Positions 1-64,000 of a stretch of 64,000 nucleotides of DNA are shown here, in pieces. Positions within the stretch are counted from its first letter, which is position 1; every line of letters begins with the position of its first letter. The position numbers and the translations under genes were made by a program. Origin of the DNA: Streptomyces spectabilis (GTDB lineage: Bacteria; Actinomycetota; Actinomycetes; Streptomycetales; Streptomycetaceae); assembly GCF_008704795.1 (NCBI RefSeq), contig NZ_CP023690.1, positions 4,846,501 through 4,910,500 on the forward strand. Direction: 5' to 3'. The notes below the pieces were generated by a model that saw only the letters and a program-made list of their open reading frames with translations, made no database searches and was not told the origin of the DNA.

Positions 1-866
1 ACGCCGCCGAGCGCCACACCGCCACCTTGGCCCTGGCCCACGCCCTGTCCGCCGCCGAGCGGGGGCTCGCCGTCATCCCCCTGTCCCGCGGCAAGCTCCC
101 CGCGCTGCGCTCGCCGCACCACGACGAACGGCACCCGCCGCCGTGCCACGGCGAGTGCGGGCGCCTGGGGCACGGCGTGTACGACGCGTCCACCGACCCG
201 GTGCGCATCCGCGAGCTGTTCGCCGCCGCGCCCTGGGCCTCGGGCTACGGCATCGCCTGCGGACTGCCGCCGTACCACCTGATCGGCATCGACCTGGACA
301 CCAAGACCGGCACCGACGCCCCGGCCGCGCTGCGCGAGCTGGCGCTGAGGCACCTGTTCACCATCCCGGAGACAGTCGTCGTCACCACCCCCAGCGGGGG
401 GCGCCACGTCTGGCTGTCCGGGCCGCCGGACGTCGTCGTGCCCAACTCGGCGGGCCGCCTGGCCCCAGGGATCGACATCCGCGGCGCGGGCGGCTATCTG
501 GTCGGCCCCGGCTCGCGCACCGAGCAGGGCGTGTACAGCACCGTGCCCGGCACCGCCCATCTGCCCCCGGCCGCGTGCCCCGAGGCCCTCCTGCGGCTGC
601 TCGTGCCCCCGCTGCGCCGACGCCCGGCGACGGCACCCCCGCGCGCGGACGCCCAACAGGGCCAGGGCCTGGTCCAGTTCGTCCTCGCCGCGCACGAGGG
701 CCAGCGCAACACCCGCCTGTTCTGGGCCGCTTGCCGCGCCTACGAGAACGGCCTCGGCGAAGCCCTCACCGCCCCCCTCACCGAAGCGGCCCTGCGCGTC
801 GGCCTCACCCTCCGGGAGGCCCGCTCCACCATCGCCTCAGCGGCCCGCCTGACCGGCCAGGCCTGA
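1..866 (+). CDS. Bifunctional DNA primase/polymerase-fold protein, 5' end outside the window
   Basis: This is a member of the archaeo-eukaryotic primase (prim-pol) fold family. The frame is open back to base 3, and the TTG at 27 has no clear ribosome site, so the true start probably lies to the left of the window. Counting from TTG 27, the acidic DLD pair is at residues 89-91 after GIACGL. SGGRHVW at 123-129 and GID (Asp150) before GAGGYLVGPGS complete the usual catalytic set. A Cys/His cluster (PCHGEC, residues 39-44) precedes the core. No helicase domain follows, so this is a stand-alone prim-pol protein, and its substrate cannot be read from the sequence. Compare the related but degenerate protein at 7017-7889. 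Confidence 0.8.
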   Translation, partial: AAERHTATLALAHALSAAERGLAVIPLSRGKLPALRSPHHDERHPPPCHGECGRLGHGVYDASTDPVRIRELFAAAPWASGYGIACGLPPYHLIGIDLDTKTGTDAPAALRELALRHLFTIPETVVVTTPSGGRHVWLSGPPDVVVPNSAGRLAPGIDIRGAGGYLVGPGSRTEQGVYSTVPGTAHLPPAACPEALLRLLVPPLRRRPATAPPRADAQQGQGLVQFVLAAHEGQRNTRLFWAACRAYENGLGEALTAPLTEAALRVGLTLREARSTIASAARLTGQA

Positions 867-917
867 CCCCACGCGCGCGTGCCCCACGCCTGCACGCCCA
901 GGGGCGCCCGGCATAAG

Positions 918-953
918 CGAAGGGGCGCCCGGATCGCTCCGGACGCCCCTTCG
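918..953. terminator. Bidirectional intrinsic terminator hairpin
   Basis: Arms of 16 bases at 918-933 and 938-953 are complementary except for one pair, with a 4-base loop. The hairpin lies between the convergent primase-fold gene (plus) and tRNA-Ser (minus), so it can end both transcripts. No long T run follows, which is normal for Streptomyces. Confidence 0.75.
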
Positions 954-978
954 ACGGCTGGCCCTGGGCCAGCACCCG

Positions 979-1063
979 CGGTGGGTGTGGGATTTGAACC
1001 CACGGTGACTCGCGCCACGACGGTTTTCAAGACCGTTCCCTTAGGCCGCTCGGGCAACCCACC
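979..1063 (-). tRNA. tRNA-Ser (anticodon UGA)
   Basis: An 85-nt class II tRNA on the minus strand. The acceptor stem pairs GGTGGGT (1063-1057) with ACCCACC (986-980), and the discriminator base is G at 979. The anticodon stem ACGGT/ACCGT encloses the loop CTTGAAA, giving anticodon TGA. A long variable arm and the T-loop element GTTCAAATC follow. CCA is not encoded. The anticodon reads UCA and other UCN codons. Confidence 0.95.
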
Positions 1064-1116
1064 CCGCGCCGCCGCCGTGTGATCGGACGGCCTGGCGCGG
1101 GGTCAAGAGTAGCGGG

Positions 1117-2727
1117 TCAGCTGTCGCCCTTGCGCTCGCCCAAGGTCACGTCGACCGTGCGCTCCTTGCCGTCGCGCTCGTAGGTGATCTTGACGGTGTC
1201 GCCCGGCTTGTGGGTCCAGATCTGGCCGATCAGGGTCGGGCCGCTGTCGATGACCGTCTCGTCGAGCTTCGTGATGACGTCGCCGGACTTCAGGCCCGCC
1301 TTGGCCGCGGGGCCGTTCGGCTCGACGGCCGGGCCCGAGCCGGTGGCGCCGCGGTCGGAGATCACCGCGCCACCCGAGGCGTCGGCCAGCGAGACCGAGG
1401 CGCCGATCATCGGGTACGTGGCCTGGCCGGTCTTGATCAACTGCCGCGCGACGTTCTTCGCCTGGTTCACCGGGATGGCGAAGCCGAGGCCGATGGAGCC
1501 GGACTGGCCGCCGCCGAGGCCGCCGCTCTCGGCGGGCTTGATGGCGGAGTTGATGCCGATGACGGCGCCGCGCGCGTCCAGGAGGGGGCCGCCGGAGTTG
1601 CCCGGGTTGATGGAGGCGTCGGTCTGCAGGGCGCTCATGTACGAGCTCTTGCTGCTGCCGCCGTCGCTGGAGGTCACCGGGCGGTTCTTGGCGCTGACGA
1701 TGCCCGTCGTGACCGTGTTGGACAGGCCGAAGGGGGCGCCGATCGCGATGGTGGAGTCGCCGACGGCGACCTTGTCGGAGTCGGCGAGCGCGAGCGGGCG
1801 CAGGTCCGACGGCTTGTTCTTGAGCTTGATGACCGCGACGTCGTACCCCTGGGCGCGGCCGACCACCTCGGCGTCGTACTTCTTGCCGTTCGAGAACGTG
1901 GCCGACAGCTTGCCGCCCTCGGCGGCCGACGCCACCACGTGGTTGTTGGTGAGGATGTGGCCTTCCCTGTCGTACACGAAGCCCGTGCCCGTGCCGCCCT
2001 CGCCGCTGCCGCTCTGGGCCTCCAGGGTGACCACGCTCGGCAGCGCCTTGTTCGCGATGCCCGCGACCGAGCCCGGCTCGCGCTTGAGGTCGGCCGGGGC
2101 GTCCGACGCGGAGACCGTCGTGGAGTCCGTGCTGTTGTCGTCGTTGCGGTCCGCCGCCCAGTAGCCGATGCCGCCGCCCACGCCGCCCGCGACGAGGGCC
2201 GCCGCGAGCACGGCCGCGACCAGGCCGCCGCGACGGCGGCCGCCCGGCTTGGGCGCGGACGGCTGCTCGGCCGTCCAGGAGGTGCCCCAACCGGAGCCTC
2301 CGCCCTGCGCGTACGACGGCACGGCGGGCGGCGGGGGCGGCGGCCAGGCGCCGCCGGACGCGGCCACGGAGGCGGGGGCCGGTGCCTGGGCGTGCGCGGC
2401 GGCGGGGTGCGTGCCCGTCGCATGCGTGCCCGGCGCGGGCGTGCCCATCGCGTGCGTGCCTGTCGTGTGGGCGTACGGGTCGGGGATCTGGGGCGCGGGC
2501 GCCGGAGGTGCGGCGGGAGCCTGGGGCGTGGCCGGCTCCGGCGCGGCGTCCCGCGGCGCGTGCTCGGGCTCACCGGCCGGCGCGGGCTCCGGCCTCGCGG
2601 ACGCCTCCGGTCCAGGAGGCCCGGACGGCGTGTCGGCGGTGGGGGCGGGAGCAGCGGGAGTATCCACCGGCACGGGAGGTGCGGACGGGGCCGGGGGGAC
2701 CTGGGTGCCCTCGTTCTCGGTGCTCAC
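1117..2727 (-). CDS. HtrA/DegP-family membrane-anchored serine protease with PDZ domain
   Basis: A trypsin-fold quality-control protease of 536 residues. Residues 1-160 form a Pro/Ala/His-rich, probably disordered cytoplasmic region. One membrane segment lies at about 168-190. The protease domain has the catalytic triad His263 (TNNHVV), Asp296 (GYDVAV) and Ser378 (GNSGGP). A single PDZ domain occupies about 440-530 and ends in DVTLGE. The start is GTG 2727, preceded by GGAGAA at a 7-base spacing. The soluble domain should face outward and degrade or chaperone misfolded exported proteins. Residues 87-108 hold a short GTH/GTP repeat of unknown meaning. The gene diverges from the phosphodiesterase gene at 3081 across a spacer with phased repeats. 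In Streptomyces, htrA-type genes are often under CssRS or envelope-stress sigma control, but no site was identified here. Confidence 0.9.
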   Translation of the reverse strand: MSTENEGTQVPPAPSAPPVPVDTPAAPAPTADTPSGPPGPEASARPEPAPAGEPEHAPRDAAPEPATPQAPAAPPAPAPQIPDPYAHTTGTHAMGTPAPGTHATGTHPAAAHAQAPAPASVAASGGAWPPPPPPAVPSYAQGGGSGWGTSWTAEQPSAPKPGGRRRGGLVAAVLAAALVAGGVGGGIGYWAADRNDDNSTDSTTVSASDAPADLKREPGSVAGIANKALPSVVTLEAQSGSGEGGTGTGFVYDREGHILTNNHVVASAAEGGKLSATFSNGKKYDAEVVGRAQGYDVAVIKLKNKPSDLRPLALADSDKVAVGDSTIAIGAPFGLSNTVTTGIVSAKNRPVTSSDGGSSKSSYMSALQTDASINPGNSGGPLLDARGAVIGINSAIKPAESGGLGGGQSGSIGLGFAIPVNQAKNVARQLIKTGQATYPMIGASVSLADASGGAVISDRGATGSGPAVEPNGPAAKAGLKSGDVITKLDETVIDSGPTLIGQIWTHKPGDTVKITYERDGKERTVDVTLGERKGDS

Positions 2728-3080
2728 AGCTTTCTTCTCCTCGGTCCACGCTGTCGTACTCGGTCACGGCCAGGGGCGGCACAGGTCGGACACCCGGTCA
2801 ACCGTTCAGTTGTCCCAGTCAGCTTTTCCCATGGGCTGTCAGGCCACCATAAGCCGACGCTGTGCGTTCACGGCGGGCGAAACCGCCACATTCGGAAAGC
2901 TTCGGAAGGCCCCGGAAGGCCTCGGGCACCCTCCGGAAGCCCCCGGACGCTCCGGAAAGCTCATCCGAAGGTTCACAGCCGAGTCACAGAGCCACCTGAA
3001 GGCCACGTGAGAGGAAGCTGAGAAAGACCGCGCACCGGCCCCCGCGGGCCCCCGCCCCCGGACGGTGGCACCATGACGCG
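2728..3080. promoter_or_regulatory. Divergent promoter spacer with about seven 10-bp phased CGGAA repeats
   Basis: This spacer separates the HtrA-type gene (minus) from the glycerophosphodiesterase gene (plus). Bases 2891-2960 divide into seven 10-base units, for example TTCGGAAAGC, TTCGGAAGGC, CCCGGAAGGC and, at the end, TCCGGAAAGC. They carry a CGGAA core at about one-helical-turn spacing; the fourth unit is the most degraded. The core lies on one helix face, as expected for a cooperative DNA-binding protein, but no regulator is known to me for it. No coding frame with a ribosome site was seen. No confident -10/-35 pair was assigned. Confidence 0.5.
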
Positions 3081-3914
3081 GTGACCCACGCACGACAGCA
3101 CCTCATCCAGGTCGTCGCCCACCGAGGGGCCTCCGAGGACGCCCCGGAGCACACACTGGCCGCCTACAAGAAGGCCGTCGAGGACGGCGCGGACGCCCTC
3201 GAATGCGATGTCCGGCTCACCGCCGACGGGCACCTCGTCTGCGTCCACGACCGCCGCGTCAACCGCACGTCGAACGGCCGGGGCGCCGTCTCGGCCCTGG
3301 AGCTCGCCGAGCTGGCCGCGCTCGACTTCGGCTCCTGGAAGAACCGCGAGCAGGGCCCGTACGCCGAGGACCCCGACTGGGAGGAGGGGCCGGCTCCGGA
3401 GGACACCTCGGTCCTCACCCTGGAGCGCCTCCTGGAGCTCGTGGCCGAAAACAACGCCTCCGGGCGTCGCCTTCAGCTCGCCATCGAGACCAAGCACCCC
3501 ACGCGCTGGGCGGGCCAGGTCGAGGAGCGCCTTTTGCACCTCCTGAAGCGCTTCGGTCTGGACGCGCCCTCTCCGGAGGAGCCGTCTCCGGTGCGGGTGA
3601 TGAGCTTCTCGGCGCGTTCGCTGCAGCGCGTGCGTGCCGCGTCGCCGACTCTGCCGACCGTTTATCTGATGCAGTTCGTCTCGCCGCGCCACCGCGACGG
3701 ACGCCTGCCTCAAGGGGTGCGTATCGCGGGACCGAGCATGCGGATCATCCGCAGCCACCCCGGGTACGTCGACAAGCTCAAGCGCGCGGGCCACCAGGTC
3801 CACGTGTGGACCGTGAACGAGCCCCAGGACGTCGAACTCTGCGCCCGTCTGGGCGTCGACGCCATCATCACCAACCGCCCGAAGCAGGTTCTGTCCCAAC
3901 TGGGCCGCGACTGA
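3081..3914 (+). CDS. Glycerophosphodiester phosphodiesterase (GDPD family)
   Basis: This enzyme hydrolyses glycerophosphodiesters to glycerol 3-phosphate and an alcohol on a TIM-barrel fold. The 277-residue protein shows the family signatures near the N-terminus: His14-Arg15 in VAHRGASED, Glu41 and Asp43 in ALECDVRLT, and His56 in VCVHDRRV. The C-terminal strand VHVWTVNEPQD followed by DAIITNRP is also typical. There is no signal peptide, so it is probably cytosolic. The start is GTG 3081; the ATG at 3073 runs into a stop after three codons. It is monocistronic, with an unrelated regulator gene downstream. Confidence 0.9.
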   Translation: MTHARQHLIQVVAHRGASEDAPEHTLAAYKKAVEDGADALECDVRLTADGHLVCVHDRRVNRTSNGRGAVSALELAELAALDFGSWKNREQGPYAEDPDWEEGPAPEDTSVLTLERLLELVAENNASGRRLQLAIETKHPTRWAGQVEERLLHLLKRFGLDAPSPEEPSPVRVMSFSARSLQRVRAASPTLPTVYLMQFVSPRHRDGRLPQGVRIAGPSMRIIRSHPGYVDKLKRAGHQVHVWTVNEPQDVELCARLGVDAIITNRPKQVLSQLGRD

Positions 3915-4054
3915 CTTTCGTTACGGGGAGTGCACCGGCGCGTTCGTTCCGTATTCGATCGTGACGAGTGCGTCACCATCCCGGTGTTGGCCGGTTTCCG
4001 GTCCAGTCCATTGGGGCATCCACTCCGTGGCGTGGGGCAAAGGAGGTCTCGGGG

Positions 4055-4612
4055 GTGGCGTTTGTGGTGGCACGGGAAGTGCCCACGTCGTCGAGCATGG
4101 CCGTACCCCATGGTCCTGCGGGCGTGGGGGAAGCCAGACACCGGATGCGCGATCAGCTTCGCGTCAGCGGGGTGTCGGAGACGGTCATCGACGACGCCGT
4201 ACTGATCCTTTCCGAACTGCTCAGCAACGCCTGCCGACACGGCAGGCCTCTGGGCAAGGGGCTGCACGACAGCCCGAAGGACAGTGACGGCAGCGGCGAC
4301 GGAGACGTGCGCGCCGCCTGGCAGGTCGACAAGGCGGGACGCCTCACGGTCGAGGTGACGGACGGCGGCGGCCCGACCCGCCCGGTTCCGGCCACGCCGT
4401 CGGTCACCGCCCACGGCGGCCGGGGGCTCAACATCATCACCGCCCTCGCCGAGTCCTGGGGAGTCCGGGACGACGCCCGCGGGGAGGTCACGGTCTGGGC
4501 CCTGGTGCACGCCGGGCACCGCTCCGAGGACTTCGCTACGCGCGTCGCCGCCCCGTCGGCCTCCGCGATAGCCGAGCTGGGCTTCACGGACCCCTTCGAC
4601 GACGTGGACTGA
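4055..4612 (+). CDS. ATP-binding regulatory protein, anti-sigma (RsbW/SpoIIAB-like) HATPase fold
   Basis: A 185-residue stand-alone GHKL ATPase domain of the type abundant in Streptomyces. The start chosen is GTG 4055, because AGGAGG (4041-4046) lies 8 bases upstream; an upstream frame extension is not supported. The N box is SELLSNACRH (Glu54, Asn58), the G1 box is TDGGGP (about 102-107) and the G2 box is GGRGLNII (121-128). Such proteins bind ATP and may act as serine kinases of anti-anti-sigma partners or as anti-sigma factors. No partner gene is adjacent, so its target is unknown. Confidence 0.85.
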   Translation: MAFVVAREVPTSSSMAVPHGPAGVGEARHRMRDQLRVSGVSETVIDDAVLILSELLSNACRHGRPLGKGLHDSPKDSDGSGDGDVRAAWQVDKAGRLTVEVTDGGGPTRPVPATPSVTAHGGRGLNIITALAESWGVRDDARGEVTVWALVHAGHRSEDFATRVAAPSASAIAELGFTDPFDDVD

Positions 4613-4832
4613 CGAGCCCGGCACTGACGAGCGTACGTACGCGGACCGGCGAAGCCGCGCCTCTGTACGGCTGTACGGCGACTCCGTGCGACTCCGTGCG
4701 ACGCCCGGACCGGGGCGGTCGGACCCGGGCCGCCGCCCGGCGGCCGCCGCACCCCGTGACCCCGTCGGTCCACCGTTGAACGGCTAGGCTCGCGCCCGTA
4801 CGCAAGTGAGCCGTAACCGGGAGACACCCACG

Positions 4833-5798
4833 ATGGCCAAGAAGCGCCCGCAGACGAAGGGCAAGCAGCCGCAGCTCAAGGACCACGAGGTCCCGGTGGT
4901 CGGCGCCAGGGAGCCCTGCCCCTGCGGTTCGGGCCGCCGCTACAAGGCCTGCCACGGCCGGGCCGCCGCGCACGCGGTCACCGAGCTGGTGCAGCGCCCC
5001 TTCGAGGGGCTGTCCGGCGAATGCGACTGGGTGGCGCTGCGCGAGCTGGTGCCCGCCGCCACGGTCGAGCTGACCCTGAAGGACGGGCTGCCCGAGGGCG
5101 TGCCCTCCGTGACCCTCGCGACGGTCCTGCCGATGGCCTGGCCCGCGCTGCGCCGCGAGGACGGCTCGGTCCTGCTCGGCCTGCAGAACGACACCGCGTC
5201 CGGCGACCTCAGCCGCGACCTGGCCGACACGCTGGCGCGCGCGCTCACCACGGAGCCGGGCCAGCCGGTGGCGGGCCGCAGGGCCCCCGCCGACGGGCCG
5301 CGCCTGCAGGACGTCCTCGACGACAAGGCGCCCTTCGAGCCGGTCGTGCACTCCGGCTTCGAGTTCTGGGTGCCGGACGCGGAGAACGCGTCGGCGGAGG
5401 TCTCGGCCTCCCTGGAGCGGGCGAACGCCGCCGCCATCCCGACCGTCAAGCTGGCCGGCGCCGACTCCGCGTACTGGTGCGAGACGCCGGAGAAGAACCA
5501 CCTGCGGTGGGTCATGCCGCACGGCGAGGACGAGCTGCTCGACGCGCTCGCCCGCCTGCACGCCGCCGGTACGTCGAGCCTCGGCGAGGGCACGCGCCTG
5601 GTCGGCTCCTTCCGCGCGCACGGCCTGACCGTGCCGGTGTGGGACCTGCCCAGCGGCATGGGGGCGCAGGACGTCGAGAAGCCCGCGGCCGAGTTCGCCG
5701 AGCGGCTCGCGGCGGCGCTCGCGGTCACGGAGCCGCTGACCGCGGAGGAGCGGCGCGCCCGCGGCGGCCTCACCAACCGCCAGGTCACGCTCAGCTGA
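4833..5798 (+). CDS. SEC-C motif protein (DUF5926 family)
   Basis: A 321-residue protein whose function is not established. Near the N-terminus it has a SEC-C zinc-binding motif, CPCGSGRRYKACHG, with ligands Cys29, Cys31, Cys40 and His41. The rest looks globular and has no signal or membrane segment. The start is ATG 4833, preceded by GGGAG; an in-frame upstream GTG has poorer context. The lysine-rich N-terminus (KKRPQTKGKQPQLK) suggests nucleic-acid or ribosome contact, but that is inference. The family is, as I recall, widespread in actinobacteria. The gene stands alone and ends at a strong hairpin. Confidence 0.8.
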   Translation: MAKKRPQTKGKQPQLKDHEVPVVGAREPCPCGSGRRYKACHGRAAAHAVTELVQRPFEGLSGECDWVALRELVPAATVELTLKDGLPEGVPSVTLATVLPMAWPALRREDGSVLLGLQNDTASGDLSRDLADTLARALTTEPGQPVAGRRAPADGPRLQDVLDDKAPFEPVVHSGFEFWVPDAENASAEVSASLERANAAAIPTVKLAGADSAYWCETPEKNHLRWVMPHGEDELLDALARLHAAGTSSLGEGTRLVGSFRAHGLTVPVWDLPSGMGAQDVEKPAAEFAERLAAALAVTEPLTAEERRARGGLTNRQVTLS

Positions 5799-5867
5799 TC
5801 CACTCGGGGTACGGCGGCTGAGCCGGAGGTTCGCCGCCATCCGGGCCGCCGTCCCGGGGGCCCGGCA

Positions 5868-5897
5868 CCGCGCGCGGGGTTCCTTCCCCGCGCGCGG
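5868..5897 (+). terminator. Intrinsic terminator after the SEC-C gene
   Basis: A perfect 12-bp stem (CCGCGCGCGGGG at 5868-5879 with its complement at 5886-5897) with a 6-base loop, about 70 bases after the stop codon at 5798. Confidence 0.75.
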
Positions 5898-6137
5898 GAG
5901 CACCGCTTCCGCGCACGCTTCCCGAACCTCACACTGGACCTCCCACCGGCGCTTCGCCAACCCCCCTGCCCCGCTCACGGATGACATTCGGCTGAGCTCT
6001 CGCGTCGGATTTCGAACGGGTGGGCGGTGCCGAGCGCCGGGTAACGGCGTTTCGCCGTCACGTCGTCACGCGTTCTTAACCGGGCGAGTGCGCCCGGTGA
6101 CCGGGCTGAGGCCGCGCAGGCGCCTCACCTCTGCCGC

Positions 6138-6155
6138 ACTGACTCACCAGTCAGT
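6138..6155. promoter_or_regulatory. TetR-type operator-like dyad
   Basis: ACTGACT, 4 bases, AGTCAGT: a perfect inverted repeat with 7-base arms. Many TetR-family operators look like this. No TetR gene lies in the window, and the nearest start codon in either direction is far away, so its target is unclear. Confidence 0.35.
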
Positions 6156-6266
6156 CAGGCCGAACGCGTGACTCCTGTCACAACTCCCCATGGGCGCAGG
6201 TGAATCCCTGTCCGGATAACTGAGATCGAATTTGCCAAGCGCAGATCTCTTGTTACCGTTCAGGTA

Positions 6267-6306
6267 GCCCGGTTGCTGGTGCATCCCCCGTCGCCAGCAA
6301 CCGGGC
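6267..6306 (-). terminator. Strong hairpin, probable terminator of the 6336-6962 gene
   Basis: A perfect 13-bp stem (6267-6279 with 6294-6306) and a 14-base loop, 29 bases beyond the stop codon of the minus-strand gene. It could equally end a short plus-strand RNA starting in the AT-richer stretch before it. Confidence 0.6.
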
Positions 6307-6335
6307 GTTTCCATGCCCGGACAGTAGTCACGCGC

Positions 6336-6962
6336 TCAACTGCCCTGTGGCCCGCCGGAGTTGCTGCCCGACCGCAGCAACAGGGCGTCCCCGCTCTCAC
6401 TCGCGAACTCCGCGACCGCCGTGTAGTGCGCCGCGGTCCCCGACGTGCGCTCCCTGGGGGTGTCGCACGCCCCCGGTTCGTCCCCCGCGCCCACCACGCA
6501 GTGCATCTGCACCGTGCGCCCCTTGGGGCCCATCACGCTCAGGACGGCCTCCAGGGCCTCACCGGTCACATTGCGGTAGTAGGTGCGCGCCCAGGTGTCC
6601 GCGCCTTGGGTCAGTACGCAGGTCTGGGCCTCGACGCCGTCGGGCGAGGAGAGTTCGGGACCGCAGCGGGAGAGCGTGTCGGGCAGGGGCGCGGCATCGG
6701 CGGCGGAGTGCGCGGTACTGCCGCCCCCTGCCGACTGCGGCCGGGCAACCGGCTCGGCCGGGGACGCCCGGTGGGCACCGGCCTCCTGCGCGCCGCCGTC
6801 CGTCCGCGGGGGCAGCGCCCCCGCGCGCCCCGGGTCCGCGGGCGCCTTGGCGTCCTCGAAGACCGGCCCGGCGGCCGCCCCGGCGAGGGGCAGCAGCGCG
6901 GCGGCGGCCACGATGCCCAGGAGCGCGAGCAGGCGGGGGTTCACGGCCGGGCGCGGGTGCAT
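6336..6962 (-). CDS. Secreted or membrane-anchored protein of unknown function
   Basis: A 208-residue protein that I do not recognise. Residues 1-8 are short and basic, and 9-32 form a hydrophobic Ala/Leu segment (a signal peptide or anchor). Residues about 33-95 are low-complexity Ala/Pro/Gly/Asp. A C-terminal domain from about 97 to 195 contains four cysteines near 99, 115, 154 and 165, which could make two disulfides outside the cell. The alternation of polar and hydrophobic residues in that domain suggests a beta-rich fold. It lies downstream of and in the same direction as the primase-like gene at 7017, with about 55 bases between them, so the two may be co-transcribed. Confidence 0.7.
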   Translation of the reverse strand: MHPRPAVNPRLLALLGIVAAAALLPLAGAAAGPVFEDAKAPADPGRAGALPPRTDGGAQEAGAHRASPAEPVARPQSAGGGSTAHSAADAAPLPDTLSRCGPELSSPDGVEAQTCVLTQGADTWARTYYRNVTGEALEAVLSVMGPKGRTVQMHCVVGAGDEPGACDTPRERTSGTAAHYTAVAEFASESGDALLLRSGSNSGGPQGS

Positions 6963-7016
6963 GCGCCGAAGATAACGACCCCGGGCGCCCGCCCCGGCGC
7001 CGCGCGCCCGATTCCC

Positions 7017-7889
7017 TTAGAACTCGGGCGCGCTCACACCCGTATGAGTGAGCGCGTCGACCACGGCGTCCACGACGACTTCCACATCCGGCACCCAGGG
7101 GGCGGCAGAGCCGGGCAGGGGGCCCCGTTCCCAGCGGACCTGGCCCTGGCCGGTCTCGGAGGGGGGCAGCGGGAGATACCCGCCGTCCCCGTGGAAACGC
7201 AGCGAGCCGGGCACCCGGTCCTTGGCGTACAGGAGCTCGCCCAGGCGCTCCATGGAGTACGGCGCGACGAGGACGAAGTAGCGGGCCGGCGTGGCCACGA
7301 CGGGGCCGAGGCGGACGCCCGCGAGTTCGAGTGCGGCGAGGGCGCGCGCGCCGGCGGCCGCGGGCAGGCTCACGGCGCACGGGGCGCGTCCGCCGGTGGC
7401 GAGCAGGACGGGTGCGCCGGGCCGGTTGGTCCACCACCAGCGGACCATGCGCTCGTCGGTGGTGGCGGCGAGGAGCCCCGGGTCGAGCGGGTGGGCGCCC
7501 GGAACGACGCACTCGGGGTCGGGGCAGGCGCACCGCACCCGGCCGCCGCGAGCGGCGTCGCGCGAGGTGAGCGGCAGTTCAGGCCGCTCGTCCGCCGCGC
7601 TTCGCCGGGCGGCGCGCGACCCCCGCTTCGCGCCCCGCTTGCCGCTCCTTCTGCTGCTCTTGCCGCGCGTGTCGCCCTGCCGCTCGCCGGGTCCGGAGCG
7701 CCCTTCGAGTCCGGCGATGTCGTCGAGGAGCTGCCTGCTCTGCCCTTCGATTCCGACACCGGGCAGCACGGGCCAGCCCCATGCTGTCGCGAAGGTCAGG
7801 GCCGCACCGATCAGAGAGGGACTCTGGTCAGACTTCCTACCGATTCGCCAGGACAGGAGCCTGCGTCGCCTTCCGAGGATCTCGCGCAT
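7017..7889 (-). CDS. Primase/polymerase-like protein lacking the catalytic motifs
   Basis: A 290-residue protein related to the prim-pol family. It keeps the framework: a Cys-rich element CACPDPEC with nearby GAHP, a WWWTNRPGAPVLLATGG segment, and GDGGYLPLPPS near the C-terminus. The catalytic positions are gone when laid against the protein at 1-866. The DLD acidic pair is replaced by VSLPAA, the SGGRHVW motif by ARYFVLV, and the third acidic residue by a basic/aromatic LRFHG stretch. A Ser/Arg/Lys-rich insert lies at about 62-100. It is therefore probably non-catalytic and may have a structural or regulatory role. The start is ATG 7889; AAGGA lies 10 bases upstream. From memory, close relatives are common in Streptomyces, so this is not a fresh pseudogene. 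Confidence 0.7.
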   Translation of the reverse strand: MREILGRRRRLLSWRIGRKSDQSPSLIGAALTFATAWGWPVLPGVGIEGQSRQLLDDIAGLEGRSGPGERQGDTRGKSSRRSGKRGAKRGSRAARRSAADERPELPLTSRDAARGGRVRCACPDPECVVPGAHPLDPGLLAATTDERMVRWWWTNRPGAPVLLATGGRAPCAVSLPAAAGARALAALELAGVRLGPVVATPARYFVLVAPYSMERLGELLYAKDRVPGSLRFHGDGGYLPLPPSETGQGQVRWERGPLPGSAAPWVPDVEVVVDAVVDALTHTGVSAPEF

Positions 7890-8504
7890 GAGCGCTCGTT
7901 CCTTTCCGTTACACGCAGAGGGACACTTCGGGCCACATCACACCATGTGTGGATCTCTATCGCTGTGTACGAGGTGCGCGTACAAGGTGCATGCAAGGTG
8001 CGTACAAGCTGGCGCGTCACACCCCAGCCTGCGGCATGGGGAACCCCTATGGGCCGAGCGTTGACGTGGCGTGGGGTGGCGGCGCCTGGCGTTTGCCGTC
8101 CCGCGTTTTTCCTGCCCCCGGTGCCACGGGACGATGGGGCGCGGTCGCCGTGGGTTAAGACGTCCGGGTCCGGCGGCAGGTTCCAGGCGTCGCGCAACTG
8201 CCCCTGGCCGACCCCGAGCCACCACTTGAATCCGTACCCATCACGGCCGCTGTGACGCTCCTTCGAACAATGTCAGTCGACCGCAATATGCCCTTCCCTG
8301 CAACAGTTTTGAGCCAAGTTCTCAAGATCATTTTCAGTTCACAGAATTCACACGCGGCGCACTGGACACCAGGAATCCCAGCAGGACAATGCTGGACATC
8401 CCCTCTCCACTGCGTGTAGATGTGGAGACATTGCTAGCGGCGCAGAATGACAGGGGGTTTGCGATGCTATTGAGCAATACGCACTGGCCGGAAAGCGGTC
8501 AGCC
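7890..8504. other. Long divergent spacer, AT-richer near the phosphatase gene
   Basis: This separates the primase-like gene (minus) from the PP2C-type gene (plus). Near 7965-8010 it holds three imperfect copies of a GTACAAGGTGC-like word. Bases about 8263-8480 are much less GC-rich than the surroundings, as expected for promoter DNA in Streptomyces. A frame on the minus strand upstream of 8197 is open but has no ribosome site. A 39-codon frame at 8389-8508 is listed separately. Confidence 0.4.
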
Positions 8505-8508
8505 ATGA
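8389..8508 (+). CDS. Possible 39-residue upstream peptide overlapping the next start codon
   Basis: ATG 8389 opens a 39-codon frame whose TGA (8506-8508) overlaps the ATG of the phosphatase gene (8505) in an ATGA arrangement, the usual layout for translational coupling. AGGA lies 3 bases before the ATG, which is rather close. The peptide begins MLDIPSPLRVDVETLLAAQ and would form an amphipathic helix. Against it, the third codon positions are not GC-rich, unlike real Streptomyces genes. It may be a leader peptide or only promoter DNA. Confidence 0.25.
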   Translation: MLDIPSPLRVDVETLLAAQNDRGFAMLLSNTHWPESGQP

Positions 8509-9911
8509 ACGCCCCTCACCTGCCGAAAGTGGCCGGAATCGATTCCACTGTTCCCCCACCGGCGCACACTGTCCCGCCTGTCGCGCCCTCCCCGGAGGCC
8601 CCCGGCGCCCCCGGCGCACTGATCCAGGACCGCCTGGCCGGCTGGGTCTCCGACCTCACCACGCTGCACGAACTCACCGAGCGCCTGTCCCGCACGGCCA
8701 CCCTGGACGAGGCCCTGAACGAGCTCCTGCGCGCGGGAGCCGCCCTGGTCGGCGCCCGCCGCGGCCTCGTCGTCGTGGAGCCCGCCGACGGCCTCGGCCC
8801 CGACACCACCGTCGGCCTCGGCTTCGCCCGCGCCGACCTCGGGTATCTGGAGACGGTGCCGCGCGCCGCCACCTCGTACGGCCGGCTCCTCGAAGCGAAC
8901 GCCGCGGGGACCCCCCTCGCGGAGGTCGCGCAGCCGGACCTCTTCGCCGACGAGGGCCTCGACCCGCGCCACCGCGAGGTCGCCCGCCGCCTCGGCTACG
9001 CCGCGAGCTACGCGCTGCCCCTCGCCGCCGAGGCGACCGGCGCCGTCGGCGCGGCCGTCTGGCTGTACGACGAGCCCGCCGAACCGGCGCCGCGCCGCCG
9101 CCATCTGATCGGCCTGTACGTCCGCTACGCCGCCGAGCACCTGGCCCGCCTCGTCGAGCTCACCCGCGCCCGCACCACCGTGGCGACCCTGCGCGAGGAG
9201 CTGCTGCCCTCGCGCCTGCCGCGGGTCGCGGGCGTGCAGCTGGCCGCGCGGCACCGCGCCGGGGCGCGCGGCGGCGGCGACTGGTACGACGCGCTGCCGC
9301 TGCCCGACGCGGCCCTCGGCCTCGCGGTGGGCTCGGTGACCGGGTCCGGGCCGAGCGCGGTCGCCGCGATGGGACGGCTGCGCGCGAGCCTGCGGGCGTA
9401 CGCGGTGATGGAGGGCGAGGACCCCGTCGCCGTCCTGTCCGACCTGGAGCTGCTGCTGCGCCTGACGGAGCCCGCGCGGTCGGCGACGGCCCTGTTCGCG
9501 TACTGCGAACCCGCGCTGCGCAAGGTCGTCGTCGCCGGGGCCGGGCACAGCCCGCCGCTGCTGATCGGGGAGCGGCGCACGGAGTTCGTGGAGACCTCCC
9601 TGTCCGCGCCGCTCGGCATGCTCGCCTGCTGGGAGGCGCCGAGCGTGGAGATCCGCCCGGAGCCCGGGGAGACCCTGCTGCTCTACACCGACGGCCTGCT
9701 GCACCGCACCGGCGACGCGATGGACCGGGCGTTCGCTCGGCTGCACGCGGCGGCGGCGAGCGTGCCGAAGGCCGCCCGCGAGGACCCCGGGGCGATCGCC
9801 GACCACGTGCTGCGGGCCGTGCTGCCCGAGGGCCTCGACGGCGAGGGCGGCGACAAGGACGCCACCGCGTGCGACGAGGACGTGGTGCTGCTCGCGGCCC
9901 GGTTCGAGTAG
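8505..9911 (+). CDS. GAF plus PP2C/SpoIIE-type phosphatase with an altered metal site
   Basis: A 468-residue soluble protein. Residues 45-220 form a GAF-like sensor domain, and residues 225-468 an RsbU/SpoIIE-type PP2C domain. In S. coelicolor-type signalling such enzymes dephosphorylate anti-anti-sigma factors. Metal-site residues visible are Asp259 and Asp262 in GGGDWYD, Asp396 in LLYTDGL, and Asp457/Asp459 in CDEDVVLL. In the usual GDVxGHG motif the aspartate is replaced by serine (VGSVTGSG, Ser277), and His is absent. Catalysis is therefore doubtful and the protein may be a sensor or pseudophosphatase. The start is ATG 8505 with GGAAAG upstream. No sigma-regulator gene is next to it. Confidence 0.8.
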   Translation: MNAPHLPKVAGIDSTVPPPAHTVPPVAPSPEAPGAPGALIQDRLAGWVSDLTTLHELTERLSRTATLDEALNELLRAGAALVGARRGLVVVEPADGLGPDTTVGLGFARADLGYLETVPRAATSYGRLLEANAAGTPLAEVAQPDLFADEGLDPRHREVARRLGYAASYALPLAAEATGAVGAAVWLYDEPAEPAPRRRHLIGLYVRYAAEHLARLVELTRARTTVATLREELLPSRLPRVAGVQLAARHRAGARGGGDWYDALPLPDAALGLAVGSVTGSGPSAVAAMGRLRASLRAYAVMEGEDPVAVLSDLELLLRLTEPARSATALFAYCEPALRKVVVAGAGHSPPLLIGERRTEFVETSLSAPLGMLACWEAPSVEIRPEPGETLLLYTDGLLHRTGDAMDRAFARLHAAAASVPKAAREDPGAIADHVLRAVLPEGLDGEGGDKDATACDEDVVLLAARFE

Positions 9912-10050
9912 GCCGCCGCGGGGCGCGGCGCGCGACCGGCGTCCGCGTGACCTTCCGACTGCGCTGTGTAAGGGTCCTTCTGCCTCTGGAACCCCTTCCG
10001 GACCGCCGTACGATGAGGAGGGTCCGTTGTCGTACATAGGGAGGCAGACC

Positions 10051-11520
10051 GTGTCGGACGCCCTCAACCCGGAGACCCCGGAAGAGCTGGTGGAGACCGA
10101 AGAAGAGCCGATCAAGCAGCGCAAGAACGGCCTCTACCCCGGTGTCTCCGACGAGCTCGCCGAGAACATGAAGTCCGGCTGGGCCGACACCGAGCTGCGT
10201 GACCTGGAGCCGATCGCCCAGGCCGGGCACACCGCCGCCCGCCGTGCCGCGCTGTCCGCGCGCTTCCCCGGCGAGCGCCTGGTGATCCCCGCGGGCAATC
10301 TGAAGACCCGCTCGAACGACACGGAGTACGCCTTCCGCTCGTCCGTCGAGTACGCGTACCTCACCGGCAACCAGACCGAGGACGGCGTCCTCGTCCTGGA
10401 GCCCACGCGGGACGGCCACGAGGCGACGATCTACCTCCTTCCGCGCTCCGACCGCGAGAACGGCGAGTTCTGGCTCGACGGCCAGGGCGAGCTGTGGGTC
10501 GGCCGCCGGAACTCGCTGACCGAGGCCGCGAAGCTGTACGGCATCCTCGCCTCGGACGTGCGCGAGCTGACGGGCAAGCTGAGCGAGGCCACCGGGCCCG
10601 TCCGCGTCGTGCGCGGCTACGACGCCGGGATCGAGGCGGCCCTGACCGACAAGGTCACCGCCGAGCGCGACGAGGAGCTGCGGGTCTTCCTCTCCGAGCA
10701 GCGCCTGGTCAAGGACGAGTTCGAGGTCGGCGAGCTGCAGAAGGCCGTGGACTCCACGGTGCGCGGCTTCGAGGACGTCGTGAAGGTCCTCGACAAGGCC
10801 GAGGCCACGAGCGAGCGCTACATCGAAGGCACGTTCTTCCTGCGCGCCCGCGTCGAGGGCAACGACATCGGCTACGGCTCCATCTGCGCCGCGGGCCCGC
10901 ACGCCACCACCCTGCACTGGGTGCGCAACGACGGCCCGGTCCGCTCCGGCGACCTCCTCCTGCTCGACGCCGGTGTGGAGACGCACACGTACTACACGGC
11001 GGACATCACCCGCACGCTGCCGATCAACGGCCGGTTCAGCGAGCTGCAGAAGAAGATCTACGACGCGGTGTACGAGGCCCAGGAGGCCGGCATCGCGGCC
11101 GTGAAGCCGGGCGCGAAGTACCGCGACTTCCACGACGCCTCGCAGCGCGTGCTCGCCGAGAAGCTGGTCGAGTGGGGCCTCGTCGAGGGCCCGGTCGAGC
11201 GCGTCCTGGAGCTGGGTCTCCAGCGCCGCTGGACGCTGCACGGCACCGGTCACATGCTCGGCATGGACGTCCACGACTGCGCCGCCGCGCGCACGGAGAC
11301 GTATGTGGACGGCACGCTTGAGCCCGGCATGTGCCTGACGGTCGAGCCCGGTCTGTACTTCCAGGCGGACGACCTGACCGTGCCCGAGGAGTACCGCGGC
11401 ATCGGCGTGCGCATCGAGGACGACATCCTCGTCACGGAGGACGGCAACCGGAACCTGTCCGCTGCGCTGCCGCGTCGCGCGGACGAGGTCGAGTCGTGGA
11501 TGGCCGGGCTGAAGGGCTGA
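10051..11520 (+). CDS. pepP: Xaa-Pro aminopeptidase (aminopeptidase P)
   Basis: An M24 metallopeptidase of 489 residues that removes the N-terminal residue from peptides with proline in position 2. The pita-bread catalytic domain carries the five metal ligands: Asp in LLLDAGVE and YTADITRT, His in HGTGHMLGMDVHD, Glu in LTVEPGLYF and Glu in GVRIEDD. An N-terminal AMP_N domain precedes it (about residues 50-190). The start chosen is GTG 10051 because AGGGAGG lies 6 bases upstream; TTG 10027 in the same frame has no support. It is cytosolic. A hairpin follows the stop at 11565-11602. A distantly related M24-fold protein lies at 33118. Confidence 0.9.
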   Translation: MSDALNPETPEELVETEEEPIKQRKNGLYPGVSDELAENMKSGWADTELRDLEPIAQAGHTAARRAALSARFPGERLVIPAGNLKTRSNDTEYAFRSSVEYAYLTGNQTEDGVLVLEPTRDGHEATIYLLPRSDRENGEFWLDGQGELWVGRRNSLTEAAKLYGILASDVRELTGKLSEATGPVRVVRGYDAGIEAALTDKVTAERDEELRVFLSEQRLVKDEFEVGELQKAVDSTVRGFEDVVKVLDKAEATSERYIEGTFFLRARVEGNDIGYGSICAAGPHATTLHWVRNDGPVRSGDLLLLDAGVETHTYYTADITRTLPINGRFSELQKKIYDAVYEAQEAGIAAVKPGAKYRDFHDASQRVLAEKLVEWGLVEGPVERVLELGLQRRWTLHGTGHMLGMDVHDCAAARTETYVDGTLEPGMCLTVEPGLYFQADDLTVPEEYRGIGVRIEDDILVTEDGNRNLSAALPRRADEVESWMAGLKG

Positions 11521-11564
11521 CGCCCGCTTCGGACGCTGTCTTATCGGCCTTCGGCCTCGTCCTC

Positions 11565-11602
11565 AAACGCCGGACGGGCTATTTGTCGCCCGTCCGGCGT
11601 TT
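11565..11602. terminator. Terminator hairpin built on a common Streptomyces palindrome
   Basis: A perfect 15-bp stem: AAACGCCGGACGGGC at 11565-11579 and its complement at 11588-11602, with an 8-base loop. It sits 45 bases after pepP. From memory, this CGCCGGACGGGC palindrome recurs in many Streptomyces intergenic regions. Confidence 0.8.
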
Positions 11603-11686
11603 GCGTACCAGTGCGAGAAGTGGCCCATGAACCGGCCTGGGAAATGGACCACTTGAGGGTGCCACCGGCTCCCTAATGTTCGGGAC

Positions 11687-13489
11687 ATGACGACGCCCCG
11701 GCTCCTTCCCGCCCGCGGTCCGCTCCGGCTTCTGGCCCTCGCCCAGCTCAGCAACTCCGTGGGCGACGGGGCCTACTACGTCACCTCGGCCCTGTACTTC
11801 ACGCACGTCGTCGGCCTCGCCCCGGCGAGGATCGGGCTCGGGCTCACCGTCGCCTGGGCGGTGGGCTCGGTCGTGGGCGTGCCGCTCGGACGACTCGCCG
11901 ACCGGCGCGGGCCGCGCGGCACCGCCGTGCTCCTCGCCCTCGCGACCGCGGCGGCCGTGGCGTCCTTCCTCGTGGTGCGTGGCTTCGTGCCCTTCGTGCT
12001 GTCCGCGCTCGTCTACGCCACCGCCCAGTCGGGGCTCGCCGCCGCGCGGCAGGCGCTGCTCGCCGGGCTCGTCACCCGGGACGAGCGGACCGGCGCCCTC
12101 GCCCACCTCCAGTCGACGCTCAACGCGGGACTCGCGGTGGGCGCGGCCCTCGGCGGGCTCGCTCTGCACCACGGCGGCGAGGCCGCCTATCTGTCGGTGT
12201 TCGCGCTCGACGCGGCGAGCTTCGTGGCGTGCGCGTACGTCCTGGGGCGGCTGCCCGCCGTCGCCCCCGCCCCAGCCGTCCCGGGCGACCGGCTCGTGGT
12301 GCTCAAGGACCGCCCGTATGTGGTCGTGACCGCCCTCAACACCGTGCTGTTGCTACGAATGCCGCTGCTCAGCCTGGGCGTTCCGCTGTGGCTCACCGAG
12401 CGCACCCAGGCGCCCGCGTGGCTCGTCTCGGCCCTGTTCGTGCTCAACACGCTGGGGGTGATGGCCTTCCAGGTGCGCACCGCCCGTGCGGTCTCCGGGG
12501 TTCCGACGGCGGTGCGGGCCGTGCGCAGGTCGGGTCTGCTGATGCTCCTGACATGTGCGGTGTTCGCCCTCTCGGCCGTGGACGCCGGGCCGTGGGAGGC
12601 GGCCGGGGTGCTCGTCGTCGGGTCCCTGGTGCTGCTCGCCGCCGAGATGCTCCAGTCCGCCGGTTCCTGGCAGCTCGGCTTCGACCTGGCACCGGCCGGG
12701 CGCATCGGCGAGTACCAGGGCTTCTTCGGCACCGGCGTCACCGTGGCCCGCACCCTGGGACCGATGGTCCTCACCGCACTGCTCGTGGAGTGGGGGACGC
12801 CGGGGTGGCTGGTCCTGGGCGGGATGATCCTCGCGGCGTCGTACGCGATGGGGCCTGCGGCCCGCTGGGCGGAGACCGATCGCGCTGCGCGCTCGGCCGC
12901 AGGCCGACAAGCCAGGAGTGCCCCGGGGAAGGCAACTGTCCAGCGTGGCGGCTCAGCCTTGGCGCTCGTCCGTGCCGGCGACCTTGGCCGTGGCCAGGGC
13001 GATCCGGTTCCACGTGTTGATCGCGAAGATCAGGGACAGGACCTGGGCCAGTTCGGCCTCGTCGAAGTGGGCGGCGGCCTCCGCGTAGACGGCGTCGGGG
13101 ACGCCCGCGTCGGCGAGGCGGGTCACCGCGTCGGTCAGCGCGAGCGCCGCCTGCTCCTTGGCGGTGAAGAAGTTCCTGGCCTCGCGCCAGACGGCCACCA
13201 TGTGCAGCCGGTCCTCGCTCTCGCCCGCCTTGCGCGCGTCGTTGGTGTGCATGTGCAGGCAGTACGCACAGCCGTTGAGGTGCGAGGCGCGGATCTGGAT
13301 CAGCTCGACCAGGGCGGGGTCGAGGCCGTCGCGGGCGGCGGCGTCCAGGCCGATGACGGCCTTGAAGACCTTCGGGGCGACCTTGGCGAAGTTGAGGCGG
13401 GGGGTCTGGGCGGCGGGGGCGGCGGTCTCGATGACTGCGGTGTTGTTCGTCATGACCATGAATCTACGAGCCACAAAGACCTTGGGTAG
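11687..13489 (+). CDS. MFS transporter whose frame runs on without a stop
   Basis: The first 400 or so residues form a major-facilitator transporter with about 12 membrane segments, starting at LLALAQLSNSVGDGAYYV. The loop GRLADRRGPRG is the cytoplasmic 2-3 loop signature. Substrate is unknown; relatives are drug/metabolite exporters. Recognisable homology ends near base 12900 (...MGPAARWAETDRAAR). The frame then continues about 190 codons, from base 12953 antisense to the convergent AhpD-like gene. That tail is Gly/Val/Asp/Arg-rich and looks like antisense translation. Either the natural stop was lost by mutation or frameshift, or the protein really carries this tail. The start is ATG 11687 with a weak ribosome site. 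Confidence 0.7.
   Translation: MTTPRLLPARGPLRLLALAQLSNSVGDGAYYVTSALYFTHVVGLAPARIGLGLTVAWAVGSVVGVPLGRLADRRGPRGTAVLLALATAAAVASFLVVRGFVPFVLSALVYATAQSGLAAARQALLAGLVTRDERTGALAHLQSTLNAGLAVGAALGGLALHHGGEAAYLSVFALDAASFVACAYVLGRLPAVAPAPAVPGDRLVVLKDRPYVVVTALNTVLLLRMPLLSLGVPLWLTERTQAPAWLVSALFVLNTLGVMAFQVRTARAVSGVPTAVRAVRRSGLLMLLTCAVFALSAVDAGPWEAAGVLVVGSLVLLAAEMLQSAGSWQLGFDLAPAGRIGEYQGFFGTGVTVARTLGPMVLTALLVEWGTPGWLVLGGMILAASYAMGPAARWAETDRAARSAAGRQARSAPGKATVQRGGSALALVRAGDLGRGQGDPVPRVDREDQGQDLGQFGLVEVGGGLRVDGVGDARVGEAGHRVGQRERRLLLGGEEVPGLAPDGHHVQPVLALARLARVVGVHVQAVRTAVEVRGADLDQLDQGGVEAVAGGGVQADDGLEDLRGDLGEVEAGGLGGGGGGLDDCGVVRHDHESTSHKDLG
12953..13453 (-). CDS. AhpD-like carboxymuconolactone decarboxylase-family protein
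   Basis: A 166-residue all-helical protein of the CMD/AhpD family, probably a peroxidase-type or disulfide reductase. The AhpD motif is present: Cys62-x2-Cys65-x3-His69 in GCAYCLHMH, and FAINTWNRIA near the C-terminus is typical. The start chosen is ATG 13453; a neighbouring ATG lies at 13459 and the frame is open further, but that would overlap the divergent regulator. The gene is divergent from the MocR-type regulator at 13501, with fewer than 50 bases between starts, so that regulator probably controls it. Confidence 0.85.
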   Translation of the reverse strand: MTNNTAVIETAAPAAQTPRLNFAKVAPKVFKAVIGLDAAARDGLDPALVELIQIRASHLNGCAYCLHMHTNDARKAGESEDRLHMVAVWREARNFFTAKEQAALALTDAVTRLADAGVPDAVYAEAAAHFDEAELAQVLSLIFAINTWNRIALATAKVAGTDERQG

Positions 13490-13496
13490 GGTGCAC

Positions 13497-13509
13497 TTCC
13501 ATGGTGGAA
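13497..13509. promoter_or_regulatory. TTCCA-TGG-TGGAA dyad at the regulator start codon
   Basis: A 5-base-arm inverted repeat spanning the ATG of the MocR-type gene, in the short space it shares with the AhpD-like gene. Its place fits an autoregulatory operator, but the arms are short and chance is possible. Confidence 0.3.
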
Positions 13510-14967
13510 TCATGGGTCAATTCGGCCGAGCGCATCGGCGCCGACCTGCACGTGGACCTCTCCGGGAGCGGTAGCCGTCGCGCCGCCCTCATCGGGGCCC
13601 TGCGCGAGGCCGTGCGCTCCGGGCGGCTCGCTCCGGGCACCCGTCTGCCGCCGTACCGCTCCCTCGCCGCCGACCTCGGGATCGCCCGCAACACCGTCGC
13701 CGACGCGTACGCGGAGCTGGTCGCCGAGGGCTGGCTGACCGCCCGCCAGGGTTCGGGGACGCGGGTCGCCGAGCGCGTCGCGCCGCCCCCGCGCGTACGG
13801 GTCCCCAAGCGCGCCCCCACCGTGCCCGCGCCCCCCGCGCACAACCTGGTGCAGGGCCAGCCGGACGCCGGCTCCTTCCCGCGCACGGCCTGGCTCGCCG
13901 CCGCCCGGCGGGCGCTGACCGCCGCGCCCAACGAGGCGTTCGGGCCCGGCGACCCGCGCGGCCGCATCGAGCTGCGGCGCGCGCTCGCGGACTATCTGGC
14001 GCGCTCGCGCGGGGTGCGGACGGACCCGGAGCGGATCGTGGTGTGCTCCGGTTTCGCGCACGCGCTGCGGCTCCTGTTCGGCACGGGCTCCGGCGGAGTG
14101 CTGCGCGGCCCCCTCGCCGTGGAGGCGTACGGGCTCGGCTTCCACCGCTCCCTGCTCTCCACGGCCAAGGTGCGGCCCGTTCCGCTGTCCCTCGACGAAC
14201 ACGGCGCCCGCGTCGAGGAGTTGCCGGACGCCACGAGTCCGGTACGTACGGTGCTGCTCACGCCCGCGCACCAGTTCCCGACCGGCGGGCCGCTGCACCC
14301 CGCGCGCCGCACCGCCGTCGTCGACTGGGCCCGCACGCGCGCGGGGCTGATCCTGGAGGACGACTACGACGGGGAGTTCCGCTACGACCGCGAGCCCGTC
14401 GGCGCCCTCCAGGGGCTCGACCCCGAACGGGTCCTCTACGTCGGCTCGGTGAGCAAGAGCCTGTCCCCGGCCGTGCGGCTCGGTTGGATGGTCCTGCCCG
14501 AGCACCTCGTGGACGCCGTCGTCACCGCCAAGGGCGAGCGGGAGGCGTGGGCCAGCGTCCTCGACCAGCTCACGCTCGCCGAGTTCATCGCGTCCGGGAG
14601 CTACGACCGCCACGTACGCCGCATGCGCCAGCACTACCGACGCCGCCGCGACCAGCTCGTGGCCGCGCTCGCCGAACACGCCCCGCACATCACCGTCACC
14701 GGCATCGCGGCGGGGCTGCACGCCGTGCTCCAGCTCCCGCCCGGCACCGAGGCGTCCGCCGTGAAGGCCGCCGCCTGGCACGGCGTGGGCCTGGAGGGGC
14801 TGGCCGCATACCGGCACCCGGAGGCGACGGCAACGGCCCCCGACGGGCTGGTCGTCGGCTACGCGACACCCGCCGAGCACGCGTACACAGCCGCGATCGA
14901 GGCCCTGTGCCGGGCACTGCCGCCCGCCGCCGACCCCGACAGGGGCGTCCGAACCGTCGGACGTTAG
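13501..14967 (+). CDS. MocR-family regulator (GntR winged helix fused to aminotransferase fold)
   Basis: A 488-residue PLP-dependent transcription regulator. The GntR-type winged helix-turn-helix covers about residues 20-92 (GTRLPPYRSLAADLGIARNT, with GSGTRVAER closing it). The class I aminotransferase fold covers 115-480. The PLP lysine is Lys319 in VGSVSKS, and Asp287 in LEDDYDGEFRYD belongs to the cofactor site. MocR proteins usually sense PLP or an amine and control a divergent gene. Here the divergent gene encodes the AhpD-like protein. The start is ATG 13501. Confidence 0.9.
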   Translation: MVESWVNSAERIGADLHVDLSGSGSRRAALIGALREAVRSGRLAPGTRLPPYRSLAADLGIARNTVADAYAELVAEGWLTARQGSGTRVAERVAPPPRVRVPKRAPTVPAPPAHNLVQGQPDAGSFPRTAWLAAARRALTAAPNEAFGPGDPRGRIELRRALADYLARSRGVRTDPERIVVCSGFAHALRLLFGTGSGGVLRGPLAVEAYGLGFHRSLLSTAKVRPVPLSLDEHGARVEELPDATSPVRTVLLTPAHQFPTGGPLHPARRTAVVDWARTRAGLILEDDYDGEFRYDREPVGALQGLDPERVLYVGSVSKSLSPAVRLGWMVLPEHLVDAVVTAKGEREAWASVLDQLTLAEFIASGSYDRHVRRMRQHYRRRRDQLVAALAEHAPHITVTGIAAGLHAVLQLPPGTEASAVKAAAWHGVGLEGLAAYRHPEATATAPDGLVVGYATPAEHAYTAAIEALCRALPPAADPDRGVRTVGR

Positions 14968-15021
14968 CGGCGCACGAAGGCTCGTACCGCCTACGCTCGT
15001 ATCCCCTACGGGGGAGCAGCC

Positions 15022-15074
15022 ATGACGAACCCGCAGGCGCCCGATGGCATGGTGCGGCACATCCGGCGGAGCGC
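15022..15074 (+). pseudogene. Possible gene remnant: strong ribosome site and start, no body
   Basis: GGGGGAG lies 5 bases before ATG 15022, and the first codons (MTNPQAPDGMVRHIRRS) look like a real protein start. The frame then runs into the antisense of the cupin gene and stops at 15303 with no recognisable domain. It could be the stump of a gene lost by deletion. Coordinates cover only the part outside the cupin gene. Confidence 0.3.
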
Positions 15075-15485
15075 TCAGCGCGCGTCCGCCGCCGTGAGCT
15101 GGTACAGCTCCGGCACGGAGACCTTGATCGGCTCCTGGGTGGTGCGCGCGATCACCACCACGACCGGCTCGTCCGGGTCGGGGTGCTCCTCCCGGTGCGG
15201 GACGAACGGGGGCACGAGCAGGAAGTCGCCCGGGCCCGCCTCGATCCTGACTTCCTGCTCGCCGTCGTGGAAGACGAACACCGGGTGGCCGCTCACTACG
15301 TAGATACCCGCCTCGGACGCGCCGTGGTGGTGGTCGTCGGTCTTGCTCATCGGCTCGTGCCGCACGAGCCCCATCCACAGGTTCCGGGCGCCGACCGTGC
15401 CGCCGCTGAGGGCGGTGTAGCCGTCCAGCTCCCCGGCGCGGACGTGGTGGACGCGGTTGTTCGGCGGTGTGTCGTGCGTGGACAT
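15075..15485 (-). CDS. Cupin-domain protein
   Basis: A 136-residue single cupin barrel. Metal-binding motif 1 is DDHHHGASEAGIYVV with a later GHPVF, and motif 2 is the GPGDFLLVPPFVPHRE segment. The substrate or reaction is unknown; similar proteins are small-molecule dioxygenases or isomerases. The start is ATG 15485, because AGGAGG lies 7 bases upstream. The gene runs in the same direction as the HxlR-type regulator upstream and has its own spacer carrying a dyad at 15555-15570. Confidence 0.85.
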   Translation of the reverse strand: MSTHDTPPNNRVHHVRAGELDGYTALSGGTVGARNLWMGLVRHEPMSKTDDHHHGASEAGIYVVSGHPVFVFHDGEQEVRIEAGPGDFLLVPPFVPHREEHPDPDEPVVVVIARTTQEPIKVSVPELYQLTAADAR

Positions 15486-15553
15486 GGTGTGGCCTCCTGA
15501 CGGTTTCGAGCGTCTTCCGGACTGGGTCCAGACTGCGATCGACACATCGGAAG

Positions 15554-15581
15554 CGGCAACCATTGTTGCCATAACGGCAAC
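15554..15581. promoter_or_regulatory. GGCAAC-N4-GTTGCC operator-like dyad plus a third half-site
   Basis: GGCAAC at 15555-15560 and GTTGCC at 15565-15570 are a perfect inverted repeat. A third CGGCAAC at 15575-15581 repeats the left half (15554-15560) exactly 21 bases away, two helical turns. It lies about 70-95 bases upstream of the cupin start and just after the HxlR gene stop, where an operator would be expected. Confidence 0.4.
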
Positions 15582-15591
15582 TCGGGCATTC

Positions 15592-16038
15592 CTAACGGGA
15601 GTCGGTGGCTCCCTGTGCCCCGTCCTGTGCCCCGTCGTACGCCTGCCGTGCCGCCGCTATCGCCGGGCGGTGGGCTATCGACCAGTCGGCGAGCGACTTG
15701 ATGAGGTGGGTCAGGCTGTGGCCCATCTCCGTCAGCTCGTACTCGACCTGGGGCGGGATCGTCGGGTGCACCGTCCGCTTCACCAGGCCGTCCCGCTCCA
15801 GGCGGCGCACCGTCAGCGTGAGCATGCGCTGCGAGATGCCGCCGTGGATGCGGCGCTGGAGCTCCTTGAACCGCAGTACGCCGCCCGCCAGTTCGACCAC
15901 GACGTACACCGACCACTTGTCGCCGAGCCGGTCCAGGACGTCCCTGACCCCGCACTCCTCCTGCGGCGTCTCGCACGCGATCACGGGCTCGCCGACGAGC
16001 GTCTTGAGGGTGGTTACATCCGTGTGCCCCGCTGACAT
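15592..16038 (-). CDS. HxlR-family transcriptional regulator
   Basis: A 148-residue winged-helix protein. The HxlR core is VRDVLDRLGDKWSVYVVVEL, RFKELQRRIHGGISQRMLTLT (recognition helix) and the wing HPTIPPQVEYELTEMG. Cys22 and Cys29 lie just before the core; several HxlR relatives sense oxidants or electrophiles through an N-terminal cysteine. The start is ATG 16038, with GGAGG 7 bases upstream; the TTG one codon earlier is less likely. It diverges from the NmrA-like reductase gene. A perfect dyad sits between them. Confidence 0.88.
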   Translation of the reverse strand: MSAGHTDVTTLKTLVGEPVIACETPQEECGVRDVLDRLGDKWSVYVVVELAGGVLRFKELQRRIHGGISQRMLTLTVRRLERDGLVKRTVHPTIPPQVEYELTEMGHSLTHLIKSLADWSIAHRPAIAAARQAYDGAQDGAQGATDSR

Positions 16039-16064
16039 CAAAGTGCCTCCTTACGCGATCCCCC

Positions 16065-16082
16065 ACCATCGAACACGATGGT
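16065..16082. promoter_or_regulatory. ACCATCG-N4-CGATGGT dyad, candidate HxlR operator
   Basis: A perfect inverted repeat with 7-base arms and a 4-base centre, in the spacer between the divergent HxlR and reductase genes, 27 bases upstream of the HxlR start. Divergent regulator/target pairs of this family usually share one such operator. Confidence 0.5.
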
Positions 16083-16155
16083 CACGTACCGAATGCACAG
16101 CACTTCCGCACCGGTCGTCACCTCATTCAACCGCTCGTTCCGGGGGATCGTTCCC

Positions 16156-16989
16156 ATGCTGCTCATCACCGGCGCCACCGGCGCACTCGGCCGGCTCATC
16201 ACCGCGAAGCTCGCGGACCACGCAGACCACGCTGGCCGCACCGACGCGCCGTTCGTCGTCGGCACCCGCGATCCCGCGCCCGGTCAGCGCCGCGTCGACT
16301 TCGACGACCCGGAGTCCCTGGACTTCACCGGCGTGGACACGCTCCTCGTGATCTCCGCGGGCGCCGCCGAGGACGACGTCGTCATCGCCCGGCACGAGGC
16401 CGTGATCACCGCCGCCGAGAAGGCCGGCGTCGGCCACCTCGTCTACACCAGCCTGAGCGGCGACGGCGACCACCTGACGTACGCGCTCGCCCACCGCTGG
16501 ACCGAGCGCAGGCTGCGCCGCTCCACCCTCGCCTGGACGGTGCTGCGCAACGGCCTGTACGCGGAGTTCCTCGCCGCCGTCGCCGCGCCCGGCCCGGACG
16601 GGACGATAGCCGCGCCGCTCGGCGACGGACGGCTCGCCGCGGTCGCCCGCGAGGACCTGGCCGAGGTCGCCGTCCGCGTGGCCACGGCCCCCGCCGCCCA
16701 CGCCGGGCGCACGTACGAGCTGGTCGGTGAGGAGCCGCTCGGCGGCGCCGACCTGGCCGCGGCGACCGGCGGTTCGTACGAGCCCGGCGGTCTGGAGGCG
16801 ACCCGCGCCGCGATCACGGGGGCCGGTCAGGCCCTGCCCTTCCAGGTGCCGATGCTCCTCAGCACGTACTCGTCGATAGCGGGCGGCTTCCTCGACGGCA
16901 CCTCCATAGCGGACAACGCCCTGCGCACGCTCCTCGGCCGCGCCCCCCGCTCCGCGCTCGACGCGTATGTGACGGCGGTCCGGGGCTGA
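16156..16989 (+). CDS. NmrA/SDR-type NAD(P)-binding reductase
   Basis: A 277-residue atypical short-chain dehydrogenase. The nucleotide-binding loop is at the N-terminus (MLLITGATGALGRLI). HLVYTSLSGDG and WTVLRNGLYAEF follow, as in NmrA-like quinone or NADPH-sensing reductases. The start chosen is ATG 16156, which begins directly at the Rossmann strand with GGGGGA 9 bases upstream; an earlier in-frame ATG at 16078 falls inside the candidate operator. With the divergent HxlR gene this looks like an electrophile/quinone-responsive pair, as in other HxlR-reductase systems. That role is inference. Confidence 0.85.
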   Translation: MLLITGATGALGRLITAKLADHADHAGRTDAPFVVGTRDPAPGQRRVDFDDPESLDFTGVDTLLVISAGAAEDDVVIARHEAVITAAEKAGVGHLVYTSLSGDGDHLTYALAHRWTERRLRRSTLAWTVLRNGLYAEFLAAVAAPGPDGTIAAPLGDGRLAAVAREDLAEVAVRVATAPAAHAGRTYELVGEEPLGGADLAAATGGSYEPGGLEATRAAITGAGQALPFQVPMLLSTYSSIAGGFLDGTSIADNALRTLLGRAPRSALDAYVTAVRG

Positions 16990-17031
16990 GTCCGGCGCGT
17001 CCCGGGCCGGGTCCTGCGGGCCCCGGGCGGC

Positions 17032-17616
17032 TCACACGGCCGCGAGCGGGGCGTCCTCACGCCACTTGAGGATCTTGTCGAAGCTGATCACCGCGCCGCC
17101 GCCGCGGCCCGGCCTGTTGCCGAAGTGCACGTCGTCGGCCAGCTCCCGGATGAGACACAGACCGCGGCCGCTCTCGGCGGACTCGGAAGGCGGCGCGGGC
17201 GCGGCGGGCGGGCCCTGCGTCCGGGCCTTGCGCTGGGTCTGGGCGGTCCCCGCGCCCGCACGGCGGCGCGTGCGGCGGCCGCGCCCGGTGCCGCGCCTGC
17301 CCTTCACCCTCGTGGCGGGCGTGTTCGCGGCACTCATGAAGACCCGGCCCGGCGGCAGGCCGGGGCCGGAGTCGGCGACCTCGATGCGGCACTTCTCGCC
17401 GTCGAGATAGGCGGTGACGCGGTAGGCACCCGCCGTGGCGCCCGTCGCACCGCCGTGCTCCACCGCGTTCGCACAGGCCTCGGTCAGCGCGAGCGACAGG
17501 TCGTACGAGACGTCCGGGTCCACCCCGGCCGTCTCCATCGTGCCGATGAGCAGACGCCGCGCGAGCGGGACGCTCGCGGCTTCGCGCCGCAAATGGAGGG
17601 ACCACCAGATGCTCAT
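17032..17616 (-). CDS. ATP-binding anti-sigma-type protein with a basic insertion
   Basis: A 194-residue GHKL ATPase of the RsbW type. The N box TEACANAVEH (Glu46, Asn50, His54) and G1 box ADSGPGLPPG (about 81-90) are intact. The G2 box ESGRGLCLIREL lies at 148-158. Between G1 and G2, residues about 100-145 are an Arg/Gly/Ala/Pro-rich stretch replacing the usual short ATP lid; it is probably disordered. The start is ATG 17616, with CAGGAGG 7 bases upstream. No partner sigma or anti-anti-sigma gene is adjacent. Confidence 0.85.
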   Translation of the reverse strand: MSIWWSLHLRREAASVPLARRLLIGTMETAGVDPDVSYDLSLALTEACANAVEHGGATGATAGAYRVTAYLDGEKCRIEVADSGPGLPPGRVFMSAANTPATRVKGRRGTGRGRRTRRRAGAGTAQTQRKARTQGPPAAPAPPSESAESGRGLCLIRELADDVHFGNRPGRGGGAVISFDKILKWREDAPLAAV

Positions 17617-17936
17617 GCTTCAGCCTCCTGGCATGCTCCAGCCCTCTGGCCGCGGCTCGACATACCGATACGTATTGCCGCCAGTGCCCCGGGATAAGCG
17701 CCCAGTTGACGTGACGCCGCCCATACGGCGGACGCGGCGAGGGCTGTGTCCGGTGTAGCGGGACATACGGCTGCGCCTACCCGGCACGGCACCACGGATT
17801 CCCGGAGCCGGTCCCCCTCAGGGACGCAGTCACCCTTATCGCTCATTTCGGTTGATTCCGTCGCCTTGCGGCATGGACGGGAGCTTGCGGACCTGCCGCA
17901 CGGGGTCGGGCGGCCCAGTGCGATGATGGCCCGGCC
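17617..17936. other. Divergent promoter spacer
   Basis: This spacer lies between the anti-sigma-type gene (minus) and the membrane protein gene (plus). It contains an ATACGTAT palindrome near 17668 and an AT-richer stretch at 17830-17865. No coding frame or convincing operator was found. Confidence 0.4.
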
Positions 17937-18770
17937 ATGACTGCCCCCCACCAGCGCCAGGCGCGCGCCGGAGCCGATCTCCGGCTGCTGCGGGCCGCGA
18001 TGTTCGCCGCGGTCTGCCTCGTGCTGTCCGCCGGGGGCCATGTACTCGCTTCCTGCGCCACCGTCCCGCTGTGGACGCTCGGCGCCGGGTTCCTCGCCGT
18101 GCTCGCGCTCGCGGTGCCCCTCGCCGGACGGGAGCGGTCGCTTCCGGGCATCGCGGGGGCGCTCGCGGTCGGACAGCTCGGGCTGCACGCGCTGTTCGGG
18201 CTCGGCCAGCACGGCACGGCCATGGCGGCGGGCGGCACGGGCGGCGGCTCGCTCGTCGAGCGCGCGGCCAGCATCGTGTGCGGGGCGGGCGGAGCCACCA
18301 TCACCCCCGTCCAGGCCCGGCAGATCCTGGAAACCGCGGGCGTCGACCCGTCCGGCGGCCACGGCGCGCACGCCCACGCCACCGGTGAGGCGGCGGCCGC
18401 GCAGACCACGATGGCGGGTTCGGCGATGTCCGTCCTGCCGTCGCTGCCGATGCTGCTCGCGCACGTGCTCGCGGCGGTGGCCGCGGGCTGGCTGCTGCGC
18501 CGCGGCGACGTCGCGCTCATGCGGCTCGTCAGGCTCTCCGCCCAGGGGGCGCAGGGAGTCGCCCAAGGGGCGCTCATGCGTTCCCTGCGCGCCGCCCTCG
18601 CGCTTGTCCGCGCGCTGCGCGCCGGGCTTCCCGGCGCGCCCGAGCAGGCCTCAGGACCGGCGCGCGCGGCCCGCACCCTGGTGCCGCCGAAGCTCCGGGC
18701 GGCCGTGCTCCAGCACACGGTGATCCGGCGCGGCCCGCCCGCGGCCGCCGCGTTCTCGCTCGCCGCCTGA
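17937..18770 (+). CDS. Membrane protein upstream of the copper operon, function unknown
   Basis: A 277-residue protein of unrecognised family with about four hydrophobic segments: residues 20-42, 46-64, 72-92 and 165-187. The loop between the last two has a His-rich stretch (GGHGAHAHATG), and GLGQHG occurs near residue 90. The C-terminal 90 residues are basic and Ala-rich. Its position before the YcnI-Sco-PCu(A)C genes and its extracytoplasmic-looking histidines suggest a metal-related role, but that is inference. The start is ATG 17937 (tcATGactgc context). Confidence 0.7.
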   Translation: MTAPHQRQARAGADLRLLRAAMFAAVCLVLSAGGHVLASCATVPLWTLGAGFLAVLALAVPLAGRERSLPGIAGALAVGQLGLHALFGLGQHGTAMAAGGTGGGSLVERAASIVCGAGGATITPVQARQILETAGVDPSGGHGAHAHATGEAAAAQTTMAGSAMSVLPSLPMLLAHVLAAVAAGWLLRRGDVALMRLVRLSAQGAQGVAQGALMRSLRAALALVRALRAGLPGAPEQASGPARAARTLVPPKLRAAVLQHTVIRRGPPAAAAFSLAA

Positions 18771-18793
18771 CGCGGACCGCTCCACCTGCGCCG

Positions 18794-18856
18794 CCGTACG
18801 CGTACGCCATGACGTACCGACGTACTGAGTGACGTACGGCCGTACTGACGTACTGC
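18794..18856. promoter_or_regulatory. Array of seven GTAC words before the copper operon
   Basis: GTAC starts at 18796, 18802, 18814, 18822, 18834, 18842 and 18850. Four occur as (T/C)GACGTAC, with alternating 12- and 8-base spacing. The array is in the 267-base spacer upstream of the DUF1775-Sco-PCu(A)C-CopCD-dtpA genes. I know of no regulator for this word; a copper-responsive one is only a guess. Confidence 0.35.
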
Positions 18857-19037
18857 TGTGGGAGGGGTGCCGCGCGGCGCGTCCGCACCTGCGCGTGGCC
18901 CTCGGGCCCGCCGCAGCGCGTCCCCTTCCGCACACCTCTCGTCCGCACAGCCGTGCCTTTCGCTCACGTGGGCCCCACGGGTCCCGCCACGACGGTCCGG
19001 CCGCCGCGCACTCCTGCCGAAACTGGAGCACTCCGCC

Positions 19038-19793
19038 ATGACGACCCAGAAGTCCCCGAAGTCCGCCGCCCTCACCCGCGCCTCCGTCGTGGGCGGCGTC
19101 GCCGCCTCCGCCGTCCTGCTGCTCTCCGTGCCCGCCTTCGCGCACGTCAGCGTCAGCCCCGAGGGGCAGGCGGCCAAGGGCGGCTACGCGACCGTCAACT
19201 TCAAGGTCCCGAACGAGCGCGACGACGCCTCGACGACCAAGCTCGAAGTCACCTTCCCCACCGACCACCCGCTCGCGTCCGTGATGCCGCAGCCCGTGCC
19301 CGGCTGGAAGGCGAAGGTCACCAAGACCAAGCTCCAGAAGCCGATCGAGATCCACGGCGAGAAGATCAACGAGGCCGTCTCCAAGGTCACCTGGACCGCC
19401 GACGGCAAGGGCGTCGAGCCCGGTTACTTCCAGAAGTTCCCGCTGTCCATCGGCCAGCTCCCCGAGAACGCCGACCAGCTGGTCTTCAAGGCCCTGCAGA
19501 CGTACGACAACAAGGAAGTCGTCCGCTGGATCGAGCCGCAGAAGGGCGACGAGGAGCCGGAGTACCCGGCGCCGACGCTCCAGCTGACCGCCGCGTCCGA
19601 CGACCACCACGGCGCCTCCGCCGCCAAGGACGACAAGTCCGGCGCCAAGTCGGGTGACGCCAAGCAGGAGACCGCTTCGGACGGCGACAGCAGCGACACC
19701 ACCGCCCGCACCCTCGGCATCGTCGGCATCGTCGTCGGCGTCGCGGGCGTGGCCTTCGGCGTCGTCGCCCAGCGCCGCCGCGCCACCAGCTGA
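19038..19793 (+). CDS. YcnI-family copper-associated exported protein (DUF1775)
   Basis: A 251-residue protein with a signal peptide (about residues 10-35) cut after AFA, so that His36 (AHVSVSPEG) becomes the N-terminal residue. In YcnI-type proteins this histidine forms part of the copper site. The DUF1775 domain follows (about 36-175). A polar Asp/Lys/Ser-rich linker then leads to a C-terminal membrane segment (about 222-245, GIVGIVVGVAGVAFGVVA) with RRR at the end, which anchors the protein outside the membrane. The start is ATG 19038 with GGAG upstream; an open frame further upstream has no ribosome site. It is the first gene of the copper-trafficking operon. Confidence 0.88.
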   Translation: MTTQKSPKSAALTRASVVGGVAASAVLLLSVPAFAHVSVSPEGQAAKGGYATVNFKVPNERDDASTTKLEVTFPTDHPLASVMPQPVPGWKAKVTKTKLQKPIEIHGEKINEAVSKVTWTADGKGVEPGYFQKFPLSIGQLPENADQLVFKALQTYDNKEVVRWIEPQKGDEEPEYPAPTLQLTAASDDHHGASAAKDDKSGAKSGDAKQETASDGDSSDTTARTLGIVGIVVGVAGVAFGVVAQRRRATS

Positions 19794-19885
19794 GGCGTCG
19801 CCGCCTCGGCCGCCCTCGGGACGCGCCGACGCCGGACACCCGGCCCCGGCGCGTCCCGGCCCCCTCACATCTGGGACATTTTCGT

Positions 19886-20611
19886 ATGCGCAAGTTGAGC
19901 AACCAGACCACCACGTCGGGCCCGAAGACCACGAAGAGGCGCGCGCTGGCCGGCGCCGCCCTGCTCGCCGCCGCGGGGCTCACGCTGACCGCCTGCGGCG
20001 GTGACGACGGCGACAAGAAGGACAAGCCGATCGCCGACGTCTCCGTGGAGGCGGAGTCGAAGCAGGCCGCGACCGTCCTCGACAAGCCGTTCAAGAAGCC
20101 GGACCTGGTCCTCACCGACACCCACGGCAAGAAGTACGACCTGCGCGAGCGGACCAAGGGCAAGCCGGTGCTGCTGTACTACGGCTACACCAACTGCCCG
20201 GACGTCTGCCCGCTGACGATGAGCAACATCGCCGTCGCCAAGAAGGACATGCTGCGCAAGAAGGCCGTCACCAAGGCGGAGCTCGACCAGCTCCAGGTCG
20301 TCTTCGTGACCACCGACCCCGAGCGCGACACCTCCAAGGAACTCGGCAAGTGGCTGAAGGCCCAGGACCCCGAGTTCATCGGCCTGACCGGTGACTTCCC
20401 GACCATCCAGGCCAGCGCCCGGACGGTCGGCATCAGCATCGAGCCGTCCAAGAAGCTCAAGAACGACAAGATCGAGTCGATGCACGGCACCCAGGTCATC
20501 GCGTTCTCCCCGAAGACCGACGCCGGATACGTCGTCTACAACGGCCAGGACACCCGCGCCGAGGAGTACGCGCAGGACCTCCCCAAGATCATCAAGGGAC
20601 AGAACCCGTGA
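19886..20611 (+). CDS. sco: Sco/SenC-family copper chaperone lipoprotein
   Basis: A 241-residue membrane-anchored thioredoxin-fold protein that delivers or reduces copper for oxidase and cuproenzyme maturation. The twin-basic N-terminus and lipobox LTAC put the lipid on Cys37. The copper ligands are Cys104 and Cys108 in TNCPDVCPL and His200 in ESMHGTQ. The stop overlaps the next gene's GTG in a GTGA arrangement, so Sco and PCu(A)C are translationally coupled. In S. lividans the equivalent protein passes copper within the same gene set, as I recall from published work. Confidence 0.92.
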   Translation: MRKLSNQTTTSGPKTTKRRALAGAALLAAAGLTLTACGGDDGDKKDKPIADVSVEAESKQAATVLDKPFKKPDLVLTDTHGKKYDLRERTKGKPVLLYYGYTNCPDVCPLTMSNIAVAKKDMLRKKAVTKAELDQLQVVFVTTDPERDTSKELGKWLKAQDPEFIGLTGDFPTIQASARTVGISIEPSKKLKNDKIESMHGTQVIAFSPKTDAGYVVYNGQDTRAEEYAQDLPKIIKGQNP

Positions 20612-21279
20612 ACCACCGCACCACCCGGCGCCGCCTCCTCACCGGCTGTGCCATAGCCCTGACCGCGGGCCTGGCCCTGACCGGCTGCAACGACGACAAG
20701 GACGACAACGGCGACAAGGGCACCAAGAGCTCCGAGGCCTCGGCCGACGCGGCCACGAAGCCCGAGCTGAAGGTCAGCGGCGCCTACGTCCCCGTCCCCG
20801 CCATGGACGACATGGCGGGCGGCTTCTTCACGCTCACCAACAAGGGCGCCGCCGACAAGCTCGTCTCGGCGTCCAGCCCGCTCGCGGGCAGCGTGACCCT
20901 GCACGCCACCAAGGGCAGCACGATGAAGGAGCAGAAGTCGTTCGCCGTGCCCGCGAACGGCCGGCTCGTCTTCGCCCGCGGCGGCAACCACATCATGCTC
21001 GAAAAGCTGAAGCACAAGCCCAAGCAGGGCGACAAGGTGGAGGTCACGCTCCGCTTCGAGAAGTCGGCCCCGATCACGGTCGAGATGCCGGTGAAGGAGG
21101 CGACGTACAACCCGAAGCCGCACTCCGGCGACCCGAAGAAGCACGCCGAGCACGACCAGCACGCCATGGCCGACGGCTCCACGGCCGATGGTTCCAAGGC
21201 CGGCAGCTCCATGGCCGACGGTTCCAAGGCCGACCAGCACGCCTCGCACTCGTCGCACGCCTCGCACTCGTCGCACTGA
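20608..21279 (+). CDS. ecuC: PCu(A)C-family extracytoplasmic copper chaperone with His-rich tail
   Basis: A 223-residue lipoprotein (lipobox LTGC, Cys27). The PCu(A)C domain covers residues 52-155. Its Cu(I) site is formed by Met66/Met69, His99, Met106 and the HxM pair His128/Met130 in GNHIMLEK. After residue 168 there is a low-complexity tail with repeats of MADGS/TADGS and then HASHSSHASHSSH, giving seven histidines that could store extra copper. Translation is coupled to sco (GTG 20608). This corresponds to ECuC of S. lividans, which donates copper to Sco. Confidence 0.9.
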   Translation: MNHRTTRRRLLTGCAIALTAGLALTGCNDDKDDNGDKGTKSSEASADAATKPELKVSGAYVPVPAMDDMAGGFFTLTNKGAADKLVSASSPLAGSVTLHATKGSTMKEQKSFAVPANGRLVFARGGNHIMLEKLKHKPKQGDKVEVTLRFEKSAPITVEMPVKEATYNPKPHSGDPKKHAEHDQHAMADGSTADGSKAGSSMADGSKADQHASHSSHASHSSH

Positions 21280-21295
21280 GGGGACTGAAGAGTTG

Positions 21296-23386
21296 ATGCG
21301 GACCACCGCTCCCCGCCCGGGTCCCGACCTCGCCGGACTCGGGCGTCTGTTGCTCGTCGTCGCGGCCCTGGTCGCCGCCGGGCTCGGCGCCGTCCTCGCC
21401 ACCGCGGCGCCCGCCGGCGCGCACGCCGCGCTGACCGACAGCGATCCCAAGCGGGGGGCGGTGGTCGCCAAGGCACCCGAGCAGGTGTCCCTGACCTTCT
21501 CCGAGAAGGTCGCCATGTCCGACGGCTCGGTACGGGTCCTCGACCCCGCGGGCAAGCGCGCCGACACCGGCAAGACCACCGACCTCGGCTCCACCACGTA
21601 CGGCGTGAAGCTGAAGCCCGGCCTGCCCGACGGCACCTTCACCGTCGCCTACCAGGTCGTCTCCGCCGACAGCCACCCCATCGCCGGGGCCTTCACCTTC
21701 TCCATCGGCGCGCCGTCCGACACCAAGGTCGCGCTGCCCGACCAGGAGGTCGGCGGCGGCCTCGTCGGCAAGCTCTACGACACGGCGCGCTACCTCGCGT
21801 ACGCCGGGTTCATCGTCGTCGTCGGCGGTGCCGCCTTCGTCCTCGGCTGCTGGCCGCGCGGCGCCGGTGTCCGGCCGCTCCAGCGCCTGGTCGTCTCCGG
21901 CTGGCTCGCCCTGACCGGCGCCACTCTCGCGACGCTCCTGCTCCGCGCGCCCTACACCGGCTCCGGCAAGCTCGCCGACGCCTTCGACCTCGCGAAGCTG
22001 GGCGACGTCCTGCAGACCAAGACGGGCGCCGCGCTCGTCTCGCGGCTGCTGCTGCTCGCGGCCGCCGCGCTGTTCATCGCCGTCCTTTTCGGCGCGTACG
22101 ACAAGCGCGAGGACCCCAAGGAGAAGCGGGACCTCGCCTTCGGTCTGGCCGTCGGCGGCGGTGTCGTCGCCATCGGCATCGCCGCGACCTGGGCGCTCGC
22201 CGAGCACGCCTCGACCGGTATCCAGGCCGGGCTCGCCATGCCCGTCGACGTGCTGCACCTGATCGCCGTCGCCGTCTGGCTCGGCGGGGTCGTGGCCCTG
22301 CTGCTGTGCCTGTACCGGGCGCCGCTGATCGACGCGAGTGCCGTACGCCGGTTCTCCGCGGTGGCCTTCGGCAGCGTCATCGCGCTCGCGGCGACGGGGC
22401 TCTACCAGTCGTGGCGGCAGGTCGGTTCCTGGACCGCGCTGGTGGAGACCGACTACGGGCAGCTGCTCCTGATCAAGATCGGGCTCGTCGTCGTCCTCGT
22501 CGGCATCGCCTCCGTGTCCCGGCGCTGGACCGGGCGCATCATCGCCGAGGCGGGCGGCCTGGCCCCGGAGGCGGCGGCGACGGCGGTCGTCGAACAGCGC
22601 ACCGGGACCGTCGGCGCCAAGAACTCCGCAGCCGCGAAGAGCGCCACCACCAAGGCCACCACCGCCAAGGGCGCCACCACCAAGAAGAAGCCCGTCGCCG
22701 TCGCGCACAGCTCCAAGACCGGGGTGGCGGCATCGGTGGACACCGACGACAGGGCCGACGACAGGGCCGACGGCGGCAAGGCGGGCGCCAAGACCGGCGC
22801 CAAGGACGGTGGCGACGACAAGCGCGCCGCCCAGCTCGCCCGGCAGCGGGCCGCCGTGGACGCCGCCCGGGAGAAGCGCGTCCGCGACGCCGACCCGCAC
22901 CGCTCCGGCCTGCGCCGCTCCGTGCTCGCCGAGGTCGGCGTGGCCGTCGTGCTGCTCGCCGTCACCACGGCCCTGACCAGCACCGAGCCGGGGCGCACCG
23001 AGGAGGAGGCCAAGAACGCCGTCTCGTCCGCGCCGCGGACCGCGGGGCCCGTCAAGATCAAGATCCCGTTCGACACCGGTGGCCAGGACGGCAAGGGCAC
23101 CGTGCGCCTGGAACTCGACCCCGGCCGCACCGGCAGCAACGACCTGCACGTGTACGCGACCCGGCCCAACGGCAGCGCCTTCGACATCCCCGAGGTGAAG
23201 ATCGCCTTCACGCTCAAGGCCAAGGACGTCGGGCCCCTGCCCGTGGCCCCCGACCGCATCGCCACCGGACACTGGAGCGCGAGCGGAGTGCAGATTCCCA
23301 TGGCCGGCGACTGGAAGGTCGCGGTGACCGTCCGCACCTCCGACATCGACCAGGTCACCCTCGACAAGAACGTGCAGATCGGCTGA
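21296..23386 (+). CDS. CopC-CopD fusion copper-resistance/import membrane protein
   Basis: A 696-residue protein. The signal peptide ends at AGA|HA, placing His43 (AHAALTDSDP) at the mature N-terminus. The CopC domain runs to about residue 140 with a second copper ligand His127 (ADSHPIAG). The CopD region with eight or so membrane segments covers about 155-410. An Ala/Lys/Thr-rich linker (about 440-520; repeats of TTKATTAKGATTKKK) leads to another membrane segment near 545 and a C-terminal beta-domain (about 585-695). The start is ATG 21296. The gene follows the PCu(A)C gene by 16 bases in the copper operon. Confidence 0.88.
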   Translation: MRTTAPRPGPDLAGLGRLLLVVAALVAAGLGAVLATAAPAGAHAALTDSDPKRGAVVAKAPEQVSLTFSEKVAMSDGSVRVLDPAGKRADTGKTTDLGSTTYGVKLKPGLPDGTFTVAYQVVSADSHPIAGAFTFSIGAPSDTKVALPDQEVGGGLVGKLYDTARYLAYAGFIVVVGGAAFVLGCWPRGAGVRPLQRLVVSGWLALTGATLATLLLRAPYTGSGKLADAFDLAKLGDVLQTKTGAALVSRLLLLAAAALFIAVLFGAYDKREDPKEKRDLAFGLAVGGGVVAIGIAATWALAEHASTGIQAGLAMPVDVLHLIAVAVWLGGVVALLLCLYRAPLIDASAVRRFSAVAFGSVIALAATGLYQSWRQVGSWTALVETDYGQLLLIKIGLVVVLVGIASVSRRWTGRIIAEAGGLAPEAAATAVVEQRTGTVGAKNSAAAKSATTKATTAKGATTKKKPVAVAHSSKTGVAASVDTDDRADDRADGGKAGAKTGAKDGGDDKRAAQLARQRAAVDAAREKRVRDADPHRSGLRRSVLAEVGVAVVLLAVTTALTSTEPGRTEEEAKNAVSSAPRTAGPVKIKIPFDTGGQDGKGTVRLELDPGRTGSNDLHVYATRPNGSAFDIPEVKIAFTLKAKDVGPLPVAPDRIATGHWSASGVQIPMAGDWKVAVTVRTSDIDQVTLDKNVQIG

Positions 23387-23392
23387 ACCACC

Positions 23393-24658
23393 ATGGCGGA
23401 CCACACCATTTCGCGACGGCGCCTGCTCGGTACGGCGGGCGCCACCGGCCTCGCACTCGGCGCGGCAGGCGGCGCGGCCGGATACGCGGTCGCGTCCTCG
23501 GGCTCGACCGGCGGCTCGGACACGACGGGCACGCCGCTGACGTCACTCGGGGCCGATGAGGTGATGTTTCACGGGAAACATCAGCCGGGGATCACCACGC
23601 CCGTGCAGTCCCGCGGCCATCTGGTCGCCTTCGACCTCGCCCCGGGCTCCGGGCGCAAGGAGGCGGCGGCCCTGCTGCGCCGCTGGTCGGCGGTGGCCGA
23701 GCGGTTGATGGCGGGCAAGCCGGTGGAGGGCCAGGGCCAGGGCCGGGACACCGACATCGCGCGCGACGCGGGGCCGTCCTCGCTGACCGTGACCTTCGGC
23801 TTCGGCCACAGCTTCTTCGGCCGCACCGGTCTGGAGAAGCAGCGCCCCTCCGCGCTCGACCCGCTGCCGGAGTTCTCCTCCGACCGGCTGGACAAGGCCC
23901 GCGGCAACGGCGACCTGTGGGTGCAGATCGGTGCCAACGACTCCCTGGTCGCCTTCCACGCGCTGCGCGCCCTCCAGAAGGAGACGGGCTCGGCGGCGAG
24001 GCTCCGCTGGCAGATGAACGGCTTCAACCGCTCGCCCGGCGCCACCGCCCGCCCCATGACGACGCGCAACCTCATGGGCCAGATCGACGGCACGAACAAC
24101 CCGAAGCCGTCCGAGGACGACTTCAACAAGCGGATCTTCGTGCCCGACAAGGCCGCCGACGCCGACCCCGCCTGGATGGCGGGCGGCTCGTACGCCGTCG
24201 TACGCCGTATCCGGATGCTCCTGGACGACTGGGAGGGGCTCTCCGCCAAGGCCCAGGAGGGCGTCATCGGCCGCCGCAAGGCCGACGGGGCGCCGCTGAC
24301 CGGTGGCACGGAGACCACCGAGATGGAGCTGGAGAAGACCACCGCGGGCGGCGACCTCGTGGTCCCGCTCAACGCGCACGCCCGCATCAGCCGCCCCGAC
24401 CAGAACGGCGGCGCCGCGATGCTGCGCCGCCCGTTCTCGTACCACGACGGCCTCACCGACAAGGGCGAGCCGGACGCGGGTCTGCTCTTCATCTGCTGGC
24501 AGGCCGACCCGCTGCGCGGCTTCGTCCCGGTGCAGCGGAAGCTCGACCGGGGAGACGCCCTGTCGAAGTTCATCCGGCACGAGGCGAGCGGGGTGTACGC
24601 GGTGCCCGGCGGGGCGGAAGCCGGTGGGTATGTGGGGCAGGCGTTGCTGGAGGGGTGA
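23393..24658 (+). CDS. dtpA: Tat-exported DyP-type heme peroxidase
   Basis: A 421-residue dye-decolorizing peroxidase. The N-terminus has a Tat signal (SRRRLLG, then a hydrophobic Ala/Gly stretch to about residue 35). The DyP hallmark GXXDG is GQIDG at 229-233 (distal Asp232). His329 (NAHARIS) is the likely proximal heme ligand, and Arg345/346 the distal arginine. In S. lividans the equivalent DtpA is needed with the copper oxidase GlxA for copper-dependent development. The position directly after the Sco/PCu(A)C/CopCD genes, 6 bases after CopCD, matches that. A parS-like site lies inside the gene at 23566-23579. Confidence 0.92.
   Translation: MADHTISRRRLLGTAGATGLALGAAGGAAGYAVASSGSTGGSDTTGTPLTSLGADEVMFHGKHQPGITTPVQSRGHLVAFDLAPGSGRKEAAALLRRWSAVAERLMAGKPVEGQGQGRDTDIARDAGPSSLTVTFGFGHSFFGRTGLEKQRPSALDPLPEFSSDRLDKARGNGDLWVQIGANDSLVAFHALRALQKETGSAARLRWQMNGFNRSPGATARPMTTRNLMGQIDGTNNPKPSEDDFNKRIFVPDKAADADPAWMAGGSYAVVRRIRMLLDDWEGLSAKAQEGVIGRRKADGAPLTGGTETTEMELEKTTAGGDLVVPLNAHARISRPDQNGGAAMLRRPFSYHDGLTDKGEPDAGLLFICWQADPLRGFVPVQRKLDRGDALSKFIRHEASGVYAVPGGAEAGGYVGQALLEG
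23566..23579. other. parS-like site, one mismatch
   Basis: GTTTCACGGGAAAC, flanked by T and A, differs at one central base from the Streptomyces ParB-binding consensus GTTTCACGTGAAAC. It lies within dtpA codons 58-63, which is normal because Streptomyces parS sites occur in and between genes near oriC. Confidence 0.75.
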
Positions 24659-24685
24659 GCGGAGGGCGGGGCGGGCGGGGGCAGC

Positions 24686-24850
24686 CGTTTCGCGGCCGTG
24701 GGCGGCCCCCGTACCGAGGCGTTCCGCGGCCACGGCGGCCTTGCGTCGAGGCGTTCCGCGACCGTGAGCGGCTCCGCGCCCAGCCGTTCCGCAACCGCGG
24801 GCGGCCCCCGCACCGAGGCGTTCCGCGGCCGTGGGCGGTCCCGCCTCCGC
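24686..24850. repeat. Five tandem copies of a 32-34 base repeat
   Basis: Copies begin at 24686, 24720, 24752, 24785 and 24819, each opening with CGTTCCGC(G/A)(G/A)CC. They fill the spacer between dtpA and pheA. Unit lengths vary (34, 32, 33, 34), so no frame is kept and the array is unlikely to be coding. Function unknown. Confidence 0.7.
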
Positions 24851-24856
24851 CAACGC

Positions 24857-24893
24857 GTGACGCCCGCCCCATCCGCCGCATTAGGGTGACGTC
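24857..24893 (+). promoter_or_regulatory. Candidate pheA promoter, possibly leaderless
   Basis: GTGACG (24857) and TTAGGG (about 24881) are about 18 bases apart and could be -35 and -10 elements. The -10 is only about 8 bases before the ATG at 24894, so the transcript would start at or next to the start codon. There is no ribosome site, which fits a leaderless message. Confidence 0.3.
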
Positions 24894-25829
24894 ATGTCGG
24901 CGACGCGCTACACCTACCTCGGCCCTGAAGGCACCTTCACGGAGGCCGCCCTGCGCACCCTGCCGGAGGCGGCGGCCCGCGAGCTGGTGCCGATGGTCTC
25001 GGTTCCGGCCGCCCTCGACGCCGTGCGCGCGAGCGAGGCCGCGGCGGCGCTGGTGCCCATCGAGAACTCGGTGGAGGGCGGCGTCACGACCACCGTGGAC
25101 GAGCTGGCCAAGGGCGAGCCGTTGATGATCTACCGCGAGGTCGTCCTGCCGATCGCCTTCGCGCTCCTGGTGCGTCCGGGCACCGCGCTCAAGGACGTCA
25201 AGACGGTGACCGGGCACCCGGTGGCCCAGCCGCAGGTGCGCAACTGGCTGGCCGCCCAGCTGCCGGACGCGGTGTGGGAGTCGGCGGCGTCGAACGCGGA
25301 CGGCGCCCGCCTCGTGCAGGAGGGCCGGTTCGACGCGGCGTTCGCGGGCGAGTTCGCCGCGGTGACGTACGGGCTCGAACCGCTGGTCACCGAGATCCAC
25401 GACGCGGCGAACGCGGCGACGCGGTTCGTCCTCGTGGGCCGCCCGGCCCGGCCCGCCGCGCCGACGGGCGCGGACAAGACGTCCCTGGTGATCTGGCTCG
25501 GCGACGACCACCCCGGCGCGCTTCTCGAACTGCTCCAGGAGTTCGCGGTGCGCGGCGTCAACCTGATGCGCATCGAGTCCCGTCCGACGGGGCGCGGCAT
25601 CGGCAACTACTGCTTCTCCGTGGACGCCGAGGGGCACATCACGGACCGCCGTGTGGGCGAGGCGCTGATGGGCCTGAAGAGGATCTGCCCGAAGGTGCGC
25701 TTCCTCGGCTCGTATCCGCGCGCGGGCGTGGCCCCGGAGGACGTACGGCCGCCGCGCCCCGGGACGTCCGACGAGGAGTTCACGTCGGCGTCGGACTGGC
25801 TCGCGCGCTGCCAGGACGGCCGATTCTGA
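24894..25829 (+). CDS. pheA: Prephenate dehydratase
   Basis: A 311-residue enzyme converting prephenate to phenylpyruvate in phenylalanine synthesis. The two-lobed dehydratase domain starts at TYLGPEGTFTEAAL, contains VPIENSVEGGV and ends with the catalytic NAATRFVLVG (TRF). A C-terminal ACT domain with ESRPTGRGIGNYCFSVD binds phenylalanine for feedback inhibition. There is no chorismate mutase domain. The start is ATG 24894, without a ribosome site. The next gene on the same strand is serS, across a 0.66 kb spacer. Confidence 0.95.
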   Translation: MSATRYTYLGPEGTFTEAALRTLPEAAARELVPMVSVPAALDAVRASEAAAALVPIENSVEGGVTTTVDELAKGEPLMIYREVVLPIAFALLVRPGTALKDVKTVTGHPVAQPQVRNWLAAQLPDAVWESAASNADGARLVQEGRFDAAFAGEFAAVTYGLEPLVTEIHDAANAATRFVLVGRPARPAAPTGADKTSLVIWLGDDHPGALLELLQEFAVRGVNLMRIESRPTGRGIGNYCFSVDAEGHITDRRVGEALMGLKRICPKVRFLGSYPRAGVAPEDVRPPRPGTSDEEFTSASDWLARCQDGRF

Positions 25830-26492
25830 GCGTTTAGAGCTCCGTCACCGGGTCTTCCCGGTGCTTCGGCCTGCCCGTACACAGGCCTGGATCTGCAGTC
25901 CTACCTGCAGATTTATGTTGTCCACAGAAGTTATCCACAGGTTCCCTTCTCGACCTGGGGACAAGTCGACACGGCAGCACGACATCGTCGACAAATCGGT
26001 ACCCAGCACCCAAGTCCGCCCACAGCCACTCTCGTCACTCCTTCGTCCACCTTTTTCCATGCGGCAACACTTTGGAGTTAACCAATTCCACTCGAAAGTT
26101 GGCGCTGAGCAGGTTTGGGAAGGGAATCCTTCAGCATGGGGAACCATGGAAAGAGCCCCGATCCTGCATCCACAGATCTTTCGCACAGCCTGTGGATAAC
26201 TTTCCGGACAGCCCCATTCCTGTGGACAACCGGCTCCCCAAGTCCCGTTTCCCACAAGGCAATCCGGTCAAGGCGACAAGGCCCGTCTGCCCCGATTCGG
26301 GGAATGACGCCCGTTTTATTGACCCCGTCGGGCCGCGCGCGACGGCCTCGCCGAGCACCCGGCAGGCGCCCGTCCCCACCCGTGAAAGCCGAAGCGACGG
26401 GCGAGAAATTCACATTCCGGCATATCGGTCATAACGGAGGGCAGGGGAAAATCAAGTCGTGGGCCGGAAGCGCACGAAGGTAGCCTGGGGGG
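25830..26492. other. Spacer between pheA and serS with a cluster of DnaA boxes
   Basis: Unusually long and AT-rich for this chromosome. It has two exact 9-mer boxes in plus orientation (TTGTCCACA 25918-25926, TTATCCACA 25931-25939) and the same two in minus orientation (26191-26199 and 26221-26229). A degenerate box, GCATCCACA, lies at 26166-26174. No protein-coding frame with a ribosome site was found. The serS promoter must be in its right part. There is no dnaA or dnaN gene nearby, so this is not the usual oriC. Confidence 0.7.
25918..26229. promoter_or_regulatory. DnaA-box cluster (four exact, one weak)
   Basis: Boxes are TTGTCCACA (25918, plus), TTATCCACA (25931, plus), GCATCCACA (26166, weak, plus), TTATCCACA (26191-26199, minus) and TTGTCCACA (26221-26229, minus). 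The outer pairs face each other. The first two are 13 bases apart start to start. TTGTCCACA is the preferred box of the GC-rich Streptomyces DnaA. Clusters outside oriC can titrate DnaA, as datA does in E. coli. Confidence 0.8.
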
Positions 26493-27782
26493 GTGATTGA
26501 CCTTCGCCTGCTCCGTGAGGACCCCGACCGTGTTCGCGCTTCGCAGCGCGCCCGTGGAGAGGACGTCGGCCTCGTCGACTCCCTGCTCTCCGCCGACGAG
26601 CGGCGCAGGTCGTCAGGGGTCCGCTTCGACGAGCTCCGGTCCGAGCAGAAGGCGCTCGGCAAGCTCATCCCCAAGGCCTCCGGCGACGAGAAGGCCGACC
26701 TCCTGAAGAAGGCGGGCGAGCTGGCCGCCGCCGTCAAGGCGGCGGGCGCCGAGCAGGACGAGGCCGACGAGGAGACCAAGCGCCTCCTCCTCCGCCTCGG
26801 CAACCTCGTGCACCCGGACGTCCCGGTCGGCGGCGAGGAGGACTTCGTCGTCCTGGAGACGCACGGCACGGTCCGCGACTTCGCCGCCGAGGGCTTCGAG
26901 CCGAAGGACCACCTGGAGCTCGGCCAGGCGCTCGGCGCCATCGACGTCGAGCGCGCCGCCAAGGTCTCCGGCTCGCGCTTCTACTACCTGACGGGCGTCG
27001 GCGCGCTCCTGGAGCTCGCCCTGGTCAACGCGGCCATCGCGCAGGCCACCGAGGCCGGGTTCATCCCGATGCTGACCCCCGCGCTCGTCCGCCCGCACGC
27101 CATGGAGGGCACGGGCTTCCTCGGCCAGGCCGCGGAGAACGTGTACCACCTGGAGAAGGACGACTTCTACCTGGTCGGCACCTCCGAGGTCCCGCTCGCG
27201 GCGTACCACATGGACGAGATCATCGAGGCCGACAAGCTGCCCCTGCGGTACGCGGGCTTCTCGCCCTGCTTCCGCCGCGAGGCGGGCACGTACGGCAAGG
27301 ACACCCGCGGCATCTTCCGGGTGCACCAGTTCGACAAGGTCGAGATGTTCTCGTACGTCGCCCCGGAGGACGCCGCGGCCGAGCACCAGCGGCTCCTCGA
27401 CTGGGAGAAGCAGTGGCTGAACGCCCTTGAGCTGCCCTTCCAGGTGATCGACGTCGCCACGGGCGACCTGGGCGCGTCCGCCTCGCGCAAGTTCGACTGC
27501 GAGGCGTGGATCCCCACCCAGGGCAAGTACCGCGAGCTGACCTCCGCGTCGAACTGCGACAGCTTCCAGGCCCGCCGGCTCTCCGTGCGCATGCGCGAGG
27601 AGCAGGGCGGCAAGAAGAACGTCCAGCCGCTCGCCACTCTGAACGGCACGCTGTGCGCCGTGCCGCGCACGATCGTGGCGCTCCTGGAGAACCACCAGCT
27701 CGCGGACGGCTCCGTGCGCGTCCCCGAGGTCCTCCGTCCGTACCTGGGCGGCCGCGAGATCCTGGAGCCCCTCGCCAAGTGA
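26493..27782 (+). CDS. serS: Seryl-tRNA synthetase
   Basis: A 429-residue class II aminoacyl-tRNA synthetase that charges tRNA-Ser. The N-terminal antiparallel coiled coil (about residues 30-110, Lys/Glu/Ala-rich) holds the tRNA variable arm. The catalytic domain contains [12 protein letters not shown], motif 2 [18 protein letters not shown] with HQFDKVEMF, and a C-terminal motif 3 region ([19 protein letters not shown]). The start is GTG 26493. The last bases overlap the next gene's GTG (GTGA), coupling its translation. Confidence 0.97.
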
Positions 27783-28594
27783 GTTCCGCCGGTCCCGCCT
27801 TCCCGTACAAGCTCGTCGCCACCGACCTCGACGGGACGCTGCTGCGCCCGGACGACTCGGTCTCGACGCGCACCCGTGACGCGCTCACCGCGGCCACCGC
27901 GGCGGGCGCGGCCCACATCATCGTCACCGGGCGCTCCGTGCCCTGGACGCGGCACGTCCTCGAGGACCTCGGCTACGAGGGCATCGCGGTGTGCGGCCAG
28001 GGCGCGCAGGTCTACCACGCGGGCGAGCGGCGCCTGCTCACGTCGGTCACGCTCGACCGGCAGCTGGCGGGCCTGGCCCTGTCGAAGATAGAGGCGGAGA
28101 TCGGCCCGCTGGCGCTCGCCGCGAGCCGTGACGGCATCGACGGCGAGGTCCTCGTCGGCCCCGGGTACGTGGTCCAGGACGGCCCGCTCCCGGCCGTCCC
28201 GCTGTCCGACCCGGCCGACCTGTGGTCGGCCCCGCTGAACAAGCTGTACGTCCAGCACCCGGGCCTCGACGACGACGCGCTCACGGCCGTGGCGCGGGAC
28301 GTCGCGGGGGACCTGGTGGGCGTCACGATGGCGGGCGAGGGCATCGTGGAGATACTGCCGCTGGGTCTGACCAAGGCGACGGGCCTGTCCCTGGCGGCCC
28401 GTCGGCTCGGCGCGAAGGCCGTGGACACCATCGCCTTCGGCGACATGCCCAACGACATCCCCATGTTCGCCTGGTCCGCCCACGGCGTGGCCATGGCCAA
28501 CGCCCATGAAGAGCTCAAGACGGTGGCGGACGAGGTGACGACGTCCAACGAGGCGGACGGCATCGCCGTGGTGCTTGAACGGCTGCTGGCTTAG
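27779..28594 (+). CDS. HAD-superfamily phosphatase (Cof type) coupled to serS
   Basis: A 271-residue hydrolase with the DxD nucleophile motif in [10 protein letters not shown] near residues 16-22. TGRS is motif II, Lys in LGLTKATGL motif III, and [10 protein letters not shown] motif IV. The Cof/IIB cap domain lies between. Substrates of this subfamily are small phosphosugars, nucleotides or cofactors; none can be assigned. The start GTG 27779 overlaps the serS stop by 4 bases. It is a paralogue of the protein at 40177-41061. Confidence 0.88.
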
Positions 28595-28906
28595 GCCCTG
28601 GGCAGGGCGCCGGGCTCCCGCCTGGCGACACCCCCTCCGGGAGGGGCGGCCCGCGCAGTGACGCGCGCTCGAAGCGGCCGCCCCCGGGCGGTCTCCCCCG
28701 TGACGGTGCTCGACGGAGTGGGTGATGACTCCGGAGCCACCGCGGACCGCCCTGCTGGAAGCGCGATGACCCTTGCGGGCCGTCGGCTCCACTCCCGGTA
28801 GGAGAGCGCCAGTTCGGGTGCTTCCGGCGCGTGGTGACACCCCTACTGTGCCGGGCCGGGTGAGGGCCCGCCACTGAATTTCGCCCGGCCCTGGCACGCT
28901 CCCGGA
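28595..28906. other. Spacer between convergent genes, nothing recognised
   Basis: About 310 GC-rich bases between the HAD gene (plus) and a small gene (minus). Short GC-rich self-complementary stretches near 28605-28690 may form the shared terminator. No coding frame with a ribosome site was seen. Confidence 0.35.
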
Positions 28907-29146
28907 TCAGCTCTCGCGCCGTCTGCGCCTGCGCTTGCGGGCCCGGCTGAAGAACCACCCGGCGGGCGGCTCGTCGGACCGCCACGGCTGCGGCTCGGGG
29001 GCCCGCTGCCGCCAGCGGGCGGTCAGCATCCGGGCCCGCGCGGAGGGCTCGGCGGTCTCGGCGGACCGTATGAAGTCGTCGTCGAGGACCACCTCGTCCC
29101 AGGCGTCGCTCCCGGGACCGTCGCCCCGTCCCTCGTCCGATGCCAT
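28907..29146 (-). CDS. Small conserved basic-tailed protein
   Basis: A 79-residue hypothetical protein. The first half is acidic (DEVVLDDDFIRSAE), the middle contains ARMLTARWRQ, and the C-terminus has PWRSDEPPAGWFFSRARK followed by a run of arginines. The start ATG 29146 is well supported: GGAGG lies 7 bases upstream. I do not recognise the function. The acidic-basic split suggests protein or nucleic-acid contact. It stands just downstream of the ABC exporter operon, on the same strand. Confidence 0.75.
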   Translation of the reverse strand: MASDEGRGDGPGSDAWDEVVLDDDFIRSAETAEPSARARMLTARWRQRAPEPQPWRSDEPPAGWFFSRARKRRRRRRES

Positions 29147-29234
29147 CGCGGCACCTCCTAGACACTCCTGCGCATCCCCCTCCCACCAGTGTCCCGGCAG
29201 GAGGGTGAAGGCGCCGTCAAGTCGGCCCGCCGGG

Positions 29235-29957
29235 CTACTCGTCGCCGGCGACCGTCAGGGTCCGCAGCTTCTGGCCCGCGTACCAGGTGGCCCCGGCCGT
29301 GACCACGATCAGCAGGATCACGGCGGCGGGCAGGCCCACGTCGGAGGTCACGAGTTCGCCGCCGTCGGTGGCCTTTTGTGCCACGGCGAGCGACCACTGC
29401 TGGACGCTCAGCGTGCGGGCCCCGGAGACCAGGGAGCCGAAGAGGGCCTCCCAGACGAGCGCGTACACGAGCCCGAAGACCACGGCGTGCCGGGTGATCG
29501 TGCCGAGGAGCAGGAAGATCGCCGCGTACGCGATGGAGGAGACCAGGGCGGCGATGGTGTACGCGACGGCGACCTGCTGGCTGTTGCCGTTGAGGATCAG
29601 GCCCGCGATGAACGTCGGGACCGCCGAGAACGCCATGGTGACGGCGATGGCGACGGTGAGCTTGGTGACGATGATCGTGGGGCGTTTGACCGGCTTGGAC
29701 AGCAGGTACATCACGGAGCCGTCGTCGATCTCGGGGCCGATGGCGCCGGTGCCCGCGATGACGCCGATGATCGGCACCATGGTGGCGAGCGCGAAGCCGC
29801 CGAGCAGGTCGGAGGCCACTTGGTCGTCGGCACCGCTGAAGCCGCGCACGGCGGCCGCGATCACGATGAGCAGCAGGGGCAGGGCGAAGAGGATCAGTGC
29901 CCGGCGGCGGCCGAGCAGGGCCCGGTAGGTGAGCCGGGCGACAGTGGGGTCGTACAC
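29235..29957 (-). CDS. ABC-2-type transporter permease, second unit
   Basis: A 240-residue integral membrane protein with about six membrane segments. It begins with a cytoplasmic tyrosine/arginine-rich stretch (YRALLGRRRALILFALPLLL). GPEIDDGSVMYLLSKPVKRPTI is the typical ABC-2 intracellular loop. The start is GTG 29957, with GGGAG 5 bases upstream, and it lies 11 bases after the ATPase gene. With the ATPase at 29969-30880 it makes one exporter of unknown substrate. Confidence 0.85.
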   Translation of the reverse strand: MYDPTVARLTYRALLGRRRALILFALPLLLIVIAAAVRGFSGADDQVASDLLGGFALATMVPIIGVIAGTGAIGPEIDDGSVMYLLSKPVKRPTIIVTKLTVAIAVTMAFSAVPTFIAGLILNGNSQQVAVAYTIAALVSSIAYAAIFLLLGTITRHAVVFGLVYALVWEALFGSLVSGARTLSVQQWSLAVAQKATDGGELVTSDVGLPAAVILLIVVTAGATWYAGQKLRTLTVAGDE

Positions 29958-29968
29958 GGTGACTCCCT

Positions 29969-30880
29969 TCAGGCCGCGACGAGGTAGGAAAAGACCGACT
30001 CCAGGGACTCGTCCGAGGGCGAGACCGTGAGCAGCCGGATGTCGTGTTCGCGCGCGATGCGGGGCAGCAGGCTTGTGAACCGGCCGAAGTCGACGGCCTG
30101 GATGCGCAGCGCGCCTTCCTTGAGGTCGACCTCGATGCCCGCGGTGGACGGGTCGGCGATCAGCGCGGCGGCGAGCGCGCGGTCGTCGCTGGAGCGCACC
30201 AGGTAGCGGTGCGGCCGGTCCGTCATCAGGCGGCGGATCTTCCGGAAGTCGCCGCTCGCGGCGTGCCGCCCGGCGACGATCACCTCGATGTGCGAGGCGA
30301 GCTGTTCGACCTCTTCGAGGATGTGGGAGGAGAACAGGACGGTGCGGCCCTCGTCGCCCATCTTCCGCAGCAGGTCCATGAGCTGCATCCGCTGGCGCGG
30401 GTCCATGCCGTTGAAGGGCTCGTCCAGGAGCAGCACGGAGGGCTCGTGGACGAGCGCGGACGCCATCTTCACGCGCTGGCGCATGCCCTTGGAGTACGTG
30501 GAGATCTTGCGGTCCTGCGCGTACTCCATCTCGACCGTGGCGAGGGCCCGCTGGGCGGCGTTCTTGCCCAGGCCGTGCAACTCGGCGTTGGCGATGACGA
30601 ATTCGCGGCCGGTGAGGAAGTCGTACATGCCCTCGCGCTCGGGCACGAGGCCGAGGTGTTTGTAGATCTCCTCGTTGCGCCACGTGGGCCGGCCGTCGAG
30701 GGTGACGGAGCCGGTGGAGGGGGCGAGGAAGCCGCCCATCATGCTGATGAGGGTGGACTTCCCGGCGCCGTTGGGGCCGAGCAGGCCGGTGACTCCTGGG
30801 CTGATGGTCATCGTGACGTCGTTGACGGCCACCACGTTGCCGAACCAGCGTGAGACGTGGTCGATGGTGATGCTGGTCAT
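29969..30880 (-). CDS. ABC transporter ATPase, second unit
   Basis: A 303-residue ATP-binding subunit. Walker A is GPNGAGKST, the signature region is TYSKGMRQRVKMASAL and Walker B is VLLLDEPFNGMDP. The H loop is FSSHILEEVEQ. A C-terminal regulatory extension follows (about 220-303). The start ATG 30880 directly follows the TAA stop of the permease gene, so it is translated from the same message. Confidence 0.92.
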   Translation of the reverse strand: MTSITIDHVSRWFGNVVAVNDVTMTISPGVTGLLGPNGAGKSTLISMMGGFLAPSTGSVTLDGRPTWRNEEIYKHLGLVPEREGMYDFLTGREFVIANAELHGLGKNAAQRALATVEMEYAQDRKISTYSKGMRQRVKMASALVHEPSVLLLDEPFNGMDPRQRMQLMDLLRKMGDEGRTVLFSSHILEEVEQLASHIEVIVAGRHAASGDFRKIRRLMTDRPHRYLVRSSDDRALAAALIADPSTAGIEVDLKEGALRIQAVDFGRFTSLLPRIAREHDIRLLTVSPSDESLESVFSYLVAA

Positions 30881-31789
30881 TTAGAGCCCGGCCTTTCGGT
30901 AACGGCGCATCAGGGCGACGTAGCTGCCCGCGACGAGGGCGAGGACGACGAGGAGGTAGACGGCTCCCACGCCCGCCGAGGGGCCTTCGTTCCCGGGGAA
31001 CGAGGAGGTCGCGCCGAGGAAGGCGGTCTGCACGCCGTCGATGAGGGTGATCGGCGAGAACAGGCCGAGCCACTCGATGGCGGTGCCGTTGCCCCCCTGT
31101 TCGTGCGCGATGGCCTGGACGGTGGACACCGCTCCGTAGGAGATGGTCAGCACGGCGATGACGGCGGCGATGCCGAAGCCGCGCCGGGGCGTCACGGCCG
31201 AGATGACGAGCGCGATCCCGGAGAAGAGCAGCGACAACAGGGCGACGGAGACGAGCCCCTGCGCGAACCCCTTCGTCTGGTCCGCGAAGTCCAGCTTCGC
31301 CAACAGCGCCCCTACGTAGAGCACGATCAGCGGTGCCGCGGTGAGGATGAACAGGGCCGACGCCATGGACGCGAACTTCGCGCGTACGTAGTCGACGCGT
31401 TCGATGGGGCGGGAGAAGTACAGCGGCACGGTTTTGAACCGCAGGTCCCTGGAGACGGTCTGCGGGGCCTGCGCCGCCAAGTAGAGGCCGATGACGGCCT
31501 GGAGGAGCACCGCGTAGCGCGTGTAGTCCACGGGCAGTTCGTTGGCCTTGGTGGCGACGGCGACCGCGACCATGATCAGCGCGGGGGCGCACATGACCCC
31601 GAAGAGGATCATCGGGAGCACCTTGGACTTGGCCGAGCGGCCGAGGCCGTAGGCACCGCGCAGGCTCTGCGAGTACAGCGAGCGGGTGGCGTAGGCACGG
31701 CCGAGGCGGGGGCCGTCGTAGTTGCGGTACCCGATGTTGTGGATCTGGGTGGAGTCGGCGTCGCGCGCCCGTGTCGACTCGGCGGTCAT
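30881..31789 (-). CDS. ABC transporter permease, first unit
   Basis: A 302-residue membrane protein of the ABC-2 type. The N-terminal 60 residues are cytoplasmic (IHNIGYRNYDGPRLGRAYATRSLYS), followed by about six membrane segments. The cytoplasmic loop SRDLRFKTVPLYFSRPIERVDYV is characteristic of this transporter class. Its ATG overlaps the stop of the upstream ATPase gene. Substrate unknown. Confidence 0.88.
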   Translation of the reverse strand: MTAESTRARDADSTQIHNIGYRNYDGPRLGRAYATRSLYSQSLRGAYGLGRSAKSKVLPMILFGVMCAPALIMVAVAVATKANELPVDYTRYAVLLQAVIGLYLAAQAPQTVSRDLRFKTVPLYFSRPIERVDYVRAKFASMASALFILTAAPLIVLYVGALLAKLDFADQTKGFAQGLVSVALLSLLFSGIALVISAVTPRRGFGIAAVIAVLTISYGAVSTVQAIAHEQGGNGTAIEWLGLFSPITLIDGVQTAFLGATSSFPGNEGPSAGVGAVYLLVVLALVAGSYVALMRRYRKAGL

Positions 31790-32838
31790 CGCTTGTCGCC
31801 TCCCGTCTGCTCGGCGGTGGCCGCGGTCGCCGCCCGGGCGGCGGCGCGCTCGGAGACCTGCTCCGGCCGCTGCTCGTCCTGGGAGCGGAAGACCTCCGCG
31901 ATGTGGTGCCTGCGCTGTTCCATGCGGACGAGTCCGAGGCCGAGGTCGGCGACGGTGTCCCGGACGAGGTCGTACGCCGTCTCGTCCGCGGCGTCGAGCA
32001 GGAAGATGTGGCCCGCGCCGGGCAGCCCGCCCCCGTCGTCGTGCGTGGTCACGCCGCGGGTGTGCAGGGCCGCGCGCAGCGCGGCGGTGCCGTCGGGGTG
32101 CTCGTCGCTGTCGGTGACCTCGATGGCCAGGGTCGTGGTGCTCTGTGTGAAGTCCGTGGTGGAGCTGGAGCGCAGGAGCTTGCCGCCGTCGATGACGACG
32201 ACGTGGTCGCAGGTGCGCTCCAGTTCGCCGAGGAGGTGCGACGTGACCAGGACGGAGATGCCGAAGTCGGTGTGCACGCGGCGGATCAGGTCCAGCATCT
32301 CGTCGCGGCCGACGGGGTCGAGGCCGTTGGTCGGTTCGTCGAGGAAGACCAGCTGCGGGTCGTGCACCAGCGCCTGGGCGAGCTTCACGCGCTGCTTCAT
32401 GCCGGTCGAGTAGCCGCCGATGGGGCGGTAGCGCTCCTCGTAGAGACCGACGTGGCGCAGCGTGTCGGCGGTGCGCTCGCGGGCCGCCGCGGGCGGCAGG
32501 CCGGACATGCGCGCCATGTGGACGACGAACTCGGTGGCCGAGACGTCGGGCGGCAGGCAGTCGTGCTCGGGCATGTAGCCGACGCGCTCGCGGATCTCGC
32601 CGCCGCTGGTGGCGACGTCGAGGCCGAGCACGGCCGCGGTGCCCTCGGTGGCGGGGGACAGGCCGAGGAGAATCTTGATCATCGTTGACTTGCCGGCGCC
32701 GTTGGCTCCGACGAGTCCGGTCACACCGGGCCCGATGTCCAAGGTCAGCCGGTCAAGAGCGGTCACCCTCGGGAACCGCTTGCTCAGGCTTTCGGTCGCG
32801 ATCACAGTCACGTGTTCGACGGTAGTGGCGCGGGCCAC
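31786..32838 (-). CDS. ABC transporter ATPase, first unit, head of the exporter operon
   Basis: A 350-residue ATP-binding subunit. Walker A is GANGAGKST, the signature GGYSTGMKQRVKLAQAL, Walker B LVFLDEPTNGLDP and the H loop TSHLLGEL. A C-terminal domain of about 110 residues follows. GTG 32838 (GGAG 12 bases upstream) or GTG 32811 may be the start; neither has a strong ribosome site. The order ATPase-permease-ATPase-permease with overlaps indicates one operon encoding two related exporters or one hetero-assembly. Confidence 0.88.
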   Translation of the reverse strand: MARATTVEHVTVIATESLSKRFPRVTALDRLTLDIGPGVTGLVGANGAGKSTMIKILLGLSPATEGTAAVLGLDVATSGGEIRERVGYMPEHDCLPPDVSATEFVVHMARMSGLPPAAARERTADTLRHVGLYEERYRPIGGYSTGMKQRVKLAQALVHDPQLVFLDEPTNGLDPVGRDEMLDLIRRVHTDFGISVLVTSHLLGELERTCDHVVVIDGGKLLRSSSTTDFTQSTTTLAIEVTDSDEHPDGTAALRAALHTRGVTTHDDGGGLPGAGHIFLLDAADETAYDLVRDTVADLGLGLVRMEQRRHHIAEVFRSQDEQRPEQVSERAAARAATAATAEQTGGDKR

Positions 32839-33117
32839 ACCGGGGCGTCACTCCACAGGCTGTCTCCGCCCTCACTCTGGAGTATTACGGGCCCGTAGGG
32901 GTCGTCCGGAAGTCGAACCCCTGGGGGTTCTCCCGGTGGCCCTCTCAGGGTTCTTCCGGACCGGACCCGAAGGCTCACGCAGACCTATTGACGCAGCCGC
33001 CAAGCATTGTCACATTCATCAGTGTCAAGTTACGAGCACGTACGGAGACGGCGGTGACGCGGCGGTGACGCGGTGCCGCCTCGGCGGGCGTGGACCGGAC
33101 ACGGGACGGACGGTGGC

Positions 33118-33978
33118 ATGACCTCAGCAGTGAAGGGTGAACTCTCCGCGGAGCTGCGGGGGTTCCGCCGCGTGCAGACCTTGGCGTACGAATGCGCGGA
33201 AGCGGTCGCCGCCCAGCTCAAGCCGGGGGTGACGGAGCGCGAGGCGGCGCGGATGCAGCGGATGTGGCTGCGCGAGCGGGGCGTGCGGGACTGGTTCCAC
33301 CTGCCCTTCGCCTGGTTCGGCGACCGCACGGCGTTCGTGAACTTCCGGATCCCCCTGCAGTTCTTCCCCACCAACCGCAGGCTTGAGCCGGGGATGCCGT
33401 TCATCCTCGACATGGCCCCGGTGTACGAGGGCTACACCGCCGACATCGGCTACTCGGGCTGCCTCGGCCTCAACCCGGTGCACGACAAGCTCCTCGCCGA
33501 CCTGGAGGCGCACCGCGAGCTGATCCTGCGCGAGGTGCGCGAGCGGCGCCCGCTGCGCGAGATCTACGAGCACGTGGACCGCCTCATGGTCCGCCAGGGG
33601 TACGCCAACCGCCATCGCGCGTATCCCTTCGGCGTCATCGCGCACAAGGTCGACCGGGTCGGGCAGCGGCGCTTCTCGCCGCATGTGTTCGGCTTCGGCA
33701 CCCAGTCCCTGAAGGGCCTCGCGAGCGACGCGCTGCGCGGCCACCGGGACGGCTGGTCCCCGCTGTGGTCGCCGTACAAGTTCTCCGACCATCCGCCGCA
33801 GCCGGGCCTGTGGGCGGTCGAGCCGCACCTCGGATTCCGGGGCACGGGAGCGAAGTTCGAGGAGATCCTGGTCGTCACGGACTCCAGGGACCCCGAGGAG
33901 AGCGCGTTCTGGCTGGACGACGACCTGCCGCATGTGCGGCGCTGGTCCGAGGAAGACGCTGAGAGGGCTGCCGCATGA
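33118..33978 (+). CDS. M24-fold (aminopeptidase P-like) protein heading the EphD-like operon
   Basis: A 286-residue pita-bread-fold protein. Metal ligands can be matched to Asp98 (FILDMAP), Asp109 (YTADIGYS), a His in FGVIAHKVDRV, and Glu residues in WAVEPHLGFRG and AKFEEILVV. The usual HGTGH motif is replaced, so the substrate may not be an X-Pro peptide. The start chosen is ATG 33118. Its last bases (ATGA) overlap the next gene. Its place in an operon with lipid-type enzymes suggests a non-peptidase substrate, which is inference. Confidence 0.78.
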   Translation: MTSAVKGELSAELRGFRRVQTLAYECAEAVAAQLKPGVTEREAARMQRMWLRERGVRDWFHLPFAWFGDRTAFVNFRIPLQFFPTNRRLEPGMPFILDMAPVYEGYTADIGYSGCLGLNPVHDKLLADLEAHRELILREVRERRPLREIYEHVDRLMVRQGYANRHRAYPFGVIAHKVDRVGQRRFSPHVFGFGTQSLKGLASDALRGHRDGWSPLWSPYKFSDHPPQPGLWAVEPHLGFRGTGAKFEEILVVTDSRDPEESAFWLDDDLPHVRRWSEEDAERAAA

Positions 33979-35750
33979 CGACCGTCGATCTGAAGGGCGC
34001 CCGGGAGCGCTGGGTGCGCACCGGTGGCGTGGAGCTGTGCGTCGCGGAGCTGGGCGACGCCGGGCGGCCCACGGTGCTGCTCGTGCACGGCTATCCGGAC
34101 TCCAAGGAAGTGTGGTCCGAGGTCGCCACGCGCCTGGCCGAGCGCTTCCACGTGGTGCTGTACGACGTGCGCGGCCACGGCAGGTCGACGGCCCCGAAGC
34201 CCCTGCGCGGCGGCTTCACACTGGAGAAGCTGACCGACGACTTCCTCGCGGTCGCCGACGCGGTCAGCCCGGACGCGCCGGTGCACCTGGTGGGCCACGA
34301 CTGGGGCTCGGTGCAGGCCTGGGAGTTCGTGACGGTCCAGCGCACCCAGGGGCGGATCGCGTCCTTCACCTCGATGTCGGGCCCGTCCCTCGACCACTTC
34401 GGACACTGGATCAAGAAGCGCCTGTCCCGGCCGACCCCGCGCCGGGCCGCCCAGCTCATCAACCAGGGCGCCAAGTCCTGGTACGTGTACATGCTGCACA
34501 CCCCGGTCCTCCCCGAGCTGGCCTGGCGCGGTCCGCTCGGCCGCCGCTGGCCGAAGATCCTCCAGCGCGTGGAGAAGGTGCCCGCGGACGGCTACCCCAC
34601 GCCGTCCCTGCCGACGGACGCCGCGCACGGCGCCTGGCTCTACCGCGACAACGTCCGCGCCCGGCTGCGCCGCCCCCGCCCGGACGCGTACGCGCACGTG
34701 CCGGTGCAGCTCATCACTCCCGCGGGCGACGCCTTCCTGTCCCAGCGGCTGTACGACGACCTGGAGCAGTGGGCCCCGGACCTGACCCGGCGCACGCTGC
34801 CCGCCAAGCACTGGGTGCCGCGCACCAGGCCCGACCAACTGACCGCCTGGATCACGGATTTCGTCACCACCCACGAGGACGGCGTGCCGCCGGTGGCGAG
34901 CGCGGCGTCGGCCCCCGGTAAGCACGCCGACCGGTTCTCCGGCCAGCTGGTGCTCGTCACGGGCGCGGGCAGCGGCATCGGACGGGCCACGGCGTTCGCG
35001 TTCGCCGAGGCGGGCGCGCGCGTGGTGGCCGTGGACCGGGACGCGGAGAGCGCGGCCCGCACCGCCGAGATGTCCCGGCTCGACGGCGCCCCCGCGGCCT
35101 GGGCCGAGACGGTCGACGTCAGCGACGAGCAGGCCATGGAGAAGCTCGCCGAGAAGGTCGCCACGGAGTACGGCGTGGTGGACGTTCTGGTGAACAACGC
35201 GGGCATCGGCCTGTCCGGCTCCTTCCTCGACACCAGCGCCGAGGACTGGAAGAAGGTCCTGGACGTCAATCTGTGGGGCGTCATCCACGGCTGCCGCCTC
35301 TTCGGCAAGCAGATGGCCGAGCGCGGCCAGGGCGGCCACATCGTGAACACCGCGTCGGCCGCGGCCTATCAGCCCTCGCGCGCCCTGCCGGCGTACAGCA
35401 CGTCGAAGGCGGCCGTCCTGATGCTCAGCGAGTGCCTGCGCGCCGAGCTCGCGGGCCAGGGCATCGGCGTCTCCGCCATCTGCCCGGGCTTCGTGAACAC
35501 GAACATCACGGCGACCGCCCGCTTCGCCGGGGTCTCCGCCGACGAGGAGGCCCGCCGCCAGAAGAAGTCCGCCCGGCTCTACGGCCTGCGCAACTACCCG
35601 CCGGAGAAGGTCGCGGACGCCGTCCTGCGCGCCGTGGTCCGCAACCAGGCCGTGGTGCCGGTCACCCCGGAGGCGCGTGGCGCCCATCTCATGTCCCGCT
35701 TCGCGCCCAGGGCCCTGCGCGCGCTGGCCCGATTGGAGCCACCGCTGTGA
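33975..35750 (+). CDS. Alpha/beta-hydrolase fused to short-chain dehydrogenase (EphD-like)
   Basis: A 591-residue fusion. Residues 20-300 are an epoxide-hydrolase-type alpha/beta-hydrolase with the oxyanion motif LVHGYPDSKEVW and the nucleophile Asp109 in VGHDWGS. Residues about 312-591 are a classical SDR: TGAGSGIG (about 328-335), NNAGIG, and the catalytic Tyr474-x3-Lys478 in YSTSK. The architecture and length match mycobacterial EphD, which is linked to lipid epoxide metabolism there. A joined hydrolase and oxidoreductase would allow two steps on one lipid-like substrate. Starts overlap on both sides (ATGA, GTGA). Confidence 0.9.
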   Translation: MTTVDLKGARERWVRTGGVELCVAELGDAGRPTVLLVHGYPDSKEVWSEVATRLAERFHVVLYDVRGHGRSTAPKPLRGGFTLEKLTDDFLAVADAVSPDAPVHLVGHDWGSVQAWEFVTVQRTQGRIASFTSMSGPSLDHFGHWIKKRLSRPTPRRAAQLINQGAKSWYVYMLHTPVLPELAWRGPLGRRWPKILQRVEKVPADGYPTPSLPTDAAHGAWLYRDNVRARLRRPRPDAYAHVPVQLITPAGDAFLSQRLYDDLEQWAPDLTRRTLPAKHWVPRTRPDQLTAWITDFVTTHEDGVPPVASAASAPGKHADRFSGQLVLVTGAGSGIGRATAFAFAEAGARVVAVDRDAESAARTAEMSRLDGAPAAWAETVDVSDEQAMEKLAEKVATEYGVVDVLVNNAGIGLSGSFLDTSAEDWKKVLDVNLWGVIHGCRLFGKQMAERGQGGHIVNTASAAAYQPSRALPAYSTSKAAVLMLSECLRAELAGQGIGVSAICPGFVNTNITATARFAGVSADEEARRQKKSARLYGLRNYPPEKVADAVLRAVVRNQAVVPVTPEARGAHLMSRFAPRALRALARLEPPL

Positions 35751-36679
35751 GCACGGAGCACCGCGCCACGCCGCCCCCCGAGGAGCACTACACGATCGTT
35801 CCGCGCCGGGTCTCCTTCGACTGGGACGCCACCCCGCTGCACTGGATCCCGGACGAGCCCACGGCCACCCATGTCATCAACGTCCTGCATCTGCTGCTCC
35901 CGGCAGGCGAGCGGTGGTTCGTGAAGGTCTTCAAGGAGGGCCTGCCGCTGATCACCGACCCGGTGCTGCGCGCGGACGTCAAGGGGTTCATGGGGCAGGA
36001 GGCCACGCACAGCGTGCAGCACGCGTACGTGCTCGATCACCTGGCCGCGCAGCGCCTGGACACCACCGGGTTCACCAAGTACGTGGACTTCCTGTTCGAG
36101 AAGCTCCTCGGCGAGCGGCCGCCGCTGGGCGCGCCCGTGCCCACGCAGGAGTGGCTGCGCTTCCGCCTCGCGATCGTCGCGGCCATCGAGCAGTTCACGG
36201 CGGTGCTCGGCGACTGGGTGCTGCACGCGGAGGGCCTCGACCGGGCGCGGGCGGACGAGGTCATGCTGGACCTGCTGCGCTGGCACGGCGCGGAGGAGGT
36301 CGAGCACCGCGCCGTCGCCTTCGACATGTACCAGCACTGCGGCGGCACCGGGGCCGCCCGGTACGTGCGCCGGGTGGCGGGCATGACGGTCACGGCCCCG
36401 GTGATGCTGTACCTGTGGCTGTGGGGCGCCGCGTATCTCGTCCGCCACGATCCCCGGCTGGCGGGGCGGCTGCGGTATTCGCTGCTCGCACACAACAGGG
36501 CGGTCAAGAAGGGGCTGCTGCCGACCTGGCGGCAGATAGGCGCGGCCGTGCCCCGCTATCTGCGGCGGTCGTACCATCCGTCGCAGGAGGGTTCGCTGCG
36601 CAGGGCCGTCGAGTATCTGGCCTGGTCGCCCGCCGCGCGGGCCGCGGTGGCGGCGGCCGGGCGCGCGGCGATCGCCTAG
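35747..36679 (+). CDS. Ferritin-like metal-dependent hydrolase (PF10118 type)
   Basis: A 310-residue helical protein. Candidate di-metal ligands are GQEATHSVQHA and WHGAEEVEHRAVAFD. A hydrophobic stretch (MTVTAPVMLYLWLWGAAYLV, about residues 222-241) suggests membrane association. The N-terminus reads IVPRRVSFDWDATPLHWIPD, as in this family. The start GTG 35747 overlaps the preceding stop, so it is coupled to the EphD-like gene. Its reaction is unknown; it may act on the same lipid substrate. Confidence 0.85.
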   Translation: MSTEHRATPPPEEHYTIVPRRVSFDWDATPLHWIPDEPTATHVINVLHLLLPAGERWFVKVFKEGLPLITDPVLRADVKGFMGQEATHSVQHAYVLDHLAAQRLDTTGFTKYVDFLFEKLLGERPPLGAPVPTQEWLRFRLAIVAAIEQFTAVLGDWVLHAEGLDRARADEVMLDLLRWHGAEEVEHRAVAFDMYQHCGGTGAARYVRRVAGMTVTAPVMLYLWLWGAAYLVRHDPRLAGRLRYSLLAHNRAVKKGLLPTWRQIGAAVPRYLRRSYHPSQEGSLRRAVEYLAWSPAARAAVAAAGRAAIA

Positions 36680-36738
36680 CGCCGAGTACGACCGGGGCCG
36701 CTGGTGCCGCCGGTGCCGCCGGGAAAGGACGGGGAGCG

Positions 36739-37749
36739 TTGGACGAGCACAGGGAGGAAGCCCGGGTCGCGGAGGCACCGGGACCGCCCCCGGTGGAGCC
36801 GCCGGGCGCGCCCCGGGTGGAGTACCGCATAGAGGATCTCGCCCACCACAGCGGAGCCACGGTGCGCACCATCCGGGCCTATCAGGACCGTGGCCTGCTC
36901 CCCCGGCCGGAGCGGCGCGGGCGGTCCAATGTGTACGGCGACGCCCATCTGGCGCGGCTGCGCCAGATCGCGGACCTGCTCGACCGGGGGTACACCCTGG
37001 CCTCCATCAAGGAGCTGCTCGAAGCCTGGGACGCGGGCCGTGGCCTCGGCGGCGTCCTCGGTCTGGTCGCCGAGGTCGACGGGCCGTGGACGGACGAGAA
37101 GGCCGACCGGATCACCCGGGCGGAGCTGGCGGCGGCGTTCGGCGGCACTCCGGACGACGCCGCGGTCGCGGACGCCGTGGCGCTCGGCGTGCTCGAACCG
37201 CTGCCGGGGACGGACGACGAGTTCCTGGTGCCGAGCCCCCAGGAGCTGGCGGTGGCCGCCGAGTTGCACGCGGCGGGTGTTCCGCTGTCGGCGATCGGCG
37301 GACATTTGCGGGAGTTGCGGGGGCAGGTCGAGCACATAGCGGCGCGTTTCCTGGAGTTCACCAATGAGCACGTCTTCGCGCGCTATCTGGGAAACCATCC
37401 GCCGAGCGAGGCGGACGCGGCGGAGGCGGCCTCCCTCATCCGCAGACTGAGGCCGCTCGCGCAGAAGTCGGTCGACGCCGAACTGGCCCGTGCCATGCGC
37501 CTGTTCGCCACCCGTCACCTCCGTCGCCATCTGGCCGCGGAGGAGCCGCCGCAGCGGCGTGACGAGCTGCAGTACGTGGCGCTGCCCGCCAGCACAATGG
37601 ACGCGGTCCAGGCGCTGGTTGGGCAGGAGAACATGGCCGCGTTCATCACGGCGGCAGCCGAACGCGAGCTGCACAGCCGGACATTGGATGCACTTACGAC
37701 AACTAGGAATGATTCCGGCATAGTTCCCCAAAAGCCTCCTTTCGCCTGA
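36739..37749 (+). CDS. MerR-family transcriptional regulator of the EphD-like operon
   Basis: A 336-residue protein with a MerR winged helix at about residues 29-98: YRIEDLAHHSGATVRTIRAY, then YTLASIKELLEAW. The effector region is long and has no metal-binding cysteines. The C-terminal segment (STMDAVQALVGQENMAAFI) resembles ribbon-helix or antitoxin-like motifs, but this is uncertain. The start is TTG 36739, with AAGGA 9 bases upstream; no ATG or GTG fits. It is probably the regulator of the three genes before it, from which it is separated by 59 bases. Confidence 0.85.
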   Translation: MDEHREEARVAEAPGPPPVEPPGAPRVEYRIEDLAHHSGATVRTIRAYQDRGLLPRPERRGRSNVYGDAHLARLRQIADLLDRGYTLASIKELLEAWDAGRGLGGVLGLVAEVDGPWTDEKADRITRAELAAAFGGTPDDAAVADAVALGVLEPLPGTDDEFLVPSPQELAVAAELHAAGVPLSAIGGHLRELRGQVEHIAARFLEFTNEHVFARYLGNHPPSEADAAEAASLIRRLRPLAQKSVDAELARAMRLFATRHLRRHLAAEEPPQRRDELQYVALPASTMDAVQALVGQENMAAFITAAAERELHSRTLDALTTTRNDSGIVPQKPPFA

Positions 37750-37752
37750 GAG

Positions 37753-37806
37753 TTGTCCACAGAATTTCCAAGTGGCCTGTGGATAACCAGACTTGTCTGT
37801 GGATCA
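37753..37806. promoter_or_regulatory. DnaA-box cluster upstream of kptA
   Basis: Boxes are TTGTCCACA (37753-37761, plus), TTATCCACA (37778-37786, minus) and TGATCCACA (37798-37806, minus, one mismatch). The three lie within 54 bases in the spacer between the MerR gene and kptA. Confidence 0.75.
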
Positions 37807-37890
37807 AACCTGGAAAGCTGAATTCCTCCGTGAAAAGTCGATGGCAGAAAACCGAGTGCGTGGAGAACGGCGGACCGCGACGCTGAAGAG

Positions 37891-38502
37891 ATGAAAGAAG
37901 GACAAGCTCCGGAAGGACGCCCTCTGGACGAGAGAGGCACGGGAGAGGCCCCTCCGGGCGACCAGCGCGCCCTAAAGGTGTCGAAATACCTGTCGAAGCA
38001 CCTGCGGCACCAGCCCGAGCGCATCGGGATCACCCTCGACGACAGCGGCTGGGTGGACATCGGCACATTGCTCGCGGCCGCAGCGGCCCATGGGTTCCGC
38101 TTCACCCGGGCCGAGCTCGACCACGTGGTGGCCGCCAACGACAAGCAGCGGTTCACGGTGGACGGCGACCGGATCCGCGCCAACCAGGGCCACTCCGTCA
38201 CCGTGGACCTCCGGCTGCCCCCGGCCGTCCCGCCCGCGTACCTCCACCACGGCACGGTGGCCCGCCATCTCCCCGCGATCCGGGCCGAGGGCCTGCGGCC
38301 GATGAACCGGCACGCGGTCCACCTCTCGCCCGACCGCGAGACGGCCACGCGCGTGGGAGCGCGGCGCGGCCGCCCCGTCGTCCTGTCCGTCGACTCCGGC
38401 GCGATGCACCGCGACGGCCACGTCTTCCACGTCAGCGCCAACGGCGTCTGGCTCACCGCCGCCGTGCCCGCCCGCTATCTGCGCTTCCCGGCACCCCACT
38501 GA
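37891..38502 (+). CDS. kptA: RNA 2'-phosphotransferase (Tpt1/KptA)
   Basis: A 203-residue enzyme that moves a 2'-phosphate from RNA to NAD+, giving ADP-ribose 1'',2''-cyclic phosphate. Family motifs are SKYLSKHLRHQPERIG, RFTVDGDRIRANQGHS, the HHGTV NAD-binding element, LRPMNRHAVHLSPD, and SVDSGAMHRDGHVF. The N-terminal 25 residues are an extra charged extension. In yeast the substrate is spliced tRNA; in bacteria the substrate is not known. The start is ATG 37891, with GAAGAGA upstream. Confidence 0.93.
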   Translation: MKEGQAPEGRPLDERGTGEAPPGDQRALKVSKYLSKHLRHQPERIGITLDDSGWVDIGTLLAAAAAHGFRFTRAELDHVVAANDKQRFTVDGDRIRANQGHSVTVDLRLPPAVPPAYLHHGTVARHLPAIRAEGLRPMNRHAVHLSPDRETATRVGARRGRPVVLSVDSGAMHRDGHVFHVSANGVWLTAAVPARYLRFPAPH

Positions 38503-38540
38503 CCCGACTCGGCACGGCGGGCCCTGACCGGGCAGGATCG

Positions 38541-38993
38541 ATGAGCATGGAGCATCTGCACAGCACCGAGGCGGCCGTGAGGGCACTGCGGGAGATAGCC
38601 CGCGAGTACAACCTGGAGTTCGAGGTCAGCCACGACATAGGCGCCGACCGGACGTCCCGGCGCACCGCGGCCGGGGTCGCCGTGACCACCGACGCGGACG
38701 GCTCGCTGCCGCACGAGGCGTTCGTGGAGTTCGGCGGCTCGCCTCGGGTGTCCGTGCGGCTCTACCCGGACGACGACGCTGTGATCAGCGTCGACGGCGT
38801 CGAGTGCCACGACGTGCCGCGCGACCACGTGCCGCCCTTCCTGCGGTCCGTCCTCGGCGGCCTGGCGTACGTCAAGGGGCGGCGCTTCCCGCCCGGCTAC
38901 TGGCTGGTCGTGCCGCTGCCCGGGGACGCGACGTACAAGGAGCTGATTCCCATGATCTCGCTCACTCCCTGGCTCAGCGGAAAGGTCCGCTGA
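38541..38993 (+). CDS. Small hypothetical protein
   Basis: A 150-residue soluble protein that I do not recognise. It begins with a helix (TEAAVRALREIAREYNLEF), continues as a mixed beta region and ends in PGYWLVVPLPGDATYKELIP. No catalytic motif is seen. ATG 38541 or ATG 38547 may be the start. It lies 38 bases after kptA and may be in the same transcript. Confidence 0.65.
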   Translation: MSMEHLHSTEAAVRALREIAREYNLEFEVSHDIGADRTSRRTAAGVAVTTDADGSLPHEAFVEFGGSPRVSVRLYPDDDAVISVDGVECHDVPRDHVPPFLRSVLGGLAYVKGRRFPPGYWLVVPLPGDATYKELIPMISLTPWLSGKVR

Positions 38994-38998
38994 GCTCA

Positions 38999-39018
38999 AG
39001 GCACTCGGCGAAGTGCCT
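38999..39018 (+). terminator. Short terminator-like hairpin
   Basis: AGGCACT (38999-39005) pairs with AGTGCCT (39012-39018) around a 6-base loop, just after the stop at 38993. Confidence 0.45.
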
Positions 39019-39098
39019 GGCAGCGACCCTGGCCGGGCCCGCGACGGCGCCCGGACCGCGGGCCGGGGCCCGATCCGGGCCGCCGTACGCTCGAACGC

Positions 39099-40001
39099 AT
39101 GAGTCTGCGTCTGAGCACCGTGATCCTGCCCGTGGCCCGCTGGCACGAAGGCGGCAAGGAGCGCTGGCAGCGCGCTGAGGAACTGGGCTTCCACACCGCG
39201 TACACCTACGACCACCTCTCCTGGCGGACCTTCCGCGACGGGCCGTGGTTCGGCGCGGTGCCCACGCTGACCGCCGCCGCGGCCGCCACCGAGCGCATGC
39301 GCCTGGGCACACTCGTGACCTCGCCGAACTTCCGGCACCCGGTCACGCTCGCCAAGGAGCTGATCACGCTGGACGACGTGTCGAACGGACGGATCACCCT
39401 CGGCATCGGCGCGGGCGGCAACGGCTTCGACGCCACCGCGCTGCGCCGCGCCGACGAGGAGCCCTGGACACCCCGTGAACGCGCGGACCACTTCGGGGAG
39501 TTCCTGCCCCTGCTCGACCGCCTGCTCACCGAGGACGCGGTGACCTACGAGGGCGAGCACTACGCGGCGCACGAGGCGCGGAACATCCCGGGCTGCGTGC
39601 AGCGCCCCCGGCTGCCGTTCGCGGTCGCCGCGACGGGCCCGCGCGGCCTGCGGCTCGCCGCCCGGTACGGCCAGGCCTGGGTGACCACCGGCGACCCGAA
39701 GATCTCCGCGACCGGCACCCCCGAGGAGTCCCTGGAGGCCATCCGCGGCCAGGTCGACCGCCTCGGCGCCGCCTGCGAGCAGGTCGGCCGCGACGCCGGC
39801 GAGCTGCCCAAGATCCTGCTCACCGGCTTCACTCCGGACCGGCCCCTTGCGTCCTTCGACGCCTTCGTGGAGTTCGCGGGCAAGCACGCCGCGCTCGGCT
39901 TCGACGAGATCGTGCTGCACTGGCCGCTGCCGGGCACGGACTTCGCCGCGGACGAGAAGGTCTTCGAGCGCATCGCGACGGAGGCCCTGGCGCAGCTGTG
40001 A
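39099..40001 (+). CDS. LLM-class flavin/F420-dependent oxidoreductase
   Basis: A 300-residue luciferase-like monooxygenase fold (TIM barrel). Signatures include LGFHTAYTYDHLSW, MRLGTLVTSPNFRHPVTLAKELITLD and GRITLGIGAGGNGFDA. These are close to F420-dependent members of the family. The substrate is unknown. The start is ATG 39099. There is no clear operon partner. Confidence 0.85.
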   Translation: MSLRLSTVILPVARWHEGGKERWQRAEELGFHTAYTYDHLSWRTFRDGPWFGAVPTLTAAAAATERMRLGTLVTSPNFRHPVTLAKELITLDDVSNGRITLGIGAGGNGFDATALRRADEEPWTPRERADHFGEFLPLLDRLLTEDAVTYEGEHYAAHEARNIPGCVQRPRLPFAVAATGPRGLRLAARYGQAWVTTGDPKISATGTPEESLEAIRGQVDRLGAACEQVGRDAGELPKILLTGFTPDRPLASFDAFVEFAGKHAALGFDEIVLHWPLPGTDFAADEKVFERIATEALAQL

Positions 40002-40176
40002 CGGAGAGGGAGGCCCTGGCGCAGCCGTGACAGAGGCGCCGGCGCGGCTGTGGGCGCCGCCGGAGGGGGCTCGTCCGCCGTAGTCCGGGGTACGGGCGGG
40101 GCGTGCGGGGGCGCGTTGTACTCAAATGTGCGCCCCGCCACACACCCGTGCGCGCATATGCGGGACAATCAGCTAC

Positions 40177-41061
40177 GTGACCTCAGCTACCGCCCGGCCC
40201 CGGACCCCGGACCCCTCCGTACCGCCCCGGCTGATCGCCACGGACCTGGACGGCACGCTGCTGCGCGACGACAAGTCCGTGTCCGAGCGCACGATCGCCG
40301 CACTCGCCGCCGCCGAGACGGCCGGGATCGAGGTCTTCTTCGTGACCGGGCGCCCCGCTCGCTGGATGAACGTGGTCGCCGACCACGTCCACGGCCACGG
40401 CCTGGCGATCTGCGCGAACGGCGCGGCGGTCGTCGACCTGCACGGCGGCCCCGGGGCGCACCGCTTCACCAAGGTGCGGGGCCTGGCCGCGCCGAACGCC
40501 CTCGAGGTCGTCGAGCTGCTCCGCGCCGCCGCTCCCGGCACGTCCTTCGCCGTCGACCGTACGGGCGGGGTGCACCACGAGCCGGAGTACCCGCCGCTGC
40601 GCATGGACCCCGCGGGCAGCGTGGCACCCGCGGAGAAGCTCCTCATGGCGGACGCCGCCTGCGCGGAGGAGCCCATCCTCAAGCTGCTCGCCCACCACCC
40701 CGAGATGGCACCGGACGCCTTCCTGGCACTCGCGCGCGAAGCCGCGGGCGGGCGCGCCGAGATCACCCGCTCCAGCCCGACCGCCCTCCTGGAGATCAGC
40801 GCCCCCGGCGTCACCAAGGCGGGCACCCTCGCGCTGTGCTGCGCCGAGCGCGGCATCTCCCCGGACGAGGTCGTGGCCTTCGGGGACATGCCGAACGACG
40901 TGGAGATGCTCTCCTGGGCCGGAGTGTCGTACGCGATGGGCAACGCCCACCCCGACGTGATCGCCGCCGCCTCGGGCCGTACGGTCGCCAACAACGAGGA
41001 CGGCGTGGCGGTCGTCATCGAACGCATCCTGGCGGACCGCCTCTCCGTAGAGGCCGGTTGA
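40177..41061 (+). CDS. HAD-superfamily phosphatase (Cof type)
   Basis: A 294-residue Cof/IIB hydrolase with [11 protein letters not shown] (nucleophile Asp), FVTGRPARW, VTKAGTLAL (motif III lysine) and GDMPNDVEML (motif IV). The start chosen is GTG 40177, because the earlier in-frame ATG at 40126 is followed by poor Streptomyces codons (ATA, TGC GGG ACA). A GACAAT about 10 bases before the GTG could be a -10 for a leaderless message. It is a paralogue of the serS-coupled protein at 27779. Confidence 0.85.
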   Translation: MTSATARPRTPDPSVPPRLIATDLDGTLLRDDKSVSERTIAALAAAETAGIEVFFVTGRPARWMNVVADHVHGHGLAICANGAAVVDLHGGPGAHRFTKVRGLAAPNALEVVELLRAAAPGTSFAVDRTGGVHHEPEYPPLRMDPAGSVAPAEKLLMADAACAEEPILKLLAHHPEMAPDAFLALAREAAGGRAEITRSSPTALLEISAPGVTKAGTLALCCAERGISPDEVVAFGDMPNDVEMLSWAGVSYAMGNAHPDVIAAASGRTVANNEDGVAVVIERILADRLSVEAG

Positions 41062-41093
41062 GGCTGATCAGCCCTTAGGCCCCTAGAGGCCGA

Positions 41094-42233
41094 TCAGCCC
41101 GTAGAGGCCGACTCCAGGCTCACCCCGCGCTCGTCCAGCCACTTCGCCGGGTCCACGCCCGAGCCCAGGTCCGGGGTGAGGCGGGCCTCGAAGTGCAGAT
41201 GCGGCCCTGTCGAGTTGCCCGTCGTGCCCGCCTGCCCGACCCACTGCCCGGCGCGTACCGCGTCCCCCTGGTCGACGGTCACGGCCGCCAGGTGCGCGTA
41301 CTGCGTGTAGTAGCCGTCCGGGTGGCGCACCACGACCTCGATGCCGAAGGCCCCGCCGCAGGCGACCCGCACCACGCGCCCCTCGCCCACCGCCCGTACC
41401 GGGGCACCGATGTCGACGGCGAAGTCCTGCCCCGTGTGCCGTCGCGCCCACCGCTCGCCCGCGCTGTCGAAGCCCGCGGACAGCTCGTACGTCTCCACGG
41501 GCGCCACCCACGCGCGCGTGGCGGCCGGTTCCGGTTGCTCCAGGCGCACGGCGCCCCGGCACTGACCGGCCGTTACAGCCTCGTCCGCCTCGCCCTGGAG
41601 GGTCCAGCGCGCCGACTCCAGCTTCGTCTCGATGTTCCTCTTCAGGCGCGCGAGGCGTGCCGTGCGCCGGTCGAGAACGCCGCGCGCCCGCTCCGCCGAC
41701 TGCCTGGCGGTCGTCAGCCGGGCGGCGGCCCGCTGGGTCTTGGCGACGGCGTTGGTGACGGCGAGGTCTGCCTGGCCGAGGGCGCGCCTGCCGCGCAGCA
41801 GTTCGTCGGGGCTGTCCGCGAGCAGCAGCCGCGCGGTGAGCGGAAGACCGCCGCCGGTGCGGTACTGCGCGCTGGCCATCCGACCGAGGTCCTCGCGCAG
41901 GACGGCGACCTGGTAGCGCTCGTCGGCGAGCAGCCGGTCGAGCTTCTTGACGCGGCCCCGCTGCAGTTCGGCGGCGCGCCGCTCCACTTCGTAGCGCTCG
42001 GTGGCCTTGGACGCCTCTTCGTAGAGGCGGACCACCTCGGCGCTGGTGCCCGACCCTTCGGGGCCGTCCGTCCTGTCCGTCCCGTCGGTCCCGTGGGCGG
42101 CCGCGGTCGGCGGCGTGCCCAGGGCGATGAGCGCGCACAGCAGGACCGGCACGGCGACCAGGCGCCGCGGACGGCGGGTACGGACACGGCGCGGACGACT
42201 CGGGCGGCTCGGGCTGCTCGGGCGGGCACACAT
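41094..42233 (-). CDS. Secreted M23-family (LytM) peptidase with coiled-coil region
   Basis: A 379-residue cell-wall peptidase or activator. A basic N-terminus and a hydrophobic segment (about 24-46) form a signal peptide or anchor. Residues about 65-210 are charged heptad-like coiled coil. The C-terminal LytM domain has HTGQDFAVDIG (His and Asp zinc ligands) and HLHFEARL (HxH), so the zinc site looks complete. Such proteins cleave peptidoglycan cross-links or activate amidases. The start ATG 42233 has only a distant G-rich site. It is convergent to the HAD gene. Confidence 0.88.
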   Translation of the reverse strand: MCARPSSPSRPSRPRRVRTRRPRRLVAVPVLLCALIALGTPPTAAAHGTDGTDRTDGPEGSGTSAEVVRLYEEASKATERYEVERRAAELQRGRVKKLDRLLADERYQVAVLREDLGRMASAQYRTGGGLPLTARLLLADSPDELLRGRRALGQADLAVTNAVAKTQRAAARLTTARQSAERARGVLDRRTARLARLKRNIETKLESARWTLQGEADEAVTAGQCRGAVRLEQPEPAATRAWVAPVETYELSAGFDSAGERWARRHTGQDFAVDIGAPVRAVGEGRVVRVACGGAFGIEVVVRHPDGYYTQYAHLAAVTVDQGDAVRAGQWVGQAGTTGNSTGPHLHFEARLTPDLGSGVDPAKWLDERGVSLESASTG

Positions 42234-42358
42234 GACTCGGATCGTTGCCCCCACGCGCGCGTGTCGCCCGGCGGACTCGTACGCGCGGGGGACCGGGTGA
42301 CCCGTACGGTGCACCCGCGTACCGCCGATCAGCGGCCGGGCAGAGCGGCGGCAGGGCC

Positions 42359-44122
42359 TCAGTGCGGTGCCTGCCACACCACCGTCGTGCCGCCGCCGTC
42401 CTCGCCGATGCCGGGCCCGTACCAACTCGCGCCGCCCAGGGACTCGGCCCGTCGCTTGAGGTTCTTCAGACCGCTGCGGCGGCCGCCCTCGGTGATGCCC
42501 ACGCCGTCGTCGGCCACCGTCAGGCGCACGCCCTGGCGGCCGTCGGGCAGCACGAGGGTGGCGTCGACGACGACGTCGATGCGATCGGCGCCCGCGTGCC
42601 GGAACGCGTTCGACAGGGCCTCGCGCAGGGCCGCGATGAGGTTCTTGCCGGTGAGCTCGCTGACGACCGTGTCGACGGGCCCCAGGAAGCGGTGCGAGGG
42701 CTTGAAGCCGAGCGGCACGGCGGCCATGTTGATCTCGCGCAGGACCCGCGTCCGCAGGCCCGAAGGCGCCTCTGCGGGGCCCTGCTGGAGCGCGAAGATC
42801 GCGGTGCGGATCTCCTGGATGGTCACGTCCAGCTCGTCGACGGCCTTGCCGACGCCCCGCACCACCTCGGGCACCACGGACCGGCGCTGGGCGCTCTCCA
42901 GCATCATCCCGGTGGCGAAGAGCCGCTGGATGACCAGGTCGTGCAGGTCGCGGGCGATGCGGTCGCGGTCCTCGTAGACCGCGAGCCGCTCCCGGTCGCG
43001 CTGTGCCTCGGCCATCATCAGGGCGAGCGCGGCCTGCGAGGCGAACTGGGTGGCGAGGGTCCGCTCCGTCTCGGTGAACGGCCGTCCGCCCCGCGCGCGG
43101 GGCGTGACGAGGGTCCCCAGGACCCGGCCGTCGCTCTGGAGGGGCAGCATCATCACGGGGCCGTACCCGCGCGCGAGGTCCGTCATGATGCGCGGGTCGG
43201 TGGCCGCGTCGTCGAGGAACACCGCCTGTCCGTCGAGGAGGTCGGCGATGATGCGGCTCTCCGGGGGGACGGTGACGCCGAGCGCGCCGCTGGGTTCGTC
43301 CGATGAGACGGCGACGATCTCCATGCCGCCCTCGTCGTCCGGGAGCAGCACGATCCCGGCCGCCGAGTCCGCGAGGTGCCGGGCCTGCTCCGCGACGACC
43401 GCGAGGGCGTCCTCCGCGTCGGAGCCCGAGAGCAGCGCCGTGGTGACCGCCACGGAGCCGTCGATCCACCGCTCGCGCTGCTTGGCGGCCTCGTACAGGC
43501 GGGCGTTGCCGACCGCGATGCCCGCCTCGGTGGCGAGGACCCGCACCATGTGCACGTCGTAGTCGTTGAACTCCGCGGCCTCCCCGGGAGCCGCCCCGAC
43601 GCGCTTCTCCGTGAGGTACAGGTTCCCGAAGATCTCGCCCTGGACGCGGATCGGCACCCCCAGGAAGGTGCGCATCGGCGGGTGGTCGGCGGGGAAGCCG
43701 CAGGAGCGCGGGTCGGTGGAGAGGTCGGCGAGGCACAGCGTCTCGGGCTGGTGGATGAGCGCGCCGAGCAGCCCGCGGTGGCCGTCGGGCAGGCGTCCGA
43801 TGCGCTCGGCCGTGGCCTCGTCGATGCCGTAGGAGACGAAGTCCGAGAGCCCCTCGCCGTCCTCGGCCACGACGCCGATCGCGGCGTAGCGGGCGTTCGT
43901 CAGCTTGGCGGCGGTCTCACAGATGCGGTCCAGGGTGGTGTGCAGCTCAAGACCCGTCCCGACGGACCGCATCGCCTCCAGGAGCTGCGGTACGCGCGCG
44001 GTGAGCTCCGTGGAGAGGTCCTGGAGACTACGGCCGGCCCGCGCGGCGGCCTCGGCCTCGTCTGCCGGGGCCGACATGCCCTCGGAGGGCGGCGGCGCGG
44101 CGGAGGCCGGGGGGACGGACAT
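42359..44122 (-). CDS. GAF-domain sensor histidine kinase without a neighbouring response regulator
   Basis: A 587-residue soluble kinase. Two GAF domains occupy about residues 45-195 and 215-375. The HisKA_3-type region RIARDLHDLVIQRLF carries the phospho-accepting His. The ATPase shows ALREALSNAFRHAGA (N box) and VADDGVGITEGG (G1). The layout resembles DevS/NreB-type oxygen or redox sensors, but heme binding cannot be judged. The start chosen is ATG 44122, close to an AAGG. It sits between the M23 gene and the bd-oxidase genes, with no response regulator nearby. Confidence 0.88.
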   Translation of the reverse strand: MSVPPASAAPPPSEGMSAPADEAEAAARAGRSLQDLSTELTARVPQLLEAMRSVGTGLELHTTLDRICETAAKLTNARYAAIGVVAEDGEGLSDFVSYGIDEATAERIGRLPDGHRGLLGALIHQPETLCLADLSTDPRSCGFPADHPPMRTFLGVPIRVQGEIFGNLYLTEKRVGAAPGEAAEFNDYDVHMVRVLATEAGIAVGNARLYEAAKQRERWIDGSVAVTTALLSGSDAEDALAVVAEQARHLADSAAGIVLLPDDEGGMEIVAVSSDEPSGALGVTVPPESRIIADLLDGQAVFLDDAATDPRIMTDLARGYGPVMMLPLQSDGRVLGTLVTPRARGGRPFTETERTLATQFASQAALALMMAEAQRDRERLAVYEDRDRIARDLHDLVIQRLFATGMMLESAQRRSVVPEVVRGVGKAVDELDVTIQEIRTAIFALQQGPAEAPSGLRTRVLREINMAAVPLGFKPSHRFLGPVDTVVSELTGKNLIAALREALSNAFRHAGADRIDVVVDATLVLPDGRQGVRLTVADDGVGITEGGRRSGLKNLKRRAESLGGASWYGPGIGEDGGGTTVVWQAPH

Positions 44123-44252
44123 GCCTTGAGCGTAGTTAGTCCGTTTTGCCGTGGCACGCCGAGGCGACGGCGCCGGGCGCGGCCCCGGCCCTGTTCCCGG
44201 GCCCAGCCCTGTTCCCGAGCCCGGCCCCAGCCCCAGCCCGGGCCCCACGACG

Positions 44253-47200
44253 TCAGCCCACCGCCTGCGTCAGCAGATCCGCCGCCGCCTCGCGCTCCCG
44301 CATCCGCCGCAGCGGCCCGTCGACGGCCACCAGCTCCTCGTACGCGCCCCTCTGCACGACCCGACCGGCCTCCAGGACGACCACCTCGTCAACTTTGTCC
44401 AGTCCGGCGAGACGGTGCGTGATGAGCAGCGTCGTCCGCCCTTCGGTGGCCGCGAGCAGATCGGCGGTGAGGGCGTCGGCGGTCGGCAGGTCGAGGTGCT
44501 CGGCGGGCTCGTCGAGGACGAGGACGGGGAAGTCCGCGAGGAGCGCGCGGGCCAGCGCGAGCCGCTGCCGCTGGCCTCCGGAGAGGCGGGCCCCGTGCTC
44601 GCCGACGAGCGTGTCCAGGCCGTCGGGCAGGGACCGCACCCAGCCGTCGAGCCGGGCCCGCGCGAGGACCCCGTACAGCTCGTCGTCGCTCGCGTCCTTG
44701 CGGGCGAGCAGCAGGTTCTCGCGTACGGAGCTGTCGAACACGTGCGCGTCCTGCGCGCACAGGCCGACCAGGCGCCGCACGTCGTCACCGTCGAGCCGGG
44801 AGGTGTCGGTGCCGCCGATGGCGTACGTCCCCTCGTACGCGCCCAGGAAGCGCAGCAGGACGTGGGCGAGCGTGGTCTTGCCCGAGCCGGAGGGGCCGAC
44901 GACGGCGACGCGGCGGCCGCGTTCGAGGGCCAGGGACACGCCCGCGAGCGCGTCCCGCTCCTGCCCCTCGTAGCGGACCCGCAGACCGTCGAGGAGCAGC
45001 GGGAAGGGCGACCGGGGCGCCTGGGGCCTCCCGGATCCGAGCGGGGCCGAGGACGCGGGGGCGGGGTCCGGCAGGGGGTCGGGCGCGTCCAGGACCTCGT
45101 GGACCCGCTCGGCGCTCTTCTTGACGCGCTGGCGGTACTGCACGGCCAGCGGCAGCCCCATCACGGCCTCGAACGCGGCGAGGGGCGTCAGGACGACCAC
45201 GGCGAGCGCGACACCGCTGAGCCGCCCGTCGTGCACGCCCTGGACGCCGACGACCGCGGCGGCGGCCACGGTGAGCCCCGTCGCGAGCGCGCCGAGCCCG
45301 TCGCCGAGCGCGGTGGCACTGGCCGTCCGGGAGGCGATCCGGGTCAGCTCGGCGTCGGCGTCCCCGACGTGCGCGGTGCGGCGCCGCAGCGCGCCCGCGA
45401 CCGTCAACTCGGCCGTCCCCGTGAGCAGATCGGCCACCCGGGTGGCGAGCACCCCGCGCGCGGGGGCCAGCTTCCGCTCCGCACGGCGGGCCACGGCGCC
45501 GCTCACCAGCGGCACCCCGACCCCGGCGACCAGCAGCCCGACGGCGAGCACCGCGCCTGCCTCCGGCAGCAGCCAGGCGGTGAAGCCGACCGCTCCGACG
45601 CTCACGACCGCGGCGGCGCCCACCGGAAGGAGCCAGCGCAGCCAGTAGTCCTGGAGCGCGTCCACGTCGGCGACGAGCCGGGACAGCAGGTCACCGCGGC
45701 GCGTACCGCGCAGGCCCGCGGGCGCGAGGTGCTCGAGGCGGCGGAACACGGTGACCCGCATGTCGGCCAGCATCCGCAGCACCGCGTCGTGCGACACCAG
45801 GCGCTCGGCGTAGCGGAAGCAGGCACGCCCGATGCCGAAGGCACGGGTCGCCGTGACGGCGATCATCAGATGCATCACGGGCGGCTGCTCCGAGGCCCGC
45901 GAGATCAGCCAGCCGGAGGTGGCCATCAGGCCGACGGCGCTGCCGAGCGCGAGGCTGCCGAGCAGCAGCGCGAGGGCGAGTCGGCCCCGCCGGACCCGGG
46001 CCACGCCCCGCACCCGAGCCAACACCCCGCCGCCCGAACGGCCTTCTGCCCACCGGTCCTCAGTCGCGGGGAGCACCGAGTCGCCACCGTGACCGGCTAC
46101 CGCTTCCTCGCCGGGGCCGGGGGCGGCCGGGTCGCTCAGAGACCGGGAGACGCCCGCACCGCCGCCGACTGCCTGGGCACCGCCCCCGGCGGCCTGGACG
46201 CCGTCCCCACCCCCCTGAGCACCGCCCACGGCCACCCGCGCACCACGCCCAGCCACCGAGCCACCGTTCCGCCCGACGTCCACCCGGTCCACCCGGTCCA
46301 CCCGAACCACCCGGTCCGCGACCGCCAACAGCGCGGGCCGGTGCACGACAAGCACCACGGTCCGCCCCACCGCAAGGCGCCGAACCGCCTCGACCACCTC
46401 TGCCTCGGTCGCCCCGTCGAGCGCGGCGGTCGGCTCGTCGAGCAGCACCACGGACCGGTCCGCGAGGAACGCCCGCGCCAGAGCGACCCGCTGCCGCTGC
46501 CCGGCGGAGAGCCCCGCCCCGTCCTCGCCGAGGGCGGTCTCCGCCCCGAGCGGCAGGGCGTCCACGAACTCCAGCGCCCCAGCCGCCCGCAGGGCCTCCC
46601 GCACGGCCGTGTCATCCGCGTCCGGCCGCGCGAGCCGTACGTTGTCGGCGATGGACCCCGCGAAGAGGTGCGGCCGCTGCGGCACCCACGCCACCTGCTC
46701 CCGCCACCGCTCCAGAGACACGTCCGCCAGGTCCGCTGCGCCGATCCGCACCCGCCCCCCGGTGGGCTCGACGAAGCCGAGCAGCGCGGTCAGAAGGGTC
46801 GACTTGCCGGAGCCGCTGGGCCCGACCAGGGCCACGGTCTCCCCACGTCCGACGGTGAACGAGACCTCGCTGACGGCGTCCACCGCCCGGCCCGGATAGC
46901 GGACGCTCAGGTTCTCCACGTGCAGCGGGCCCGCGGGCACCGGCCCGCTCCCCCCGGCCGGAACGGGCGTCTCCAGAACCTCGAAGATCTCCTCCGCCGC
47001 GGCCAGCCCCTCCGCCGCCGCGTGGTACCGCGCCCCTACCTGCCGCAGCGGCAGATACGCCTCGGGCGCGAGGATCAGAATGACCAGGCCGTCGTACAGC
47101 GCCATGTCGCCGTGGACGAGCCGCATGCCGATGGTGACCGCCACCAGGGCCACGGAGATGGTGGCGAGCAGCTCCAGGGCGAACGACGACAGGAAGGCGA

Positions 47201-47918
47201 TGCGCAGCGTCCGCATGGTCGCCCGCCGGTACTCGCCGGTGATCTTGCGGATCGCCTCGGCCTGCGCCTTGGCACGGCCGAACACCTTGAGCGTCGGCAA
47301 CCCCGCGACCACGTCCAGGAAGTGCCCCGAAAGCCGCGAGAGGAGCCGCCACTGGCGGTCCATCCGGGCCTGGGTCGCCCAGCCGATCAGGATCATGAAG
47401 ACCGGGATCAGCGGCAGCGTGCCGGTGATGATGGCCGCCGACACCCAGTCCTCGGTGACGACGCGTGCGAGCACCGCCACCGGGACCACCACCGCGAGCC
47501 CGAGCTGCGGCAGATAGCGCGAGAAGTAGTCGTCGAGCGCGTCCACTCCCCGGGTGGCCAGGTTGATCAGCGAGCCCGTCCGCTGACCGGTCAGCCACCC
47601 GGGCCCCAGCGCCCCCGCCCGCTCGACGAGCCGACGCCGCAGCTCCGACTTGACCGCCGCGCTGGCCCGGTGCGCGGCGAGTTCGGTCAGCCAGGCCACG
47701 ATCCCCCGGCCCACGGCCACCGCGGTGAGCAGCAGGATCGGGGTGCGCAACTCGCCCACCGCAAGCCCCTGCTGGAAGGAGCCCACCACGATCTCGGCGA
47801 CGAGCATCGCCTGGGCCACGACGAGCCCCGCCCCGGCGAGGCCGAGAGCCACCACCGCGGCCAGGAAGAAGCGGGTGGCACGGGCGTACCGGAGCAGGCG
47901 CGGGTCGATCGGTTTCAC
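44253..47918 (-). CDS. cydDC: Fused CydD-CydC thiol/heme ABC exporter
   Basis: A 1221-residue fusion of the two half-transporters needed to assemble cytochrome bd. Each half has a six-helix membrane domain and an ATPase. The CydD half covers about residues 1-560 (Walker A GPSGSGKSTLL near 368, signature GLSAGQRQRVALARAF). A Gly/Ala/Val-rich linker lies at about 565-640. The CydC half covers about 645-1221 (Walker A GPSGSGKTTLA near 1009, signature RLSGGQRQRLALARAL). The start is GTG 47918: GGGAGGG lies 8 bases upstream. The start codon is inside a parS palindrome. It is the last gene of the cyd cluster. Confidence 0.93.
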   Translation of the reverse strand: MKPIDPRLLRYARATRFFLAAVVALGLAGAGLVVAQAMLVAEIVVGSFQQGLAVGELRTPILLLTAVAVGRGIVAWLTELAAHRASAAVKSELRRRLVERAGALGPGWLTGQRTGSLINLATRGVDALDDYFSRYLPQLGLAVVVPVAVLARVVTEDWVSAAIITGTLPLIPVFMILIGWATQARMDRQWRLLSRLSGHFLDVVAGLPTLKVFGRAKAQAEAIRKITGEYRRATMRTLRIAFLSSFALELLATISVALVAVTIGMRLVHGDMALYDGLVILILAPEAYLPLRQVGARYHAAAEGLAAAEEIFEVLETPVPAGGSGPVPAGPLHVENLSVRYPGRAVDAVSEVSFTVGRGETVALVGPSGSGKSTLLTALLGFVEPTGGRVRIGAADLADVSLERWREQVAWVPQRPHLFAGSIADNVRLARPDADDTAVREALRAAGALEFVDALPLGAETALGEDGAGLSAGQRQRVALARAFLADRSVVLLDEPTAALDGATEAEVVEAVRRLAVGRTVVLVVHRPALLAVADRVVRVDRVDRVDVGRNGGSVAGRGARVAVGGAQGGGDGVQAAGGGAQAVGGGAGVSRSLSDPAAPGPGEEAVAGHGGDSVLPATEDRWAEGRSGGGVLARVRGVARVRRGRLALALLLGSLALGSAVGLMATSGWLISRASEQPPVMHLMIAVTATRAFGIGRACFRYAERLVSHDAVLRMLADMRVTVFRRLEHLAPAGLRGTRRGDLLSRLVADVDALQDYWLRWLLPVGAAAVVSVGAVGFTAWLLPEAGAVLAVGLLVAGVGVPLVSGAVARRAERKLAPARGVLATRVADLLTGTAELTVAGALRRRTAHVGDADAELTRIASRTASATALGDGLGALATGLTVAAAAVVGVQGVHDGRLSGVALAVVVLTPLAAFEAVMGLPLAVQYRQRVKKSAERVHEVLDAPDPLPDPAPASSAPLGSGRPQAPRSPFPLLLDGLRVRYEGQERDALAGVSLALERGRRVAVVGPSGSGKTTLAHVLLRFLGAYEGTYAIGGTDTSRLDGDDVRRLVGLCAQDAHVFDSSVRENLLLARKDASDDELYGVLARARLDGWVRSLPDGLDTLVGEHGARLSGGQRQRLALARALLADFPVLVLDEPAEHLDLPTADALTADLLAATEGRTTLLITHRLAGLDKVDEVVVLEAGRVVQRGAYEELVAVDGPLRRMREREAAADLLTQAVG

Positions 47919-47925
47919 GTGAAAC
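47912..47925. other. parS site overlapping the cydDC start codon
   Basis: GTTTCACGTGAAAC is an exact match to the Streptomyces ParB-binding palindrome. The GTG start of cydDC (47918-47916, minus) lies inside it. ParB bound here would cover the start region. Streptomyces parS sites cluster within a few hundred kb of oriC. Confidence 0.93.
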
Positions 47926-47983
47926 ACACCCTCCCAAGGACCGGGGAAGCAGGGCCAGTTGCCGCGGCGGACGCGGTCATGGG

Positions 47984-49003
47984 CTAGTGGGCGCCGCCGA
48001 CCGGGAGGTCGGGAGCGATGTGCTGCGTACCGATGCGCTTGCGGAACACCCAGTACGTCCACGACTGGTAGAGCAGCACGATGGGCGTCGCGATGCCCGC
48101 GCACCAGGTCATGATCTTCAGGGTGTAGGGCGTCGACGAGGCGTTGGTGACCGTGAGGCTCCAGTCCTCGTTCAGCGACGACGGCATGACGTTCGGGAAG
48201 AGCGTCAGGAAGAGCATCGCGACGGCGGCGACGATCGTGACGCCGGACAGGGCGAATGACCAGCCTTCACGGCCGAGTCGGATCGCCCCGATGGCGGCCA
48301 CGAGCGCCACGACGGCGACGATCAGCGCGGCCAGGCTCTTGCCGTCGCCGTTGTCCAGCTGCGTCCAGATCAGGAAGCCGAGCGCGAGCGCCGCCGTGAC
48401 GAGCCCGAGCACGACCGCGAGCTTGCGGGCCCGCATCCGGATGTCACCCACCGTCTTGAGCGCCGTGAACACCGTGCCGTGGAAGGTGAAGAGCGTCAGC
48501 GTGACCAGACCGCCGAGGATCGAGTACGGGTTGAGCAGGTCCCAGACGTTGCCCACGTACTCCTTCTGCGCGTCGATCTTCACGCCGCGCACGATGTTGC
48601 CGAAGGCCACACCCCACAGGAACGCCGGGAGCAGCGACGTCCAGAAGATCGCGTGTTCCCAGTTGGTCTGCCAGCGCTCCTCGGGCCGCTTCGCCCGGTA
48701 CTCGAAGGCGACACCGCGCACGATCAAGGAGATCAGGATGAGCAGCAGCGGCAGATAGAAGCCGGAGAAGAGCGTCGCGTACCACTCGGGGAAGGCGGCG
48801 AAGGTCGCGCCGCCCGCCGAGAGCAGCCAGACCTCGTTGCCGTCCCAGACGGGACCGATGGTGTTGATGAGCACCCGCTTCTCGGTCCGGTCACGGGCGA
48901 GCAGCTTGGTGAGGACTCCGACCCCGAAGTCGAAGCCTTCGAGGAAGAAGTAGCCGATCCACAGGACGGCGATCAGGACGAACCAGACGTCGTGCAGTTC
49001 CAT
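47984..49003 (-). CDS. cydB: Cytochrome bd oxidase subunit II
   Basis: A 339-residue membrane protein with about eight to nine membrane segments, partner of CydA. It starts MELHDVWFVLIAVLWIGYFFLEGFDFGVG, and TIGPVWDGNEVWLLSAGGATFAAFP is the family signature. RGVAFEYRAKR is also typical. The bd oxidase reduces oxygen to water with quinol and works at low oxygen. The gene lies 15 bases after cydA and about 65 bases before the cydDC start. Confidence 0.96.
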   Translation of the reverse strand: MELHDVWFVLIAVLWIGYFFLEGFDFGVGVLTKLLARDRTEKRVLINTIGPVWDGNEVWLLSAGGATFAAFPEWYATLFSGFYLPLLLILISLIVRGVAFEYRAKRPEERWQTNWEHAIFWTSLLPAFLWGVAFGNIVRGVKIDAQKEYVGNVWDLLNPYSILGGLVTLTLFTFHGTVFTALKTVGDIRMRARKLAVVLGLVTAALALGFLIWTQLDNGDGKSLAALIVAVVALVAAIGAIRLGREGWSFALSGVTIVAAVAMLFLTLFPNVMPSSLNEDWSLTVTNASSTPYTLKIMTWCAGIATPIVLLYQSWTYWVFRKRIGTQHIAPDLPVGGAH

Positions 49004-49018
49004 GTGCGCCCAGCTCCT

Positions 49019-50560
49019 TTAGTACGAGAAGGCCATGGGCCGGTCGGCATCGTCATCGGCGTCCTTGCCGGTGCCGCCACCGGGCGGACCGCCGATCTTG
49101 GTGGGCGGGTTGAGGTCGGCGTCGGTGAGCTCGGGCGGGCCCTTCCGCACGTACTTGAGCAGCAGCCTGACCTCGATCACGGCGAGGATCGCGTAGATCA
49201 GCGTGAAGACGATCAGTGAGGTGAGCACCTCGCCCTGCGAGACACCGGGGGAGACCGCGTCCTCGGTCTTCAGGACGCCGTAGACCACCCAGGGCTGTCG
49301 GCCCGTCTCGGTGAAGATCCAGCCCCAGGCGGTGCCGATGAGCGGGAAGATCAGCGTCCACTGCGACAGGCGCCACCACCAGTTGCCGAGCTTCGGCGCC
49401 AGCTCCTTGTTCTTGGTGAGCATCAGCTTCGGCACTTCCTCGTCGCCCGTGCGGTGCTCCGGGGCGAGCCACACCTTCCGCCGGGTGAGCCAGAGTCCGG
49501 CGGTGCACAGGGCCATCGAGACGCCGCCGAAGCCGATCATCCAGCGGTAGGACCAGTAGGCGGTGGGGATGTTCGGCCGGTAGTCACCGGGGCCGAACTT
49601 GTCCTGCGCCTCCTTGTTGAGGTCGTTGATGCCGGGGATCTCCGCGCTGAAGTTGTTCTTGGCGAGGAAGGAGAGGACACCGGGGATCTCTATGGCGACC
49701 TCGTTGTGGCCCTTGGCGACATCTCCGTAGGCGAACAGCGAGAACGGGGCGGGCTTCTCGGACTCCCACAGGGCCTCTGCGGCCGACATCTTCATCGGCT
49801 GCTGCTCGTACATGACCTTGCCGAGGGTGTCGGCGCTGATCACGGTGAGCAGGGTGCCGACGAACGCGGTCACCAGGCCGAGCCGCAGCGACATCCGCAT
49901 CGTGCGGACGTGCCGCTTCTTGCGCAGGTGGAAGATGGCGATGCCGGTCATGAACGCGCCGCCGACCAGGATGGTCGCCGCGATGACGTGGAAGAAGTTG
50001 ACGAGCGTCGTCTCCTGGAACAGCACCTTGGCGAAGTCGGTGAGCTCGGCGCGCTTCTTGCCGTCCCGCTCGACGATCTTGTAGCCCACCGGGTGCTGCA
50101 TAAAGGCGTTCGCGGCGATGATGAAGTACGCCGAGAGGATCGTGCCGATCGACACCATCCAGATCGTCGCGCAGTGCAGCTTCTTCGGGAGCTTGTCCCA
50201 GCCGAAGATCCACAGACCGATGAAGGTCGACTCGAAGAAGAAGGCGATCAGGGCCTCGAAGGCCAGCGGAGCGCCGAAGACGTCGCCGACGAACCGTGAG
50301 TAGTCGGACCAGTTCATGCCGAACTGGAACTCCTGCACGATGCCGGTGACGACGCCCATCGCGATGTTGATCAGGAACAGCTTGCCCCAGAACTTGGTGG
50401 CTCTGAGGTAGTGCTCCTTGCCCGTCCGCACCCAGGCGGTCTCAAGGATCGCCGTGAGGGCGGCCAGGGAGATCGTCAGGGGGACGAAGAGGAAGTGGTA
50501 GACGGTGGTGATGCCGAACTGCCATCGCGCCAGTGTTTCCGGCGCCAGTGCCAGGTCCAC
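49019..50560 (-). CDS. cydA: Cytochrome bd oxidase subunit I
   Basis: A 513-residue quinol oxidase subunit carrying all hemes. His22 (TTVYHFLF) is a heme d/b595-type ligand position, and Glu102 and Glu110 (FEALIAFFFEST) are the conserved glutamates. GWIFTETGRQPWVVYG is the C-terminal signature. The Q loop is short (the actinobacterial type). The start is GTG 50560, with AAGGAG 8 bases upstream. It heads cydAB-cydDC and is preceded by a Rex operator at 50644-50659. Confidence 0.97.
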   Translation of the reverse strand: MDLALAPETLARWQFGITTVYHFLFVPLTISLAALTAILETAWVRTGKEHYLRATKFWGKLFLINIAMGVVTGIVQEFQFGMNWSDYSRFVGDVFGAPLAFEALIAFFFESTFIGLWIFGWDKLPKKLHCATIWMVSIGTILSAYFIIAANAFMQHPVGYKIVERDGKKRAELTDFAKVLFQETTLVNFFHVIAATILVGGAFMTGIAIFHLRKKRHVRTMRMSLRLGLVTAFVGTLLTVISADTLGKVMYEQQPMKMSAAEALWESEKPAPFSLFAYGDVAKGHNEVAIEIPGVLSFLAKNNFSAEIPGINDLNKEAQDKFGPGDYRPNIPTAYWSYRWMIGFGGVSMALCTAGLWLTRRKVWLAPEHRTGDEEVPKLMLTKNKELAPKLGNWWWRLSQWTLIFPLIGTAWGWIFTETGRQPWVVYGVLKTEDAVSPGVSQGEVLTSLIVFTLIYAILAVIEVRLLLKYVRKGPPELTDADLNPPTKIGGPPGGGTGKDADDDADRPMAFSY

Positions 50561-50643
50561 GTCGACTTCTCCTTACATGCCGTTGTCATAGCGGCAGTTT
50601 GCCCCTTATGTCATAGACAACTGCGGAGCAAGTGGGACACGCT

Positions 50644-50659
50644 TGTGAACGCGTTCACA
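50644..50659. promoter_or_regulatory. Rex operator (ROP) of the cyd operon
   Basis: TGTGAACGCGTTCACA is a perfect match to the Streptomyces Rex consensus TGTGAAC-N2-GTTCACA. It is nested in a wider dyad (GCTTGTGAA 50641-50649 and TTCACAAGC 50660-50668). Rex senses the NADH/NAD+ ratio and releases cyd at low oxygen; this is established in S. coelicolor. Confidence 0.93.
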
Positions 50660-50910
50660 TTCACAAGCATTATGTCGTACTGCCTTGCGAGGCTTGAAAG
50701 GGGGGTCCCGTTACCGCAGGGAACGGGGTAGGCGACGTGATCGCGGGTGGGGCCGTTCGGCCCTGTCATGGCGGGCCACAGGGGCCGTACGGCTGCCGTT
50801 CGGCCCTGGCGCGGCCCGCGCGAGGCTCCGCCACCCGGACGGGCATCTCTGCTGTGACCTGGGCGAATGCCATCTCGCGGGCGCTTGCGAGCCTCTCGGC
50901 CGCAACAAGA

Positions 50911-50946
50911 ACGCCCCGCGCGGACACAGCGGTCCACGCGGGGCGT
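50911..50946 (-). terminator. hisC terminator
   Basis: ACGCCCCGCG (50911-50920) pairs with CGCGGGGCGT (50937-50946), with further GGAC/GTCC pairing inside the loop, about 30 bases after the hisC stop codon. Confidence 0.75.
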
Positions 50947-50978
50947 CAGGGCCGGACCGAGCAGATCCGGCCGGAGGC

Positions 50979-52058
50979 CTAGAGCTCCTTGCGGAACGCC
51001 TCCGCCACCTTCAGGAAGATGTCGTTGGCCTCCACCTCACCGATCGTGACGCGGACGCCCTCGCCGGGGAACGGCCGCACGGTGACGCCGGCCTGCTCGC
51101 ACACCCCGGCGAAGTCCACGGTCCGGTCGCCGGTCCGCAGCCACACGAAGTTCGCCTGCGTGTCCGGCACCGTCCAGCCCTGCGTCCGCAGCCCCTCCAG
51201 GACGCGCGTGCGCTCGCCGACCAGCACCCCGACCCGGCCGAGCAGCTCGTCCTCCGCCCGCAGCGAGGCCACCGCCGCGTCCTGGGCGAGCTGGCTGACC
51301 CCGAAGGGCACCGCCGTCTTGCGCAGCGCGGCCGCCACCGGCTCGTGCGCGATCGCGAAGCCGACGCGCAGACCCGCGAGGCCGTACGCCTTGGAGAAGG
51401 TCCGCAGGACGCAGACGTTCGGCCGGTCGCGGTAGAGCTCGATCCCGTCCGGGACCTCCGGATCCCTGACGAACTCGCGGTAGGCCTCGTCGAGCACCAC
51501 CAGGATGTCGCTCGGCACCGCGTCGAGGAAGCGCTCGAGCTCGGCCTTGCGGACCGCGGTGCCGGTCGGGTTGTTGGGGTTGCAGACGAAGATCAGGCGG
51601 GTGCGGTCGGTGATGGCCGCCGCCATCGCGTCGAGGTCGTGCACCTCCCCGGAGGTCAGCGGCACCCGCACCGACGTGGCCCCGCTGATCTGCGTGATGA
51701 TCGGGTACGCCTCGAAGGACCGCCAGGCGTAGATCACCTCGTCACCGGGGCCCGACGTGGCCTGGATCAGCTGCTGGGCGACGCCCACGGATCCGGTGCC
51801 CGTCGCCACGTGCGACACCGGCACCCCGAACCGGTCGGCCAGCTCGCTCATCAGGCCCGTACAGGCCATGTCCGGGTACCGGTTGAAGGACCGCACGGTC
51901 TCCATCGCGGTCTCGAGCACGCCCGGCAGCGGCGGATAGGGGTTCTCGTTGGAGGACAGCTTGTACGCCTGCTGGCCCTCGGCCGCGGCGGGCTTGCCCG
52001 GCTTGTAGGTGGGAATGCCCTCCAACTCGGCGCGCAGCCTCGGGCTCGTCTCGCTCAC
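50979..52058 (-). CDS. hisC: Histidinol-phosphate aminotransferase
   Basis: A 359-residue PLP enzyme of fold type I that transaminates imidazole-acetol phosphate in histidine synthesis; some paralogues use aromatic amino acids. Signatures are [14 protein letters not shown] near the N-terminus, [19 protein letters not shown] and the PLP lysine in [15 protein letters not shown]. The start is GTG 52058, with GAGGAGG 6 bases upstream; an upstream ATG is less likely. It stands outside the his operon, so it may be a second copy. Confidence 0.9.
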
Positions 52059-52519
52059 CGCGGTCCTCCTCGTGATCATCCGGCCTTCAATGATTCTCAC
52101 CTTATGAGGATTCGCGGCCGCTGCGAATGGCCTGGCCGTCCCAATCAGCGCGTACGCCGTCCCGAGCGGCCGTCCCACGGGCATCTCACGGGCATCCCAC
52201 GGTCATCCCACGGAGCGTCCGGGGCGCGGCCCGGCTCACGCCCGCCGCGCACGAACCCAGGGGGCGCCCCCAGCGGACGCGCGCGCCGGTGGCTCACTCC
52301 GTGGCGCGCATCACCCGTCAAGGTGAGTTGAGACCTCTTCGAGACCTCGCCCATTTGGCAGGCCCCCATGCGACGACAAGGGGGCGATGCCGAGACACGC
52401 GCCCAACTCCCTTGCAATCCAAGGTCATTGAGGGAAAATCGCCATGCAGAATCGTGCCTGTCAACGGGTGAATATGCGCCCGCACTACCCACCCCCATGA
52501 GCCCTACTATCGGCTCGCC
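52059..52519. other. Divergent spacer between hisC and the LacI-type gene
   Basis: About 460 bases. The hisC promoter probably lies in the AT-richer part at 52075-52115 (a CTCA-N5-TGAG mini-dyad at about 52097-52109 is visible). The LacI-type gene may have its -10 in a TACTAT about 13 bases before its ATG. No small gene with a ribosome site was found. Confidence 0.4.
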
Positions 52520-53641
52520 ATGACAGCAGCAGGGAAGCACCAGGTGAGCCGAGCGGAGACCGCCCGCCGGGGCAACCGGCAGAGCCGAGCCGGCATCAGA
52601 GACGTCGCCGCCGCAGCCGGTGTCTCCATCACGACGGTCTCCGACGCCCTCAACGGCAAAGGGCGACTGCCCGATGCCACTCGACGCCATGTCCGCGAGG
52701 TCGCCGACCGCCTCGGCTATCGACCGTCGGCAGCCGCCCGAACACTCCGTACCGGCAAATCGGGCCTCATCGGCCTGACCGTGACGACGTACGGGGATGA
52801 ACCTTTCACCTTCACCGAGTTCGCGTACTTCGCGGAGATGGCGAGAGCCGCCACCTCCGCGGCGCTCGCCCGGGGCTACGCCCTGGTCATCCTGCCCGCG
52901 ACCTCGCGCCGCAGCCCCGTCGACGTCTGGTCGAACGTGGCGCTCGACGGCACCGTCGTCGTCGACCCCTCCGACCACGACCCCGTGGTCAGCGAGCTGG
53001 TCCGGCAGGGCCTGCCGGTGGTCTCCGACGGCCGCCCGGCGGGGTCCCTACCGGTCACGGCCTGGGTCGACAACGACCACGAGGCCGCGGTCCTGGAGAT
53101 CCTCGAACACCTCGCCGCGGCCGGTGCCCGCCGCATCGGCCTGCTCACCGGCACCACCACCGACACGTACACCCATCTGTCCACCACCGCCTATCTGCGC
53201 TGGTGCGAGCGCGTCGGCCAGGACCCGGTGTACGAGTCCTACCCCGCGCACGACCCGTGCGCGGGCGCCGTCGCCGCCGACCGGCTGCTCGCCCGGCCGG
53301 ACCGGCCCGACGCCGTCTACGGCCTGTTCGACCCGAACGGGACCGATCTGCTCGCCGCGGCCCGCCGCTACGGCCTGCGCGTACCGGACGACCTGTTGCT
53401 CGTGTGCTGCAGCGAGTCGACCGTGTACGCCACCACCGAGCCGCCCATCACCACGCTCTCGCTGAAGCCCCGCCGCATCGGCACCGCCGTGGTCCAGCTC
53501 CTCATCGACGCCATCGAGGGCCTGGACACCGGCCGACCCGTCGAGCAGGTGATACCGACCGAGCTGATCGTGCGCACCTCGTCCGAGCGACGCCCCCCGC
53601 GCACAACCGTCAGTCCGCCCCGCGCCCCCGGCCACGGCTGA
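52520..53641 (+). CDS. LacI-family transcriptional regulator
   Basis: A 373-residue regulator. The helix-turn-helix is IRDVAAAAGVSITTVSDALNG with the hinge LGYRPSAAARTLRTGKSG. The periplasmic-binding-protein-like domain (about 90-350) contains HLAAAGARRIGLLTG and an unusual PPITTLSLKPRRIGTAVVQLL end. It should bind a small ligand and repress nearby or distant operons; no sugar gene lies adjacent. The start is ATG 52520 with no clear ribosome site. The target is unknown. Confidence 0.9.
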   Translation: MTAAGKHQVSRAETARRGNRQSRAGIRDVAAAAGVSITTVSDALNGKGRLPDATRRHVREVADRLGYRPSAAARTLRTGKSGLIGLTVTTYGDEPFTFTEFAYFAEMARAATSAALARGYALVILPATSRRSPVDVWSNVALDGTVVVDPSDHDPVVSELVRQGLPVVSDGRPAGSLPVTAWVDNDHEAAVLEILEHLAAAGARRIGLLTGTTTDTYTHLSTTAYLRWCERVGQDPVYESYPAHDPCAGAVAADRLLARPDRPDAVYGLFDPNGTDLLAAARRYGLRVPDDLLLVCCSESTVYATTEPPITTLSLKPRRIGTAVVQLLIDAIEGLDTGRPVEQVIPTELIVRTSSERRPPRTTVSPPRAPGHG

Positions 53642-53880
53642 CCGCCGACGCTCCCGACCACGGGCCCGGGGCCATCGCCTCAGGCCCGTGGCCTGCGGGG
53701 AAACCTCGGGCCAATTCGGGAGAAAACCGTGGTGAACTGGCTCTCCCCATCGATTCACCACCCCTGGTGCACCACACAGCGACAGCCGCATTCCTATGAT
53801 GGGCGGACGACACCGCGGGCCGCTGCGACCAGGCAGTCCGATCCCGGTGCAGATGCGGCGCAATGGTGGTGGAGGGGTCG

Positions 53881-55239
53881 ATGACTCAGGGGGCCGGTCA
53901 GGGACCCGAGGTGCGGACGGCGACGCTGCGCGACTTCCGCGTACCCGCGTACGTGTACGAAGGCGTCCGCGAGACCGGCAACCAGGCCGCCGAACACGGC
54001 GACCGGGCCGCCGCCGAGCAGGAACAGACCGCCGCCCAGGCGCCCGCCGCCGGGCAGGGCCCCGGCCCCGCCCAGGGGCAGTTCCCCACCGGACACGCTC
54101 CGCAGGCCCAGCGGGCCCCGTACGCCCCCCAGACTCCCTCCGGGGCGCCGGGCTCCACCCCGCCGCGGATTCCCGCACAGCCGGGCGCCGGGCGCCACGC
54201 GCACGCCCCCGAGGCCCAGGCGCACCCGATGGCCGCGCAGGCCCCCGCGCCCGTGCCGCAGGCCATGACGGCCCCGGCCCACCCGGGCGCGGCGGGCGAG
54301 ATGCCCGCCGGCTACACCCCCACCGAGCGCGACCTGCCCGTCATCAACCGCGGGGACACCGTGCAGGTCGAGGTGCGCGAGATGCCCGAGCCGCCGCCCG
54401 CCCCCGGCGGGGACGAGCTCGGTCCGCTCTACGTCGTGGGCGACGTCCACGGCTATCTGGACGAGCTGGTCGCGGCGCTCCAGGCCGAGGGACTCATCGA
54501 CGCCGACCTCACCTGGTGCGCGGGCAACACCCGGCTGTGGTTCCTCGGCGACTTCACCGACCGCGGGCCCGACGGCATCGGCGTCATCGACCTCGTGATG
54601 CGCCTGTCCGCCGAGGCCGCCGCCGCGGGCGGCTACTGCAAGGCGCTCATGGGCAACCACGAGCTGCTGCTCATCGGCGCCAAGCGCTTCGGCGACACCC
54701 CGGTCAACTCGGGCGCGGGCACCGCCACGTTCCAGGCCGCCTGGCTCCTGAACGGCGGGCAGAAGACAGACATGGAGCGCCTGGAGGACCACCACCTCCA
54801 GTGGATGGCCCGCCTCGACGCCATCGAGGAGGCGGACGGGCACCTGCTCGTGCACTCCGACACCACCGCGTACCTCGACTACGGCGACTCGATCGAAGAG
54901 GTCAACGACACCATCCGCGAGGCGCTCACGCGCAACGACGCCGACGAGTACTGGGACCTGTTCCGCAAGTTCACCAAGCGCTTCGCCTTCCGCGACGACT
55001 CCGGCCCGGCCGCCGTGCGCGAACTCCTCGACGTCTACGGCGGCAGCCGCATCGTCCACGGTCACAGCCCCATCCCGTACCTCCTGGGCGAGGTCGGCTC
55101 CGAGTACGACGGGGACGACGACGGCCGCCCGGTCATCGAGGGACCGCACGTCTACGCCGACGGCCTGGCCATCGCCATGGACGGCGGAGTGACCATGGCC
55201 GGAAAGCTACTGGTCTGTCAGCTGCCACTGGCTAACTGA
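53881..55239 (+). CDS. PPP-family metallophosphoesterase (Ser/Thr phosphatase-like)
   Basis: A 452-residue protein. Residues 1-155 are Pro/Ala/Gln/Gly-rich and disordered. The calcineurin-like domain (about 180-440) has GDVHGYLDEL, FLGDFTDRGPD, LMGNHELLLI, VHSD and VHGHSPIPY, so all metal ligands are present. The likely role is protein dephosphorylation; Streptomyces carries Ser/Thr kinases but few eukaryote-type phosphatases of this class. The start is ATG 53881, with GGAGG 5 bases upstream. No operon partner is clear. Confidence 0.88.
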   Translation: MTQGAGQGPEVRTATLRDFRVPAYVYEGVRETGNQAAEHGDRAAAEQEQTAAQAPAAGQGPGPAQGQFPTGHAPQAQRAPYAPQTPSGAPGSTPPRIPAQPGAGRHAHAPEAQAHPMAAQAPAPVPQAMTAPAHPGAAGEMPAGYTPTERDLPVINRGDTVQVEVREMPEPPPAPGGDELGPLYVVGDVHGYLDELVAALQAEGLIDADLTWCAGNTRLWFLGDFTDRGPDGIGVIDLVMRLSAEAAAAGGYCKALMGNHELLLIGAKRFGDTPVNSGAGTATFQAAWLLNGGQKTDMERLEDHHLQWMARLDAIEEADGHLLVHSDTTAYLDYGDSIEEVNDTIREALTRNDADEYWDLFRKFTKRFAFRDDSGPAAVRELLDVYGGSRIVHGHSPIPYLLGEVGSEYDGDDDGRPVIEGPHVYADGLAIAMDGGVTMAGKLLVCQLPLAN

Positions 55240-55431
55240 GCGTTCACCGGGCAAGGGCACGAGTAAGCACGTCGATACAGGATCTCGCTGGCCAGCGGGC
55301 CAATTCTGGAAACCCCCTGTCACCGCGTGCCGTCACGGCTCTACCATCGCTCTATCCGTAGCAGGCTCCCCTCCGTTTCTGCCCGACGGCTCGTGATCCT
55401 GCGAGCCCCAAGCCCTACGGAGCATCGGGGG

Positions 55432-56310
55432 ATGCACATGAACAGCGCTCCACACCTGCTCAATGAGGACCGCCCCGAATACGCGCGGATCCTCGATGAG
55501 GCGCTGCGCACCGCACCGAACCGCCCGGAGCTGGCCGCGGTGGGCCAGCGACTCAACCCCGAGCAGCTGCGCACCATGGCTCTCAACGCCACCGCACTGA
55601 TCACGGCCGCAGCAGCGACCGAATACCGCCAATATGTGAAGGTCCGTGAGGATCTGCGCGACTCCGGACGCTCCACGTCTCCATCCATCCGTGAAGGGAA
55701 CGGTTCCAGCTCCACCCCGGCCGAATCCAGTTCCGGCGGCGTCGGCCTCGCCACGATGGGCGAGGTCACCGAGACCGCCGGTGCCGGAGCGGTCGCCGTG
55801 ATCGCGGTCCTCGCGCCGGTCCTCGCCGGAGCGGCCGCCGCGATCTTCCTTCTCGTCGGCTACATCCTGAAGATGCTCAACCCCGAGCCCGCCTTCGCGG
55901 ACACCCTGCTCACCGCCGGGTGGCTGTTCGGCGCGCTCACTGCGGGCGCCATCCTGGTCGCCGCGGTCGGCCTGCTCCTGACCGCCCTGCGCAACGGCTC
56001 CACCTCCCTCCAGGCAGGCTCGCACGACGAGCGGAACGCGGAGGTGGAACGGGCCAGGGAAGCCTGGAGCCGGGCTCTCCTGGAGCGCGGCATCCTGCCG
56101 TTCCTGCGGGAGGCACTCGCGGACCCGGGCGGGCCGCCCGCACCCAGGGCGCCCTCGACCGGACCGACCGGGCGCATGCCGCAACTCGGCTATCACAGGC
56201 CGGGCTTCAGCAGCCCCGACAGCGGCTCCACCACGGGCACCCGGCCGAGCTACTCCAGCCCGGACTTCTCCAGCCCGGACTACGGCGGCCCCGAGCACCG
56301 GCCCGAGTAA
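55432..56310 (+). CDS. Membrane protein with two helices and a Ser/Pro-rich tail
   Basis: A 292-residue protein of unknown function. A helical N-terminal region (residues 1-75) is followed by two strongly hydrophobic segments at about 120-145 and 160-185. A cytoplasmic or exterior helix (DERNAEVERAREAWSRALLERG) follows. The last 50 residues have repeats of SSPD (FSSPDSGS, YSSPDFSSPDYGG). ATG 55432 or ATG 55438 starts the gene; ACGGAG lies upstream. I do not recognise the family. Confidence 0.7.
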   Translation: MHMNSAPHLLNEDRPEYARILDEALRTAPNRPELAAVGQRLNPEQLRTMALNATALITAAAATEYRQYVKVREDLRDSGRSTSPSIREGNGSSSTPAESSSGGVGLATMGEVTETAGAGAVAVIAVLAPVLAGAAAAIFLLVGYILKMLNPEPAFADTLLTAGWLFGALTAGAILVAAVGLLLTALRNGSTSLQAGSHDERNAEVERAREAWSRALLERGILPFLREALADPGGPPAPRAPSTGPTGRMPQLGYHRPGFSSPDSGSTTGTRPSYSSPDFSSPDYGGPEHRPE

Positions 56311-56325
56311 CCCGACGGACGTCAT

Positions 56326-56375
56326 CCGGTCGCCGCCAGGCGACGGGAGCGGCCCGGTCGCCCCCAGGCGACGGG
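56326..56375. repeat. Two direct 22-base repeats, each a small hairpin
   Basis: CCGGTCGCC(G/C)CCAGGCGACGGG occurs at 56326-56347 and 56354-56375, 28 bases apart. Each copy contains the GTCGCC/GGCGAC stem. It lies between the convergent membrane protein and thiC genes and may be their terminator. Confidence 0.65.
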
Positions 56376-56483
56376 GCCACTCCGGGACGGGCGACCGGCC
56401 CCCGCGCAGGGCGCGCCAGGCCCCCGCCCCGGCGCGCCAAGAGGCCGCTCCGCCCTGCCCGTACGCGCCCGTCCGGCCCTCGG

Positions 56484-58398
<1,915 letters not shown>

Positions 58399-58477
58399 GT
58401 GCAAAGGTGCCTCCACGCTAGCGTCATATCGGGCGCGGTGAACAGAGGGCCCCCGCCGTTCTTGCGATGATCGGGCC

Positions 58478-60073
58478 GTGACCACCACAGAGCCCCCCAC
58501 ACCGCCGCCCCCGCCGGAGCCGCCGGGTCCTCATGGCCACGGGCCTGGCCACGGCCATGGACACGGGCACAGCCACGCGCACAGCCACGGCCCGGCCGCG
58601 CCCGTCTCCCGGCATCTGCGCAAGGTCATCGCCGCCGTCCTGATCCCCTTCGCCACGGCCGTCCTCGTCGGCCTCGTGGTGCTCTGGCCCGGCGGCACCC
58701 CCGACCACGAACGCACCGGCGTCGGCTTCGACCGGCAGACCCAGTCGGCCACCGTGGCGAAGGTGGACACGCTCCCCTGCGAGGACGTGAACGCCTCGCA
58801 GACCCCGCCCAACGGCGACACCTCCACCCCCGAGGGCCAGTCCGCGCAGTCGCGCGCCAAGGGCACCTGCAAGAAGGCCACGATCAAAGTGACCAGCGGC
58901 CCGGACAAGGGCTACACCTTCACGGAGATCGTCCAGCCGGACTCCCCCCGGCAGCTGAAGCAGGGCCAGGGCGTGGTGGTCGCCTACGAGCCCAAGGCGC
59001 CCAAGGGCCTGCAGTATTCGATCGCCGACGTGAACCGCAAAGTCCCGATGGCCCTGCTCGCCGGCATCTTCGCCCTGGCCGTCGTCGTGGTGGGACGGCT
59101 GCGCGGCGTCATGGCTCTGGTCGCCCTCGCGGTGAGCTTCCTGATCCTGACCTTCTTCATCCTCCCGGCGATCCTGCAGGGCTCGAACCCCCTGGTCGTC
59201 GCGGTCATCGGGGCGAGCGCCATCATGCTGATCGCGCTCTATATGTGCCACGGCCTGACAGCGCGTACGTCGGTCGCGGTGCTCGGCACCCTGATCTCCC
59301 TCCTCCTCATCGGCCTGCTCGGCTCGCTCTTCATCGGCTGGGCCTCCCTGACCGGCAACACGGACGACAACACCGGTCTGATTCACGGCCTTTACCCGGA
59401 CATCGACATGAGCGGCCTGCTGCTCGCGGGCGTCATCATCGGCTCCCTCGGCGTGCTCGACGACGTCACCGTCACCCAGACCTCCGCGGTCTGGGAACTG
59501 CACCAGGCCAACCCGACGATGGGCTGGCGCGGTCTGTACCGTGCGGGCATCCGCATCGGCCGCGACCACATCGCCTCGGTCGTGAACACCCTGGTCCTCG
59601 CCTACGCGGGTGCCGCTCTCCCCCTTCTGCTGCTCTTCTCCATCGCCCAGAGCAGCGTGGGCACCGTGGCCAACAGCGAGCTGGTCGCCGAGGAGATCGT
59701 CCGTACGCTGATCGGCTCGATCGGTCTCGTCGCCTCCGTCCCCGTCACCACCGCGCTCGCCGCCCTCGTCGTCTCCGCCGACCGGCAGGGCCCGGCGGCG
59801 GCACCGGGCACCGCGGGCGCGGCCTCCTCGCACCCGGCAGGCCCGGGCGGAGCGGTGGGGCCCGGTGGGCCGGGTGACCTGGGTGGTCCGGGCGGCCCGG
59901 GTGGCCCAGGTGGCCCAAGTGGACCCGGCGGGCCAAGTGGACCGGGCGGGCCGACCGGGGCCGAGGGCGTGGGCCCCGCAGGGCCCGCCGGTGTCGCCTC
60001 GCCCCGCACGGGCGCCTCCCCGGCCCGCCCACGCCTCACCCGCGGCGGCACAGGCCGCCGTCGAAAACCCTGA
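58478..60073 (+). CDS. YibE/F-family membrane protein with His-rich head and collagen-like tail
   Basis: A 531-residue protein. Residues 1-20 are proline-rich, and 21-40 are dense in histidine (GHGHGHGHSHAHSHG), a likely metal-binding stretch. An extracytoplasmic domain follows the first membrane segment (about 50-70). A series of about seven membrane segments lies between 190 and 440, matching the YibE/F family, whose function is unknown. Residues about 455-510 are Gly-Pro-rich with collagen-like GPG/GGP triplets (GGPGGPGGPSGPGGPSGPGG). The start is GTG 58478. Confidence 0.85.
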   Translation: MTTTEPPTPPPPPEPPGPHGHGPGHGHGHGHSHAHSHGPAAPVSRHLRKVIAAVLIPFATAVLVGLVVLWPGGTPDHERTGVGFDRQTQSATVAKVDTLPCEDVNASQTPPNGDTSTPEGQSAQSRAKGTCKKATIKVTSGPDKGYTFTEIVQPDSPRQLKQGQGVVVAYEPKAPKGLQYSIADVNRKVPMALLAGIFALAVVVVGRLRGVMALVALAVSFLILTFFILPAILQGSNPLVVAVIGASAIMLIALYMCHGLTARTSVAVLGTLISLLLIGLLGSLFIGWASLTGNTDDNTGLIHGLYPDIDMSGLLLAGVIIGSLGVLDDVTVTQTSAVWELHQANPTMGWRGLYRAGIRIGRDHIASVVNTLVLAYAGAALPLLLLFSIAQSSVGTVANSELVAEEIVRTLIGSIGLVASVPVTTALAALVVSADRQGPAAAPGTAGAASSHPAGPGGAVGPGGPGDLGGPGGPGGPGGPSGPGGPSGPGGPTGAEGVGPAGPAGVASPRTGASPARPRLTRGGTGRRRKP

Positions 60074-60172
60074 ACCCCCCTCACCTGACGGGCCCTTGCC
60101 CGCCCTCCCGGTCACTCACCGTGAAAAGCACCAATCCGCCATCACGCGTCCCGCCCGAGTGCCGAGCGGCAC

Positions 60173-60610
60173 TCAGCCCGCGCTCTGCTCCTCCGCGAGG
60201 ATGCGGTACAGCGCCTCGTCCAGATGCGTGTCGAAGTCGGCCAGCGTCCGCTCCTGCCCCAGCGGCACCAGCCTGTCCGTCCGGTCGAGGAAGGCAAGGA
60301 GCGGCGGAATCCCCACCTTGAACAAGGCCTGGTCACCCCCCACTTGAAGCCTGATGACCGCCTCGTCGAGATCGTCGGGGCCGGTGGGCGCGATGTGCAC
60401 ATCGCCGTCGCCGCAGGCCCTGCCCACCCCGTCCACCAGCAGCTCCCGCCCGAAGGCCCAGGTCACCGGGGCGTCGCCGGGCAAGTGGAAGGTCAGCCGC
60501 ACGGCGTAGGGATCACACGTCTCGTACCGCAGCTCCACCGGGATCCGGAACGAGAGATCCTCCGACACAAGGAAGCTCATCATGACCTCTGCCTGGACCG
60601 ACTCGCGCAT
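60173..60610 (-). CDS. ssgA: Sporulation septation factor SsgA
   Basis: A 145-residue SsgA-like protein. Members exist only in morphologically complex actinobacteria. SsgA marks sites of septation and germination and is needed for sporulation-specific division. The N-terminus MRESVQAEVMMSFLV, the FRIPVELRYETCDPYAVRLTFHLPGDAPVTWAFGRELL segment (short parts visible here) and the acidic C-terminal end identify it. The start ATG 60610 has a weak ribosome site. It lies just downstream of ssgR. Confidence 0.93.
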   Translation of the reverse strand: MRESVQAEVMMSFLVSEDLSFRIPVELRYETCDPYAVRLTFHLPGDAPVTWAFGRELLVDGVGRACGDGDVHIAPTGPDDLDEAVIRLQVGGDQALFKVGIPPLLAFLDRTDRLVPLGQERTLADFDTHLDEALYRILAEEQSAG

Positions 60611-60657
60611 CGCCGCCTACCCCGTCATTAGCCTTCCGTGGCCAGGAACCAACTCCC

Positions 60658-60671
60658 TGACACTCGTGTCA
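60658..60671. promoter_or_regulatory. TGACAC-TC-GTGTCA dyad between ssgR and ssgA
   Basis: A perfect 6-base-arm inverted repeat about 50 bases upstream of the ssgA start. SsgR activates ssgA in S. coelicolor, so this is a candidate activator site; IclR-family sites are often short palindromes. Confidence 0.4.
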
Positions 60672-60711
60672 TCTTGCTCAACGTACACATCAGATCACAA
60701 GGAGTGAGTTT

Positions 60712-61596
60712 TCAGATGCTGATAGAGAAGGCGAGTGTCCTTAGTAGCTTTCCGAGCTCGCCCTGCAAGACGCGTGCCGCGGGCATCAACCGGTCCGCCT
60801 GACCCGACGGCACGGAGATGGCCATCGTGGCCGCCGTGGTCCCCACCGTGATCGGAATCGCGGCACAGACCGTCCCCAGCGCGTACTCCTGGTGCTCCAC
60901 CACCGGTGTCATCCGCCCCAGCGCGTCCAGCCTGCGCAGCAACGTCCGTTCGTCACGCACCGTGTTCGGCGTGAGCGACCGCACCGGGTGGCGGTCGAGG
61001 TGCTCGCGCCGCGCCTCGTCGTCGAGCTGGGCCAGCAGGCACTGCCCGATCGCATGGGCGTGACCGGTCTCGCGGAAGTCGGCCCACTCCTCGACGGCCG
61101 GATTGCCCGAGGTGTCGGCGATGGAGACGACCTCGATCTCTCCGTCGCGGTAGATGGCGAAGTACACCGGCACACCGATGGCATCCCGCCAGTGCGCCAG
61201 CACATCACCGATCATGGAGCGCCGGTTCTGCTGCGCCGCGCTGGCCCCCAGCCGCTCCGCCGCCTCACCGAGCACGAACACCCCGTGCTCCCGGCGCAGA
61301 TAGCCTTCGTGGGTCAGCGTCCTCAGCAAGTGGTACGCCGTCGGGAGCGCGAGCCCGGACTCACGGGCCAACTGCTTCGCGGGCGCCCCGTCCGGGTGGG
61401 ACGCGGCGGCCTCGAGCAGCCGCATCGCCCGCTGCACGGAGCCGATCAGCGTCGGGCCGACTCCGGTTGAGCCGGTGTCCGCCGCAGTCGACTCCGCCGA
61501 AGCGGAAGTCGAGCCGTTCCCGCACGTGTTGGCTTCGCGTGCGGGGGCGGTGGCGTGGTGGGAAGTGTGTGGGGGTGAGGCGTCAACCGTGGCCAT
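60712..61596 (-). CDS. ssgR: IclR-family activator SsgR
   Basis: A 294-residue IclR regulator. The N-terminal 45 residues are polar and disordered. The winged helix covers about 50-115 (SVQRAMRLLEAAASH, KQLARESGLALPTAYHLLRTL). The effector domain runs from 120 to 290 (VYFAIYRDGEIEVV, GHAHAIGQCLLAQL, GTVCAAIPI). In S. coelicolor SsgR activates ssgA and is the main IclR regulator of sporulation. The start is ATG 61596, with GGGAG 6 bases upstream. Confidence 0.92.
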   Translation of the reverse strand: MATVDASPPHTSHHATAPAREANTCGNGSTSASAESTAADTGSTGVGPTLIGSVQRAMRLLEAAASHPDGAPAKQLARESGLALPTAYHLLRTLTHEGYLRREHGVFVLGEAAERLGASAAQQNRRSMIGDVLAHWRDAIGVPVYFAIYRDGEIEVVSIADTSGNPAVEEWADFRETGHAHAIGQCLLAQLDDEARREHLDRHPVRSLTPNTVRDERTLLRRLDALGRMTPVVEHQEYALGTVCAAIPITVGTTAATMAISVPSGQADRLMPAARVLQGELGKLLRTLAFSISI

Positions 61597-62072
61597 GGGT
61601 CACTCCCGGTGCACATGGGGGTCCACCCGTGTCGGGGATACACGGGAGGGGGCAGTGGTCCCGCCTGCGGGGGCGGCCCCGCGTCGGTTTTCGGACTCTA
61701 ACCCTTGGCCACCGCTCCGGGGCTCCGCGTGGGGAAACTTCCCCCTCGGGAGGGAATCGCGGCGGTCTTCACCTGCCGGTGTGCGAGGACTTCGCAGATC
61801 TGTGGGTAGCAGCCCTTGTCGGCCTACTGCTGGGCCCCCTCAGCCTGTTGCCGCGCGCCCTCGCTCTGGCGTGCTGCGTGTCCCCCTCGGTCCGCCGGCT
61901 GTTCCCTCGGTCCGCCGGCTGTTCCCTCGGTCCGCTGGGTGTCCCCTCGGCCTGCTGGGTGTCCCCTCGGCCTGCTGCCAGTCCCCCTCTGCTCGCTGCG
62001 GGAGTCCACATCGGCGCGGGCGACACTCACCGGGCGACATGCGCCAAGCTCATCGAGCAGCCTGCGCCGCGC
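61597..62072. other. Spacer upstream of ssgR with a tandem repeat array
   Basis: The first part (61597-61780) is the ssgR promoter region. The rest is dominated by the repeat array at 61819-61998. No coding frame with normal codon bias was seen; several minus-strand frames across the array are only low-complexity. Confidence 0.5.
61819..61998. repeat. Tandem array of about 20-base units
   Basis: Five clear 20-base units (GTCCGCCGGCTGTTCCCTCG, twice exact; then GTCCGCTGGGTGTCCCCTCG and two more variants) fill about 61899-61998. Two or three degraded copies of 20-26 bases precede them. Units share CTG and CCCTCG. The array is 220-400 bases upstream of ssgR. Confidence 0.75.
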
Positions 62073-62300
62073 TCACCAGTCGGCGTGCGACGAGCCCCGG
62101 GACGAAGGCGAGCGGGATATGAACTTCCGCACTATGTAGATCAGTCCGCCGACCAGGGCCACGAAGAGCAGCGCCTTGAAGAGCAGGGTGAACACGAAGC
62201 CGATGACACTCGCTATCAGCCCCCCGAACACGACCAGAGCGACGATCGGCACCGCGACCCACTTCACCCACCACGGCATACCCGCGAAGATCTCTCGCAT
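62073..62300 (-). CDS. Small membrane protein of the DUF5326 family
   Basis: A 75-residue protein with two membrane segments (about residues 12-34 and 38-60) and a basic C-terminus. The N-terminus is MREIFAGMPWWVKWVAVPIVAL. The family is restricted to actinobacteria as far as I know, and its function is unknown. The start is ATG 62300, with AAAGGG 7 bases upstream. Confidence 0.8.
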   Translation of the reverse strand: MREIFAGMPWWVKWVAVPIVALVVFGGLIASVIGFVFTLLFKALLFVALVGGLIYIVRKFISRSPSSRGSSHADW

Positions 62301-62513
62301 TGCCTCGCCCTTTCCCGTTTCTCCATCACTGCGTTCGGTTCTCCGCCTCTGCGCGGATTCCTTGTGTCTCGCATTCGATGCTAGGACGGAAAGAGCCCGT
62401 TCGGGGCCGCGAGATCCCTTGTCCGCCCCTGACTCGTCCCCTAGGGAACCCAGGGGCCCCGACCCTGATCAACCCCCGTCCCCAAGACGGGGCCAGGCCG
62501 AAAGCCGGGCCGG

Positions 62514-62831
62514 TCACCGCTCCGGCGGCGAGAACACGACGAGTACCCGCAGGTCCTCGGTGATGTGGTGGAACTTGTGCGGCACCCCGGCCGGGACGTA
62601 CACCACGCTGCCCCGCGCCACCGACGTCGTCTCCATCCCCACGGTGATCGACGCACGGCCACTGACGATCATGTACACCTCATCCTGACGATGAGGCTGC
62701 TGCGGATCGGTCTCCCCGGCGTCCAGCGCGTAGAGCCCGACCGACATGTTCCGCTCCCGCAGAAACTGCAGATACGCGCCGTCGTTCGCGGCTCGCTCCG
62801 CTTCCAGCTCGTCCAGTCGGAATGCCTTCAT
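62514..62831 (-). CDS. Small cupin protein
   Basis: A 105-residue single-domain cupin. The N-terminus is MKAFRLDELEAERAANDG. Metal motif residues lie in QQPHRQDEVYMIVSG and YVPAGVPHKFHH. The substrate is unknown. The start is ATG 62831. It is divergent from the holin-family gene at 62903, so the two share a 71-base promoter region. Confidence 0.85.
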   Translation of the reverse strand: MKAFRLDELEAERAANDGAYLQFLRERNMSVGLYALDAGETDPQQPHRQDEVYMIVSGRASITVGMETTSVARGSVVYVPAGVPHKFHHITEDLRVLVVFSPPER

Positions 62832-62902
62832 CGCTCTTGTGCGCCCCTTGCCCCAGGTCGTGGACCGACCGCTGCTGACCTACGTCTGCCACGATCAGAC
62901 AC

Positions 62903-63283
62903 ATGAAGAATTTCGTAGTCAAGACGATCGCCAACGCGGTGGCCCTCGCCGTCGCGGTCTGGCTGCTCGACAAGATCACGCTCACCGGCGACAGCACGGG
63001 CGAGAAGGCGCTCACGCTGATCGTCGTCGCCCTGCTCTTCGGTCTGGTGAACTTCCTGGTCAAGCCCGTCGTACAGGTGCTCACCTTCCCGCTGTTCATT
63101 CTGACGCTCGGCCTGATCACACTGGTGGTCAACGCCTTGATGCTGCTCCTGACGTCGTGGCTCGCCGACAAACTGGACGTCAGCTTCCACGTCGAGGGCT
63201 TCTGGACCGCGGTGTTCGGTGGCCTGATCATTTCGATCGTCTCCTGGGCGCTGAACGTCGCCCTGCCCGACCACAAGGACTGA
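62903..63283 (+). CDS. Holin-family-type membrane protein (PF04020)
   Basis: A 126-residue membrane protein with four hydrophobic segments. The N-terminus MKNFVVKTIANAVALAVAVWLL and the segment GLVNFLVKPVVQVLTFPLFILTLGL are family signatures. Despite the phage-derived name, such proteins are widespread in chromosomes. The function is unknown. The gene lies 8 bases before ptpA and is likely co-transcribed with it. Confidence 0.85.
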   Translation: MKNFVVKTIANAVALAVAVWLLDKITLTGDSTGEKALTLIVVALLFGLVNFLVKPVVQVLTFPLFILTLGLITLVVNALMLLLTSWLADKLDVSFHVEGFWTAVFGGLIISIVSWALNVALPDHKD

Positions 63284-63291
63284 GCCGCCCC

Positions 63292-63825
63292 ATGGCCTCC
63301 TCCGCCCCGTCGTCCCGTCCCGCCACCGCGCCGTTCAGCGTCTGCTTCGTGTGCACCGGCAACATCTGCCGCTCGCCCATGGCCGAGTCGGTGTTCCGCG
63401 CCCTGGTGCGCGACGCGGACCTCGACGGCCTCGTCCTGGTGGACAGCGCGGGCACCGACGGCTGGCACGAAGGGGACGAGGCCGATCCGCGCACCGTCGC
63501 CGTCCTCGCGTCGGCGGGCTTCGACACCGCGCACGCGGCCCGTCAGTTCCAGGCAGGCTGGTTCGCGCGGCTCGACCTGGTGGTCGCGCTCGACCGCGGC
63601 CACCAGCGCGCCCTGCGCCGTCTGGCACGGACTCCCCAGGACGCCGACAAGGTGCGCCTGCTGCGCTCCTTCGACCCCTCGGCCGTAGCGGCCGGCGACC
63701 TCGACGTCCCGGATCCGTACTACGGGGACTTCGTGGGCTTCGAGGAGTGCCTGAAGATGGTCGAAGCGGCGTGCGAGGGTCTGCTCGACGTCGTACGGGA
63801 CACGGTGGAAGGGCGGCCGGAATGA
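63292..63825 (+). CDS. ptpA: Low-molecular-weight protein tyrosine phosphatase
   Basis: A 177-residue phosphatase. The active-site loop is VCTGNICRS (Cys nucleophile and Arg), and the general acid Asp lies in VPDPYYGDFVGFEE. In S. coelicolor PtpA (SCO3921) affects growth and antibiotic production. The N-terminal 15 residues before the catalytic loop are Ala/Ser/Pro-rich. The start is ATG 63292. Its stop overlaps the next gene's start (ATGA). Confidence 0.93.
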   Translation: MASSAPSSRPATAPFSVCFVCTGNICRSPMAESVFRALVRDADLDGLVLVDSAGTDGWHEGDEADPRTVAVLASAGFDTAHAARQFQAGWFARLDLVVALDRGHQRALRRLARTPQDADKVRLLRSFDPSAVAAGDLDVPDPYYGDFVGFEECLKMVEAACEGLLDVVRDTVEGRPE

Positions 63826-64000
63826 CGGAGTCGGAGCGCATACGGGCAACGGGTGCGGGCCCCGCACGAGCGGTGGGAGCCGACGCCGGCACGGGCCCTT
63901 CAGCGGCCAAGGGCCCCGGCGACGGCACGCGCGCCGTGCGAGCCGGGCTTCCCGAGCCCGTGAAGCACGAGCCGACGCTGCCGGGGCCGGTCTTCGCCGC
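63822..64000 (+). CDS. Cys/Met-metabolism PLP enzyme (cystathionine gamma-lyase-like), 3' end outside
   Basis: The first 59 codons of a gene cut by the right edge. A low-complexity Ala/Gly-rich N-terminal stretch of about 34 residues is followed by GDGTRAVRAGLPEPVKHEPT and LPGPVFAA. That start resembles cystathionine gamma-lyase/synthase enzymes (TRAVRAG is the family's N-terminal motif). The PLP lysine lies outside the window, so the exact type cannot be decided. ATG 63822 overlaps the ptpA stop. Confidence 0.75.
   Translation, partial: MTESERIRATGAGPARAVGADAGTGPSAAKGPGDGTRAVRAGLPEPVKHEPTLPGPVFA

Follow-up and report, generated by a model that had tools for sequence, protein, structure and literature searches.

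The spacer between pheA, encoding prephenate dehydratase, and serS, encoding seryl-tRNA synthetase, lies within the 64,000-nucleotide stretch of the Streptomyces spectabilis chromosome that we analysed (the window). It is 663 bp long and contains no genes, and its GC content drops to 53%, compared with 68–79% in most of the surrounding 200-bp segments. Between 25918 and 26229 the spacer carries four exact matches to the DnaA-box pattern TTRTCCACA (strict boxes), two on the forward strand followed by two on the reverse strand, which form two sets that face inward (Table 1). A sequence scan and the GC profile thus confirmed the initial annotation, which had described four exact boxes (two facing right and two facing left) and a weaker one in an AT-rich, gene-free spacer. 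Beyond these boxes, we found more conserved weak boxes and conserved blocks that are not boxes.

Table 1. Features of the pheA–serS spacer and its flanking genes (positions in the window)
Feature	Position	Strand	Remarks
pheA (prephenate dehydratase), left neighbour	24894–25829	+	stop ends at 25829
DnaA box 1, outer left	25918–25926	+	TTGTCCACA; strict
DnaA box 2, inner left	25931–25939	+	TTATCCACA; strict
Conserved block CCTGGGGACAAGTCGACA	25954–25971	+	contains weak reverse box TTGTCCCCA, 25956–25964 (−)
Conserved block GTCGACAAAT	25987–25996	+	
Central conserved block	26034–26104	.	not built of strict DnaA boxes; includes CCACTCGAAAGTTGG (26088–26102)
Conserved block CATCCACAGAT, a weak forward DnaA box	26167–26177	+	
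DnaA box 3, inner right	26191–26199	−	TTATCCACA; strict
DnaA box 4, outer right	26221–26229	−	TTGTCCACA; strict
Promoter-like conserved GGTAGCCTGG, adjoining the serS start	26479–26488	+	−10 reading by eye
serS (seryl-tRNA synthetase), right neighbour	26493–27782	+	GTG start at 26493

The number of boxes in the window as a whole is not unusual: nine boxes with at most one mismatch were found versus 4.97 expected, and 8 of 100 shuffles reached nine. The 9.81-Mb genome contains 58 strict boxes, versus 17 matches to the reversed control pattern, and the pheA–serS spacer is its only place with four strict boxes inside 312 bp. When 58 sites were placed uniformly at random (a null for placement, not for composition), none of 20,000 trials gave such a group.

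We then compared the spacer with those of relatives, using 80 loci (the best 80 of 574 by pheA search), all but three of which are titled Streptomyces. Strict boxes were present in the pheA–serS spacer of all of these best 80, each of which had one or more in reverse orientation; in 79 a forward TTATCCACA came before a reverse strict box (the exception, L035, lacks the forward one); two reverse strict boxes were seen in 69 and a strict outer left box in 10, the latter thus being mostly lost in relatives. Lack of conservation among Streptomyces, which the initial annotation had named as the observation that would speak against its proposal, was therefore not what we found.

A second set of 137 loci was made of these 80, the window and 60 extra loci (141 in total), less three duplicates and L124, which has a poor right arm. 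The extra loci were taken from the 60 genomes that head the listed matches to a left-arm pattern, a choice that inflates the counts for box 2 and the weak box. Strict boxes were retained at the outer left position in 46, at the inner left in 136, at the inner right in 137 (counted after L124 was left out) and at the outer right in 112 of the 137 loci. The weak box TTGTCCCCA was kept in 132 of 137, a number biased by the 60 loci chosen by left-arm pattern, and TCCACA near 26169 in 136 of 137. The mean majority-base fraction, for which columns gapped in most rows count as 0, was 0.73 in the core (25930–26229), 0.23 in the left spacer, 0.32 in the right stretch and 0.70 next to serS. The conserved blocks are GTTATCCACAGG, CCTGGGGACAAGTCGACA, GTCGACAAAT, the centre, CATCCACAGAT and CACAGCCTGTGGATAAC; GTCGACA motifs are kept too, and the central block carries TTGATCAACTCTTTGGAG and CCACTCGAAAGTGG in many relatives. 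At one locus (L045:4958-5297) an insertion of 10 bp has given rise to a second, tandem copy of the weak box (CTGGGGATAA), about one helical turn from the first.

A sequence-only model built from 22 loci matched (E ≤ 0.001) 85 of 101 family genomes, representing 16 of 17 genera and including 21 of 21 genomes of the own genus. Strong matches (at least 78 bits, over nearly the whole model) were obtained in 54 genomes of nine genera; the other 31 were weaker (20–62 bits) and in some cases partial. Across 197 genomes sampled from the class as a whole, the 16 from the own genus scored 137–226 bits, and 20 of the 181 others matched, none above 29.3 bits and most only partially; matches at or below 29.3 bits might come from box-rich DNA alone. 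Because weak matches can be lost to the filters of both the family and the class searches, a miss in either is not equivalent to absence. The left-arm pattern was found in 291 of 392 genus genomes, and its strictness may explain many of the misses, because the model matched every one of the 21 own-genus genomes; a strict pattern spanning the cluster matched 13 of 101 family genomes only. In 20 stretches from other genera, picked by hand from the model matches, pheA was present in all 20 and serS in 18. In several stretches of g14, g3, g11 and g4 the right arm differs: its reverse box is followed by forward boxes. We conclude that the pheA–serS box cluster is a real, family-wide regulatory element.

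The best match to Bac_DnaA_C in the genome (108.7 bits) lies at 4.9638 Mb, 91.4 kb from the cluster. The stretch around the end of this dnaA match holds an oriC-like array of 11 boxes (at most one mismatch); GTCGACA was not found there. The cluster itself is not a long box array beside dnaA, since dnaA, with its own 11-box array, is 91 kb away; the earlier remark that there is no dnaA or dnaN nearby fits this distance to the closest dnaA match. The cluster lies 75.7–154.0 kb from dnaA in all 19 genomes measured, which come from seven genera and include two, G058 and G025, with a weak cluster match (32–34 bits). In the S. spectabilis genome, 17 of the 58 strict boxes sit within 100 kb of the origin, versus 1.2 expected. 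The pheA–serS cluster thus shares with the clusters reported in Streptomyces several strict boxes outside oriC and closeness to oriC, and, as in datA, it is a DnaA-box cluster outside oriC.

Other DnaA-related features were seen elsewhere in the genome. Within the window, at 37753–37806, two convergent strict boxes (37753, +; 37778, −) and TGATCCACA (37798, −) lie in the gap between ORFs 35677–37749 and 37891–38502, 11 kb from the cluster. The genome's next-best group (L164, G000:C1:5016421-5016631, at 5.016 Mb) has three strict boxes in 211 bp; it lies about 52 kb from oriC, on the opposite side, flanked by the 3′ ends of two converging ORFs that look rhomboid-like and CrgA-like by eye, and is possibly another of the reported Streptomyces clusters. 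CACAGCCTGTGGACAAC, a box in the right-arm setting, recurs elsewhere in many of the genus genomes among the matches listed, which may point to a further conserved DnaA site. A second DnaA-like ORF of 566 aa (L012:1420-3120, −; G000:C1, about 8.981–8.983 Mb) is found far out on the chromosome arm; it matches Bac_DnaA (174 bits) and Bac_DnaA_C (60.3 bits), and no Pfam family is matched by its N-terminal part; 18 other genomes searched gave one Bac_DnaA_C match each.

The spacing of the two arms varies in steps. The distance from the inner left to the inner right box (n=137) was 257–260 bp in 90 loci, 266–270 in 27, 277–281 in nine and 255–256 in five; rarer values were 249 (two loci) and 184, 272, 287 and 300 (once each). 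Insertions of 9–11 bp occur at differing points (L018, L045, L053, L066, L087, L089). On a pheA+serS tree with 81 tips, counting changes of more than 3 bp, we inferred 14 internal length changes (+10, −72, +12, −8, +8, +31, +9, +10, +8, +18, +8, +9, +20 and +10), of which ten were of 8–12 bp, two of 18–20, one of 31 and one of 72. Tested for helical phase, the internal changes differed from those of the left flank (p=0.005; right flank, p=0.29; pooled, p=0.039). Half-turn sizes were seen in 0 of 14 internal changes versus 15 of 37 in the left and 6 of 34 in the right flank (Fisher p=0.017, with zones set after seeing the data); in a preceding parsimony count, p was 0.034 relative to the flanks and 0.010 relative to uniform sizes. 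DnaA domain I self-contact is proposed to link distant box clusters within Streptomyces oriC (PMC13270200). Although the spacing departs from the mode by no more than 0.2 turn in 127 of 137 loci, which are not independent of one another, the same holds for only 7 of 17 hand-paired loci from other genera (L202, L212 and L213 left out of 20), which is the chance level, and the length changes of the right flank themselves lean toward about 11 bp. We therefore do not regard helical phasing as proven, given the right-flank test and the chance level in other genera; the steps of about 10 bp are a hint, no more, that a looped or side-by-side complex may form in Streptomyces.

The predicted S. coelicolor site for ScbR2, an antibiotic- and butyrolactone-related regulator, falls in the centre of the cluster; the matching place in the window begins with CTTCGTCCACC at 26041 (shared core 26041–26051). 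According to PMC4595836, serS is an EMSA-confirmed target of ScbR2 whose expression was about unchanged (ratio 0.947, in comparison with the scbR2 mutant); the upstream site was predicted by MEME, and binding need not change expression. We found CTTCGTCCACC in 19 of 141 loci and the predicted 28-mer, with at most two mismatches, in 8 of 392 genus genomes, and thus rejected the idea that the ScbR2 site is shared across the family. That ScbR2 is linked to replication is put forward here as a hypothesis, because the site is a MEME prediction limited to some relatives and because binding need not alter expression. One form of it, tentative and in our judgement rather unlikely, is a phase-sensitive nucleoprotein switch, in which the arms, about 260 bp apart, would sit on matching helix faces and the centre would be contacted by regulators, including ScbR2 in the S. 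coelicolor clade. If this is true, what was reported as the 'serS' target of ScbR2 would really be a site of replication control, through which replication would be tied to development and antibiotic signalling; the published ScbR2 target assigned to serS deserves a second look.

We also considered whether the spacer is transcribed into a functional RNA or translated. A search of Rfam with 25500–27000 gave no matches up to E=1. The single-strand fold of the whole stretch was strong (z −3.98); it was not taken as evidence for RNA, because its main helix forms by pairing of the inverted box arms with each other. An RNA element was rejected on these grounds. A coding spacer was rejected too: ORFs cross it mechanically, but relatives carry indels of 9–11 bp there. 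A consensus scan detected no sigma-70-type promoter and no terminator.

Taken together, we favour, with a probability of about 75%, the reading that 25918–26229 is a non-coding DnaA-binding locus, the ortholog of a cluster reported near oriC in S. coelicolor, that sequesters DnaA and acts as a datA-like negative regulator of initiation. The boxes, their order and conservation, the position near dnaA and the conserved non-box blocks are all observed. From these we infer that DnaA occupies the cluster and has a negative effect on initiation in S. spectabilis, as well as any looping. The two inward-facing sets of high-affinity boxes, together with the weaker ones, would serve as the nucleus of a DnaA complex spanning about 310 bp. 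The cluster would be copied soon after initiation, because it lies 76–154 kb from dnaA/oriC, and the doubled sites would then take up free DnaA and so delay the next initiation; it may also promote DnaA inactivation, as datA does in E. coli. The loss of the outer left box in most relatives (strict in 10 of the best 80 of 574 loci) and the rearranged right arm in other genera count against this reading. Experimental support for repression comes from S. coelicolor, as summarized in passages of reviews (PMC5742627, PMC4585315, PMC10950094).

Simple titration may be an incomplete account, because nothing in a plain sink would call for a conserved centre; a built complex is favoured by that centre and by the limited length change. 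Instead of a sink, the cluster could be a nucleoprotein switch, specific and sensitive to length, by which DnaA is inactivated or other regulators are integrated. The conserved centre, the 8–12 bp size of 10 of 14 internal changes and the insertions of 9–11 bp at differing points are consistent with such a switch, yet the phase signal differs between the flanks (p=0.005 left, 0.29 right, 0.039 pooled) and other genera are at chance (7 of 17), so we consider it unlikely. It is distinctly unlikely, in our view, that DnaA acts through the cluster to regulate serS (or pheA) and so couples a tRNA synthetase to replication. DnaA does act as a transcription factor elsewhere (PMC8203912), and the cluster stays between pheA and serS in other genera (pheA in 20 and serS in 18 of 20 stretches); however, staying near oriC would also be expected of a cluster for which the distance to oriC matters. 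The boxes neither overlap nor adjoin the serS promoter: the last one is about 260 bp upstream of serS, and the poor conservation of the stretch between (0.32) argues against serS control, while the region next to serS, with promoter-like GGTAGCCTGG right before the start codon, is conserved separately (0.70). We therefore rejected serS regulation as the main role.

An accessory place of replication initiation might be suspected in an AT-rich stretch with DnaA boxes, but the single oriC-like array of 11 boxes follows dnaA, the cluster is without that layout, and the reviews give such clusters a repressive role, making a second origin very improbable. A chance grouping, for which one could cite the unremarkable number of boxes in the window as a whole, is at odds with both the unique clustering in the genome (four in 312 bp) and the family-wide conservation, and its probability is close to negligible. 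Of the three options in the initial annotation, the datA-like titration site and the previously reported Streptomyces cluster are thus well supported by where the boxes lie, how they are arranged and how widely the family keeps them, and probably amount to one and the same; control of serS is not, the boxes being about 260 bp upstream.

On the DnaA-sequestration reading, a gene-free site that is constrained across the family would probably be what corresponds to datA in streptomycetes. We now provide its extent, its conserved sub-sites and a set of natural variants, and the question of whether it is a passive titration site or an active DnaA-inactivating complex becomes testable through changes to defined blocks.

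Reviews state that the DnaA-box clusters of S. coelicolor repress untimely initiation (PMC5742627, PMC4585315, PMC10950094), one describing them as 'close to oriC', and cite for them Smulczyk-Krawczyszyn et al. 2006, J Bacteriol 188:6184. In that species serS is SCO3961 and pheA is SCO3962, according to gene designations in PMC4595836 and PMC6585502, respectively. Both box forms listed as high-affinity, TTGTCCACA for S. coelicolor (PMC4285127) and TTATCCACA for E. coli, are present at the cluster. Of 392 genus genomes, only G331 has an exact copy of the printed 28-mer from upstream of S. coelicolor serS; seven more carry it with one or two mismatches. G331, which is S. coelicolor-like, has the same five boxes around the 28-mer, in the same place between pheA and serS, 81 kb from dnaA. 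The 2006 study by Smulczyk-Krawczyszyn et al. reportedly described three clusters, H69, H24 and D78, of which D78 is said to be the strongest and its deletion to result in more frequent replication. From gene lists, SCO3961 (serS) presumably belongs to cosmid D78. The pheA–serS cluster is probably the same locus as S. coelicolor D78; it is most likely the ortholog of an already reported element.

The S. coelicolor clusters of 2006 are thus the closest known system, being box clusters near oriC in Streptomyces, with the five boxes at pheA–serS in G331, although they belong to another species than S. spectabilis. Reviews (among PMC5742627, PMC4585315 and PMC10950094) call them analogous to E. 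coli datA, likewise a non-coding DnaA-box cluster outside oriC that is thought to hold back initiation. However, datA has another gene setting, with transcription into it from a tRNA operon (PMC10950094), and its resemblance to the pheA–serS cluster is one of analogy, not homology. B. subtilis also has DnaA-box clusters outside oriC that, according to passages of the reviews, repress untimely initiation, but these lie on an unrelated chromosome and are likened to the cluster by description, not by sequence.
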